NCBI GenBank assembly: GCA_001692895.1
Contig: KV748294.1
Span: forward strand, 65,370-129,369
Length of the DNA stretch: 64,000 nucleotides
Direction of reading: 5' to 3'
Origin: Cenococcum geophilum 1.58
Lineage: Eukaryota > Ascomycota > Dothideomycetes > Gloniales > Gloniaceae
The notes under the pieces were generated by a model that was not told the origin of the DNA, searched no databases, and saw nothing but the letters and a program-made list of their open reading frames with translations. Made by a program: the position numbers and the translations under genes. Shown in pieces: positions 1-64,000 of the stretch. Every line of letters begins with the position of its first letter. The first letter of the stretch is position 1.

Positions 1-394
1 ACTATAATATCCGTAATATCCGCAACGATATCCGCAACGTCTGTAATATCCGTAATATTCGCAATACCTAAAACATCCGCGATTACTGCCCTAAGCACCT
101 GTTGACCTATATACTTCTCCTTTATACTTTCTTACCTTCTTTCCTTTTTGTAAATGTTGCCAGTATCTATATAAGTAGAGGTTATAAATATTGTATTAGA
201 TGGATGGCGTAGAGTGTATACGGTAGGGGCTGTATGCGTAGCGTAGGTCACCTAACTACCTACGGCCCGACAGATAGCCCGACCTTTACTACCCCTTTCT
301 TTCTCTTTTAGTAGATAACGAAGAAGACACGAATGAATTAAAGAACCTGTTACCTTATATTGCAATTGCAGTACCCCCCTGGGTGATACCGATA
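1..394 (+). mobile_element. Family X LTR (X1), cut by window edge
   Basis: This stretch is the reverse complement of 59,520-59,910, where the same sequence borders the gag-bearing element X2. It ends with an LTR-type terminus (original ...CGACA, here decayed) at 394, directly joined to gypsy gag sequence at 395. The first ~75 bases carry a 9-bp tandem repeat of the type ATATCCGCA, also found in the X2 LTR and at 32,841-32,916. Orientation is opposite to X2, so the body of this copy lies off the left edge. It was inserted into the gag region of G-a. Family: copia-type, judged from the gag remnant in X2. LTR identity is inferred from the terminus and the junctions. Confidence 0.6.
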
Positions 395-3300
395 CTATAG
401 ATTAAATAGCGTACGCAGGATTATTCCTAATAGAAAGGGCGCTTAAATGGTTTAAACCCTATCTTACGGAAATACAGAATAATGGTATAACAACTACTAA
501 TTAGGAGGTATAATATATGTTTATAAGCTGGACTAGATTCGCGGAATAATTAATATAAATATTTAGGGACCTAGAAGTAATAACTATAGTAAAAAGAAAG
601 CTTTAGGACCTAATATAGCAAACCTTAGCAATTAAGTATATAACCTAGTTTTAGACATTAGCTATATAAGTTAAATGGAATAATAAGGCGCTTATGGTAT
701 AGTATAAATAGGGACTTAAGGCAAAAGTCTAGGATATAATTATTCTAATAGAAGATATAGATACCCTTAGGGAATTAATAGATTAAGCGATTAAGATTAA
801 TAATAGGATCTTCCAAAGGGAATAGTCTAAGAAAGGTTAGGATAGAGTTTTATAGTTATATAAGGTGTAAAGTACGTAATAACTAAAGCTAAATTAGAAA
901 CTATAGTATGGCGTAGAGCTAATAGACCTAAGCGGTACCAAAAAAAACTATAAGAGATAGAGAAAATAACTATAAAAACCTAGAAGTTAAGGATTAAGTA
1001 ATTATAGGACTAAAAAGCATAGGCTAAACTAAGGATCTTAATAGTAGAAAACGTTTAAGCGGACTTTATAGTAAAAGTAATAGTTTAAAAATAGAGCTTA
1101 CATAAATTGCGGAAAATAAGGTTATTTTACTAGAAACTATAAAAGTAGTTAAAGTTACTATGTAGTAAAGGGAACTAGACTAATAGTATATAATATATAC
1201 GTATAGAGGGATAATAGTATACTATAAGGAATAAAAGAGTGTTTAATTAAAAGCTTTACGTTTTGTTATAATAATATATACTAAATTTATAAAGACGCTA
1301 AGTATAGTGTAAGCTATTGGCTATAAAAGCTAGAGTTAAAAGGACTTAAAAAAACTAAAGAGTTAAATAAAGAATAAGATTAACTCTATAAGCTAGATTA
1401 AAATATTACAGTAATATATAGATAAAGATTAGTAACAATAATAATAGAGTTAGAGTACTTATTAATTAATAGTAATAAGGTAAAAAAGGGAACTAACTAG
1501 GGGTATCTAAACCTTAATAATGTAATAGAAGTAGAGACCGAAACCGCTATAAAGCAAGGTTTAGTAATAGGTATTATAACACCATTAGATACGATATCTA
1601 TCGTTTTATAAGATAAAAGGAGTAATATCTAAAGGTAATTAAGTAAGTAGATAACTGCTAGTGCTAGCTTACTACTTAATAAAGGCAAAAGGCTAAAGGC
1701 TTAAGATTTTTAAAATAAGATAAAAGATAACTAAGATTCTTAAAATAAGATAAGGTACGCTTAGGGACCTATAACAGACGATAACCGATAGAGTAGAGTA
1801 ATGGCTTAGTTTAGCGATATATAAATAAGCTTAGGACGAAGTTTCCTAAAGGTATAAAAATTTTAAAGCGAGATAAGTAAGATTTAAGACTCTTAAAATA
1901 AGATAAAAATACTAGTAAAGCCTAGTTAGACTAAGGCTAGAGTATAGCTTAAGAAAGAAGCGAGCTTAGGATTAAAGAATCTAAGGGACTAAGAATTTAG
2001 AGTATAAATAAGGACACCTATAAGCAAAAGGTAAGAGGCTTTGCTATAGATTAGGGAATCTATAATATAAACAGCAGTTAGATTAGGAGATAGATATATA
2101 AACCTAGAAAACTTACTAGGGGAACATAGTATTTAGCCTAAAGATTAAAAAGTTAATATTACAATTAAGAAGTAAGAGAACTTTAAAGATCTAATTATAA
2201 GACGTAAATAACGAGAAACTATAGATAAGTTTAGAGTAAGAATCTTTATATAGCAAGAATAGAAACTAGATATAAGATCTAGTATACTAAGTTATATATA
2301 AAATAGAGCACTAGTATAAATAATTACTAATAGGCTAAAAGCAGGCACGCTAAAAGCTAAGTAGTTTACTAAACTAAAAAATAAAGAGGATTTAGGGATT
2401 CTAACTAGGTTTAAGGAACGGTATATAAAAAGCTATTACAATATAGTAATAAGAAGATACTTCCTTACGGATAAACCGTATATACTCTAATAGCTATACT
2501 AAAGGTAGTATAGGTAAAGGCATAATAATAAATAGGAAGATTTCTATATATAGTTAGATAAGAGAGTTATTTAGGACCACTTAATTACGGAAAAAGCAAT
2601 AAATTATATTAAGAGAGCCTTAATTATAATATTAAAAGATTTAAAGTAATAATTAGAGAACTAAAGAAGCGAAAGACGTATCTTAATACCTACAAATAAA
2701 GTTATAATATTTAGATTAATACGATAGAGGTTTAAACTTAAGGACGAAGATAAGTTAAGAGTTAACCCAAAGCACCTAGTATACTATACGCTATTATAGA
2801 TTATATATATAGACAATATATATAAAATGCATAAAAATCCGAAAAAGAAAAACTAGAAATACCCTATAAGGATATATTGGGCGCTAGATAAGTAATAGTA
2901 TAGAAATACTAAGTATATATATAGCTAGCATCTAGTAGAAGTTTAGGAGTTAGAAAACTTAATATTTTAACTAAAAAGATTCTTTACTAAAAAATACTTA
3001 GATAAATAATAGTAGTGGGAATATCTAGAGAATATATATCTATAGTATATTAAGGATAAAAAGTAAATAAAGCATTAGCTAAAGAGTAAGTTAAGTATAT
3101 AAGGATCTAGCAGCTAATAATTAGGAAAAGTAGAGGCCTATAAAACTAGAGGGAGCTAGTAGTAGAGCCTTAGACCCTTAAAGGAATTTAAGGACAACAC
3201 CTAAATTTATAAGTTAAATAGTAAGATTAACAGTTTAAAGTATTAGTAGATAGTGGAGCAATAAGGAACTATATTTTACTAGTAGTAGTTAAAAGAATGG

Positions 3301-3538
3301 GGCTACCGCATAGGTAAAAGAAGCACCCTTATTTATTAGTTATAATTTTAGGAGATCCGATAGCCTATAGAGGAGGTATTATTAATCTTAAAATAGGACC
3401 TATTTAGATAACCATTAAAGGGAGATAAATTAAGATGTCTTTTAATATATTACTATTAGGGAATAATAAGGCAGTATTAGAAATGCTTTAGTTATAGGAA
3501 TATAATTTAAGGATTAATTAGATTATAGGTTAAGTTAA

Positions 3539-3724
3539 TGTTGGAAACACAGGGTGACTTACTAATAACGACTACTCGAGTAGGGTTATAGTAATGTTGG
3601 TTAATTCTTCTTAATAGGAATAAGGAAAGGGGTGAGGAACTTAAGGTTCCTTACCACGCTAGGGCCACGTTAACACGTAACGGCAATATGCTTCATATGA
3701 CAGCAACTTGCCTTATTCCCAACA
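3539..3724 (-). repeat. Copia-1 left (3') LTR
   Basis: 186 bp, starts TGTTGG and ends CCAACA, and aligns end to end with 9,614-9,799. Because the element reads on the minus strand this is its 3' LTR. Confidence 0.9.
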
Positions 3725-3900
3725 CTAGCAACTCTTCTTTTTATGGTTGCTATATATATATATATAAACAGACAGTATATAATAATACTAGACAATATAT
3801 AATAAAACCAGATAATATATAACAAAACTAGACGATATATAATAATGCGGTAGTTAGCAGAATTTAGTAGATAACGTGAAGACGGGTAGGCCGCTAAGAT
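3725..3900 (-). other. Copia-1 3' untranslated spacer with (TA)n run
   Basis: Low-complexity AT-rich stretch with a TA dinucleotide run at about 3,749-3,766 and three imperfect ~28-bp tandem units ending in ATATAATA-like sequence at about 3,775-3,846. The 20 bp or so beside the LTR (GGTTGC...CTAGC) is shared with the 3' end of Copia-2 near 31,437-31,463, so it belongs to the copia element. An 81-codon minus-strand frame crosses this stretch but encodes only TA-repeat peptide and is not called. Confidence 0.55.
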
Positions 3901-3924
3901 GCTAGTAGTAAGCAAGCTAATAGC

Positions 3925-4054
3925 GATTTTCTATGCCGGGTATGGAAAATCCTAATTGGTTAGCAGAAGTCTACACCGCCACTTAAATTAATTAGGTATG
4001 GCGCTCTTAGTAAGGATCTAATTAATTAAACAACTTTAACCGGCGGTTAAAGTT
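3925..4054 (-). other. Two-hairpin module in copia 3' region
   Basis: Two inverted repeats lie about 80 bp apart. The first is at 3,925-3,951 (arms GATTTTC...GAAAATC, 27 bp, nearly perfect). The second is at 4,032-4,054 (arms AACTTTAACC and GGTTAAAGTT around GGC). The same pair, in the same order and with similar flanks, occurs at 52,294-52,320 and 52,419-52,441 in gypsy Z. The second hairpin alone recurs at 36,501-36,523 in gypsy W. In all three the module sits between the end of pol and the 3' LTR. The function is unknown; an RNA 3'-end structure or a captured short repeat are both possible. Confidence 0.7.
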
Positions 4055-7000
4055 CTATAAGATTTTAACTTTTTTAAATTTCCCTCTTAACCCAACCTTT
4101 AACTTATATACGTAGAGTATTTATATTAACAAACGTCTCTAGTACCTTGTTTAAGTTTGCCTTTATTATTATATCTACTAGGTTATCTTAGCCATTAATC
4201 TATTAGATCTTAAAGAGTTCTTAACGCTTATAGGACTGCCGAAGTGCTATAATATTAATTATAAGACGCTTCTCCTTTATAGTACTAAGCTTAACTAAAC
4301 ACTCGTAGAGGGAATATAAGTCGGTGTATACGATTATAGGGATAGTAGGAAGTTTAAGCCAGTCTATAATTATTTTAAGGGTAGTTTCAATTGTAATTAC
4401 TATATTAACTTCGCTGACTATTCTATATATCTCTAACGCTAAAACGCTTTAAGTGACGCGCTTACTCTTAGTTAAGCTTTAATAAATAAGGTTGCCGTAG
4501 ATCATAAAGTTATTCTCTTTAGTAGATTTATTTGTAATAATAATCTTATATTCTAGCTAGGAGCTAAAATCTTTATTATTTATAAACGATTTATTAATAA
4601 ATATAAAGAGCTTAGTAGTAGGAAGGTTAATAGGCACATAGAGTAGCCCCCTGTTAAGATGGTTTATTTGCTAAGAAAGACGCTTATTTAGGGCAAGAAC
4701 GTCATCCTTAGTTAGTTCCTGGTATTAAGTGGCAACAGAGAGATTAAAGGAAGCCTTAGGTTAACAGATAGAAGCCACATAAGCTCTATAAGCGCGTTAC
4801 TCCACGTATCCTTGCTTTAGAGAATTAATATTAACAACGTTAATCTTCTTACCTTAACCCTTCTGGCGTAGAGTAATGGAGCCCTTATTTAGGGAGAGGA
4901 TATATCTATTAAAGAGTAATAGTATTACTAAGTTAAGTCTTTTCTTTGGCTTTGCTATAAGGTTTACCTTTACTAGCTTATCTTCTTTAAGAGCTAAGAA
5001 TTAGTTATCTCCTAAGATAATTATATTATCTGTTTGCATGCCGACGATTCTAAATAAAGTTCCTATAGTTATAATAAGGAAGCAGGGATTAAATATAGAA
5101 GTAGTTATTAAAAGCTTCTCCTTATAGTGCTTGCTGTAGGTAGCCCACCAATAAGTTCCTACCTCTGAAATTCCATATAATGGCTTAAGTATGACTATAA
5201 TCGTATCCTCAGGATATTGGTGGCGAATTTACTCTAGAAGGTATGCTAGTATTAAGCGCTAAAGGCGCGTCTCTAATTGGGTGTAGGCCTAAGTAATATC
5301 TTATAGGTAAACCGCTATTCTATTCTTTATTAAGGAGGGAGCTAGCGTAATAATAACTCGTTAACTAGCTCGTTAAATTATAGGGGATTACGTAAGGATT
5401 ACTTTCTTACCGTTATTGTTATAACCTTAAATGACTAGCCTTAACTTCTTAAATGGGGTATTAGTAGCTTTGCCTTTAATCTTATTAACTATTCTTAACT
5501 TAAATATGCGGACTCTATTGAACTTGGTAGGGTCATATTTCTTAAATTTAAAGACTCCTCTTATAATAAGACCGTCGATCTCCTACTTATTAGATGCTTA
5601 GAAAGGAGCTCCTAGAGTTATAATGTGGCCTTTTTTTTAGAGCTGTTTTGCGAGTTTAAAGTTAGCCTTCTTTTTAGCTGTTATAAAGGCTATCGATAGC
5701 TTATCTCCATTCTCGATAGTAGTAACGAATTGCTCTTCAAAATTAATAAGATGTTAGCAATTTCGTAATCCCTTTGGGCAACCTCTACCGCGTTATAGTT
5801 GCGGTATGTTTACTATAATTATATTAGAATCGCCTTCGCCTTTTAGAGCACGTTAATCGTAGTTCTCCTCTGGGGTATCCTCTAGGGTATCCTATAAAGG
5901 CTTAGAGCTATTATCCCTATAATAGGGCTTAATAATAGTTAAGTGGAATTAAGTGGGTCTATAGGGCATCTAAAAAGTGTAAGTTTAACTATCGATTATA
6001 ATAAGTTTATGTGGGCCTAACTATCCTCCCTTTTTACGCTATACGCGTACCTCCGATTAAAGTGGCAGATTAAGCGTAGTTAAGATATTTAAGCCATTTC
6101 TTATTCCTAGTGTGTTGTTAACCTAGCGCGTAGCGTAGAGATATTATACCTCCTTTATTGCCTTACGAATAGCCTTAGCTCGTTACGCAATAGAGGGAGA
6201 TAGTAGAGAATTATCAGTTATTTAAGGGTAGGCGCTAAAGACTAGCAATATAGGTACGAGCCTATCTGGGCTAGCGGTATTATTAATAGCCTTAATAGCT
6301 ATCTATAGGATAAGCTTTTTACTAGTACCCTCTAGTTCTAAAGAAATAATCTTATATGCGCGGTGTAATGGCGTATAATATTATTCTACTTTTCCGATAC
6401 TATTATATGCCTTAACGGGGACTTTCTTAACCTTAATTATTATTGCCTTTACCTATTATCGAAACTCTGTAGATAAGAAGTTCTTTCCTATATTATAAAT
6501 GATTTAATTAGGGGGTCCTAGGTAGATATTAATCTAGCATAATTAAAGAGTATCCTATACGTTCCTAGCTAATATATCTTTTAAAAAGCGTGCGGCTTGA
6601 AAGGAGGTTAAGAAGTTAATAACTTGGAGTACTGGCTTGCCGTTAAGATATATAACATCTATAATAATGCAGAAGTTAAAGTTATAGTTGTCTTTAAGAG
6701 TAAACTTAAATCGGCTAGGGGACTTCTGGTTCATTTAGTAGTGGTGGCAGTACTTTATAAGATATTTAATTACCTTAACCTTAACTTTATAACCTACTCA
6801 CTAAAGGACCCTAAGCAATTAGTGAATAGATGGGTGGCCAAAATGATGGTGTAGTTAACGTAACTTTGACTTAGTTAGGTAGCTCCAAGCAACGCTCCTT
6901 TTTGGCTATTAAAGGAGTAACTAAGGGTAACCCCACTTGCGTATAATAGGCACCCAATTATCTCCCTAGATAAGCATATTCTTAAGGTTATTAAGCTTAA

Positions 7001-9613
7001 TACCTAATTTATCTATATTTTGGATGCAAAATAGAAATGGGGTATTTATAGGGATAATGTGGAAAGTAATATATCCTAACGGGGTTTAGACCTTAATTAT
7101 GCTAAGAGAGATTACAGTACCCTTGCTAAAGCGAATTGTATGTTAGCCTACTGTTAATTAGTTAATTTAAATAGAGCTATTAAGCTACTAAAGAGCTTAA
7201 ACTTAAGGCTCTCCTGCTATAGATACTCCTGCGGCTCTAGTATCTGGTATAATGCTATAGAAGACGTTCGCCAAGTATCTGTTGTTAAAGGAGAATACGG
7301 AACTTTCCTTTAGCTTATTAAAGATATCTAACTTTATAATAGAATGGAGCGTAGATTAGTCATTAAGGATAGCAACGGTTTGTATGCTATTTACCTTACT
7401 ATACTTAGTAAAGTATTGGTCGGGAGAGTAGTCCTTAATTTTTATATCCATAAGAAGCTATTCGGCCTCGTCAACCTTACCCTTAAGATCTTCTTCGCCT
7501 TTATATTAAACTAGGAAGTTTTGGAAGTAGGCCATAGTAACCTCTTAGTTTCCGACGTTTTGTATACTCTGGCGAAACCTATTATATGCCTCCTTTTGTC
7601 TATTAAGAGGGTGTCTAGTTAACTAGCAATTTGGCTTCTTATAAACGTAGCACTTCTTCTAACGATTGCTCTAAAGTGAACCTCCACAAGGACCTCTATA
7701 ATTGCCTTATAGTTAACGTTAATTATACCCTTTACCGTATCCCCTACCACGTCCACTATATATTTAATCAGTCCAGTTATAATTATATTGGTCGGCCGGG
7801 TTAATTAAGGTAGGTTAGAGTTAGGCGTTAAATTGCTGTACTTCTTAAGAGCGTAGAGCGGTACTAATAGAGGATCTTAATTAAGTATATACTCTTTTAT
7901 AAGTACTTATAGGGTTAAAGAGAGCGAGATTATATTCTTTAATACCTCAGCATGCGCTAATAACTTAATCGCGTAAGCTAAGGTCCTCTTAATATAATTT
8001 AGATAAACCACGCTAAATTATCTAAAGTTAATTAAAGAGCTTTTAAAGATAATTAAGCCGAGAGATACCTGGGTTTATAGCAATGATTCTTAGGAAGGTA
8101 GTCTCTCTCCACTCCGATATATATTGCTGCTTATTCTCTTTTAATTTAAAGTGGCATCTTATCTTATATATTATTTGGTTAAAATTATATCCTTTTCCTA
8201 CCAAACGATTATAATAGAAGGTACTAGCGCGGCCCTTAAGCATAACGGAATAGGCGTTATGATATTAGTCAGGTTCTAATCTAACCTTTTAGTAATAGTT
8301 ATAGAAGATACGCAGCTTCGAATTAAGGATATTATATAGTTTCCTACTAAACTTCTTCTCCTGGTCCGTATAGAGCTTTGTAAGCTCTATAAGCATTTTT
8401 AAGGTGCCTCTAAGTAGTATTAGACCACGTTAAAATTGTATTAGAGATTAAGATGGGGATTGCTTTATAGGCTGCAGTAGAGATATAGAGCTTAGTAGAA
8501 CACGGCGTGGTACCTAATCTTCCTATAGTAGAGTTTAAAGGTTATTAAATCGCGAAGTAAGGGGATCTTGCGCTTGCTTTTAAGGGGTAGTAGTTAACGT
8601 TGCTAGTTGAATTAGTGGATCCTAGGGAGCTGGAGATAAAGGTAGAAGCAATGGATGTGGAACGTGAGAACTTGTGCCTGGAGTAATAGAATTAGAGTGC
8701 GTCTCTATTGGCGTATTGTTTGGATTCTATTATAAGTTAAGCTTCCTCTTAGTATATAGTTGGTGCTTAACCTCTTATAGAGTCTATTCGTGCTCTTCTT
8801 TTGCGTTAATAATTTACTTCTGAATATTATCTTTAATAGCACCCCTATCTATAGGAATAAATACTCTATTCTCCCGAAGGAAGTTATAGAAGTCTTATAC
8901 AACGTCCTTCTTCGTAAGAGCTTATATTTCCTTTATCTATCTAACAAAGTCCTCCTTTATATAACACCATAGCTCGGTATCGTTATATTTACTGTCTATA
9001 TAGTATACTATACGGTATACTAAGAATCCGTTTAGGTCCTGTTCCTTAGCGTTTATAGGGTTAATGTCTATATCCTATATCTCCAGGTTAATGCTTTTCT
9101 TGTACTTCTTTGGGTAGGTTGACGCTATAGTAGGTATAGAATTAATGGGGTGTCGTACGTTAAAGGTAGGTAGGGTTTTTAGCTTTGTAGAATCTTATAG
9201 GTTTACTGTTAAAAGGTAGGCAATTAAGATGTTGTTGACGCGTTTTGGACATTAACTTTGGGACTATAGGTTTAGTAATACTTTTAACCTAAAGTACTTA
9301 ACCAAATCTTTGTATGCGTAGTTGTTTAACGCGTTTCAGACGTTAATTTTGGGACCATAGGTTTAGTGATACTTCTAACCTAAAGTACTTAACTAAATCT
9401 TCGTAAACGTAGTTGTTCTATATAATAGACGCAACTTAGTATCTCCTAGTACTTAGTAACACTTCTGTTACTAGTTTTCCGTAAGTTTAAGGTAGTATAG
9501 TATCGCCGGGATCTATTCTATATGAGCGTATATAGCACCCCTATACGAGACTGTCTCTTCTGTTCGAAAACCTAGCTGCTCTATAGTTGACTGTATATTT
9601 AACCACTAATTAG

Positions 9614-9799
9614 TGTTGGAAATATAGGGTAACTTACTAATAATGACTACTTAAGTAGGGTTATAGTAATATTGGTTAATTCTTCTTAATAGGAATAAGG
9701 AAAGGGGTGAGGAACTTAAGGTTCCTCACCACGCTAGGGCCACGTCGACACGTGACGGCAATATGCTTCATGCGACGGCAACTTGCCTCATTCCCGACA
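9614..9799 (-). repeat. Copia-1 right (5') LTR
   Basis: 186 bp, TGTTGG...CCGACA, the same length as the left copy at 3,539-3,724 and differing mainly by transitions. It is less mutated at its right end than the left copy. Confidence 0.9.
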
Positions 9800-10551
9800 G
9801 TTAATATTAGAGATACGCGATAATGTAAGATATAATAATAAACTAAGTTAGTATAATACTAAGCTAGAGCAATATATAAGGAAACTAAGAAAAGGTTAGG
9901 TTATATACTAAAGAGATACTATAAATATAGTAAGAAGCTATAGTTACTAAAAAGTGAAAAGCTATTAGAATATATAGTATAGGACTATAAAATAGAGTTA
10001 GAACTAGGAATAAATCTAAAGTTTTTCCTAACCTATAAGCTTACTAAAGAAGAAGGTAAAGTATTAAAAGAGTTTATCTAGAAGAACTTATAAAAGGGAT
10101 ATATTAGACTATTACAGTTATTAGCGGGTTATCTAGTACTATTCGTACTAAAGAAAAACGGAAAACTTAGGCTATGTATTAACTATAGATAGTTAAATAG
10201 TATTACTAAAAAGGATAGGTATTCTTTACCCTTAATTAGCGAAATCTAAGATAGGATCAGTAATGTGTAAATCTTTATAAAAATAAATCTAAGATAGGTA
10301 TACTATTAGATTAGAATTAAGGAAGGTAACGAATAAAAGGCAGCCTTTAGATTAAGAGAAGGACTATATAAACTATTAGTTATATAATTTGGGCTTATAA
10401 ACGCACTAGTAATGTTTTAGAAGCGTATTAATAATATATTAAGAGAGTACTTAGATAAATTTGTTATAGTATACCTTAATAATAATATTATCTATTTAAT
10501 AACTAAGGAAGAATACGGGGAATACGTTAAATAGGTTTTAAAGAGACTATA

Positions 10552-10859
10552 TATAAGAGGCCAGCCTAACCAGAACGTATGATTATCTAATTAACAGTAT
10601 CACCGGTAAGTAGAAGGTAAGTTAAAGGTAGAATAAGTTTTACGTATTAAAGGATAAATGCTTCTAACCACTTCTATTTAAAGACTAATTGCTAGTTCTT
10701 CTCTAGAGGGGAACCAGCTTCCTATATATTTCTTCTAAGACGCTAGTAAAACCTTTTACCCCTAACCTATCTAACTATATCTTCTAGAACATAGATGGGA
10801 TATAGATAAAACCTCCTACTGTCTTATTAGATATGTACCTCTTGGGGGATTCTATTATA
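10552..10859 (-). repeat. Y left (3') LTR
   Basis: 308 bp; aligns end to end with 17,904-18,222. It is more AT-rich than the right copy, and the original TG start is now TA. Confidence 0.88.
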
Positions 10860-10880
10860 ATTACCTTCCTTTCTAGGGTC

Positions 10881-12850
10881 TTGGTCCTCTAAGACTTCGC
10901 CTTTACTAAGCTTTTATAGAGTTCCGGCTAAAACCACTAGGGAAACCCTTAGTGGAAAGGTACTTTATAATACGACTTATTACTAGCTCTTTACTAGCGC
11001 GGAACTTTACTTTATCTTTTATTCCTCTACTCTTTTCCTACCCTAGCTTCTTATAGTATTTTCGTAATAGGGTTTCAATAATAATAATAAAAATTTAGTG
11101 GGATTTACCTCTTTAATTTTAGGAATTTATTATAAATAGATCTAGAGGTTATCTGGTGCGATATATTAACTAACTACTATTTCCATTTACCTAAATAGGC
11201 CTTAATAATAACGTCTTTTATTTTAATTTCTTTCTGTTTATAAGTCGTTATCTCTTTTTTGTCCTTCTATTAATAACACTATTCGTCTCGTTCTTAAATA
11301 GGCTGTTTTTATTATATCTTACCTTTTAGCTTCTATATCTCTAGCCATACTTCTATTACTACCTCGTTATCTTTTTTTAATATATCTATAAGTAATAGGA
11401 TCCCTACCTTATCTCTTATAACGATGCTAACTTCTTAAAGTATTCTCTTATAATAGCTTATGGTCCTTCTACGCGTCCCCAGACCGGTAGCAGTATTATT
11501 AATCTCTTAGTGACGCCCCAGATAGCGTCTATTACTCCTACAGCAGTTTCCCTAAAATGCTATTATTGCTACGTTTATGCTCTTACGCAAGATCCTTCCT
11601 ACGTCTATAAGATGCCTTACTCCGGTAAAAACAAATCTAAGTACTTCTATTGTTGCAGTAGGAGAAAGACCTGCGTCCTAGTATTTCCCATTCCGTCCTA
11701 TTCTAGATTTCGCTAATTATACTAAATCCCCGCTATCTATATACATAAGACTCATAGGCTCTAACGCGCTATCTAAGATTTCCGCTAATATCCTAATAGT
11801 AATAGGTAGGGATAGAAGGTATCTTCCCTTACTTACAGACTCTTTAATTCTATAAGGGTTTCTACTACTATAGAGACGTAATATTCTTGGATATATAGTA
11901 TCTAAGAGCGTATATACGAATAGCTCGTCCTTATTAATAATAATATTTATACTCTTACGTGGGCTACTCTAGCTAGGTAAGTTTCTTTAGTGACTTACTT
12001 AGGAACTGTGCTAACTTCTTTAGCTAATATCTCTCTAATCCCTGCTTAGACGCTAATTTGGAACCTAGGAATACTAAGGATAGCGATAAAGGTTAAGATA
12101 AATATTCTCCTCGCCAGTCTCCTACCTATGCTAGTCCTTCTAGTACCCGTCGTTCTAAGAAGAATATTAATGGAAGTGCTAATGCTTCTAGGGATAGAGG
12201 AGCTAATAATACCGTTAATAATAACGTTAAGATAGAAGAGGAGACTCCTATTACTACTGCTAGTGTTTAAGTTATTACCTAGCTCTTTCCTTCTTTTTAT
12301 AGAATAGCTTTATATAGTGCCTCTTGGGTGCCTTTAGGATGCCCTATTATTGGGAATTGACTTTATACTTTAGGGATGCCTTTATTCTAAGCTTCGGTGA
12401 TAATTTATATAAACGCAGTACACTACTATAATCCCTATATATAATAAACGGGTAGTATTCCTATAGGTGCCTTATAATTCCTTAAAATTTCTAATTCTTT
12501 ATAGGCTGTTCTTTTGCTCCTCTTTATACCATTAACTTTACTACGTATCTCCGGTGCTAGGCTAGATACTCTCCTTTTATCTCTAAGGGATCTTTCTAAA
12601 TCCCCAAGGCCACTTCTTATAGTGCTACTACTCCTTCTTATACAGCGTCTTCTTTAAACAGTATCCCTAGTGGTTCTCCTATAGATCCCTATAGGCTTCC
12701 TCTTATAGAATTCTAGGATCCCTATTATAATGGCGAAACGTTTCTGTTCTTAATGCCTATACTTAATCCTATAGTTTTAATTTACGGGGTCTTCCTTATT
12801 GCTTTACCTATAGTATATCCGGAACTATTTCTAAGTCTTTACCTTTAGTT
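10881..12850 (-). other. Y 3' internal region, no domain recognised
   Basis: About 2 kb between the chromodomain and the 3' LTR of Y. It contains no recognisable retroelement domain on either strand. Composition is RIP-like with some CG-rich patches (11,470-11,550 and 12,090-12,200). A 68-codon + frame at 11,510-11,716 is judged accidental. Confidence 0.5.
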
Positions 12851-15800
12851 CTTAGGAAGGTTTTAATTATAGTGTTATATCCCGGCTAAAGGTACTCCTT
12901 AGGTTCCTAACTGTTATACGCCTAGGAGTATCCTTTCTAATAAACTAAAAATTCGCGCTTCTTCTAGCGCTATCTTTAGTCTAAAATATCTTTTATATTC
13001 TATTCTAGTTCCCTATTAATTTCGCTAGGTAGGGGCGGTTCTGCACTATCTCTTTTTTAATATAGCTTTAGCAAGAAAACATAAAATATAGGATATATTA
13101 GATAAGATTTTGGTAATTCTAATTTATAAGCTTAGTTTCCTTTAGTTTTCTTAACTATCTTAAAGGGTCCGAGCTACCGGTGATCCAGCTTCTTTTTAAT
13201 ACGTTTTGTTTGAATATTTTTTATAAATAGTAAGACTTCGTCTCCTATCTCGAATTCTTTTAGTATATATTTTTCGTTATAGTACCTTTTTTGCACGGCC
13301 TAGGCGTCTAGCAAGTGCTTTTTAAGTTCCTCTCTGCGAATTCTTATTTACTTAATTCTTTTAGACGCTACTAGTGCCTCTTTTTTAGGAATAATGTCCT
13401 TAACGTTCTAGGGGTTATTTACTTTTACCCCAAACAATGCTTTATAAGGGGTTATTTTTATGCTGCTGTAGATGCTTATATTATATATATACTGCGCTAA
13501 AGCTAACCACAATGTCTAATTATCCTGTTAATAATTAATATAGTAGCGGAGGTAGTGTTCTAACAACGCATTTAGACGCTCTATTTGCCCGTCTGTTTAC
13601 AGGTAGAAGGTAGTGCTTATCCTTTACCGTATTTTTAATAAGAGATAGAATAAAGACTAAAATACACTATTAAATATGGTACCTCTATTAGACACGATTC
13701 CCCTTAGCGTGCTAAATAAGAGCCACTGTTTTAAAAATAGGTCTGCCAGTTCTACTACCGTAATTATTATTATAACAGTAAAGTATCCTAAAAACTTTGT
13801 ATACCTATTAACGATTACTAGAATAGCGTTAGCAACCTCTCTAGTTCTTATCTTAGTAAGGGGTAAGCCTGTAATAAAATCCATTGTTAATTCTAATATG
13901 GGTCCCTATGGAATAGGAAGCACTAATAACTCGCCATATAGGCAATGCCTAGATATCTATATCCTTTAGCACGTATTATACCTTAATATATAGTCCTTAA
14001 CCTCTTTAGATATTCTATCCCAAAAGTATTTCCTTTAAACGGCCTTAAGGGTTCTATTGGCACCATAGTGACCCCTAAGAGGGTCGTTATAGAAGACCTT
14101 TAGAATTTCGTCTTAAATCGCTTAGTCCTTTAGGATATATATAGCACCCTTAAAGCGCAACAGACCCTTTTAGTCTTGCTACTATAGCTTCTTAGTAACT
14201 CTGGCTAAGTTAGTCTTTACTATATCTTTCTACCTCTCCCTAGAGGCGAAGGCGTCCCTTTATTAAGCTTAAAGAAGAAGATCTAGAAAGGTTTTGTGTA
14301 GATCACTTGCTTCTATTTCGCCTGCCGCCATTATAGACTTAAGGCGTGGCACGAGACGTTTTAAACTATTAGTGCTAGTAGATTCTCCTACTGTTATACA
14401 GTGTGCTATACTATAGATAGGTATCTTACCTATCCCCCTTAAATCCGAAAACTCGTAGCTGATGCGCCGTTAAGTTAAAGGTGCTGTGGCACCTCTAGCA
14501 TATCCTGTAGAATTCTCGCTAATTCTAGGGTACGCTAACTTTATAATATCTGCTTAGTCTATAACCTAGTTTATAACTATATCCTACAGCTTTATAATTA
14601 TGTCGCTTTGTAGCTATATTACTAGGACCTCTACCCTACCGCGAAATTCTATAGTTCTAAAGAAAGAGTCTTCTTTCTTCCTAAGCAAATTTTACAATAT
14701 AGGGATTATTTCCCCTATACTGTCCTAGATCCTCCCTATCTTATAATCCGGACGTCTTAATAACCTATTAGTAGGATTTGTCTTCCCTAGGCGGTACGTA
14801 ATTTTAAAGTCGTACTGCAATAGTGCCTCTACCTATCTCGCTTATTGACTACTTAACACCTTTATAGTTATAAAGTATTCTAGGTTGTTATGGTCTGTAA
14901 GGACTTTAATAGGATAATTGCTTCCTATATAATAATGTCGCTAGTGCTTTATTACTGTAATTATCGCGAGTAGTTCCTAGTTGTGCGTTATATAACGCTG
15001 CTCTATAGGGGTTATTTTCCTTAACTAAAACGCCACAGGATGCTATTTTCCGTCTTTTAATTAAGATATAATTGCCCCTAGGGCAAAGCTAGATGTATCT
15101 ATTTTAAGGTGTATATGTAGCTCCTAGTAGAAGTGTATTAGGATAGACGCCGACGTAAACAAATCCTTTAACCAGTCTATAGCCTACTTAGTAGCTTCCC
15201 TAAATATAAAGGGTCCTAACTTCTTGCTATTCTTAAATCCTTTTAGTAGATTAGTAATTAGGAGTATTACTTATAAGTAGTAAACAATAAACGTTTAGTA
15301 GAAGTTCGCCGTGCCTAAGAAAACCTGTACTTCTCTAAATGTTATAGGGTAGGGCTATTCCCTAATGGCGTCCACCCAACTTTTCTCTATTAATACTCCG
15401 TTAACGCTAATAATAAAGTCTAAAAAATTAATGCTAGTAGTATAGAATGTGCACTTTTTTAGATTTATATAGAGCTTGTATTCCCATAGTTTTTCTAGTA
15501 TTATTTATATGTAGTGCGTATATACTTCGTAGTTATTAAAGTAGACTATAATGTTATTAAGGTAGACTATATATATTGTGTCTAATAGGCCTAATAATGC
15601 CTTATTAATATAGGCCTAAAATATCACTAGTGCGTTAGTGAGCCCAAATGGTATTACTAGGTACTTAAAGTGGCCGTACCGTATTTAGAACGCCGTTTTC
15701 TATTTATCGCCGGCTTTAATCCGGATTTAATAGTATATATCTTTTAGATCCAATTTCGTGAATATCTTTATGCTTAATAGCCTATTAATAAGCTCCCCTA

Positions 15801-17903
15801 TTAAGGGTAATAGGTAGCAATTCTTTATAGTAATCTTATTTAGCGCCTGATAGTTAATATAGAGGCGAAGGGTCCCGTCTTTCTTAGGTATAAATATAAT
15901 TGGTGCCCCTGTCGGGCTTATAGAGGGCTAAATTTATCCTCTCTAAAGATTGTTTACTATATATTAACGCAGTACCGCTAGCTTATTTTCTAATAGGTTA
16001 TATAGTAGTCTAAAAGGAGGTTGTTTATCCCCTATATCTATCTTATACTTAACTAATATAGGGTTAGGTAAGATTTATATAGCCTTTTTACTAGAAATAT
16101 TCTCTAAGTCCGTATATTCCTGTAGAATCTCTAGTTCCTTAACTGTGTATAGCCGGATATCCGAAAATAAATATCCTGTGTCCCCGTTCTTGGTATTAAG
16201 AGTGGCATACATAGTATATACCCACCCTTCTTCTTATATATGGTTTAAGAAAGTCTCTTAATTTTTAACTATAATGCGCGGTTAAGACTTCTGATGTTAA
16301 TATAAGGCCGAAGGCCAATTAATGTCCGGATTAACTTGGCGAAGCTATGGGTATCCTAAAATAAGGTTATACCCCTTAATTTCTGCAGCATAGAAGCGCA
16401 TCTCCTGCATATCCTATAGACTATTGCGGTTCTAGCTAGCCACGGAAAAAGCCTATTCCCTATAGCATGGAATCTAGTAGCCTTCGATGCTTTAAACGGT
16501 ACGCACCTACAAGCCGCTAAGGTCCAAATCTAATTTTTTTACTAGTAATTGAGAAATGAACCCTATACTTGCGCCGCTGTCTATAAGGCAGTCTTATGTT
16601 ACCTATTTGTTATTAACTTAAATAGAGATAGGAATAACCATATAGCAGTTTACTCCCTCCTTCTCTTACTAGCCTAGTATAAGGGAGTAAAGATCTACTA
16701 GGCTATCTCTTTTCCCGATTAAGCCGACTCTTACTTCTTCTACTAGCAGAAGCGGCTTATGTGGCCCTTCTTACCGCAGTTATAATAGGTGCGTATCTCC
16801 TAGTTCCCCTTCTGTGGATTAGGTCTTTGCCTATTATTATTTTAAAGTTAATTAGCGTTGCTCTGGGGCTATAAGGCCTACTTACGTTATCCTTCTGTAG
16901 AGCGGTTAGGTTGGAATCTGCCCCTGTTATTAAAGCTAGGTCTAGTCCTACGCTCTTTATTATTGGCGTCTCGTTCCTTTTACTTGCCTAGATGGTCTCT
17001 TTTAGTACTCTTAATCTAAGTAGCTTTAAAGATAAGCTTTTTTTAAGAGGTAGGAATTTCGCCCTTCTCTTGTATGGCCTATTAAATCTTAGGTTATAGC
17101 TTAGTAAGTAGCTGGTAAAGTTATATAGCGTTATCCCATAGATTTAAGTAGGGTATATTGTCTTCTAGTTCTTCTAAGTAGTTTACGAACTAGACCATAG
17201 TCTAACTATCCCGCTGTTTGGCGTTATAGTATCGCTAGTTATAGTCTATCCCTTAATTAGTAGGGTCTTGGACCTAATTAACTAACTAGGTCCTAAGTTT
17301 GCTAAATTTAAGGGGTATAGTAAGTTTCTTCTTATAGCGTGTCTATAAACTCTTAACGGTGCTATATAGGAAGGTAAAAGCAATTAGTATCTGATTATAC
17401 TCATTAGAGTAACATTTTGGATCTAGCCGAAACTTAGTTTTATATTATTAGATAAAACAATTATAGTTCTGAAGACTATTACCATAGTACTTATTAGGTT
17501 CCTTTATACGGAATTTAGGTTTTTCTAACGTTATAGCATAGTATGGCGTTACCCCTTTAAGTCCGCTTTGTGTCTAGGGTGTTTATACTTCCCCCAATTA
17601 TCCTTGCAATTGTTCTTAGTAGTCTTAATATACTTATCTTAATTATATCTCTAACTCCTTTGTTTTTTATAGGGTTTTGTATAGCGACCGCTCCGATAAC
17701 TCCCCAGCGGTAATTGTTTTTAAGGGTTTCGCAAGGTTAGACGGACTAGCTGTAGCTTCTTTATAGGAAAAGGGAATGCGCTCCTCTAGGGAGACTCTTT
17801 AAGCCTCTTGTGGTAAGGGTGTTACTTCGTGGGGTATAGGAGTATAGTCCGTTATCATTAATTAATAGCCGTACGTTCCTAACGGATTATAAGCAATTAG
17901 AAT

Positions 17904-18222
17904 TATAAGAGGCCAGCCTAACCGGAACGTATAATTATCTAATTAATAGTGTTACTGGTAAGTAGAAGGTAAGTTAAAGGTAAGTTAAAGGTAGAATAAG
18001 TTTTATGTATTAAAGGACAAATGCTTTTAACCACTTCTATTTAGAGACTAATCGCTAGTTCTTCTCTAGAGGGGAACTAGCTTCCTATATGTTTCTTCTA
18101 AGACGCTAGTAAAACCTTTCGCCCTTAACCTGTCTGACTGTGTCTTCTGGAACATAGATGGGACATAAATGAAACCTCCTACCGTCTTATCGGATATGTA
18201 CCTCTTGGGGGATTCCGTTACA
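17904..18222 (-). repeat. Y right (5') LTR
   Basis: 319 bp. It is 11 bp longer than the left LTR because of one extra copy of a short tandem unit (GGTAAGTTAAA) near 17,970. It ends TTACA immediately before the CTATA target duplication. Confidence 0.88.
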
Positions 18223-21170
18223 CTATAGGAAGAACAAATGCTAATAGCAATTAAGAAATGCGAGTTCTTTATAAGGAAGACCGATTTTGTTAGATTTATT
18301 ATTAAACTAGGTAAATTAGGCATAGACCTAAAGAAAATTAAAGCTATAGTGAATTGGTAAGAACTAGAGAACGTTACGCAGCTAAGATCGTTCCTAGGGT
18401 TTTGCAATTACTATAGGAGGTTTATAGTATAGTAGTTAAAGAATATTAAGCCATTTACTTAATTAATAAAAAAAAAGAGGAACTATAGGTATGAAAGAAG
18501 GAATAAAAAGAGTTGTTTAGGGAACTTAAAGAGTTATTTATTTAGAAACTAATCCTTAAGATCTACTAACTAAAGTTAGAGACGGTTATAGAAATGGATA
18601 TATTAGACTTTATACTAGGAGTATGCTTTATATAAAAATATAAAGACGGTTAGTACCTAGTGGCGTACTATAGTTAAAAGATAATACTACTAGAACTAAA
18701 CTATAACATCTATAATAAGGAGTTATTAGGTATAGTTATAGCACTAAAGAAATAGAGGGCATTCCTATAAGGAATAGAAAAACTATTTATAGTTAAAATA
18801 GACTATAAGAACCTAATAGGATTCCTAATAATAAAGGAACTTAACTAAAGACAGGTTAGATAGGCGGAAATACTTATAGATTACTATTTTAAGATTTAGT
18901 ATACTAAGGGTATAGACAATATACGAGTAGATACTCTAAGTAGAAGAGCTAAACTACAGAACAATAAGAAGCTATTAGGGGCTTTACTATAAAAAGACAC
19001 AGATGGATTAATTAGGTATAATTATCCAAAGATTATAGCAACTTAAGAGAAGTTAGAACGAATTTATAAAATACTAAAAAGCTTTTAGGTATAAAGAATT
19101 CTAGAAGTATAACTAGAAGATCTATAAGTAGATATATACGAGAATTGAGAAGCTAAGTATATTCTAAGAAGTATAGCAGAGTATTTTATAGAAGACTTTT
19201 ATAAGGGAATAACTTAAGGGTATAACGGAGCTATGGGCTTAGTGTTAAGACTCTAAAAGGAATACATTATTAATAGAATCTAGGGGTTAGCACGGAAAAT
19301 TACTAAGGAATGCCTAGATTATTAAAGAAATAAACTAATAAAGCATAGGCTATATAGAGGGCTATAACCTATTAAAATACTAGAGAGACTATAGGAGGTT
19401 ATATTATAGGACTTTATTATAAAGTTGCTAAAATTAAGAGATCCTATTACTGGGCAAAATTATAATATAATCTTAGTAATAGTAGATAAGCTAATAAAGT
19501 AGGGATACTTTATAGCCTATATAGAGGAAATCTTAGCGGAAGATGTCGCTAGAATCTATATTAAAGAAGTATTTATAAGATATGGGGTATTAAGTAAGAT
19601 TATATTAGACAGAGATCTAAGATTTATAGCAGCATTTTAGGAGGTATTCTTAGCGGAATAAGGAGTTTAAGCAGCAACTTCTACTGTATATTATCCGCAG
19701 ATAGACGGTTAAACGGAAAGACTAAATTAGATACTAGAGCAGTATCTAAGGCATTATATTAATTATGTATAGAATAATTAGGTATTGTTGCTACTAGTTA
19801 TATAATTTATATATAATGCCACACTATAAGAAGAAATGGGTACATTACTATTTAAGGCAAATTACGGATATAAGCTAAGAATATTATTATTACTATAATA
19901 AGTAAAGAAGACGAGTAGTATAGCTAAAAAAAAGAATAGAAACTTTAATAATTCTTTATAAGAACCTTATAGAAATAGCTAAGGTAGTATAGTAAAGAAT
20001 AAAAAAGTACTATAATGCTAAGAGATCTAAGGGACTAGATCTTAAGGAGAGAGATAAAGTATAGCTACTATACAAAATTTTTAAGAGTTAACAACTAAGT
20101 AAAAAGTTAGACTATATTAGACTAGGACCTTTTAAAATCACGTAAAGGATTTTACTGGTTATATTTAAGTTAAACCTACTAGCCAAAATAAAAATCTATT
20201 CTATATAATATATCGCGATGCTAGAACTAGTATATAAAGATATTAAGCCACTAGTTTACGAGGCAGATACGTATAAAGGATAAGAGGAAGATAAATAGTA
20301 AGTTTTAAAGATCGTTAGTTATAAGAATATAGACGATAAAATATAGTATAAAGTAAAGTAGATAGGCTATAATAAGACTACCTAGGAGCTACTAGAAAAT
20401 TTAAAAAACGCTATAGGAAAGGTATAGGAGTATTAAAAGAGAAAAGGTTAGGTAGTATTAATAAAGAAGGATTACTAAAGAACGAACTACCTAAGGGGGA
20501 CCTAGGAGGAACAATTACCGAGTTACTTAGAGTTATTTCCTTCTCTATTAGGGGAGAATCCGTTTTTTTATTGCTAAGTTCCTATAAACCTTATTCTATA
20601 AGTTTTTATTCCTTAAAACAGACCTTTTTACGAACTTTCTTAAGACGGAGGAGATGGGTAAATGCTATAATATAAGTATTTAGGGCCTTCTGTTCCGCGT
20701 TATAAGAACACTTAAGCTTAGTAAGGGCCTACGCTAGGTTACTATTAAGCTTTATAGCAGTAGATTAAATATAAAACCCTATAATAAGTTACTTAGGGGA
20801 CTTAAAGACTATTAAGAGTAATAGGACGCGTATACTTAGCGTTAGAGGTAGAGTAAATATTATAGGACAATTAAACGTTTGCTTTAGTGCACTCTAAATA
20901 TAAAGAGGGTTGCTAAGATAAGGGACTTGCTAGCGTAATATAAACTAACCCCTTTTTCACATAATAAGAATAAGGAGACGGTATTATTTTACTAAGTAAT
21001 AGTATTACGGTAATAGTGCGAGCATAACATTGCGTATATAAAGAAGAAGATACTTTAGGTATAATAAGTAATAATATTAACTAAATTAATTAGACGGATA
21101 TTATACCTCTAGTAAATAACTTAGAGATACTAGGTATCTTTAAGGATAAAAATAAAGAGGAGAGAGATAG

Positions 21171-21600
21171 TATTACAAACGCTTTAAGTATAATATTACG
21201 ACTACTAGGAGAGGAGTTAGAAGAAGCTAGTTAGTTAATATAAGCACGGTCTAGGATAGAACCCGTAGAACTATATAATGAGGAATAGTAANTAAGGTTA
21301 TATAATATGCTATATATTAAACGAGAGGAATAAAAGGAACTTACGTACCTTATGTATAATACGTATATTATGTATAAAAAGGATTTTATAGGAGTATAGT
21401 TGTGTATTTAAGGACCCTTAGTCCCTACCTAGATAGTTTCTTCCTTATAGTAATTCTTAGAATATAATTAGAGTTAATCTATTAGGTAACCACTCCACTA
21501 GTTATTATTACGTTATTGACTTCTTGCATTACCTACACACCTAGCCTATTAACGAGTCTACCGTAGTTCTTGCTACTAGACCCCGTTATAAGTATTATAC
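21171..21600 (+). repeat. G-a 3' LTR
   Basis: 430-bp LTR preceded by a purine-rich tract (AAAGAGGAGAGAGA) and homologous to the LTRs at 37,698-38,118, 40,358-40,776 and 48,134-48,552. Its central part matches the G-b LTR and differs from the two G-c LTRs, so the family has two LTR subtypes. One N at 21,292. Confidence 0.88.
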
Positions 21601-23288
21601 GATCTCCTTAAAGAAATAGAGTTGCTTTATAGAAAGATTAAAGGAAATTATAAATTATATAAAGATGTATCCATTCGCTTATTAAGAGGATATTATTTTT
21701 TAAGTTATCCTTATAGTGCTTTATATAGAGTTAAAGCCTAGCCTTTACCTTATCCTCTAGAGCTATATATAGCATAAAAAACCAGCTATTCTATCTTATA
21801 TAGTTATTAAAAGGAACCATTTTATTAGTATATTTAGTAAACCATATTATATAGTTAGCTAAGCTGCGGATATAAACAATATAGTTATAAAGCTTTCCTA
21901 TTAGCCCTATAATATTTTAAATATTTTTACCTCTTTTACACTTTTTGTCTAATGCTAGCTCTAATTCTTTATCCTTTTTTTTCTTTTTTTTTAACTAGCG
22001 GTAGTACTTATTATATAACTTCTTCTTCTTTCTTCTCTTCTTTTTCGTCCTATTTCTTATTTTCTTTATTATACAAGTTTATAAGCTTCTTATCCTTTTT
22101 TAAACTAAATAAAAAGGCTTAAATAATAAAATTAATAACGTGCCCCTAATAGTAAATTCTTTAATACGTTGCAATCCAGTTAATTTTATACTTAAGGCTA
22201 AGCCATTAGCTAATCGTATAATAGAGAACATTGTTTAATCCGGCATTATCGCTAATAAGAGCTTTAATCTTTATTTTAATGCTATACTTAATAAGAACCG
22301 AATAAAGCGCCTCCTATTAATCTATACTACTCTAACTAGATACTATATAAAGGGCAATTAAGGGGTTCCGGTATTTATTTTAAATATTAATAAAGCTAGC
22401 ACAGATTTTAAGAAAAAGGGAATAACTTAGAGAGGTTCAGATATCCACAGTAAGGTAAATATTTGTTTTTATAGATTAAAGTACTTTTTATATAATATCT
22501 TAACTCTTAGTAAAGTGTTTAAGAATCTAGGCTATAATTGTTAAGTAGTATATAGGAATAATTAAGGGTGCTTTTTAATTTAATGCTTTTACGAAAGTAT
22601 AAAACTCTAGCCATTTCATACATAAGAAGGGAAGCCGTTTTACGATAATTAGATCTAGAAGTGCTTACTTTATAGTATTTTAATATACTATACGCTTTAG
22701 AACCTCGCCCTTAAGACCTTAAACTTTTCCTCTTACTAAAAGCTTTTAATATAGTTCTAAAAGAGATCTCTCCCCCTAATCTTTTACTATTATACGCTCC
22801 TAGTTCTCTACTAGATTCCGTTTAATAATATATTTTTTAAAATAGCCTTATAATCTAATGGTTAAGGAATAGTATCCTTTTAGGTCTTAAGGAGGACAGT
22901 ATTTATAAAAGTAGCGTTTCTTTATATAAGCCTTTTCTTCCTTTATTACCGTATAAGTATATTTATAAATTAAGGAGACTTATTTTAAGATCTATATTAT
23001 ATAAGTAGTTAGGATTAAACTAGTATTAGCTTTAGTCTTAACGCCACTTAAAAGGGCGGAAAGTATGTTAACTTTAAAGGAATTATTATTATTAAAGTTT
23101 TCAGGGTAAATTTTACTAGTACTAGCTATATTTATAGCGTTATACAATAGGCGGTAAAGGTTTAGTTTTATAGTTAAAATTTTGCGGATATCTAGATGTT
23201 ATCTGGATATTATCCGATATCCGGGCTATCCTTGGATAGGATTATTATCCGCCCGACCGGATAGGATAATCTATCCTCCGCAGGTCTG
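21601..23288 (-). pseudogene. hAT transposase relic with right terminal repeat
   Basis: On the minus strand this stretch matches the fungal hAT (hobo/Ac/Tam3) transposase when read across frames. A short zinc-finger-like YKYCPP lies near 22,890. A TVDIWTS-type catalytic block lies near 22,470-22,440 (the Trp codon is now a stop). LISDNAGLNN is near 22,260-22,231, GHVIN near 22,146-22,131, and the NSWFMLYIALE block near 21,800-21,750. In-frame stops sit mostly where the family has Gln or Trp, as RIP produces. The C-terminal dimerisation region is absent because G-a abuts at 21,600. At 23,195-23,280 there are clustered GGATA/TATCC subterminal motifs, and the element appears to end at 23,288 with the hAT-type terminus CAGACCTG (minus strand). 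Confidence 0.75.
23195..23288 (-). repeat. hAT terminal and subterminal repeats
   Basis: GC-richer than its surroundings, with many GGATA/TATCC motifs in both orientations. Read on the minus strand the end is CAGACCTGCGGAGGATAG, and CAG is the usual first triplet of hAT terminal inverted repeats. The other end of the element is not in the window. Confidence 0.55.
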
Positions 23289-23628
23289 GTTTTAATTTTA
23301 GTGTTAGCGCACAGATCACCTTATCGTAATCGTGCTAAAAGATAGTCCTATCCAAAACCTGACCTCATGTATAACGAACACATTCCCGTTGATTCCTAGA
23401 GCGCCTGGAAGATTAAACGGGAAGTGGGAAAAGGTAGAGCGTTGCATTTTTGTGAAAGGGTTGGTTGAAGGGACCTCTTGAAGGGGTGTATGGGTGATTA
23501 TTATTGGCCTTCAATTACCCCGCGATCGTTTTCTAACGAAGGTTTGACCCAAACGGTTTAGTGCACGGTCTGGGAACGAGATTCCTTATGAGAATCGTGT
23601 AGAGATTTCGGGCGCTGACTTCGCTCCC
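23289..23628 (+). promoter_or_regulatory. Upstream region of URA5
   Basis: Unique, unmutated DNA between the hAT end and the OPRT gene. No open frame of note is seen. It presumably holds the URA5 promoter; no specific regulator site could be assigned. Confidence 0.4.
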
Positions 23629-23634
23629 TATAAA
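23629..23634 (+). promoter_or_regulatory. TATA-like box before URA5
   Basis: TATAAA 39 bp upstream of the ATG at 23,673. The position would put the transcription start almost at the ATG, so this may be only part of a short leader. Weak evidence. Confidence 0.25.
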
Positions 23635-23672
23635 TCTTGCTACAATCCAGAAATCTGGTCCGAGTTACTACG

Positions 23673-24649
23673 ATGGCTGCTTCGACCCAGCCTACCACCT
23701 CCATTATACCTGCCTACAAAACCGCGTTCCTCCAATCCTGCCTCTCCGCCAACGTCCTTACCTTCGGTACCTTCACCCTCAAATCCGGCCGACGTACGTA
23801 CTCTAGTTCCTACAAGTCTTGATTTTCACTCCAGTCCTCGCATCTATACCCATGATTGCTGATGTTCCTAACCCCGCAGAATCCCCCTACTTCTTCAACG
23901 CCGGCTCCTTCCACACCTCCCCCCTCCTCTCCGCCATCTCTACTGCCTACGCCCATACTATCATCTCCTTCCTCTCTTCCCATCCTTCTATCCCAAAACC
24001 AGACATCCTCTTCGGGTAAGAGTTCTCTAGCATTTGTTTTCCCTTGGCAGAGCCGTAGTACATGTTTTTCGGGAGTAGAAACCCCTACTCCTCCTGAGAC
24101 ATTTCTCATGACTTAAACATTTTTTATTTCAGAGAGATCGCTGACTAGAGAACTTGGAGCCCGGCTTATAAAGGGATTTCCCTTGCTTGCTCAACATTAC
24201 TCGAACTCTACCGCCTCGACCCCCAAACTTGGTCATCCGTCTCCTACAGCTTCAACCGCAAAGAAGCCAAAGACCATGGTGAAGGCGGAGGTATCGTAGG
24301 TGCCTCGTTGAAAGGGAAGAACGTACTAGTCATAGATGATGTAATTACAGCCGGCACCGCAATAAGGGAGACAATAAGACTAGTGGCTAAGGAAGGGGGA
24401 AAGGTAGTGGGTTTTGTAGTTGCGCTAGATCGGGTAGAGAAAATGCCCGGACCGAGAGAAGAGGAGGAGGGGGTAGACGATGGGGAGCCGAGAATGAGCG
24501 CTCTTGGGCAGATTAAACGGGAGTTTGGCGTGCAAACGGCGAGTATTGTAACATCGGACGATCTGATTGCGGTGTTGAGGGGTAAAGGGGACGAGGGGGA
24601 TATAAAGAGGTTGGAGGAATATAGGAGGAGATATCTGGCTAGTGATTGA
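23673..24649 (+). CDS. URA5: Orotate phosphoribosyltransferase, spliced, intact
   Basis: This enzyme makes orotidine 5'-phosphate from orotate and PRPP in the cytosol, the fifth step of de novo pyrimidine synthesis. The coding sequence joins 23,673-23,793, 23,880-24,015 and 24,160-24,649: 747 nt, 248 residues. Exon phases fit without loss (R40-Q41 across intron 1, G86 across intron 2). Family landmarks: FTLKSGRQSPYFFNAG (34-49), FGPAYKG (85-91, substrate Lys90), the catalytic flexible loop NRKEAKDHGEGG (118-129) and the PRPP-binding signature VLVIDDVITAGTA (141-153). Length is close to the usual fungal 225-240. The start is the first ATG in the frame; the frame is open further up (to a TTG at 23,637) but without ATG. 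No stop or RIP damage is visible, unlike everything around it. Two similar family members exist in some yeasts (URA5, URA10), so the copy could be either; only one is seen here. Confidence 0.95.
23794..23879 (+). other. URA5 intron 1
   Basis: 86 bp, GTACGT...GCAG. Possible branch sites are GCTGATG near 23,858 or CTAAC near 23,868. It contains in-frame stops, and its removal restores the conserved LKSGRQSPYFFN block. Confidence 0.9.
24016..24159 (+). other. URA5 intron 2
   Basis: 144 bp, GTAAGA...GGAG, with a CTGAC branch-point match at 24,141-24,145, 14 bp before the acceptor. Its removal joins FG to PAYKG exactly as in other OPRT enzymes. The acceptor GAG (not CAG/TAG) is slightly unusual. 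Confidence 0.88.
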
Positions 24650-25104
24650 AGGTTAAAAACGGTTTGACTGATGAAACACAAATACGAGGGCATTGGTGTC
24701 GTAGACTTCTGTTGAACCTTGAGCTACACGTTTCATCGTGTGAAGATTTCCGATCTTACAACCCCTAAAAGTTAAGCTAATAGCGTTGCAAAATCCGCTT
24801 CGACAAGAACAATAGGACCAAAATTATAGGGGACATGGCAAAGTAGTAGCACCCCGAATTTGGCAATAGATAAAAGTACCACGCAGGCAACTTATCTGAT
24901 AATCTATAAGAGCTGGAGCTCGGATGACGCATAAACTAATGGCATTCTTCAGAAGAACTTTGAAAGAAGCTATCAAGCTACTTGGTCTTTTCCACTTCGT
25001 ACCATTCCGGCTTGAAGCAGCAGTCTGATGATTTCTAGCTCATATTCGGCCAACTTTCATTCCTTTGGTGGCTTTATCAATTTTCTTATCAACCCGACAA
25101 TCTT
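24650..25104. other. Intergenic, unique host-like DNA
   Basis: About 450 bp of balanced-composition DNA between URA5 and the minus-strand open frame. The 3' end of the URA5 transcript should lie in its first part (AAAC/ATAC-rich near 24,655-24,685), but no firm polyadenylation signal is recognised. No coding frame is seen. Confidence 0.5.
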
Positions 25105-25464
25105 TCAGCACATCAGAGCGTCAGGACATGTGCGATGATTTTGTCCCACGAGGGGATCGTTCGGAAATAACAACGGGAAGATGATGTCTAGTGCTGCGCT
25201 GACGCCGACCGGAAGGTTTTTCCTGAGTTTTGGGATCGTTTGGATGCAGTTACTGAGCGGAGGCAGTAGGTCATAGCAGCTATAGGACTCGAGAAATTCC
25301 CTCAGCATCTCCAGGTCCAACTGACAAGAAGCATGCTTAAACATAATATCTGTACTTTTGATCTCGCTTTCCCGGATCACCCTGGCGATTGAGTGGGCAT
25401 CCAGAAACTCCGTTATTGTTCTTTCAACCACTGTTGTAGACTGCTCGACGGTGAAGTAGTTCAA
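25105..25464 (-). CDS. Hypothetical open frame, possible 3' exon
   Basis: A 119-codon open frame on the minus strand in unmutated DNA, about 450 bp from URA5 and convergent with it. The product is not recognised. It is a soluble, mixed-charge sequence with no signal peptide or membrane segment; LDLEMLREFLESYSCYDLL and SAALDIIFPLLFPND look like helices. The frame opens at TTG right after a stop, and the first ATG lies about 40 codons in. So a real gene would need either that internal start or a 5' exon spliced in. The Copia-2 insertion only 70 bp upstream could have severed earlier exons. It may also be a chance frame. No RIP damage is seen. Confidence 0.35.
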   Translation of the reverse strand: MNYFTVEQSTTVVERTITEFLDAHSIARVIRESEIKSTDIMFKHASCQLDLEMLREFLESYSCYDLLPPLSNCIQTIPKLRKNLPVGVSAALDIIFPLLFPNDPLVGQNHRTCPDALMC

Positions 25465-25533
25465 TTAGCCTCTGATCATCAGGCTTGCAAATCAATCGAT
25501 TCGGTTCGATTAACGCCTCGAATTAATTGAATT
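25465..25533. other. Right edge of host island
   Basis: About 70 bp of unique DNA up to the Copia-2 target duplication (GAAAG, 25,534-25,538), including a run of ATTAATTGAATTGAA-like low-complexity sequence. Confidence 0.5.
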
Positions 25534-25538
25534 GAAAG

Positions 25539-25703
25539 TGTCGGGAATGAGGCAAGCGGTCGTCACGTGTCGCCGCGGCACTAGCGTGGTGAGGAGTCTT
25601 AAGCTCCTCGCCCTTCCTTATTCCAACAACAAGCTTTATTAACCAACATCACTATAACCTACTCGAGTAGTCGTTATTGGTGAGTCACCCTATATAACCG
25701 ACG
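25539..25703 (+). repeat. Copia-2 left (5') LTR, nearly unmutated
   Basis: 165 bp, TGTCGG...CCGACG. It keeps C and G at about 18 sites where the right LTR has T or A. It lies against the unique URA5 island. Confidence 0.9.
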
Positions 25704-28700
25704 CTAATTAGTGGTTGAATACACAGTTAACCATAGAGCAGCTAGGTTTTCGAATAGAAGAAACAGTCTTATATAGGAGTGCTATATACGCTTATATGGA
25801 ATGGATCCCGGCAATACTATACTACCTTAGACTTGCGGAAAACTAGTAACAGAAGTATCACTAAGTACTAGGAGATACTAAGTTGCGTCTATTACGTAGA
25901 ACAACCACATTTATAAAGATTTAGTTAAGTACTTTAGGTTAGAAGTGTTACTAAACCTAGGGTCCTAAGTTAACGTCTAAAACGCGTTAGAATAACCATC
26001 TTAATACCTTTAGTGTACCTTCGCAGACCGCAGGATTATAATTACTACCTAACTATATATTAAACAACCTTTATTTTCCTTAATTTTTTTTATTAAAATG
26101 TGTTAAACAACCTTTAATAACAGCTATTATAGCGTTAACCTACCTAAAAAAGTATAAGAATAACATTAACCCAGAAATAGAGAATAGAGCTATAATTAAC
26201 TTCGTAAACGCTAAGTAATAGGACCTAAATGGATTCCTATTATACCGCATAGTATACTATAAAGACAGTAAATACAATAATACTATGCTATAGTATTATA
26301 TAAAGGAGAACTTTATTAGATAGATAAAGGAAACATAGGTTCCTATAAATAAGGATATTATATAGGACTTCCATAACTTCCTTTAGGAGTATAGAGTATT
26401 TGTCCCTATAGATAGGGGAGTTATTAAAGATAATATTTAGGAGCATATTATTAATATAAAAGAAGAGCATAAATGGACTCTATAAGAGATTAAGTATTAA
26501 CTATACACTATAAAGAAGCTTAACTTATAATAGAATCCAAGTAATATACTACTAGAGACGTATTCTAATTCCATTACTCTAGGCACGAGTTCTAACATTC
26601 TATATCTATCGCCTCTACCTCTGTCTTTAGTTCTTTAGTATTTACTAATTTAACCCGTAACTTTAACTACTACCCCTTAACCTAAGCAAGTATAAGATCC
26701 CCTTGCTTTACAGCCTAATAACCTTTAAACTCTACCATAGTAGAATTAAGTACTATACCCTATTTTATTAAGCTCTACATCCCTACTATAGCCTATAATA
26801 TAATCCCTACCTCCTTAATCTCTAATATAATTTTAACGTGGCCTAGCGCTACTTAAAGGCATCTTAAAGTTACTTACAGAGCTTATAAAGCTCTATTTAG
26901 ACCTAGAGAAGAAGTTTAGCAGGGAACTATATAATATCCTTAATTTAAAGCTGCGTATCTTCTATAACTATTACTAAAAGGTTAAACTAGAACCTAACTA
27001 ATATTATAACACCTATTCCGTTATGCTTAAGGGCCACACCAGTACCTTCTATTATAATTATTTAGTAAGAAAAGGATATAATTTTAACCAAATAATATAT
27101 AAGATAAGATGCCACTTTAAAATAGAAAAGAATAAGTAGCAGTATATATTGGAGTGGAGAGAGACTACTTTTTTAAGAATTATTGCTACAAACCTAAGTG
27201 TTTCTCGGCTTGATTATCTTTAAAAGCTCTTTAATTAACTTCAGACAATTTAGCGTGGTTTATCCGAATTATATTAAGAGGATTTCAGCCTATATAATTA
27301 AGTTATTAGCGTATACTAAGGCATTAAAGGATATAACCTTACTTTCTTTAATCCTGCAAATACTTATAAAGAAGCGTATACTTAATTAAGATCCTCTATT
27401 AGTACCGCTTTACGCTCTTAGAAAGTATAGCAATTTAACACCTAACTCTAACCTACTTTAATTAACCTAGCCAACCCGGCTAACCAATATAATTATAACT
27501 GGACTAATTAAACATATAGTAGTCGTAGTAGGCAATATAGTAAAGGGTATAATTAATAACTATAAGGTAAAGGTGGAGGTCCTTATAGAGGTTTATTTTA
27601 AAGTAATTACTAGAAAAAGTACTATATTTATAAGAAACCAAATTACTAGTTAACTAGGTATTCTCTTAATAAATAAAAGGAGGTATATAATAAGTTTCGC
27701 TAGAGTATAAGAAATATTAGAAATTATAAGGTTACTATAGCCTACTTCTAAAGCTTTCTAGTTTAATATAAAGGCGTAAAAGATCTTAAGGGTAAGGTTA
27801 ATAAGGCCAAATAGCTTCTTATAGATATAGAAATTAAGGGCTACTTACCTAACTAATACTTTACTAAGTATAGTAAGGTAGATAGCGTATAAACCGTTAC
27901 TATTCTTAATAACCAATCTACGCTCCATTCTATTACAAAGTTAAATATCTTTAATAAGCTAAAGGAGAGCTTCGCGTTCTCCTTTAACAATAAATACTCG
28001 GCAAATATCTTCTATAGTATTATGCCAGATACTAGAGCCGCAGGAGTATCTATAGCAAAAGAACCTCAAGTTTAAGCCCTTTAGCAGCTTAATAACTCTA
28101 TTTAAATTAACTATTTAACGGCAGGCTAATATACAATTTATTTTGGCAAGGGTACTATAATCTCTCTTAGCACAATTAGGGTCCAAACCCCCTTAGGGTG
28201 CATTACTTTCCATATTATCCCTACAAATACTTTATTTCTATTTTGCATTAGAGATATAAACAAATTAGGTGTTAAGCTTAATAACTTTAAGAATATGCTT
28301 GTGTATGGAGATAGTTAGGTACCTATTGTACGCAAATAGGGTTACCCTTAGTTGCTCCTTTATTAACTAGAAAAGAGTATTACTTAAAGCCACCTAACTA
28401 AGTTAGAGTTATATTAACTACACTATTATTTTAGCTACCTATCCGTTTATTAATTACTTAGGGTTCTTTAGTAAGTAGGCTATAAAGTTAAAGTTAAGGC
28501 AATTAAGTATCTTATAAAGTACTACTATTACTACTAAATAAACTAGAAGTCCCCTAGCTAATTTAAGTTCATCCTTAAAGATAACTACAACTTTAACTTT
28601 TATATTATTGTTAATGTTATATATCTTAGCGGCAAGCTAGTACTCTAAGTTATTAACTTCTTAACCTCCTTCTAAGCCGCATATTTCTTAAAGGATATAT

Positions 28701-31463
28701 CAGCTGGGAATATATAAGATACCCTATAATTATACTAGATTAATATCTACCTAAAACCCCCTAATTAAATTATCTATAATATAGGAAAAAAACTTCTTAT
28801 TTATAGAGTTTTAATAATAAACAAAGGCAATAGCAATTAAGGTTAAGGAAGTCCCTATTAAGGCATATAATAGTATTAGAAAAGTAGAGCGATATCACGC
28901 GCTATTACGCCGCGTATATAAGATTATCTCTTTAAAACTAGAGGATATTAGCAAAGAACTTACCTTATAAATGGCTATTAAAGCCGTTAATAATTCCGCT
29001 AGCCTAGATAGACTTATACCTATATTACTAGTCTTTAGCGCCTACCCTTAAATAACTAATAATTCTTTACTATTTCCCTCTATTATATAATAAGCTAAGG
29101 CTATTTGTAAGGCAATAAAGGAGGTACGACGTCTCTACGCTATATACTAGGTTAATAACGTACTAGGAATAAGAAATGGCCTAAATACCTTAACTACGCT
29201 TAATTTACTACTTTAGTCTAAGGTATATATATGGTGTAAAAAGGGAGGGTGGTTAGGCCCATATTAACTCATTACAATTAATAGTTAAACTTATACTATT
29301 TAGATGCCTTATAGACCTACTTAATTCTATTTAACTATTATTAAGCCTTACTATAAGGATAATAGTTTTAAGCCTTTATAGGATACCCTAGAGAAGAACC
29401 ACAATTAACGTGCTTTAGAAGGCGACTACAATTCTAATATAATTATAGTAGAGGTGCTATAACTATAACGCGGTAGAGGTCGCCTAAAAGGATTATAAAA
29501 TCGCTAACATCTTATTAATTTTAAAGAGCAATTTGTTGCCGCCATTAAGAATAAAGTTAAGTTATTAATGGCCTTTATAATAGCCAAGGAGAAGGCTAAC
29601 TTTAAGCTTATAAAATAGCTTTAAAAAAAGGTTATATTATAACTCTTAGAGCTCCTTTCTAAGTATTTAATAAGTAGGAGATCGATAGTCTTATTATAAG
29701 AGAAGTCTTTAAATTTAAGAAGTATAACCCTACTAAGTTTAATAAAGTTTATATCTTTAAGTTAAGAATAGTTAATAAGATTAAAGGCAAAGCTATTAAC
29801 GCCCCATTTAAGAAATTAAGGCTTATTATCTAAGGTTATAATAATAATAGTAAAGAGGTGATTTTTATATAATCTTCTATAATTTAATAAGCTAGTTAGC
29901 AAGTTATTATTACACTAGCTCCCTCCTTAATAAAGAATAGAATAGCGGTTTATTTATAAAATATTACTTAAGCCTATACCTAATTAGAAACGTACCTTTA
30001 GCGCTTAATATTAGCATACCTTTTGGAGTAAATTCGCCACTAGTATCCTAAAGATATGATTATAGTTATGCTTAAGCCATTATATAGAATTATAGAGGCA
30101 GAAACTTATTAGTAGGCTACCTATAACAAGTACTATAAAGAGAAGCTTTTAATAACTACTTCTATATTTAATCCCTACTTCCTTATTATAACTACGGGAA
30201 CTCTATTTAGAATTGTCGGCATATAAACTAATAATATAATTATCTTAGGAGACAACCAATTCTTAGCTCTTAAAGAAGATAAGCTAGTAAAGGTAAATCT
30301 TATAGTAAAGCTAAAGGAAAAGCTTAATTTAACAACACTATTACTTTTTAATAGATGCATCCTCTCCCTAAATAAGGATTCTATTACTTTACGCCAGAAG
30401 GGTTAAGGTAAGAAGATTAACGTTATTAACGTTAATTCTCTAAAGCAAGGATATATAGAGCAACGCGCTTATAAAGCTTATATTACTTTTATCTATTAAC
30501 TTAAGGCTTCCTTTAATCTCTTTATTGCCGCTTAATACTAGGAACCAACTAAGGATAATGTTCTTACCCTAAATAAGCGTTTTTTTTTAAATAAATAAAC
30601 TATCTTAACTGGGGACTACTCTACGTGCCTATTAATCTTCCCACTATTAAGCTATTTATATTTATTAATAAATTATTTATAAATAATAAAGATTTTAGCT
30701 CCTAGCTAAAATATAAGATTATTATCGCGAATAAATCTACTAGAGAGAATAACTTTATAATCTACGGCAATCTTATTTATTAAAGCTTAACTAAGAGTAA
30801 GCGCGTTACTTAAAGCGTTCTAGCATTAGAGATATATAAAATAGTTAGCGGAGTTAATATAGTAATTACAATTGGAACTACCCTAAAGATAATTATAGAT
30901 TGACTTAAACTTCCCGTTATCCCTATAATTATATACACCGACTTATACTCCCTCTATAAGTATTTAGTTAAGCTTAGTACCACAAAGAAAAAGCGCCTTA
31001 TAATTAATATTATGGCACTTTAGCAATCTTATAAACGGCGAGAACTCTTTAAGATTTAATAGATTAACGGCTAAGACAACCTAGTAAATATAATAATAAA
31101 GGTAAACCTAAATAAGGCTCTAGAGATATTTATTAATATAAATACTCTATATATATAAGTTAAAGGTTAGGTTAAAAGGGAGTAGGAGCAAGACTTATAT
31201 TATAATAGCAATAGTTAATAGGCACGTACTATACGCTATTATAGCTTAGCAGAATTTAGCAAAAGTTTATAGCTTAGCAGAATTTAGTAGAATTCTATAG
31301 CGTGGCAGAATATAGCAGATTACGGTAGATTACGGCAAGTTGCGGTCTTATAACTAGGCTTAATCGGTAGGCGTATATAAGGTATTATAGGATAGTCCTA
31401 TAACACTACGCTAGTCAAGTAGTATTTATATATAGATGGCAACCATAAAAAAAGAGTTACTAG

Positions 31464-31628
31464 TGTCGGGAATAAGGCAAGCGGTCGTCATGTGTCGCCG
31501 CGGCACTAGCGTAGTGAGGAGTCTTAAGCTTCTTACCCTTCCTTATTCTAATAACAAGCTTTATTAACCAATATTACTATAACCTACTTAAGTAGTACTT
31601 ATTAGTAAGTCACCCTATATAACTAATA
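31464..31628 (+). repeat. Copia-2 right (3') LTR, RIP-mutated
   Basis: 165 bp, colinear with 25,539-25,703. Of about 20 differences all but two are C-to-T or G-to-A in this copy. Followed directly by the GAAAG target duplication. Confidence 0.9.
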
Positions 31629-31633
31629 GAAAG

Positions 31634-32463
31634 CTTTAGAAGTAGAGGGCCTAGTTAATTAAATTAATTAAATTAACATTTTAATGGTTGCAATTAAATT
31701 TAACTAGTATAGTAGTTAGTAATTATTACTAGTCTTGGCATAGTGTTAATGCTAAAGGGCCTATCTAGCGACGCCTATATTGTTTTCTATCGTTTATTTT
31801 GCGCCCGCCCTTAATATAGGCCTATCGCGAGTCTTAGTATAGTATTAAGTTACCTTCCTTATACGGCGCTTTAACTGCCTATCTACTATATTAATTATGC
31901 CTTTCTTGTCCCACGATCCTACCGCTATTAAAGCTCCAATTATATTAGGTTATAGCTATGACACACGGCCCTAGTATCTGGGCCATTAGAAAAACCAAAA
32001 AGGGCCCCCCTAAGTCGCTCCTTAAGCCACTTTAGAAAGCCTAAGCAGCCTACCTCTAGAGAATAACGGGCGGGTATAAGCGAACGGATACAGCACTGCT
32101 CGAGAAAGAAACGAAAATTCCCCACTATAGATATATATCCGGGCTACCACAATGCAGAGGGCGCTTAAGGAGCGCAACTGTAGTGTTATAAAGTACCTAA
32201 GATATACCTAAGTAGGCTATAGAAAGGCCCTAGGGCTCCCTAAGAAAGGGCTCCCTAGTAACCCTAAAGTAGGGAAGAAGCACTAGTAAAGTAGGTAGGA
32301 AAAGTAAAAGAGAAATAGCGCCGTACTAAAGCTTAGGCCGGCGTATAGAAGTAAAGGAGATATATATAAGGCTAATAAGAATAAGAATAAAAATAAATAA
32401 AAGAAAGGAACTAAAGTAAAGCCTAAAGGAATACCGGAAAGCTAACTACTATAATATAGTAAT
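31634..32463. other. Unassigned, moderately AT-rich DNA
   Basis: The outer flank of Copia-2, less AT-rich than the elements around it (CG-bearing patches at 31,765-31,835 and 32,010-32,170). A short direct repeat (AGTCTTGGCATAG and AGTCTTAGTATAG) occurs about 100 bp apart near 31,730 and 31,835. A 61-codon minus-strand frame (31,940-32,125) has no recognisable product. This could be unique host DNA partly hit by RIP, or an old unidentified repeat. Confidence 0.4.
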
Positions 32464-32717
32464 TGTAAGCTTTTACAGTATGGGAATTAAACGAGCGACT
32501 TAATTGGAAATGTAGCTCTAAAGTCTCTATATATACACGAGGTAGGTAGTAAGGGGCTAACGATAATAATCCACAATCTCTACTATAGACAGCGCTACTT
32601 AGTTGGTAATAGGTAATAGAAATAGGTAATAGAAATAAGTAGTAAGATATGCGATGGTAAGAGATAGGGTAGAAAGTTATAAGATAGCGAAAGCTTTAGT
32701 ACCCGTAGTTAGTTATA
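32464..32717. repeat. Diverged LTR related to the short solo LTRs
   Basis: It begins TGTAAGCTTT and then matches the reverse complement of the solo LTRs at 34,917-35,089 and 45,435-45,628 over the ATTAAACGAGCGACTTAATTG region. The far end is placed at 32,717 (AGTTAGTTATA, expected AGTCGGTTACA) with low certainty, as no target duplication could be matched. Confidence 0.45.
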
Positions 32718-32840
32718 TACCCCTCCAAATTTAACAGTGTAGTTAAAGCTATAGAAAACAAAAATAAAGGTAGAGACTATACCATAATAGGAAATTTAGA
32801 TACAATTTAGTAGTAGCAAAGGGTAGGGTAATTTTGACGG

Positions 32841-32916
32841 TATATCACGAATATTACAAATATTGCGGATATTGCGGACATTGTAAATATTAAAGATATC
32901 GCAAATATTGCAATAG
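32841..32916. repeat. 9-bp tandem repeat, ATATTGCGG type
   Basis: About eight decayed units of ATATTGCGG/ACATTGTAA. The same repeat type forms the tail of the family X LTR (1-75 and 59,820-59,920), so this may be a remnant of an X LTR. Confidence 0.55.
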
Positions 32917-32929
32917 TGCTAGTTACTTA

Positions 32930-34911
32930 ATAGAATAGTAATCTAATGTTAAATATCCACTAAATGCAATTGCTTTATCTATTATTCGTGCTTTTAATGG
33001 GGTAGGATCTTAGTAAGGCCGTTTGTAGGCATTTTAGCTATAGGAACCTACTAAACATCGATTTTTTAAATCTTAGACTTTCTATCTAAGCTAGTACTAA
33101 TAGACGTTAATATATCAAAGCTTGGTATTAAGTTTTAGTGTATTACATCTTAGTAGGCGTACGGTTTGCATATTATCGCATAGTAGGGTAAATTCGCGTT
33201 CTAAATTAAAGCCAATTGCCTTAAAGAATCGTTGCCACTAGATAACTTTAACAGCAGTAATAAATAGGGAGAGAAGTTCCGCTTTAGTAGTTAAACGAGT
33301 AACTAATCGCTATAGGATTACTTTAGAGTAGATTTAAAGGAATAAATATATTCTATCTAAATCTAGGGGTATAGCTCTTATAGAGAACAAGACATTGCGT
33401 AAAGAAGAGAAAGGAATAATGTAAGGGTTTTATAATTAAATAGTTAGGGGTCTTAGCGGTTAATGCGTATATATATACGCACACAGTCTTTAATAGACTT
33501 TGGTAAAATTTAATTAATCTAGTAGAACTTAGTAGGAATTAATTAAGTTAATAAAATTTAGTAAAATTTGGTTAAAGCGTTAGAATTTATCCGTTAAGTG
33601 TTTTACTAAGACGTTCCTACTATAACTAAGCTAGTCCCATTACATCTACTTACTTAATCTTATTTAATTTAAATTCCTAGGAACTATTATAGGTCTTCTA
33701 GTATACGGATTTTGTATTAGTATAGTAGTTTAGCTTTAAATCCCTTAAGTTTTTAAATGTCCTTTTTAGCAAATAAAACGGCGATATTATCTATACAGAA
33801 GAAGATAATAAGTCGTTTATTGATAAATAGGTAGTTAGTACCTAAGACTAGTTTTAATCTAAATTTAGCTAGTGTATTAGTAAGTTCTTTATACCAAAGT
33901 AGTGTTAATATTTTTAATCCGTATAGCGCTATAATTAGCTTTAGGATATATCTATTTTAATTAAATTCTTCTAAAGAGTAGCAGTAGACTAGTTTAATAG
34001 GCTTAGCGTTTATAAGTGCATTTATAGTATTATATTATTAGATTTCTAAGTTAAATACGGCTGCCATAGCCATAAGGGCACGGAATATTCGAGTAGCTAA
34101 AGTTGCTATATAGGTCTCTTCTTTAGTAATCTATAAGTCTTCACGGATATATGGTTAAGCTTTTAGCTTTTATAGGTAACCGCCGCTATTAAGCTTATAT
34201 TTAAAGATTTATTTTAGTAAAAGGATCTGCTTATTATATACTTCTTTTTTTAGTACAGTTTTAAATATACCTTAGCGTTTTGGGTCGTTATATTCTTTTT
34301 CTATAGCCTTTTAGAAGCTAGTAGTTAATAAAAGCTTTTTTAGTTCTTTAAGATTCTTTAGTTTAGGAGGAAAATTATCCTAATATAGAGATAAGGATCT
34401 AGTTAGGTTAATATTCTTTACTAAGCCTATAGTAAATCTAGTACCCTTAAAAGCTTCCTATTCTAACTTAGCTTTATCTTTTTTAAGTCGTCTGGATTGT
34501 ATTAGTAGTAGCTTTAAAGGTATTCTATAAAGAAGTAGATATAAATAAAAGCGTTAGGCTTAGTAGCACCCTACTATATAGAATAATAGTAAGCTAAAAT
34601 GGACGAACGTATTAAGACCTAGTAATAGCAGATAATAAAGACTTTATGCTTTCTTAGGGAGACCGCCCTTAGGTATTAAGAAGCAGGTGCCCTTTAATAG
34701 ATAGCTATCTAGAATACCCTTTACTAAAACTACGGCTATATAAGCAGATTGTAAGGGATATTATTACGGATACCTTAGGTTGCCCTTAGAACAACCCCTA
34801 AACGCCCCTTAGATAGTCGCCAGTTACGTACTAAAGGTATATACCTATAGTATATAGTCTCTATAATCCTAAAGGCCTTACCTTTTTAAGGATTTATCTC
34901 TCTTACTGTAA
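32930..34911 (-). mobile_element. Old copia relic (RT and RNase H part)
   Basis: Minus-strand remnant of a second copia lineage, distinct from Copia-1/-2. Reverse-transcriptase segments typical of fungal copia read between about 34,300 and 33,700 (the KVYLKLY, LALYGLK-like and LLWYKELTNTLAK blocks). RNase H-like remains run to about 33,000. Neither LTR could be placed. Many breaks; older than its neighbours, judging by decay. Confidence 0.65.
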
Positions 34912-34916
34912 CCGAC

Positions 34917-35089
34917 TACTAGACCCTGTTTCACTAGCGTCAGCACTACCCTCGTATGTCTTGGATATGGTTAAAATGAGTTATAGACTTCGGAGTTTAG
35001 GGGTCTACTTTCATGTATTTATACTACTTGATTTCCATAGATTTACAATTAAGTCACTTGTTTAATTCCCACACATTGCAAAGCTTACG
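34917..35089. repeat. Solo LTR, 173 bp, little mutated
   Basis: TGTAACCGACTA...AAGCTTACG, flanked by the 5-bp target duplication CTTAC (34,912-34,916 and 35,090-35,094). It matches the solo LTR inside G-c (45,435-45,628) except for a 21-bp length difference near the start. No internal region is seen in the window. It retains CG and CA dinucleotides, unlike the long elements. Confidence 0.8.
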
Positions 35090-35094
35090 CTTAC

Positions 35095-36142
35095 TAATCT
35101 ATTCTATTTCACAATTATATCCTTATAGCCCCCTATCTATAAAGTCCCCTTATATTTAAATCTTTCCTACTCTATTTAGAAGGACAGTTAGCTTAAGAAC
35201 TAGATTATTTATTTATATCTTTTATTTACCACTACTATCCTCCCTTAAAATTTTATAACAACCTAAATAGAAACTCTATAGGTACCTTATAGAAAGCCAT
35301 CGCGCTAAGGTAGAAAGGTTTCTCTATTAGTAAGAGATTGCGATAATATAAACCTCTAGGTAAGACGGCTAAATAAGCCCTAATATCTAGATGCGCTAGG
35401 AGCTTAAAGACTCTTATATAACTACAGCTACTGCTAAGAAAAACGTAGATACCCTTTATAATGGTTATAACGCTACTAGAAAGCAACTAGAGCCCCCTAG
35501 CCCTACTTAGGCTAATTAGAAGGTTAAGCGCTAGAAATAACTTTAAGATCTTCCCCTAATTTAAAAATACTAAAGGAATATATTAATATATTTAACTAGG
35601 AAACTAACCGGAACCCTTCTAAAAGACTACCGGCCTATAATTAGTATAGTAGTAGTGTATAAACTGCTTATAAGCTAAGTAGGCCTACCCCTTTAGGTAA
35701 TCTAACCTAACTACTAACTTAAGACCTAAGCCCTATTAGGAAATCTATACTGGCCACTAGTACTAATACTACCTCTATAGCCAAAGCTTCCCTAAGGCTA
35801 AGGTTAGAAAGTTAAGAGCTCTAAACTAATTATCTCTAAAATAGATATTAGGAAGCTGCTATAAGGCTCTTAAAAGCTATACGGGAAGGAGCTATTAATA
35901 AATATATTAGAAACCTCTAGGGGTAGGTTTAGATTTAGTAAAGCTTAATCTAGGCTAGATAAAACCTTTTATAACCTAGCTAAGGCTAAGGGCTTTCTAG
36001 GGGCTACCTAATACCTACCTAAGAAGGTATAGAAGACTTAAAGAGTTTTCTACACTATAAAAAAAAAGGATATAGACTAACTAGCTAAGGCCTTTAGTAG
36101 TTTAGAACTTCGCCATAGACCTAACGCCTAATAGTTAGACAA
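35095..36142. other. Unassigned RIP-mutated relic
   Basis: AT-rich DNA from the solo LTR to the W LTR. Some + frames near 35,850-36,060 read as plausible charged, helical protein (for example LLKAIREGAINKYIRNL) broken by many stops, so an old coding element is likely, but no family could be named. A 77-codon minus frame at 35,253-35,486 is not convincing. Confidence 0.4.
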
Positions 36143-36335
36143 TGTTACGGGATAGGGGCAGTGGCTACAGAGCGTATGTATTTAAGGAGTCTATAAGACG
36201 TTACGCAATCAATTATAAGGGTCGAGGGCGTAAGGAGGTAATATACCTACGCGTAGCTAATATAAGATATATATAAGGTATACGCGAGAGCACAGGGCTC
36301 TCCTATAGAGGCCCCTACGGTGGGGTTCTATAATA
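36143..36335 (-). repeat. Putative W 3' LTR
   Basis: Starts TGTTACGGG and ends CTATAATA (expected CTATAACA), next to a C-run that is a purine tract on the coding strand. GC-richer than its surroundings. No second copy is in the window, so the boundaries are inferred. Confidence 0.5.
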
Positions 36336-37697
36336 CTACCCCCCCTTCTATAGAGGCGGAGCTCTGGCGACGCTATGGTTACTATATATATATAGAAGGG
36401 ACACTTAAGGTATAGAAAAGAAGAAAAGGGGGGTATTACTAAAGGCTTAAAATAACGTTATATAATAAGGCTTGGCATCTAAAAATCTAACTAATTAGAT
36501 AACTTTAACCGCCGGTTAAAGTTTCTAGATATTTTAATAATATTCCAGTTACGTAATCGCACTTTACTATAATCTAACGGCAATTTAATAGTAATTTACC
36601 CTTACGTGGTAATATATAACGGTTTAACTCTATAAGGGCTCCTATAAAGGATTAGGTATAAAATCTCTACTTAAGCCTAGTTTCTTTAGGTTCGCGTAGT
36701 AAAAGTCGCTAATTAAATCCTTTGTATTTTTAAAGTCTTCCTATAGATACTATTCTAGCTAATTTATATTGAATCCTATATATATAGCTCTATAGTAGAG
36801 CCGTTATCCTCTACTTTTGCTAAAGTATTTAGAGTTAATAATTTGTTTAACGGTCTACTCTTTATAGTTCTTATCTTCGTTTTTATTTTAGATTGATACT
36901 AGTAGGGGTTTAGGCTATATCTACCCCGGTAAAGGGTTAGGCTAATAAAGGTATAGTAGCTATAGGTAAAATATAGGCTATATCCCATAAGTAGCTAGGG
37001 TAGGTAGAAGTTCTAGCTTATATACGGCTCCCCTATTAATAACTTATTTAATTAGGTAGGGGCTAAGGTTCTTATAATTAAGTAACTTTATAGGCCTCTA
37101 TATAGAGATATTACGTATATTTAGCTATACCCAGTTACTAATATACATCTCCGGTAGTGGCGTTTTATAATAGTTAGCGAAATAGGCCTACTTTACTTAA
37201 GCCTAGGCCATTTCTCCCTTATAGTAGTTAAGTAGGTTTTTTATATAGTCTATATACTAGTTAGTAAGTAGTATCTTAAGGCGTTTTTTATATAGTAGTT
37301 TCTTATTAATAGGTTCTAGTAGCTCTATACTAGATTAGGGGTAATAACCCTTATTCGCGAAGAACGGGGTAAGTCCTATAGTAGTTAAGACGTAGTTATT
37401 CGCTGTAAATTTACCTAGTAGGAGGTAATCTACCCAGTTATTTTAACTATAGGCAACTACCTATCGTAGGTACGCTTTTATACTAGTATTAGCGTTTTCT
37501 AGTTACTTAGTAGTTTTATAGTAAAAGGATATAGATATCTTAACGGAGATGCTAAGGTGTTAGTAGATTTATTTTTATATATTATAATTAAATTATATAC
37601 CTTAGTTGGACGTAATTAAGTTAGGTAACCTATATAGTCGGTAAACTTCATAAAGGAAGGCGTTAGTAACGTCGCTAATAGTTACGCCTTTAGTTAG
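36143..37697 (-). mobile_element. W: gypsy 3' part, split by G-b
   Basis: Minus-strand gypsy fossil. A putative 3' LTR at 36,143-36,335 is followed by a polypurine tract (minus strand, 36,336-36,348), a 3' region with one copy of the AACTTTAACC hairpin (36,501-36,523), and integrase C-terminal remains (about 36,900-37,600) clearly related to the integrase of Z near 53,200-53,400. G-b inserts at 37,697, so the 5' part of W should lie beyond G-b, outside the window. Many breaks. Confidence 0.65.
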
Positions 37698-38118
37698 TGT
37701 TATAAACACATTAAGTACAATATTACGACTACTAAGAGAGGAGTTAGAAGCAGCTAGTTAGTTAATAAAAGTACGGTCTAAGATAGAGCCAATAAAACTA
37801 TATAACGAGGAATGGTAACTAAGGTTATATAACATACTACGTATTAGATAAAAGAAATAAGAGGAACTTACGTACCTTATATATAAGACGTGCGTCACGT
37901 ATAAAGAAGGATTTCTTAAAAGTATAGTTGTGTATTTAAAGGACTACAGTCCCTACCTAGATAGTTCTCTTTTTTATAGTAAATCTCAGAATATAATTAA
38001 AGTTAATCTATTAGGCAACCACTCCACCAGTTATTATTACGTTATTAACTTCTTATTTACCTATATACCTAGCCTATTAATAAGTCTACCGTAGTTTCTG
38101 CTATAAGGCTTTATTATA
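37698..38118 (+). repeat. G-b 5' LTR
   Basis: 421 bp, TGTTATAAAC...TATTATA, homologous to the other G LTRs. The central part is of the G-a subtype. Confidence 0.85.
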
Positions 38119-40357
38119 TATTTACTACTAAGGTTACGGTATTAATAAAGTTAAATAACATGCTACTAAAAGCAGCAGCTATAGCGCCATTAACAGCAGC
38201 AACTATATTGGGATTAGGTAACAACAATAGTATAGTAAACACTAACTCTTAGCTAGTTACCGTTAGATAGTTATAGGAAATAGTTAATTAATTAATAGAT
38301 AATAATAGAATATTTAAAGAAAGGATTAATAGGATCGGAGTAGTAAAGGTTAAGTTACTATTAATTAAGCAATTCTTAGGGGAGAAGTTAAAACTTAAAG
38401 GATTCCTTATATAAATGCACTTTAAGGTTACGTAAGAAGGGGTAAAGCTAGGAACGCCTATAGATTAAGTCGCTTACGCAGGATTATTCTTAATAAGAAG
38501 AGCACTTAAGTGGTTTAAGCCTTACCTTACGGAGGTATAGGAGCACGGCATAACGACTACTAACTAGAAGGTATAGTATATATTCTTAAGTTAAAACGGG
38601 TTTATAAAACGCTAATATAAATATTCAGAGACCTAGAAGTAACTACTATAGTAAAAAAAAAGCTTTAAAACCTAGTATAAAGAACTTTAGCAATTAAATA
38701 TACAACGTAGTTTTAAATATTAGCAATATAGGTTAAATAAAATAATAAAGCGCTTATAGTATAGTATAAATAAGGACTTAAGGTAAAAGTCTAGGATATA
38801 ATTATCTTAATAGAAGATGCGGATATTCTTAGGGAATTAATTAATTAGGTAATTAAGATTAATAATAAAATCTACTAAAGAGAGTAGACTAAGAAGGGTT
38901 AGGATAGAGTTCTATAGTTATATAAAGCGTAGGGTACGTAATAATAAAGTTAAAATTAAAAACTATAGTATAGCGTAGAGCTAATAGACCTAAGCAGTAC
39001 TAAAGAAAATAAGAAATAGAATAAATGACTATAATAACCTAGAGGATAAGGATTAAGTAATTAAAGGTCTAAGGAGTAGAGGCCAAGCTAGGGATCTTAG
39101 CAGTAGAAGATATTTAGGCGGACTCTATAGTAAGAAAAAAGGTTTAAAAAAGGAGCTTATATAAATTGTAGGAAATAAGGTTATTTTGCTAGAGACTATA
39201 AAAGTAGTTAAAGTTACTATATAGTAAAAGGAATAAGACTAGTAGACGATATATACGTATAGAGGGATAATAATATACTATAAGGAATAAAAGAGTGTTT
39301 AATTAAAAGTTTTACGTTTTACTATAATAATATATACTAAATTTATAAGGACGCTAAGTATAATATAAGCTATTGGCCATAGGAGCTAAAATTATTAAAG
39401 TTTAGAGGAACTAATAAACTATCTTATAGATTGGACATTAAGGATAATAAATCCGACGTAGGTAAAATATTTAGTAATAATAAGGTAATAAAAGTAGCTT
39501 ACTAGGAGTATATAGACCTTAGAGATATTATAAAAAAGATAGAGGATAATTCCACTATAGAATAGGGAATATTAGTAGGGATTAAGACCCTACTAAATAT
39601 AATATCTATCGCTTTATAAGACGCAAGAGAAGTAGGATAATAAACTACTTTAGCACTTAATAAAGGCAAAAGGCCACAGGCTTAAGATTCTTAGGAAGAG
39701 ATAAGAGATAATTAAGATTCCTAAGATGGGATAAGATAAGCTTAAGGACCTACGACAGACGATAACCGATAAAGTAGAGTAACGGCTTAGTTTAGTAATA
39801 TATGAATAAGCTTAGGACAAAGTTTCCTAAAGGCATAAGATTCTTAAGATAAGATAAGAACACTAAAGAAGCCTAGTTAGACTAAGGCTGGAGCTAAGCT
39901 TAAAATAGGAGCTAGCTTAGGACTAAAAATCCTATAAAACTAAGATTTTAGCAATAGAATAAGGACTATTAAAGAAATTATAAGTAAGGCTTAGTAATAG
40001 GATCGAAGAGTTAATACCATAATTAAGAAGTAAGAGAACTTTAAGGATTTACTTATAAGACGCAAACTAAAAGAAACCGTAAAGGAGTTTAGGTAAAGAA
40101 TCCTCGTATAGTAAGAAAAGAAACTAGACTAGAGATCTAGTATATTAGGCCGTATAAGGGACAGAGTACCTATATAAAAAATAATAAATAGGTTTAGGGC
40201 AGGCATATTAAGAGCTAAGTAGCTTACTAAACTAGAAAACGAAGAGGATCTAGAAATCCTTACTAGGTTTAAAGAACGATATATAAAGGGCTATTATAAT
40301 ATAGTAATAAAAAGATACTTCTTTGCGGACAAGCTGTATATACTTTAGCAGCTATAC

Positions 40358-40776
40358 TATTACGGACGCTTTAAGTACGATATTATAACTACTTAGAGAA
40401 GAGTTGGAAGAAGCTAGTTGGTTAATATAGGCACGGTCTAGGATGGATCCGGTAGAGCTATGTGACAAGGAATAGTAAGCAGAGTCACGTGATATGATTT
40501 GTGTAATCTGTGTAATCTATAAGATCTATTATAGAGCGAACAGAGTAGACGGAGTAGATAGAGTAATAACTTTCTTAGGAGTATAGATGTGTATTTAAAG
40601 GACTATAGTCCCTACCTAGATAGTTCCTTCCTTATAGTAATTCTTAGAATATAATTAGAGTTAATTTATTAGGCAACCACTCTACTAGTTATTATTTATT
40701 ATTAACTTCCTACTTTACTTATATACTTAGCCTATTAACGAGTCTACCGTAATTCTTGCTATAAGGCTCTATTATA
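40358..40776 (+). repeat. G-c 5' LTR
   Basis: 419 bp. It shares with 48,134-48,552 a central segment absent from the G-a and G-b LTRs. It keeps more G and C (for example around 40,440-40,560) than the 3' copy. Confidence 0.9.
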
Positions 40777-43700
40777 TAATTACTACCATAGTTACGGTAA
40801 TAGAAGTTAAACAATATGCTACTAAAAGCAGCTATAATAACGCCATTAACGGCAGCAACGACCTTAGGGTTAGGTAACGACACTAGTATAGTAGATACTA
40901 ACTCGTAACTAGTTATAGTCGGATAGTTATAGGTAATAGTTGATTAGTTAATAGATAATAATATAGCACTTAAAAATAGGGTTAACGGAATAGGAGTAGC
41001 TAAGGTTAAGTTACCTTTAATTAAACGATTCTTAGAAGAGAGATCAAAGCTTAAAGGATTCCTTATATAAATGCACTTTAAAGTTATATAGGAAGGAGTA
41101 AAGTTGGCGATACCTATAGATTAAGTAGCGTACGTAGGATTATTCCTAACGAGAAGGGCGCTTAAATGATTTAAACCCTACCTTATGGAGATATAAGATA
41201 ATAGTATAACGACCACTAATTAGAAAGTATAATATATATTTATAAACTAGACTAGATTCGCGGAACAATTAATACAAATATTTAGAGACCTAAAAGCAAT
41301 AACTATAGTAGAAAGAAAGCTTTAGGACCTAATATAGCGAACCTTAGCAATTAAGTATACAACGCAGTTTTAGATATTAGCTATATAGGTTAAATGGAAC
41401 AATAGGGCGCTTATAACACAGTATAAATAGGGACTTAAGGCTAAAGTCTAGGACGTAATTATTCTAATGGAAGATGCGGACACCCTTAGGGAATTAATAG
41501 ATTAAGTAATTAAAATTAATAATAGGATCTTCTAAAGGGAATAGGCTAAGAGAGGCTAAGATAGAGTTTTATAGTTATATAAAATACAGAGTACGTAATA
41601 ACCAAAGCTAAATTAGAAACTATGGTATGGCGTAGAGCTAATAGACCTAAGTAGTACTAAAGAACCCTATAAAAGATGGAGGAAATAACTATAAAAACCT
41701 AGAAGTTAAGGATTAAGTAATTATAGGACTAGGGAGCATAGGCTAAACTAAAAATCTTAATAGCAGAAGACGTTTAAGCAAACTTTATAGCAAAAGCAAT
41801 GGTTTAAAGACGGAGCTTATATAAATTACGGAAAATAGGGTTATTTTACTAGAGACTATAAAAGTAGTTAGAGTTACTATATAATAAAGGGAACTAGACT
41901 AATAGTATATAATATATACGTATAGAAAAATAATAGTATACTATAAGGAACAAAAGAGTATTTAATTAGAAGTTTTACGTTTTATTATAATAACGCATAC
42001 TAAATTTATAAAGATACTAAGTATGGCATAAGCTATTAGCTATAAAAGCTAGAGTTAAAAAGACTTAAAGGAACTAAAGAGTTAGATAAAGAATAAGATT
42101 AACTCTATAAGCTAAATTAAGATATTATAGTAATATACGGATAAAGATTAGTAATAATAATAATAATAGAGTTAGAGTACTTATTAATTAATAGCGATAA
42201 GAAAAAAAAAGGAACTAACTGGGGGTATCTAAACTTTAATAATGTAATAGAAGTAGAGACTAAAACCACTATAGAGTAAGGTTTAGTAACGGGTATTATA
42301 ATACCGTTAGATACGGCATCTATCGCTTTATAAGATAAAAGGAATAATATCTAAAGGCGATTAAGTAAGTAGATAACTGCTAGTGCTAGCTTATTACTTA
42401 ATAAAGGTAAAAGGCTAAAGGCTTAAAATTCTTAAGATAAGATAAGAGATAACTAAGATTCTTAAGATAAAATAAGGTATGCTTAAGGACCTATAATAGA
42501 CGATAACCGATAAAGTAGAGTAACGGCTTAGTTTAGTAATATATAAATAAGCTTAGGGTAAAGTTTCCTAAAGGTATAAGACTCTTAAGATAAGATAAGA
42601 ATACTAGTAAAGCCTAGTTAGACTAAGGCTAGAGTATAGCTTAAAAAAGAAGCGAGCTTAGGATTAAAGAATCTAAGGGACTAAGAATTTGGAGTATAAA
42701 TAAGGACACCTATAAGTAAGAGGTAAGAGGCTTTACTATAGATTAGAGAATCTATAATATAAATAGTAGTTAGACTAGGAGATAGATATATAGACCTAGA
42801 AAACTTACTAGGGGAACGTAGTATTTAGCCTAAAGATTAAAAAGTTAATATTATAGTTAAGAAGTAAGAGAACTTTAAGGATTTAATTATAAGACGTAAA
42901 CAACAAAAAACTATAGATAAGTTTAGAGTAAGAATCCTTATATAGTAAGAATAGAAACTAGATATAAGATTTAGTATACTAGGTTATATATAGAACAAAG
43001 TACTAGTATAAAGAATTACTAATAGGCCAAAAGTAGGCACGTTAAGAGCTAAGTGGCTTATTAAATTAAAAAATAAAAAGGACCTAGGGATCCTAACTAG
43101 GTTTAAGGAATAGTATATAAAAGGCTATTATAACGTAGTAATAAGAAGATACTTTCTTATAAATAAACTGTATACACTCTAATAGCTATACTAAAGGTGG
43201 TATAGGCAAAGATATAATAATAAGTAGGAAGATTTCTATATATAGTTAGACGAGAGGGCTATTTAGGACTACCTAATTACGGAAAAAGTAATAAATTATA
43301 TTAAGGGAGCTTTAATTATAATGTTAAAGGATTTAAAGGAACGATTAGAGGACTAGAGAAGTAAAAGATATATTTTAGTACCTACAAATAAAGTTATAAT
43401 ATTTAGATTAGTATAATAGAGGTTTAAACTTAAGGATAAAGATAAGTTAAGAGTTAACCTAAAGTACTTAGCGCACTATATACTATTATAGATTATATAT
43501 GTGGATAATATATGCAATATACATAAAATTTTAAAAGAGAAAAACCGGAAATACTCTATAAGGATATATTGGGCGCTAGATAAGCGATAGTATAGAAATA
43601 CTAAGTATATATATAGCTGGCATCTATTAAAAGTTTAAGAGTTAGGAAACTTAATACTTTAACTAAAAAGATTCTTTATAGAAAAATGCTTAAATAGATA

Positions 43701-45434
43701 ATAGTGGTAGGAATACCTAGAAAATATATATTTATAGTATATTAAGGATAAAAAGTAAATAAAGTGTTAGCTAAAGAGTAAGTTAAGTATATAAGGATCT
43801 AATAGCTAATAGCTAGGAAAAGTAGAGGCCTATAAAACTAAAGGGAGCTAGTAATAAAGCCTTAGACCCTTAAAGGAATTTAAGGACNACACCTAAATTT
43901 ATAAATTAAGTGGTAAGATTAGCAGTTTAAAGCGTTAATAGATAGTAGAGTAATAAGGAACTATATTTTACTAGTAGTAGTAAAACGGATAAAGCTACCA
44001 CGTAGATAGAAAGAGCACCCTTATCTACTAGTTATAATTTTAGGAGATCTAATAGCCTATAGAGGAGGCATTATTAATCTTAAAATAGGACCTATTTAGA
44101 TAACTATTAAAGGGAGATAAATTAAGATGTCTTTTAATATATTACTATTAGGGAATAATAAGGCAGTATTAGGAATGCCTTAGTTATAGAAATATAATCT
44201 AAAGATTAATTAGATTATAGGTTAAGTTAATATTAAAGATACTTAACGCCGTAAAATGTAATAATAAGCTAAGATAGTATAGTACTAAGTAGGGGCGACC
44301 TATAAAGAAATAGATAAAGGATCAAGTTATATACTAAAGAGATACTATAGGTATAGTAAAAAACTATAGTTACTAAAAAGTAAAAAGCTATTAAAATATA
44401 TAGTATAGGACTATAAGATAGAATTAGAACTAGGAATAAGTTTAAGGTTTTTTCTAATCTATAAGCTTACCGAAAAAGAAGGGAGAGTACTAAAAGAGTT
44501 TATCTAGGAGAACTTATAAAAGGGATATATTAGACCATTATAATTATTAGTAGGTTATCTAGTACTATTTATACTAAAGAAAAATAGAAAACTTAGGTTA
44601 TATATTAACTATAGACAGTTAAATAGCATTACTAGAAAGAATAAGTATCCTTTACCCTTAATTAGCAAAATCTAAGATAGGATTAGTAATGCGTAAATTT
44701 TTATAAAGATAGATCTAAGATAGGCGTACTATTAGATTAGGATTAAAAAAGGTAATAAATAAAAGGTAGCCTTTAGGTTAAAGGAAGGACTATATATACT
44801 ATTAGTAATGCAGTTTAGGCTTATAAATATACTAGTAATATTCTAAAAACGTATTAATAATATATTAAAAGAATACTTAGATGAATTTGTTATAGTATAC
44901 CTTAATATTATTATTTTCTACTTAATAAGTAAAGAAGAGCACGGAGAGCACGTTAAATAGGTTTTAAAGAGACTATAAGAAAAATAGGTGCTAGTAGTAA
45001 TTAAAAAATATAAGTTCTTTACCAGGAAGACAGATTTTATTAGATTTATTATTAAACTAAGCCAACTTAGTATAGATCTAAAGAAGATTAAGGCTATAGT
45101 GAATTAGTAAAAACTAGAGAACGTTACGTAGTTAAGGTTATTTTTAGGGTTTTATAATTACTATAGAAGGTTTATAGCTTAATAGTTAAAGGATATTAAG
45201 CTATTTATAAGGTTAATAAAGAAAGAAGAACCTTAGGTATAGGGAGAAGAGTAGAGGAAACTATTTAAGGAGGTTAAGGAGTTATTTACTTAAGATCTAA
45301 TCCTTAAAATCTACTAACTAAAACTAGAGATAGTGGTTAAAATAGATATATTAGACTTTATACTAGGGGTATACTTTCTATAGAAATATAAGGATAGATA
45401 GTACCTAGTGGTATACTATAGCCGGAAGATAATA

Positions 45435-45628
45435 TGTAACCGACTAGCGGACCTTGCATATTACCCTGTTTCACCTGCGTCAGCACTACCCTCATATGTC
45501 TCGGATACGTTTGATATGAGTCATGGGTTCCGGAGTTAGGGGTCTACTTTTATGTATTTATACCACTTGATTTCCATAGATTTACAATTAAGTCGCTCGT
45601 TCAATTCCCACACACTGCAAAGCTTACA
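45435..45628. repeat. Solo LTR, 194 bp, inside G-c RNase H
   Basis: TGTAACCGACTA...AAGCTTACA with the target duplication TAATA (45,430-45,434 and 45,629-45,633). The uninterrupted site can be read in G-a near 18,680. Base composition is close to unmutated although it sits inside RIP-saturated DNA. Confidence 0.85.
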
Positions 45629-48133
45629 TAATACTACTAAAACTAAACTATAACATCTATAATAAGGAGTTATTAGGTATAGTTATAGTACTTTAGGAAT
45701 AAAGAGCGTTTTTATAAGGCATAAAGAAACTATTTATAGTTAAGATAGATTATAAGAATCTAACGGGGTTCTTAATAATAAAAGAACTTAATTAGAGATA
45801 AGTTAAATGGGTAGAAATGCTTATAGAATACTATTTTAAGATTTAGTATACTAAAGGTATAGATAATGCACGAGCAGATGCTCTAAGTAAAAAGGCTAAA
45901 TTATAAAATAATAAAAAGCCATTAGGGGCTTTACTGTAAAAGGATATAGATAGATTAATTAGATATAATTATCCGAAAATTATAGTAATAAGAGAAATTA
46001 GTTAGACCTATAGGATATTAGAGAGTATATAATTATAAAAGATCTAAGACGTATAGGTAGAGGATTTAGACTTAGAGTAGTACAAAAACTAAAAAGTAAT
46101 ATACGTACTAAGAAACATTATAAAAGAATTTATTAAGTTATTCTATAAGGAACTAACTTAAGGATATAATAGAGCTACGGGCTTAGTGTTAAGACTCTAA
46201 GAGAAGTATATTATTAATAGAATTTAGAAACTAGTAAGATAAGTTATAAAGAAATATCTAGATTGCTAGAGAAATAAACTAATAAAATATAAACTATATA
46301 GAGGGCTATAACCTATTAAAACACTAGAGAGACTATAGGAGGTTATATTATAGGACTTTATTATAAAGTTACTAAAATTAAGAGATCCTATTATTGGATA
46401 AGATTATAATATAATTTTAGTAATAGTAAATAAGCTAATAAAGTGGGGATACTTTATAGCATATATAGAAGAAATTTTAGTGGAAGATATTACTAGAATT
46501 TATATTAAAGAAGTGTTTATAAGATATGGAGTATTAAGTAAGATTATATTAGATAGAGACCTAAGATTTATAGTAGTATTTTAAGAGGTATTCTTAGCGA
46601 AATAAGGAGTTTAAGTAGTAACTTTTATGTATATTATCCGCAGATAGACGGTTAAATAGAAAGATTAAATTAAACACTAGAGTAGTATCTAAAATACTAT
46701 ATTAATTACGTATAGAATAATTAGGTGTTATTGTTACTAGTTATATAATTTGCATATAATATAACACCTTAAGAAGGAATAGGAATATTACTATTTAAGG
46801 CGAATTATAGATATAAGCTAAGAATATTATTATTGCTATAATAAGTAAAGAAAATAAGTAGTATAGCTAGGTAAAGAATAAAGATACTAATAAATCTTTA
46901 TATAAACCTTACGGAAATAGTAAAAGTAGTATAATAGAGAATGAAAAAGTACTATAATGCTAAGAGATCTAAGGGACTAGATCTTAAGGAGGGAGATAAA
47001 GTATAGCTACTATATAAAAATTTTAAGAGTTAATAACTAAGTAAGAAGTTNNACNANNTTAGACTAGGACNTTTTAAAATTANNNANANNATTTNACNNN
47101 TTANNTTTAAGTTAAACCTACTAGCTAAAATAAAGATCTACCCTATATAGTATATCGCGATGCTAAAGCCAGTATATAGGAATATTAAGCTACTAGTTTA
47201 TAAAGCAGATATATATAGAGGATAAAAAGAAGACAAATAGTAAGTTTTAAAAATCGTTAATTATAAGAATATAGACGATAAAATATAGTATAAAGTAAAG
47301 TAGATAGGCTATAATAAGACTACCTAAGAGCTACTAAAAAATTTAAAAAACGCTATAGAAAAGGTACAGGAGTATTAAAAGAGAAAAGGTTATGTAATAT
47401 TAATAAAGAAGGATTACTAAAGAATAAGCTACCTAAGGGGGACGCAGGAAGAACGATTGCTGAACTACTTAGAGTTATTTCCTTCTCTATTAGAAGAGAA
47501 ACCGTTTTTTTATTACTAAGTTTTTATAAACCTTATTCTATAAGTTTCTACTCCTTAAAACGAACCTTTTTACAAACTTTCTTAAGACGAATTAATTAAG
47601 TAGATATAGTAAGACGAGAATTAAGGGTATATTATTAAGTATTAGTAGCCTCTTTCTTAGCATTATAGGAATAATAAAGTTTAGTAAGAGTAACTAAGAG
47701 CTTATTATTAAGCTTTATAGTAGTAGATTAAATATAAAACCCTATAATAAATTACTTAGGGAACTTAGAGACTATTAAGGGTAATAGGACGCGTATACTT
47801 AGCGTTAAAGATAGAGTAAACATTATAAGACGATTAGATATTTGCTCTAGTATACTTTAAATATAAAGAGGGTTGCCGAGATAAAGGACTTATTAGCGTA
47901 ATATAAACTAATCCCTCTTTTATATAACAAGAATATAGAGACGGTATTATCTTACTAAGAGATAATATTATAGTAATAGTACGGGACCGGCGAGCTATAG
48001 AAGAAGAAGAAAATGCTTTAGGTATAATAAGTAATAATATTAACTAAATTAATTAGACGGATATTATACCTCTAGTAAACAACTTAAAGATACTAGGTAT
48101 TTTTAAGGACAAAGATAAAGAGAAGGGAGATGG

Positions 48134-48552
48134 TGTTACGGACGCTTTAAGTATAATATTATAACTACTTAGAAAAGAGTTAGAAGAAGCTAGTTAGTTA
48201 ATATAGGCACGGTCTAGGATAGATTTAATAGAGCTATGTAATAAGGAATAGTAAGCAGAGTTATGTAATGTAATTTGTGTAATTTATATAATCTATAAGA
48301 TCTATTATAAAGTAAATAGAGTAGATAGAGCAGATAGAGTAATAACTTTCTTAGGAGTATAGATGTGTATTTAAAGGACTATAGTCCCTACCTAGATAGT
48401 TTCTTCCTTATAGTAATTCTTAGAATATAATTAGAGTTAATCTATTAGGCAACCACTCTACCAGTTATTACTCGTTGTTAACTTTCTACTTTACCTATAC
48501 ACCTAGCCTATTAACGAGTCTACCATAGTTCTTGCTACCAGGCTCCGTTATA
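48134..48552 (+). repeat. G-c 3' LTR
   Basis: 419 bp, preceded by a purine-rich tract (AAAGAGAAGGGAGA). Its length is identical to the 5' LTR. Confidence 0.9.
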
Positions 48553-49309
48553 TATACTAAAAGTAATATAGGCAATAATATAACAATAAGTAGGAAGATT
48601 TCTATATATAGTTAGATAAGCGAGTTATTCCGGACCACCCTATTATAGAAAAGGCAATAAGTTATATTAAAGAAGCCTTAATTATAATATTAAAAGATCT
48701 AGAGGAATAATTAGAGGACTAGAGAAGTAAAAGGCGTATCTTAGTACCTATAAATAAAGTTATAACGTTTAGATTAACATGGTAAAGGTTTAAACTTAAG
48801 GATAAAGATAAGTTAAGAGTTAACCTAAAGCACCTAGTATATTATACGCTATTATGGATTGTATATATAGACAATATATATAAAATATATAAAAGTCCAA
48901 AAGAAAAGAATTGGAAATACCCTATCAGGATATATTGGGCGCTAGATAAGTAATAGTATAGAAATGCTAAGTATATATATAAATAGCATCTAATAGAAGT
49001 TTAGAAGTTAGGCGACTTAATACTTTAACTAAAAAGATTCCTTATAGAAGAATGCTTAGATAAATAATAGTAGTAGGAATACCTAGAGAACACGTGTTTA
49101 TAATATATTAAGGATAAAAAGCAAATTAGGTATTAGCTAAAAAGCAAGCTAAGTGCATAAGGATTAAGTAGCTAATAGTTAGAAAAAGTAAAGGCCTATA
49201 GAATTAGAGGGAGCTAGTAGTAGAGCCTTAAACCCTTAAAGGAATTTAAGGATAACACCTAAATTTATAAGTTAAATAGTAAAATTAATAGTTTAAAGCA
49301 CTAATAGAT

Positions 49310-51456
49310 TTTTTTATTTTTTTATTTATTTTTTATCCGTTGTATTATACTACGTACAATACTGCGCATGCAGCCTCTGGGCTATGGCGCTATAGTTCTA
49401 TATACATAAATCCTTTCTAGGCAGCTTAATATATACTAGTAGCTATGTCCTAGTAGTTTTATAAACCCCTAAATTAGGAGTTTATAGTTTCCTAGTAAAA
49501 ATACTAAGATACTACAACTACTAGGGAATGAGAAAATGGTAAGAAAAACTATAAGAAATCCTAACCCCCTGTCCCTGTCCTTTTACAATTTATTTCTGTC
49601 CTTTTGCTCTCTACTATCTTTTTAACCTAAAAGCCTAGTAGGAGTTACCTCCCTTCTAGACTCCTATTAATTTTTTAATCTTCCATAAAGTCTTCTACGG
49701 CTAGTAACTATTGTACTAGTTTAGCCTGCTCTAAGATTTCTCTCGCAGTCTCTACTATTAGTAAAGTGTTTTTCTTTATAATTAATGCAAAGAGGGTGGT
49801 ATGCTTGCAAGGCCTGCCGCTTATTAAGCAGGTAGGACAGCAGTGGTCTTTAGATACGATATGCAGCCGCACAATATCTACAGGCCTAGTAGAGCATCTG
49901 TCTCCTATATGGCCAAATTTTGGCAGCTATTACACTGGCGTAGTAAGAGAGACTTTAAGGTATTTTTACTACCTTTAGTAGCGTACCTGCAATTAATATC
50001 TCTTTTTACTTGAGGATTTCTTGTCTTTTTTCTTCGTTCTCTATAGTAAAAACTATAGAGCCCAAATCTGGTCTATGGAATCGTGTCTTTTACACTAAGA
50101 TAAGATCCATCTAGGTAGTCCTTATATCCTTATAGGATTAAAAGTCTCAATTCTTCTTTTAGAAGCTTAGAGCTTCCTTCTCCTAAGAAAGGTAGGGTAG
50201 GAACCCCATAGGTTATAATTTAAACCCAATAGTTCTAGTTTTTGTTCTCTTTAAAAGTAAAAGCAGTTATGCCAGATTCCTTATATTTAACTAGGAAATC
50301 TGCATTATACTCTTCCGTAGTCGTAAGGAGAATATTTTGTTTTCCTTTAGTTCTAGCTATAGATGCTAAAACCCGTTTTCTACTTACAGTTTTAATGCAA
50401 ATAGTGGTTAACTTTGTTTCGTATAGAGAAGGTATCTAAAGGTTGGTCCTTTTGGTCTGTAATTAAGACTAGCTTTCCTTTCTTGTAGCTGCTTTTTTTA
50501 CTTCTAGTAGAAGTAGAAGGAGTAGGAAATGGTAGTGACGAGGAGGGTAGAGAGGACGAAGTAGGGAGGTCTTTTTTAGCCTCTCTCCGTAGGTTTTCTT
50601 TAGTAGGGGCTACCTCCTTACGGAGAGCTCTTACTTCTTCAACTAGTCCTTTTAGGACATCTTTTGTCTTTTCTTTTCCTTTTATAAAGGGATTTTCTCC
50701 TGCTAGGATACTACGTGTATAGTCCTCTAGCTATTTAACTTGTTCCTTTTTATCTTCTTCTTCTTCTTCTTCTAGCCCTTTATAGGCCTGGATTAGGCTA
50801 TCTAGAGCTTTTTATAGGTGTTGTTCTGGAGAAAGGGGAGAGAAAGATATACTAGGTATNCCAGCCGTAAAAGTCATCAGTTTAGTTGTCTTTTTTGCAG
50901 GTTTTTGGTTTTCTTTTTCAGTAGAAAACTGAGGATGTCCTCTTTTTTCTCCTGTCCCAAATAGGCCAGGAGAAGGAGAAGGGCCAGAAAAGGTGAATGT
51001 AGACTTATTATCACTTATTTCTATAGGAGGTTTCTTTTTAGGCCTACCGGGCCTTGGCATTGTGTCTCTTATAGGGGGGTTTTCCTAGTTTTTACTATCT
51101 TTATGCCCTTTCTCCTTACTAATCCTACTAGAAGATTTCTGGGGAGATTAGGCTAAGAGGTAGTAGGGAAACTAGCCCCTATTTTGTAGTTTTGGTATTA
51201 GTGGTATTGGTAGTAGTGGTAGTAGTTTTGGTGTTCCTGTCCGTGCCTCGCTTATAAGCTAGGGCCACCCTTAGAGAAATTTTTCTGTTGGGAGAAAGGG
51301 GGTAAAACGACAAATAAATCCACCTCTAGCTCGCTAGGCAGTAGGAATTAGGTCTTAAAAGTTAGAAAATCGATTGTTTTTGATGGTAAGATGGGTATAC
51401 GTAAGTTTTGGAGTGTGGCGCTACCTTTTAGTAAGGTTGTATGTGTGGTGAAGGTT
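49310..51456 (-). mobile_element. LINE-type insert carrying only ORF1
   Basis: A 2,147-bp insert in G-b with a 12-bp target duplication (GCACTAATAGAT at 49,298-49,309 and 51,457-51,468) and an A-rich tail on the minus strand (T-run at 49,310-49,345). Both are typical of target-primed non-LTR retrotransposition. The only coding region is ORF1 on the minus strand (from 51,060), followed by a ~380-bp 3' UTR. No endonuclease or reverse transcriptase is present. About 390 bp of putative 5' UTR precede ORF1 (51,061-51,456) and carry (TAG/TTG)n-like repeats near 51,190-51,230. It is less RIP-mutated than its neighbours, so it is young, low copy, or both. Confidence 0.75.
49695..51060 (-). pseudogene. 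LINE ORF1 (gag-like) protein, decayed
   Basis: It starts with MPRPGRPKKKPP at 51,060, a basic AT-hook-like N-terminus usual in ORF1 of fungal Tad-type LINEs. Open for 82 codons (to 50,812), then broken. Further down come a Glu/Lys-rich coiled-coil-like stretch (about 50,780-50,600), an LNYRPKGPTFR block near 50,450, and a Cys/His cluster CCPTC...GRPCKH near 49,850-49,800 that may be a zinc knuckle. It ends AVEDFMED near 49,690. Interruptions lie mostly at Gln codons, as RIP would give. Codon 67 or so holds an N (50,860). Function inferred: RNA-binding chaperone of the LINE RNP. Confidence 0.6.
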
Positions 51457-51975
51457 GCACTAATAGATAGTGGAGTAACGCGGAATTATATATTACTAGT
51501 AGTAGTTAAAAAAATAGGATTACCTTATAGGCAGAAGGAACAGCCTTACCTATTAGTTATAATTTTAGGAGATCTAATAACCTATAAAGGAGGGATTATT
51601 AATCTTAAAATAGGACCTATTTAGATAACCATTAAAGGGAGACAAATTAAGATGTCTTTTAATATCCTACTATTAGGACGGGATAAGGCAGTATTAGGGA
51701 TACCTTAGTTATAGGAATACAATCTAAAGATTAATTAGATTATAGGTTAGGTCGATATTAGGAATACTTAACGCTATAAGACGTAATAACAGACTAAGTT
51801 AGTATAGTACTAAGTTAAAGCAATATATAAAGAGACTAAGCAAGGCTTAAGTTATATACTAAAAAGATACTATAAGTATAGTAAGAAACTATAGAGTTTA
51901 AAAAGTAAAAAGTTAGTAGATTATATAGTATAGGACTATAAGATAGAGTTAAAACTAAGAATAAGTTTAAGGTTC

Positions 51976-52162
51976 TGTCACAGTGCTGCAATAAAGTAGA
52001 CTAAATAACTACGTTATGGTATAAAGAGGGGAAGAAGGTGGAAAGGGGGTATTGTATACAAATAGTAGGGCCGGCCGCTAAGTCGCTAGTGGTGGGCTAG
52101 CTAATAGTAGGGAATAGTATAAGATAGTATGAAACAGTATACGTCAGGTTAGTGCCGTAATA
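51976..52162 (-). repeat. Z left (3') LTR
   Basis: 187 bp, TGTCACAGTGC...GCCGTAATA, aligned end to end with 58,705-58,891 with only a handful of transition differences, so Z is among the younger inserts. Confidence 0.9.
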
Positions 52163-52293
52163 GTACTCCTCTCCCCTAGATAGTTTGGTCCCCAAACTAA
52201 ATAGATAACTTAAAAATAGGCAGTATACGGGGTTGCCTATTTTCTACCATAAAGATATTAGTTCCGCTTACCGCCCTTAACTAAGCTAATGGT

Positions 52294-52441
52294 GATTTTC
52301 TATACCAGGCATGGAAAATCCTAATTAGTTAGTTTAGTAAGTAAGGTCGGTAGAACTCCATACCGCCACCTAAATCGGTCCGTATGGCGTTTTTTAGTAA
52401 GAATTTAGCTAATTAGACAACTTTAACTGCCGGTTAAAGTT
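52294..52441 (-). other. Two-hairpin module in gypsy Z 3' region
   Basis: Inverted repeats at 52,294-52,320 (arms GATTTTC/GAAAATC, 27 bp) and 52,419-52,441 (arms AACTTTAAC/GTTAAAGTT) in the same order and with the same kind of flanks (CTAAT before the first, CCTAATT after it) as in Copia-1 at 3,925-4,054. It lies between the chromodomain and the 3' LTR. Confidence 0.7.
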
Positions 52442-55400
52442 CTATAACATCTCAACCACTACAAATTTTAATGTGGTGGTCGGCCGTGACTTCGGCGTAA
52501 CTTTTCCTTATCTCATGCCCAGTCTAGGGGTCCTAGCTTTTTAGGGTGTTGCTTATAAAAGCGCTATATAGCTTATTTACAACCCTTTAGGTCTTCCTCT
52601 AGCTGCTAAGTTATATCCTTATAATATTTCCATTTAATCTTATAAGTTAGGCCCTAGGGGTCTTCGTTGTGTATATTAAGGATTTTCTTAAACTCCCATT
52701 TATCTTCTATATTGCCGTTATTATCTCTTTCTGCCACTCGTCCTTATATATTACGGCGCTCTACGGTATTAATATTTACTTAGCTAGGGATCTCTTTAGC
52801 AGCTTAGAGGCGGACCTTAAATATATAAAAGGATTTGTTTACTCAGATGTAGTCCGGGAGGTCTACTATAACTACCCCTTAGTATACTGCGAGTACGGGG
52901 TACAGGCCGTCCTATTTATCGTCCCATTTCTTCTTAGGTCTATTTATCTTTATATTTTCTAAGCTAACCATAACTATATTACCTTCGTAGAATAACGCGC
53001 TCTTATCCCTATGGGTATTAGTATTGTCTTTATAGCGTTACTATAAAATCCAGGCTAGGGCCTTAAGCTATATTAATATCCGCTTAAAGCGGTTGGCTAT
53101 AGAGTCTATGCGGAAGAACTCCTTCTTTACTTATACTGATAGTGTTAGTAGATAGGGGCTAGTAGGCTTAATTCCGAGGTAAGGGTTAAAGCTATAGTTT
53201 ACAAAAAACGGGGAGATGCCTATATTCTTATTAACTTAGTTATTTATAATAAACTTGGCGAGCGGTAGGTAGTTAACCTAATTATCCTATATAAAGCTAA
53301 TAAAAGCACAAAGGTATTTATTTACGGCGGCGTTAATAATTTCGGTTTAGCCGTCCGTTTTTAGGTGCTAGGCTAAGCTTAGTTGTAAGGTTGTCTTAAG
53401 GCGTTTACTTAGTTATTGCTAGAAGTTGCTAACAAATTATATACCGTAATTGGAGATAATTGTGCTTGGTGCACCGTAGAGCTTATATACGTTATTAATA
53501 AAGCTATTAACTAACTTCTTTATTAAGAGTCCTATTACTAGAATAAGGTATTATATTTTAGTTAGGCGGTCTATAATAATAAGGATATATTTATATACCT
53601 TGCCGTAGCGTTAGTATACTAGTAGCGTTATAATATAGTTAATCGAGATATNGGTTTATAGGCGGGTGGGTAATTCTAGTAGCTTTAGGAAACCAGGCGG
53701 GGTAGAATAGGGGGTTTTAGTGTAAAAGTATAGGGCATAGTTTTTAACGAAGGTAGCCGTGAACTGGGAGATTCCTGGCTACTAGTATATTTAGTTTAAG
53801 AGGTTAAGAGTCTTAACCCAGCTAGGGTAACTAGCGGGGCCGCTACTATAAGAGCAATAGGTAACTTCTAGGCGGAGGTCTAGGGCGTTAGGGATAAAGA
53901 GACGTTAGCGGAAGTAGATCTATCCGTCAATAATACTGCATTCTAATTTATCGTAATAAAGTAATTTCCTAATTTTCTTTGGCTAATGGCGAGCTTTCCA
54001 ATTATATAGGGCTGCCACTATATCTCTTACGAGTTCGTTCTCCTAGTATTTTAGCCAGATTAACTCGTCTAGTGACTTTTCGGCTATTTTGGGGTCTAGA
54101 GCGGCTATAAACTCCGCGTTATTAGAGTTACGGGACTTATATAGTAATTCTTTTAAGATTATAGGGTTAACTTTCTAGGGCGGTATAACGACTTAGGCTC
54201 GGTAGCGGAGGCGTTTATTATTAGCGTTCTTAGGCCTTATTTCTAGTAGCCGGCTTAAGGTATTAGGGAGCGTAGCTTTGCTACCGGGTCTATATATAAT
54301 TATAAAGTTAAACTATAAAAGGAACTCTGCCTACTAGACTTGGCGCTAGTTTAGCTACTTAGTAGTTATAAATGTCTATAGGTTCTTATAGTCGGTAATA
54401 ATTTTAAACGGCTCCTTAGTCCCTTATAGCTTAGGACGCTATTTCTCTAAAGCCTTAATAATAGCTAGGAGTTCTTTATTATAGATCTTATAGTTATATT
54501 TTAGCGCGGAGTACTTTACGGAGAAGAATGTAACCAGTCTTAATTTTCCGTTGTTGTTATACTAGGAAAGGACTCCGCCGGAAGCCTAATTTAATACGTC
54601 TGTTTTTACCACTATTTTCTTTATATAGTTATAGTATGCTAATACTGGTGCTGAAGTAAAGGCTCCCTTAAGGGCTTTAAACAATTTGGCTTGTTCTGGT
54701 CCCTATAGCCATCCGATATCCTTCTTTAGAAGTTTTATTATAGGTATAGCGATGGCAGAGTAGCCTTAGATAAATTGTTGGTAGAAGTTCGCGAAGCTAA
54801 GAAATTATTATAGTTCTTTAATTGATGTTGGGTCCTTCCATTTCTATAAGGCCTGTATCTTCTTAGGGTCTATAGTTATGCTATTAGTTAAGATAATTAA
54901 GCTAAGGTATTTTGTTTTAGTAGAGTAGAACTTAGACTTATTAATATTAATCTAAAGTCTAGCATTGCCGAGTCTTTAGATGACTTCATTTATATACTTA
55001 ATATGCTTGGCGCGTGTTTTAGAAAAGACAAGGACGTTATTAAGGTAGGTAGTGCAGTAGTCGTTAAGGGCGTTGTGTAGAATATAGTTAATATAGTTTT
55101 AGAACGTAGCGGGTGCGTTATAGAGGCTAAATAGTATAATTAGCATCTTATAGAGTCCGAACTGGGTAATAAATACTATAAGCTATTTATAGCCCTCCAT
55201 AATCCAGATCCGGTTAAACGCAGCAATTATATTAAGTTTAGTAAAGTACTTAGCGCTATAAAGTGCGTCAAGTGTCTTGTGGATTAGTAGTAGTGGGTAT
55301 TAATTCTTAATAGTAACTGTGTTTAGGCCTTAGTAGTTATAATATATTTATATACCGCCGCTAGGCTTAGCAGTAAGGAGGAGTAGTGTGGTAGCTAGTA

Positions 55401-58400
55401 AGGTCAATTCGTGAATAAAACCCTTATCTAGTATCTTATCAATCCACTTCTTTATACACCTAAGTTTAGCAGGTAAGAGTGGTCTATTTTTATAGTATAG
55501 GGCCTAGTTTCCGGGGGTAATCTTAATTTTATAATCCTATGGTCGGTAAGGGGGCAGCTTATCTACATTCTTAGGGAGAAAGTACTTAATATATTTACTA
55601 AACTCCTTTAGTAGGTATTATAGAATGTCTTTACGGGTTAATCCTGGTTTGCCTTTTAGGAATTTTTTAACATTAATGTTAACTATCTTCCGACGTAAAA
55701 GCTTAGGTTTGGTTTTTAGATTTGTCTTAAGGAAGTTGTAGAAATAAGGGGGGAGCGCTTTATAGGCTTCCTTTATTATATAGTCGCCTTCTACCAGCCA
55801 GCAGAAAGACCTTTTTAATAAGTTTGGTACTTCTATTAGGCCTATAGGCAGCTCTTTAAGCAGCTATCGGTGCTTATTTTATTTAACTAGTTCTATTAGC
55901 TCCGCTATATAGATCCTTATTACCTTTACGTCTTTTTATTTATAGAACTGGGTAAAATTAATAGTATAGGTGCATTTAATATCGTCTAGGTTGGGGCGTA
56001 TCTGGCTCTCTGGTGCTACGGCTGGGCTAGTATAGCTTAGTCGGCCCAAGGGGGCGGAAACGAGGCGGTGGCCCTATACGGTACGCGCGGGAGATAGGTG
56101 TAAGGTTAGGCGTTGTGGTGGCGCGGTTTCTATTATCTAGGTCTTAGTAGTTCTATAGCTAGTCCTTACTATAACGTAAGCTATAGTATGCGTATATAGT
56201 ATATGGCTTAGTTCTAGGTGTTGGGCTAGGCGGCTAGGGTTTAAATAGTGCCTAGGTTAGGGTTAGTTTCTTAATAGTAGCGGCGTAAAGCAGACCTTCT
56301 TTCTTAGTCTCGGTAGGGCTGGCTAGCCTATTATTTTGGTCTTAAGTACTAGGTTAGTCCAGTCTTCTACTATCTCGTTTCTTTATAGCTATATAGGCTC
56401 CCCTTTATTAGAAACGTCTTTTACTATTAAGGCTTTATATATAGTTCTAGGCACTAGGCTTAGTAGTACTAAGTGTCCACATAGGGCGTCCCTACTAACG
56501 TCGGCTATTCCCCACAGGAGGTAGTGCCTAGAGTAGTAGTCTAAGTTAAAGCAGATCTTAAGTTTCCTAAAGCTGGGACGGGGCTCGTGCTTCTAAAGCC
56601 AGGGCATACTTAGGATAATTAGGGTAGTAGGCGAGAGTTTAGTAATAAAAAAGAGCATAGCTTTAGTATAGAGGCTAATTAATATTTAGGCGGTAAAGTA
56701 GTCCGTAATAAGCGAAGTTGGGATACTATCTGCGAGGCGCAGTGGCCTAGGTGCTAGCAGCTTCTTAGTTATAACGTTATACTTTNTTANAATAGACTCT
56801 NCGTNNGTAAATGCTATTNNAGTACTACNNGAGTNTACTAGGCTTACNNTATTAATATAAACTTAGGGGTATAGGTTACGTAATAAGGAGAGTTGGGTTT
56901 AAATAAGGATTAATTTCTTGTTACTATTTGCTAATCTAAGATTAAGTGGTAGTTTATTAATAGAAAAGACTAATTAATCTAGTAATAGGGACCTAATCTT
57001 CTCGTCTTCCTCCTTATATGGTTTAGACCCTTAGGCGCGACTTAGTTTAAGGGTTTACCTTTTAATAACTGGGGTATAAGGCTGTCTTGGCGGGGCGGTC
57101 TAGTGTCCGTCTGGCTGGTAGTGTCTGTCTTTATTTTAGTTAGGGTATAGGAAAATAATACCTCGCTAACGACGTGGCTATATTTATATTCGCTAGCGCG
57201 AAGTCGCTAATACTAGGCGTTGTTAACGGGTTAGGCTCCTATATAGGGCATAGTTTAGAGTAACTAAGCCGTAGGGTTAAAGGGGGGGGGGTTATCCGCC
57301 GCGGCTATAATAGGCTCTATAGTCGCCGCGTCTATAATAGACTCTACAATTGCCGCGTCCGCGGTTATTTATTTGCGTTATTTAATAGGGTGGCATTAGG
57401 ACTAGGTTTACTATCTTAGTAGGGTTATAGGTATCCTTTTAGTGGCCGGGTAGGCTATAGGCAAGGCATAGTCTATTATTAATGCGGTGCTTACGCTCCG
57501 TGTCTAAGATTCTATTAAGGTCTATAGGTTCTTTAGTTACTGCTAGGGTTAGGGTTAATATAGGGGTAGGGGCTTGGGTAGGTAGGTAGTGGTTAGCGTT
57601 CTTTTTAAGGTTAGCTTAGTGTGTATAGTTTACAAGGTTCTTAGTAAATATATCTATCTACTTACTCTAACCTGTATAGTCGCTGTTATTAATTTTATAG
57701 GCTAGTCTAAGTACCAGCTCTTCTATCTTTGGAGAGATAAACTTTTAGAGTAGGTCTACCTTCTATTCGTCTGTCTTCTTGGCGCGGACTATTAGCTTAT
57801 TAAGCTCTCCCTTCTAGGACTAGTAATTACGCTCGCCTTAGGGGAAATAGTTAAGCTTATTCTTTATAACCTAGGTTATATTAAGGACCTTATAGTGGGC
57901 AGTAAGGTCTTTAAGCATATCTTCCTTGGTAGGCCATTTCCACGCAGATATATTATTTAGGTTCTTGTGTATAAGCTCTAGGCCCTACTTAATAAACTTA
58001 TAGGCCTTATCCTCTAGTATATTTGAGATGTAAAGGATCTGGGACTAAACTGTGTTAAAGTAGTCCTAGTCCCGGTTAAAGACTCCCTTAATCTTAATAT
58101 ACTAGGTTTTAAAATTAGCTTATCATTCTAGTAGGGTGCCTTTTCCGCTAAATATTGGCGGGTCTTTAGATCTCCGTTTTTTCTGCTGGGTTACTACTAT
58201 TATTATAGGGGTTAATTGTTTTAGAACGGTAATAGTCTCTGCCTAGGAGTTAATAGTTCCTATTTAGGAAGCGATAAGGGCACTAAGGTTTTCGTTAGCT
58301 TTCTTATTGGCGGTGTTTATATTATATATATACTGTAGTCCTACTTTAATGTTATTAAGGAACTTATTGGTATAGTTAATAAGGGTAAGGTAAGCTTTGC

Positions 58401-58704
58401 TGGGCTTAAAAGTCTTAGGGTACGGTGGGGAGCGGCGGATTGTCCACGCGATATTGGGGTATATCTCTATAAATAGGTCTGCGAAAACATCGCGGGGGTT
58501 CTAGGTTTCGGCCATTTTGGCGTCGTTAGTGTCGCCTATCTAGGCGCTAGGTAAAAACTAAGGATTGTTCTAGGACTGTACTGGGGACGTATTAGTTTTA
58601 GTAGAGGCGCGTGTAGGTCGCAATTACTTTAGGGTGGAGGTTAATTGGCTAGGGTACGGGGAATCAGTAATCGCGACGGGGCGTAAATTAAAGATACCAC
58701 AAAC

Positions 58705-58891
58705 TGTCACAGTGCTGCAATAAAGTAGACTAAATAACTACGTTGTGGTATAAAGAGGGGAAGAAGGTGGAAAGGGGGTATTGTATATAAATAGTAGGGC
58801 TGGCCGCCAAGTCGCTAGTGGTGGGCTAGCTAATAGTAGGGAATAGTACAAGACAGTATAAAACAGTATGCGTTAGGTCAGTGCCGTGATA
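58705..58891 (-). repeat. Z right (5') LTR
   Basis: 187 bp, TGTCACAGTGC...GTGCCGTGATA, immediately followed by the GGTTC target duplication. Confidence 0.9.
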
Positions 58892-59519
58892 GGTTCTTTT
58901 TAACCTATAAGCTTATATAAGAGGAGTTAAGAGCACTTAAAGAGTTTATTTAGGAGAACTTATAAAAGGGATATATTAAACCATTATAGTTATTAGTAGG
59001 ATATTTAGTATTATTTGTACTAAAGAAGAACGGAAAACTTAGGCTATATATTAACTATAGACAGTTAAATAGCATTACTAAAAAGGATAGGTATCCTTTA
59101 CCCTTAATTAGCAAAATCTAAGATTAGATAGGTAATATGTAAATCTTTATAAAGATAGATCTAAGATAGGCGAACTATTAGATTAGAATTAAGGAAGGTA
59201 ATAAATAAAAGGCAGCCTTTAGATTAAAGGAAGGACTATATAAACTATTAGTTATATAATTTAGATTAACAAATGCACTAGTAATATTCCAGAAACGAAT
59301 TAATAGTGTGTTAGGAGAACACCTTAATAAGTTTATTATAGTATACCTTAATATTATTATTATCTACTTAATAATTAAGGAAGAATACGGGAAATATATT
59401 AAATAGGTTTTAAAGAGACTATAAGAAGAATAAATGCTAGTAGTAATTAAGAAATGCGAGTTTTTTACTAGAAAGACCGATTTTGTTAGATTTATTATTA
59501 AACTAGGTTATATTAGTAT

Positions 59520-59924
59520 TGTCGGTATTACCTAGGGGGTACTGCAATTGCAATATAAGGTAACTGGTTCTTGGTTTATTCGTGTCTTTCTTTTATCTAC
59601 TTAAGGAGAGAGAAAGGGGTAGTAAAGGTCGGGCTATCTATCGGGCCGTAGGTAGTTAGGTGACCTACGCTACGCCATACAGCCCCTACCGCATACGCTC
59701 TACGTCAGATATTTATAACCTCTATTTATATAGACACTGGCAACATTTATAAAAAGGAAAGAAGGTAAGAAAGTATAAAGGAGAAGTATATAGGTCAACG
59801 GGTGCTCGGGGCAGTAATCGCGGATATTTTGGGTATTGCGAATATTACGGATATTGCAGACGTTACGGATATCGTTATGGATATTGCGGATATTGTAAAC
59901 ATTGCGGATATTGCGGTGGAAACA
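59520..59924 (-). repeat. Family X LTR (X2, 3' LTR)
   Basis: Inverted relative to the copy at 1-394 and similar along its whole length. It contains a 9-bp tandem array (GATATTGCG type) at about 59,822-59,918. It ends at AAACA near 59,924, uncertain by up to ~50 bp. Confidence 0.6.
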
Positions 59925-59987
59925 GGTAGGCGCGTATAAGGTATTACTAAGGTGTCCATAGAAGAAAACAGGTAAAAGGGCTAAGTC

Positions 59988-61870
59988 CTATCCGTTATCA
60001 TTAAAATAACAGTTAAGGAAGTCAATATCAACAGTAAGGTTAGGAGGGTTATTATTATAGAGGTAGGTGGCGCTCTTACCCTTATCATTGCTACTCCTAT
60101 TACCATTATCACCGCGTCTTACTATACTGGGTTTAGTACCACTAGGTTCTACGCTACCAGTAAGGCTATAGGCAAAGGCGTCGTTATTTATAAACGTAAC
60201 TATATTCTTAGCGGTTTCAATTAGTATTGGTCCGTTTAAAGTCATAAAGTGCTTAATACCGTAGTCGTTATAGAAGAAGTTGCTACTAGGAGTTAATATA
60301 TTAAGTACTATAGCCGTTATATCCTTATTAAAATCGTCGTCAATATTATTATCCGCAAGGTACTAGTAAACACATCTCTTAAATCCTTCTCTTGCTTTAT
60401 TACATTCTTCTTTAGTATACTTAGTTAACTAACGGTCTCCTTTCTTACACACGAAGCACGTCCTAGTATTATTACCGTAACGATTATTTAATAAACTTAG
60501 TCGGGATATTAGTTGGTAGTAGTAACGGTTAGTAAAAAACACGTCCGTAGGCTATTCTATAGGCTATAAAAACATATTAGTAGGTTATCCTATAGTACCA
60601 TTAATCTTCTTATAAGTAACAATTAATAATCGTAGGCTGTTTATAAGGCTAGTAAGTGTAGTAGGTGGGTTCAAGCAAGCTACCTAGTAAGTAGCGACGT
60701 CTTAATAAGCGACAATGAGCTTATTATATAGGAAATCGTCGTTGTGGAGGTTAGCGTCAAAACCATGCTATAAATGACGGAGGTCGTTAAGCAGTAGCTG
60801 TAGGCAGTCCTCTATAGACTTGCCCTCGCTCTTTATTATTACTGTCTTAAAAGTTATAGCGTTCCACTTTATTAGAACTCCACGCTTATATTCTAATCCT
60901 TTAAAGTAGTTGCGTATAGTGTTACAGATACTATTAAAGGTAGTATAGGTTACCTTATTCTTATAGTAGAAGTTAAGAGTAATACCACGTAGCATTATTA
61001 GAAAGCCTTTAATCTTTGCCTTTTATGGTATACCAACTCTATTATAAAGGTTGTTAAAAATTATAAGCTTACGGTTAAAGTTATTATCCTCTCCGCTATA
61101 TTTACTTTCCTCTATATATATCTTTACCAGGGTTACTAAGTCTCTGCCGTAGTTAATAGTGGCTATAACTTTTGTAAAAGGAGCTATGGCGTTTATAGGA
61201 GAAGCTATAACGTTTGTAGAGAGAGCCGTAGCGTTCGTAGGGGGAGCCGTAACGTTCGTTAGGGGAGCCGTGACGTTCATAGGTAAGGAGGGCTTGGCTG
61301 TAGGGAGGTTATTTAAAATAGCTAGGGTTAGGGTAAGTAACGTTAAGGGGGTTAATAAACGTAATTTAAGACGGCGGTTAATAACGTACAAATTAAAGGG
61401 TCCTTTATTATTAATGTATAGCTTAATTTCTTTATCTAACTATTCTATAGGGTTGTCCTCGTAGGCAACGTTATATAGTGCTTATAGTACTAACTTACTC
61501 TTTTTATTAAAGACCCATACTCTATTACGTCGGAGTAGTTATTTAAGTTCCTTAATTACGGACCTATAAGCGTCCTTAAATGTCTATACCTCGAAATTAT
61601 TAAAGTCCTCTTAGTATAATTCCTATAAGCTTTTATCCTTAAAGTTACGCTTAGTATACTTATTAATTTTAAAGTCAATATAGTTAGTAATGTCTTTTAC
61701 GGTAGTCTTATTGGTTAGGGTAATCCTATTGCCCCAGCCTAGGCGTTAGATTCCTGTGTCGGATATAATTAACTAGTATAAATCGTAGTGTAGGTTGTAG
61801 TGTAGGTAGGGGTATAAGTAGGGGTACTGCTGACGCTGCTAGGTGTACTGGCGCTTAGTAAAGAGGTCAT
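59988..61870 (-). pseudogene. X2 gag region (copia type), broken
   Basis: Minus-strand gag of about 630 codons in original extent, starting at an ATG at 61,870 (MTSLLSASTPSSVSS, a Ser/Thr-rich head) and ending near 59,988. It shows the copia gag core (SGEDNNFNRKL near 61,130-61,090) and a Cys-rich knuckle (CFVCKK near 60,470). A 7-residue repeat region precedes the core. Broken by several RIP-type changes. There are no pol domains after it. Confidence 0.6.
61162..61287 (-). repeat. 21-bp coding minisatellite in X2 gag
   Basis: Six direct 21-bp units (GCCGTAGCGTTCGTAGGGGGA type) encoding the heptapeptide repeat NVTAPLT/NATALST/NVIASPI on the minus strand. Units nearest 61,287 are GC-rich; those near 61,162 are more AT-rich. 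Confidence 0.8.
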
Positions 61871-61893
61871 ACTAGGTATTAATTTACGTGGTG

Positions 61894-62089
61894 GACGCGA
61901 ACCGAATAAAGCCTTAGTAGGAGTCGGTTCTTAAGTTCCCAGGGCCTTAGTAGGAAGGGCTCTCCTTATTAAGTGGTTAATTTATATAATAGACGCGAAC
62001 CGAACGAAGCCTTAGTAGGAGTCGGTTCTTTAAGTTCCTAGGGCCTTAGTAAAAAGGGTTCTTCTTAGCAAACGCGACACAATTAACGG
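61894..62089. repeat. 98-bp direct repeat, two units
   Basis: Units at 61,894-61,991 and 61,992-62,089 share GACGCGAACCGAA and AAGCCTTAGTAGGAGTCGG blocks; the last third of each unit is diverged. They lie just upstream of the X2 gag start. Confidence 0.7.
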
Positions 62090-62480
62090 GCCTTAATAGG
62101 AGCGATCGCGTGTTATCTCTCTTCGTAATAACAATAGTATGTCCACAGTTACGTTTGTATAGCTGATTCAGCGGCTGAGTCACAATTACGCAGGTGATGA
62201 GGCCCGTGCGTTCAGCGACTGTAGATATTACCCTATATCCACAGTCGATTTTTGATCGCTAGCGACACCGCGCTCTTAACACCCGTCGAGCGCTATGCGT
62301 AGAGCCTGCTGAGCGCTTTCTACTCGCACTAGAATGGTAAGAATCGGCCGTGGGTTGATGGAGATATTCGCGTTTTAAGTTGCGCGCTGCCATCATACGG
62401 GCACCCAAAGCACCCTATTAAACTTATATCGCACCAAAATAAGCCCCTAGGGGGCTATAGACGAAGGCTATAATAGGACC
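62090..62480. other. Unassigned GC-balanced stretch
   Basis: The least AT-rich sequence in the right block, with TCAGCGGCTGAGTCAC and several CG-rich patches. No frame, tRNA or LTR similarity is recognised. It may be the terminal region of the Crypton-like element, or host DNA between two elements. Confidence 0.35.
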
Positions 62481-62519
62481 CCTTAGTATCTTATTAGAAG
62501 TTAGATATAGATAATATAT

Positions 62520-64000
62520 ATAACTATTTTAAAGCTTTTTTACCCGCTTAAAGCCGTTTACAAAGCTAATCTAGTAAGTACTTTATCTACTTCTACCGTA
62601 GATTAACCTACTATATAGCCGCTCCCTCGCTAACTTTCTAGGCCTATATAACCCACTTAATCTCCTTAATAACCTTAAGCTATAGGGAGTACTATTAGAC
62701 CTCCTTCTGCCAACCGGCCCGCCATTTACTACCCTATTTAGAATCCAGCGCTACTACAGAGGGGTTACCTCCTAGCCCTTCGGTCCACTTACGCTAAAGG
62801 GCCTATATAGAGTTTACCGCGCGGCTTATATAGTATATAGGTAGAGACTTGGACCTTAGCTCTAGCTAGGACTGCAGCTCTAGCTGCGGCTGCGGCTATA
62901 GCTATAGCTGCGGCGGCGGTAGCGGCGAAGCTATACGGGAAGGAGAGCCTATAGCGCTTGCCCGGGCGGACGTATATCTACTAGATCCCGTAATAGATAG
63001 AGCTAAAAGGGCCGCTTCTATAGGTGGATGTAGGGGGTTAGTAGACCGGCCCTAAGGCCATACTGCTGCTGCCGCTGCTGCTGCCGTAGCTGCAGCTAAA
63101 GGGGCTTCCAGTTAAAATGTAAGGCCGCTGGATGTTAGTAATTAAAGCTGCAAAGACTAGACCTGCTAGGACTTATCTAAATAGTCTAATAAGCCCTTAA
63201 CCTCGCTAGCTGTTTACTTATTTTTAGCGCGTAGAGCCTTTAGTTAGTTAGTAAGGAGTTGCATAGCCTAGTAGAGAATTAATAGCTAGTTTAGGCTTCC
63301 CTCTTCTTCCTATAGGTAGGGCTCTAGCTCTTGCGTAAAGGCCTTATACGCCTTATACTAAAAAATAGAGTGGCTCTATACTAGATAGCTTGGGAATATC
63401 TTATAGAGGGCTACTAAGTTCTATAGAATAACCTTACGGAGGTAAAAGAGAAGGTTTATAACCCCTATAGCGGCAAGATTATTAATCTAGTGTAGCTACG
63501 GGCTAAAACAGCCCTTTTATTTGTCCAGTTTGGGCCATATTATTAATAGCAGTACGTTAGGCGGCGTAATACCCACACGGCGGATTTTAAAGTAGCCTAT
63601 CTATAAGGGGTATCCTGCTATTAACCTTATAAACTCTCGCGGGAGAGAGTTTAAGTAATAGCCTACTATCTGCTCTTAGTTTTACCTCCTAGCGCGCTAA
63701 ATCTGGTCCTCGCTAACCCTCTTTAGCTTCGCCGTTTTAGCGTTAGCGCTCCGCCTAATATACGTCTTCTTCTCTAAAAAGATGCTGATATACTAGAAGG
63801 CCTTTATAACCTAATCTTGCTATAAGTTATATAAGAAGGCGGCCTCGCGGTTCCTTATACTGCTCTTAATTAGGCGTATATTATACTATACTAAGCGCCT
63901 ACTAAAGTCCGGAAACGGCTCCGTACTAAAATTCTAACGGTATAGGAGATAGAAAGCTAGCCCACTAAGTATATAAATAAGCGGCTTCCTATTCCGTAGG
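62520..64000 (-). pseudogene. Crypton-like gene: Ndc10/CBF3 and GCR1_C domains
   Basis: On the minus strand, entering from the right edge, the sequence reads as the C-terminal part of the fungal Ndc10-like (CBF3 subunit, tyrosine-recombinase-derived) plus GCR1_C protein found in Crypton transposons. RVSEDQI then GYYLNSLPREFIRLIAGYPL at about 63,720-63,605, LLFYLRKVIL near 63,470-63,440, Ala- and Pro/Gln-rich linkers coded by GCT/GCG and GGC-type repeats (63,058-63,100 and 62,865-62,935), and a GCR1_C block (KWTEGLGGNPSVVALDSK, SKWRAG) near 62,810-62,740. In-frame stops replace expected Gln and Trp codons, so RIP has killed it. The N-terminal part is outside the window. It is a transposon gene rather than a kinetochore gene, judging by context. 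Confidence 0.72.

Follow-up and report, generated by a model that had tools for sequence, protein, structure and literature searches.

It is common practice to regard the superfamilies of LTR retrotransposons as distinct lineages, each with control regions of its own. A preliminary description of DNA from the fungus Cenococcum geophilum, whose genome of 177.57 Mb is 10.4% GalEa (PMC5445492), placed two inverted repeats, here called P1 (27 bp) and P2 (23 bp), near the 3' end of both a Copia and a gypsy element. The question raised by this locus is what the two palindromes are and how elements of two superfamilies came to share them. We propose that both act in cis, as palindromic DNA sites that many LTR retrotransposons of this one fungus carry close to their 3' ends. 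In the many copies, small 3' blocks are seen to cross between Copia and gypsy elements, and one of these blocks changes symmetrically. The copies form a natural data set on how such blocks spread and on whether protein binding or pairing maintains the symmetry.

Elements and palindromes in the window

The window is the whole stretch of 64,000 nucleotides that was analysed. Its features are given below.

3539..9799, minus strand: Copia A (GalEa-type), LTRs 3539-3724 and 9614-9799, LTR pair 91%
3534-3538 and 9800-9804, flanks of the element: 5-bp target duplication GTTAA of Copia A
3917..3921, minus strand: inverted CCAAT position on the opposite side of Copia A P1, reads ATTAG (CpA to TpA form of ATTGG), alignment columns 42-46
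3925..3951: P1 palindrome of Copia A, 27 bp, aligned with 29 other copies
3955..3959, minus strand: CCAAT pentamer on the pol-proximal side, 3 bp from P1 of Copia A, alignment columns 4-8
4032..4054: P2 palindrome of Copia A, 23 bp
9605..9614, minus strand: ACTAATTAGT at the inner end of the Copia A 5' LTR, matches CHSeq1 of fungal GalEa Copia (PMC5445492)
25537..31623, plus strand: Copia B, same group as Copia A, without P1 or P2, module-free junction at about 31181-31188
36501..36523: P2 alone, gypsy W family
51976..58891, minus strand: gypsy Z, LTRs about 51976-52162 and 58705-58891, LTR 94%, target duplication GGTTC
52073..52107, minus strand: GC-rich tail of the P1 block in the gypsy Z 3' LTR, palindrome absent; second copy at 58802-58836
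52294..52320: P1 in gypsy Z
52419..52441: P2 in gypsy Z, one arm mismatch

Both palindromes were near-perfect and were found in Copia A and gypsy Z where they had been described. P2 alone in gypsy W was likewise found, and the second Copia element of the same group, Copia B, had neither palindrome, as had been reported. The window DNA was AT-rich, with CpA and TpG strongly depleted (0.39 of expected) and TpA in excess (1.48), which is the mark of RIP-type mutation.

Copia A has a 186-bp LTR, the GTTAA duplication and a length of 6.26 kb, in agreement with fungal GalEa Copia elements, which are described with LTRs of the form TGT...CA of 138-311 bp, a 5-bp target duplication and a length of 5.4-7.0 kb (PMC5445492). 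Directly after the 5' LTR these elements have CHSeq1, which is CTGATCAGT or CTAATTAGT (PMC5445492), and at this place Copia A reads ..ACA then CTAATTAGT and Copia B ..ACG then CTAATTAGT. For the QTDD motif, a Copia A fragment, which is a mutated copy, reads MQTDN. The Copia A fragments are mutated and no Copia family was found for them in Pfam; the assignment as GalEa Copia was based on the LTR, the target duplication and the CTAATTAGT site. Of two Pfam sets of ten entries each, one entry in the first (L046) and three in the second (gypsy Z, L047 and L052) were above cut-off, the others giving no match or sub-threshold matches. One fragment of the first set, the tenth, is not contained letter for letter in its locus L041; it was without a match and no conclusion depends on it. 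These matches support two superfamilies, with a Ty3-type RNase H fragment in gypsy Z (PF17919 and PF17917), an integrase H2C2 zinc domain in L047 of the gypsy W family, a Tf2-type SH3 domain in L046 and a Copia RVT_2 domain in L052. Gypsy Z and W were classed as Ty3/gypsy by the Ty3-type RNase H and the integrase zinc domain, respectively; the gypsy W copies L043 and L047 matched at 89% and 87% over 1.55 kb.

Genome-wide abundance and carriers

The phenomenon proved larger than had been claimed. In the source genome of the window (177.2 Mb scanned, 162 contigs), P2 was found with at most two mismatches at 3188 places (backwards control 1) and P1 with at most three mismatches at 1537 places (backwards control 0), and P2 was exact at 1207 places. 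Exact scans of viral contigs for P1 and P2 gave nothing; this collection is viral and therefore has little bearing on other fungi. The loci L001-L030 are the best Copia A matches (40 of 3093 candidates scored), L031-L049 the first exact P2 matches on contig C1, and L050-L064 the first exact P1 matches.

In the placed loci P1 and P2 were 3' of pol or inside an LTR. Carriers were found in three or more Copia groups and in several groups of gypsy elements, and the claim that the sequences are common to both superfamilies stands. The first 19 exact P2 sites on contig C1 were in eight Copia elements (A- or B-like), three Z-like, two W-like and four elements of another gypsy-related group, with two unassigned. 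L041, L042 and L046 are one group (88-92%), to which L044 is related at 75-81%, and L034 and L048 are a group of their own (88%); these two and, among the P1 loci, L050 and L056 are not placed in a settled family. The 15 exact P1 sites were judged to lie in eight Copia 3' regions and five copies of an LTR-like repeat family, with two unsettled; the Copia placement of L051, L053, L055 and L062 was based on the start of the adjoining LTR, whilst for L057, L058 and L060 the basis was an RNase H-like fragment read in the sequence. The blocks share a common descent, and their spread among element families is well supported.

Several features of single loci were also observed. L041, L042 and L046 have a frame ending ALEIS-stop immediately before P2, and nearly identical DNA precedes P2 in the Copia loci L031 and L033, which suggests that the P2 block there came from a gypsy 3' end. 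L052 is a Copia with few mutations; it has open stretches of 152 aa (RVT_2) and 193 aa, and its P1, after pol, is inverted. L051, L053 and L062 have long repetitive frames (PQQ-, RGGP- or TST/VEVL-rich) upstream of P1, apparently a minisatellite within the element.

Separation of P1 and P2

P1 was near P2, at 75-125 bp start to start, in 13 of the 19 sampled P2 loci, and in two of these 13 (L034 and L048) the P1 block was inverted relative to P2. P1 was not found in six of the 19 P2 loci, and P2 was not found in 14 of the 15 exact-P1 loci. The proposal of one two-hairpin module is thus given up: P1 and P2 are separable units, whether the Copia B form is ancestral or a loss.

Module-bearing Copia elements track Copia B to one point, then have about 250-290 bp that are absent from Copia B, and then B-like sequence again. 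With the module-free junction of Copia B as the query, 29 of the 40 scored copies (1282 candidates) crossed the junction, ten ended at query position 102-128, at or just past the junction, and one was otherwise partial. Three Copia copies read at this junction had neither palindrome (L071), P1 only (L069) or both (L070), which supports the earlier view that the module was swapped into, or moved among, elements, in that it has come or gone separately from the remaining element. No clean target duplication was seen around the P1 block at this one Copia junction comparable with module-free copies. In the L052 Copia family P1 was inverted relative to pol, and the block was spanned by all 40 scored copies (1726 candidates). 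The 3' region of the module-free Copia (about 31240-31300 in the window; L071) has a tandem unit of about 28 bp in variable copy number (L071 by eye); this unit is similar to an inverted form of the CTGCC repeats that adjoin the P1 block.

The P1 block in an LTR-like repeat

In L059 and L054 the P1 block lies within a solo-LTR-like repeat that starts with TGTGACGG and ends with CCGTCACA or a mutated form of it, and the repeats are flanked by the 5-bp target duplications GTAAT and TTATT, respectively. L061, L063 and L064 have about 700 bp of further shared sequence on the right side only, as expected for a 5' LTR. When the TGTGACGG repeat was compared with the other loci by BLAST, the P1 block and 46-127 bp of homology were found in most of them, and 157-208 bp, reaching the CT-rich tract, in L053, L055 and L062 and, with two of the three queries, in L051. 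Homology to the Copia 3' regions was 70-208 bp at 75-94%. The two GC-rich tail copies in the gypsy Z LTRs matched the tail beside Copia A P1 at 83% and 80% over 35 bp. A palindrome inside an LTR was found for P1 in the TGTGACGG repeat family and not seen for P2, and the loci read had one P1 per repeat or 3' region. As the P1 block occurs also inside the terminal repeats of another family, the elements appear to have traded control sequences.

L044 has an LTR-like stretch with the GC-rich tail and the downstream part of the P1 block, without P1 (74-75% over 135-158 bp). A tRNA-like origin of the P1 flank was rejected, with no tRNA genes in eight loci, and a Helitron 3' hairpin was dismissed on visual inspection.

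The core common to all P1 blocks was about 46-50 bp long and consisted of CCAAT, 3 bp, P1, 3 bp and ATTGG; the Copia elements also have the GC-rich tail. Among the 30 aligned P1 blocks the first pentamer was CCAAT in 18 and CTAAT in 12 (30/30 counting the CpA-to-TpA form), and the second was ATTGG in 6, ATTAG in 22 and ACTAG in 2 (28/30 ATTGG or ATTAG), where CTAAT and ATTAG are what CCAAT and ATTGG become by a CpA to TpA change. The pentamers are at a fixed distance, 3 bp from each edge of P1, and we take them to be a candidate composite site of the NF-Y type. The asymmetric flanks of the P1 block were retained in both orientations, with the block inverted in the L052 family and next to P2 in L034 and L048, as expected of a DNA site.

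A proposed regulatory block passed between element families

We favour, with moderate confidence, the explanation that recombination near the 3' end has carried two units from one element family to another, a regulatory LTR block that contains P1 and the palindrome P2. P1 stands in the middle of a block that is also found within an LTR, probably in its U3 (promoter-side) region. The block comprises, in order, a CCAAT box, the 27-bp palindrome, an inverted CCAAT box, a GC-rich tail and, in certain families, a CT-rich tract. P2 lies between pol and the 3' LTR. On this reading the blocks have moved between gypsy and Copia by recombination there, most likely by RNA template switching during reverse transcription, and would most likely raise or time transcription through the binding of host DNA-binding proteins. 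Template switching, the direction of transfer, protein binding and the transcriptional role are inferred, as is a regulatory function of the blocks in general.

A DNA regulatory block is preferred because of the LTR-like repeat, the CCAAT boxes, the position upstream of the CT-rich tract and the asymmetric flanks kept in either orientation. However, a promoter element would hardly be expected where the block stands in Copia and gypsy Z, on the 3' side of pol and not within the LTR. A near-perfect symmetry of 27 bp is long for one dimeric protein, and the symmetric change from GCC/GGC to CCC/GGG is a prediction of pairing, needless for a fixed protein site. Next to P2 the CCAAT box is weak, with ATTGG in 1, ATTAG in 20 and ATTAA in 1 of 22 copies.

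Symmetry, folding and alternative explanations

The main alternative is that P1 and P2 are hairpins in the 3' RNA or cDNA, acting in packaging, dimer formation, the context of plus-strand priming or stability, and that a common host factor explains the sharing between Copia and gypsy. We regard this as possible, if somewhat doubtful. The placed copies sit where the 3' part of the transcript would be. Such a location is compatible with a role in the DNA and with one in the RNA and does not discriminate between them. P1 exists in two forms, ATGCC-N-GGCAT and ATCCC-N-GGGAT (10 and 40, respectively, of the first 50 sites listed), and with a pattern allowing both and little else GCC/GGC or CCC/GGG was symmetric in 904 of 905 P1 matches and mixed in one. 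RIP cannot produce this double transversion. At the same place within the L052 family, L052 and L068 have the ATGCC form and L066 and L067, which were picked because their form was already known, the ATCCC form. In a pair count of 30 P1 copies (29 distinct), 15 rows of which were selected as exact matches, 94.1% of the cells were paired as compared to at most 45.8% when slid, and 18 cells were changed on both sides as compared to 8.7 in shuffles.

Other results speak against hairpins. Pairs with a two-sided change (3 versus 2.8) and further pair types (7 versus 7.2) showed no excess over shuffles. The P1 symmetry extends to centre-adjacent positions, unpairable in RNA, in 26 of the 29 rows, and one family retains an uncompensated P1 mismatch (C-C in L048 and L065, C-T in L034). 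Non-palindromic flanks were retained when the block was inverted. Folding of the RNA, as suggested earlier, was moderately better than shuffles for gypsy Z (z -2.40, 3 of 200 shuffles as good), whereas Copia A folded no better than shuffles (z -0.94, 32 of 200 as good). The best fold of Copia A contained the P2 hairpin and only part of P1 and that of gypsy Z contained P1 and not P2; folding of the window copies is not decisive. At gathering score Rfam gave 0 matches in the window and four loci.

The P2 arms read TTAA or TCGA. This was not taken as strong evidence of compensation, since mixed arms were common (205 of 1456 exact sites; 1207 + 205 + 44) and CpG followed by CpA decay could give TTAA. 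That Copia and gypsy of one fungus share a pairing-dependent 3' signal, with compensatory hairpins, one common factor and one exchanged replication or packaging address, appears unlikely.

It is still less probable that the blocks are without a current role, as old shared 3' sequence that hitchhikes and has its symmetry restored by arm-to-arm copying instead of selection. Most copies read were heavily mutated in the CpA to TpA manner, and the mixed P2 arms were not far below the roughly 264 sites expected from independent arms, both of which fit such an origin. However, the palindromes and CCAAT boxes were the best-conserved parts between families, while the intervening sequence had diverged or been lost. 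The idea of a tiny independent mobile repeat inserting into retrotransposons, which had been raised in the preliminary description and would explain the P1 block in both orientations and several families, is highly improbable, as the block is homologous to part of an LTR and embedded in longer LTR homology in some families and the comparable Copia junction had no clean target duplication.

Comparison with known systems

No description of P1 or P2 was found in searches of open-licence papers, and when the palindrome arms were searched as words in open-licence papers, the match in the fungal paper among those listed was a PCR primer. A close likeness to the regulatory block favoured here is found in plant Sirevirus Copia elements, which have palindromic repeated LTR motifs (PMC2829016; later work PMC10760457 and PMC5311732). 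Like P1 and P2 they are palindromic and conserved; they belong to the regulatory region of the LTR retrotransposon, lie upstream of a promoter region and are kept between strongly diverged families. Most have a CGG-CCG core, and P2 has CCG-N-CGG. The Sirevirus motifs are from plant Copia, 11-17 bp long and present in 8-9 copies among the table rows listed (PMC2829016), whereas P1 and P2 are single, longer, common to Copia and gypsy in a fungus and often outside the LTR. Palindromic LTR regulatory motifs are thus known in plants, and the sharing across superfamilies and the symmetric change are the new part.

In yeast Ty3, part of the 3' UTR is required in the minimal retrotransposing element, and the account of these sequences in PMC11381356 has no palindrome pair shared with Copia. 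Template-switch chimaeras, in which reverse transcription fuses two parent elements, are reported in PMC1950507; as presented there, these are large complex elements in grasses and not exchanges of small 3' blocks.

Like P1 and P2, the GalEa Conserved Hairpin Site is palindromic and conserved, and it occurs in Copia elements of the kind studied here; an extended form is conserved between distant families within some species (PMC5445492). It lies just after the 5' LTR, where a primer-binding site would be expected (PMC5445492). P1 and P2 differ in that they are at the 3' end and not after the 5' LTR, have other sequences and reach gypsy, and they are not mentioned in the hairpin-site account of PMC5445492. 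The published site CTAATTAGT itself was present in both Copia elements of the window, at 9605-9614 and 25703-25712, the preceding LTR base in Copia B being G.
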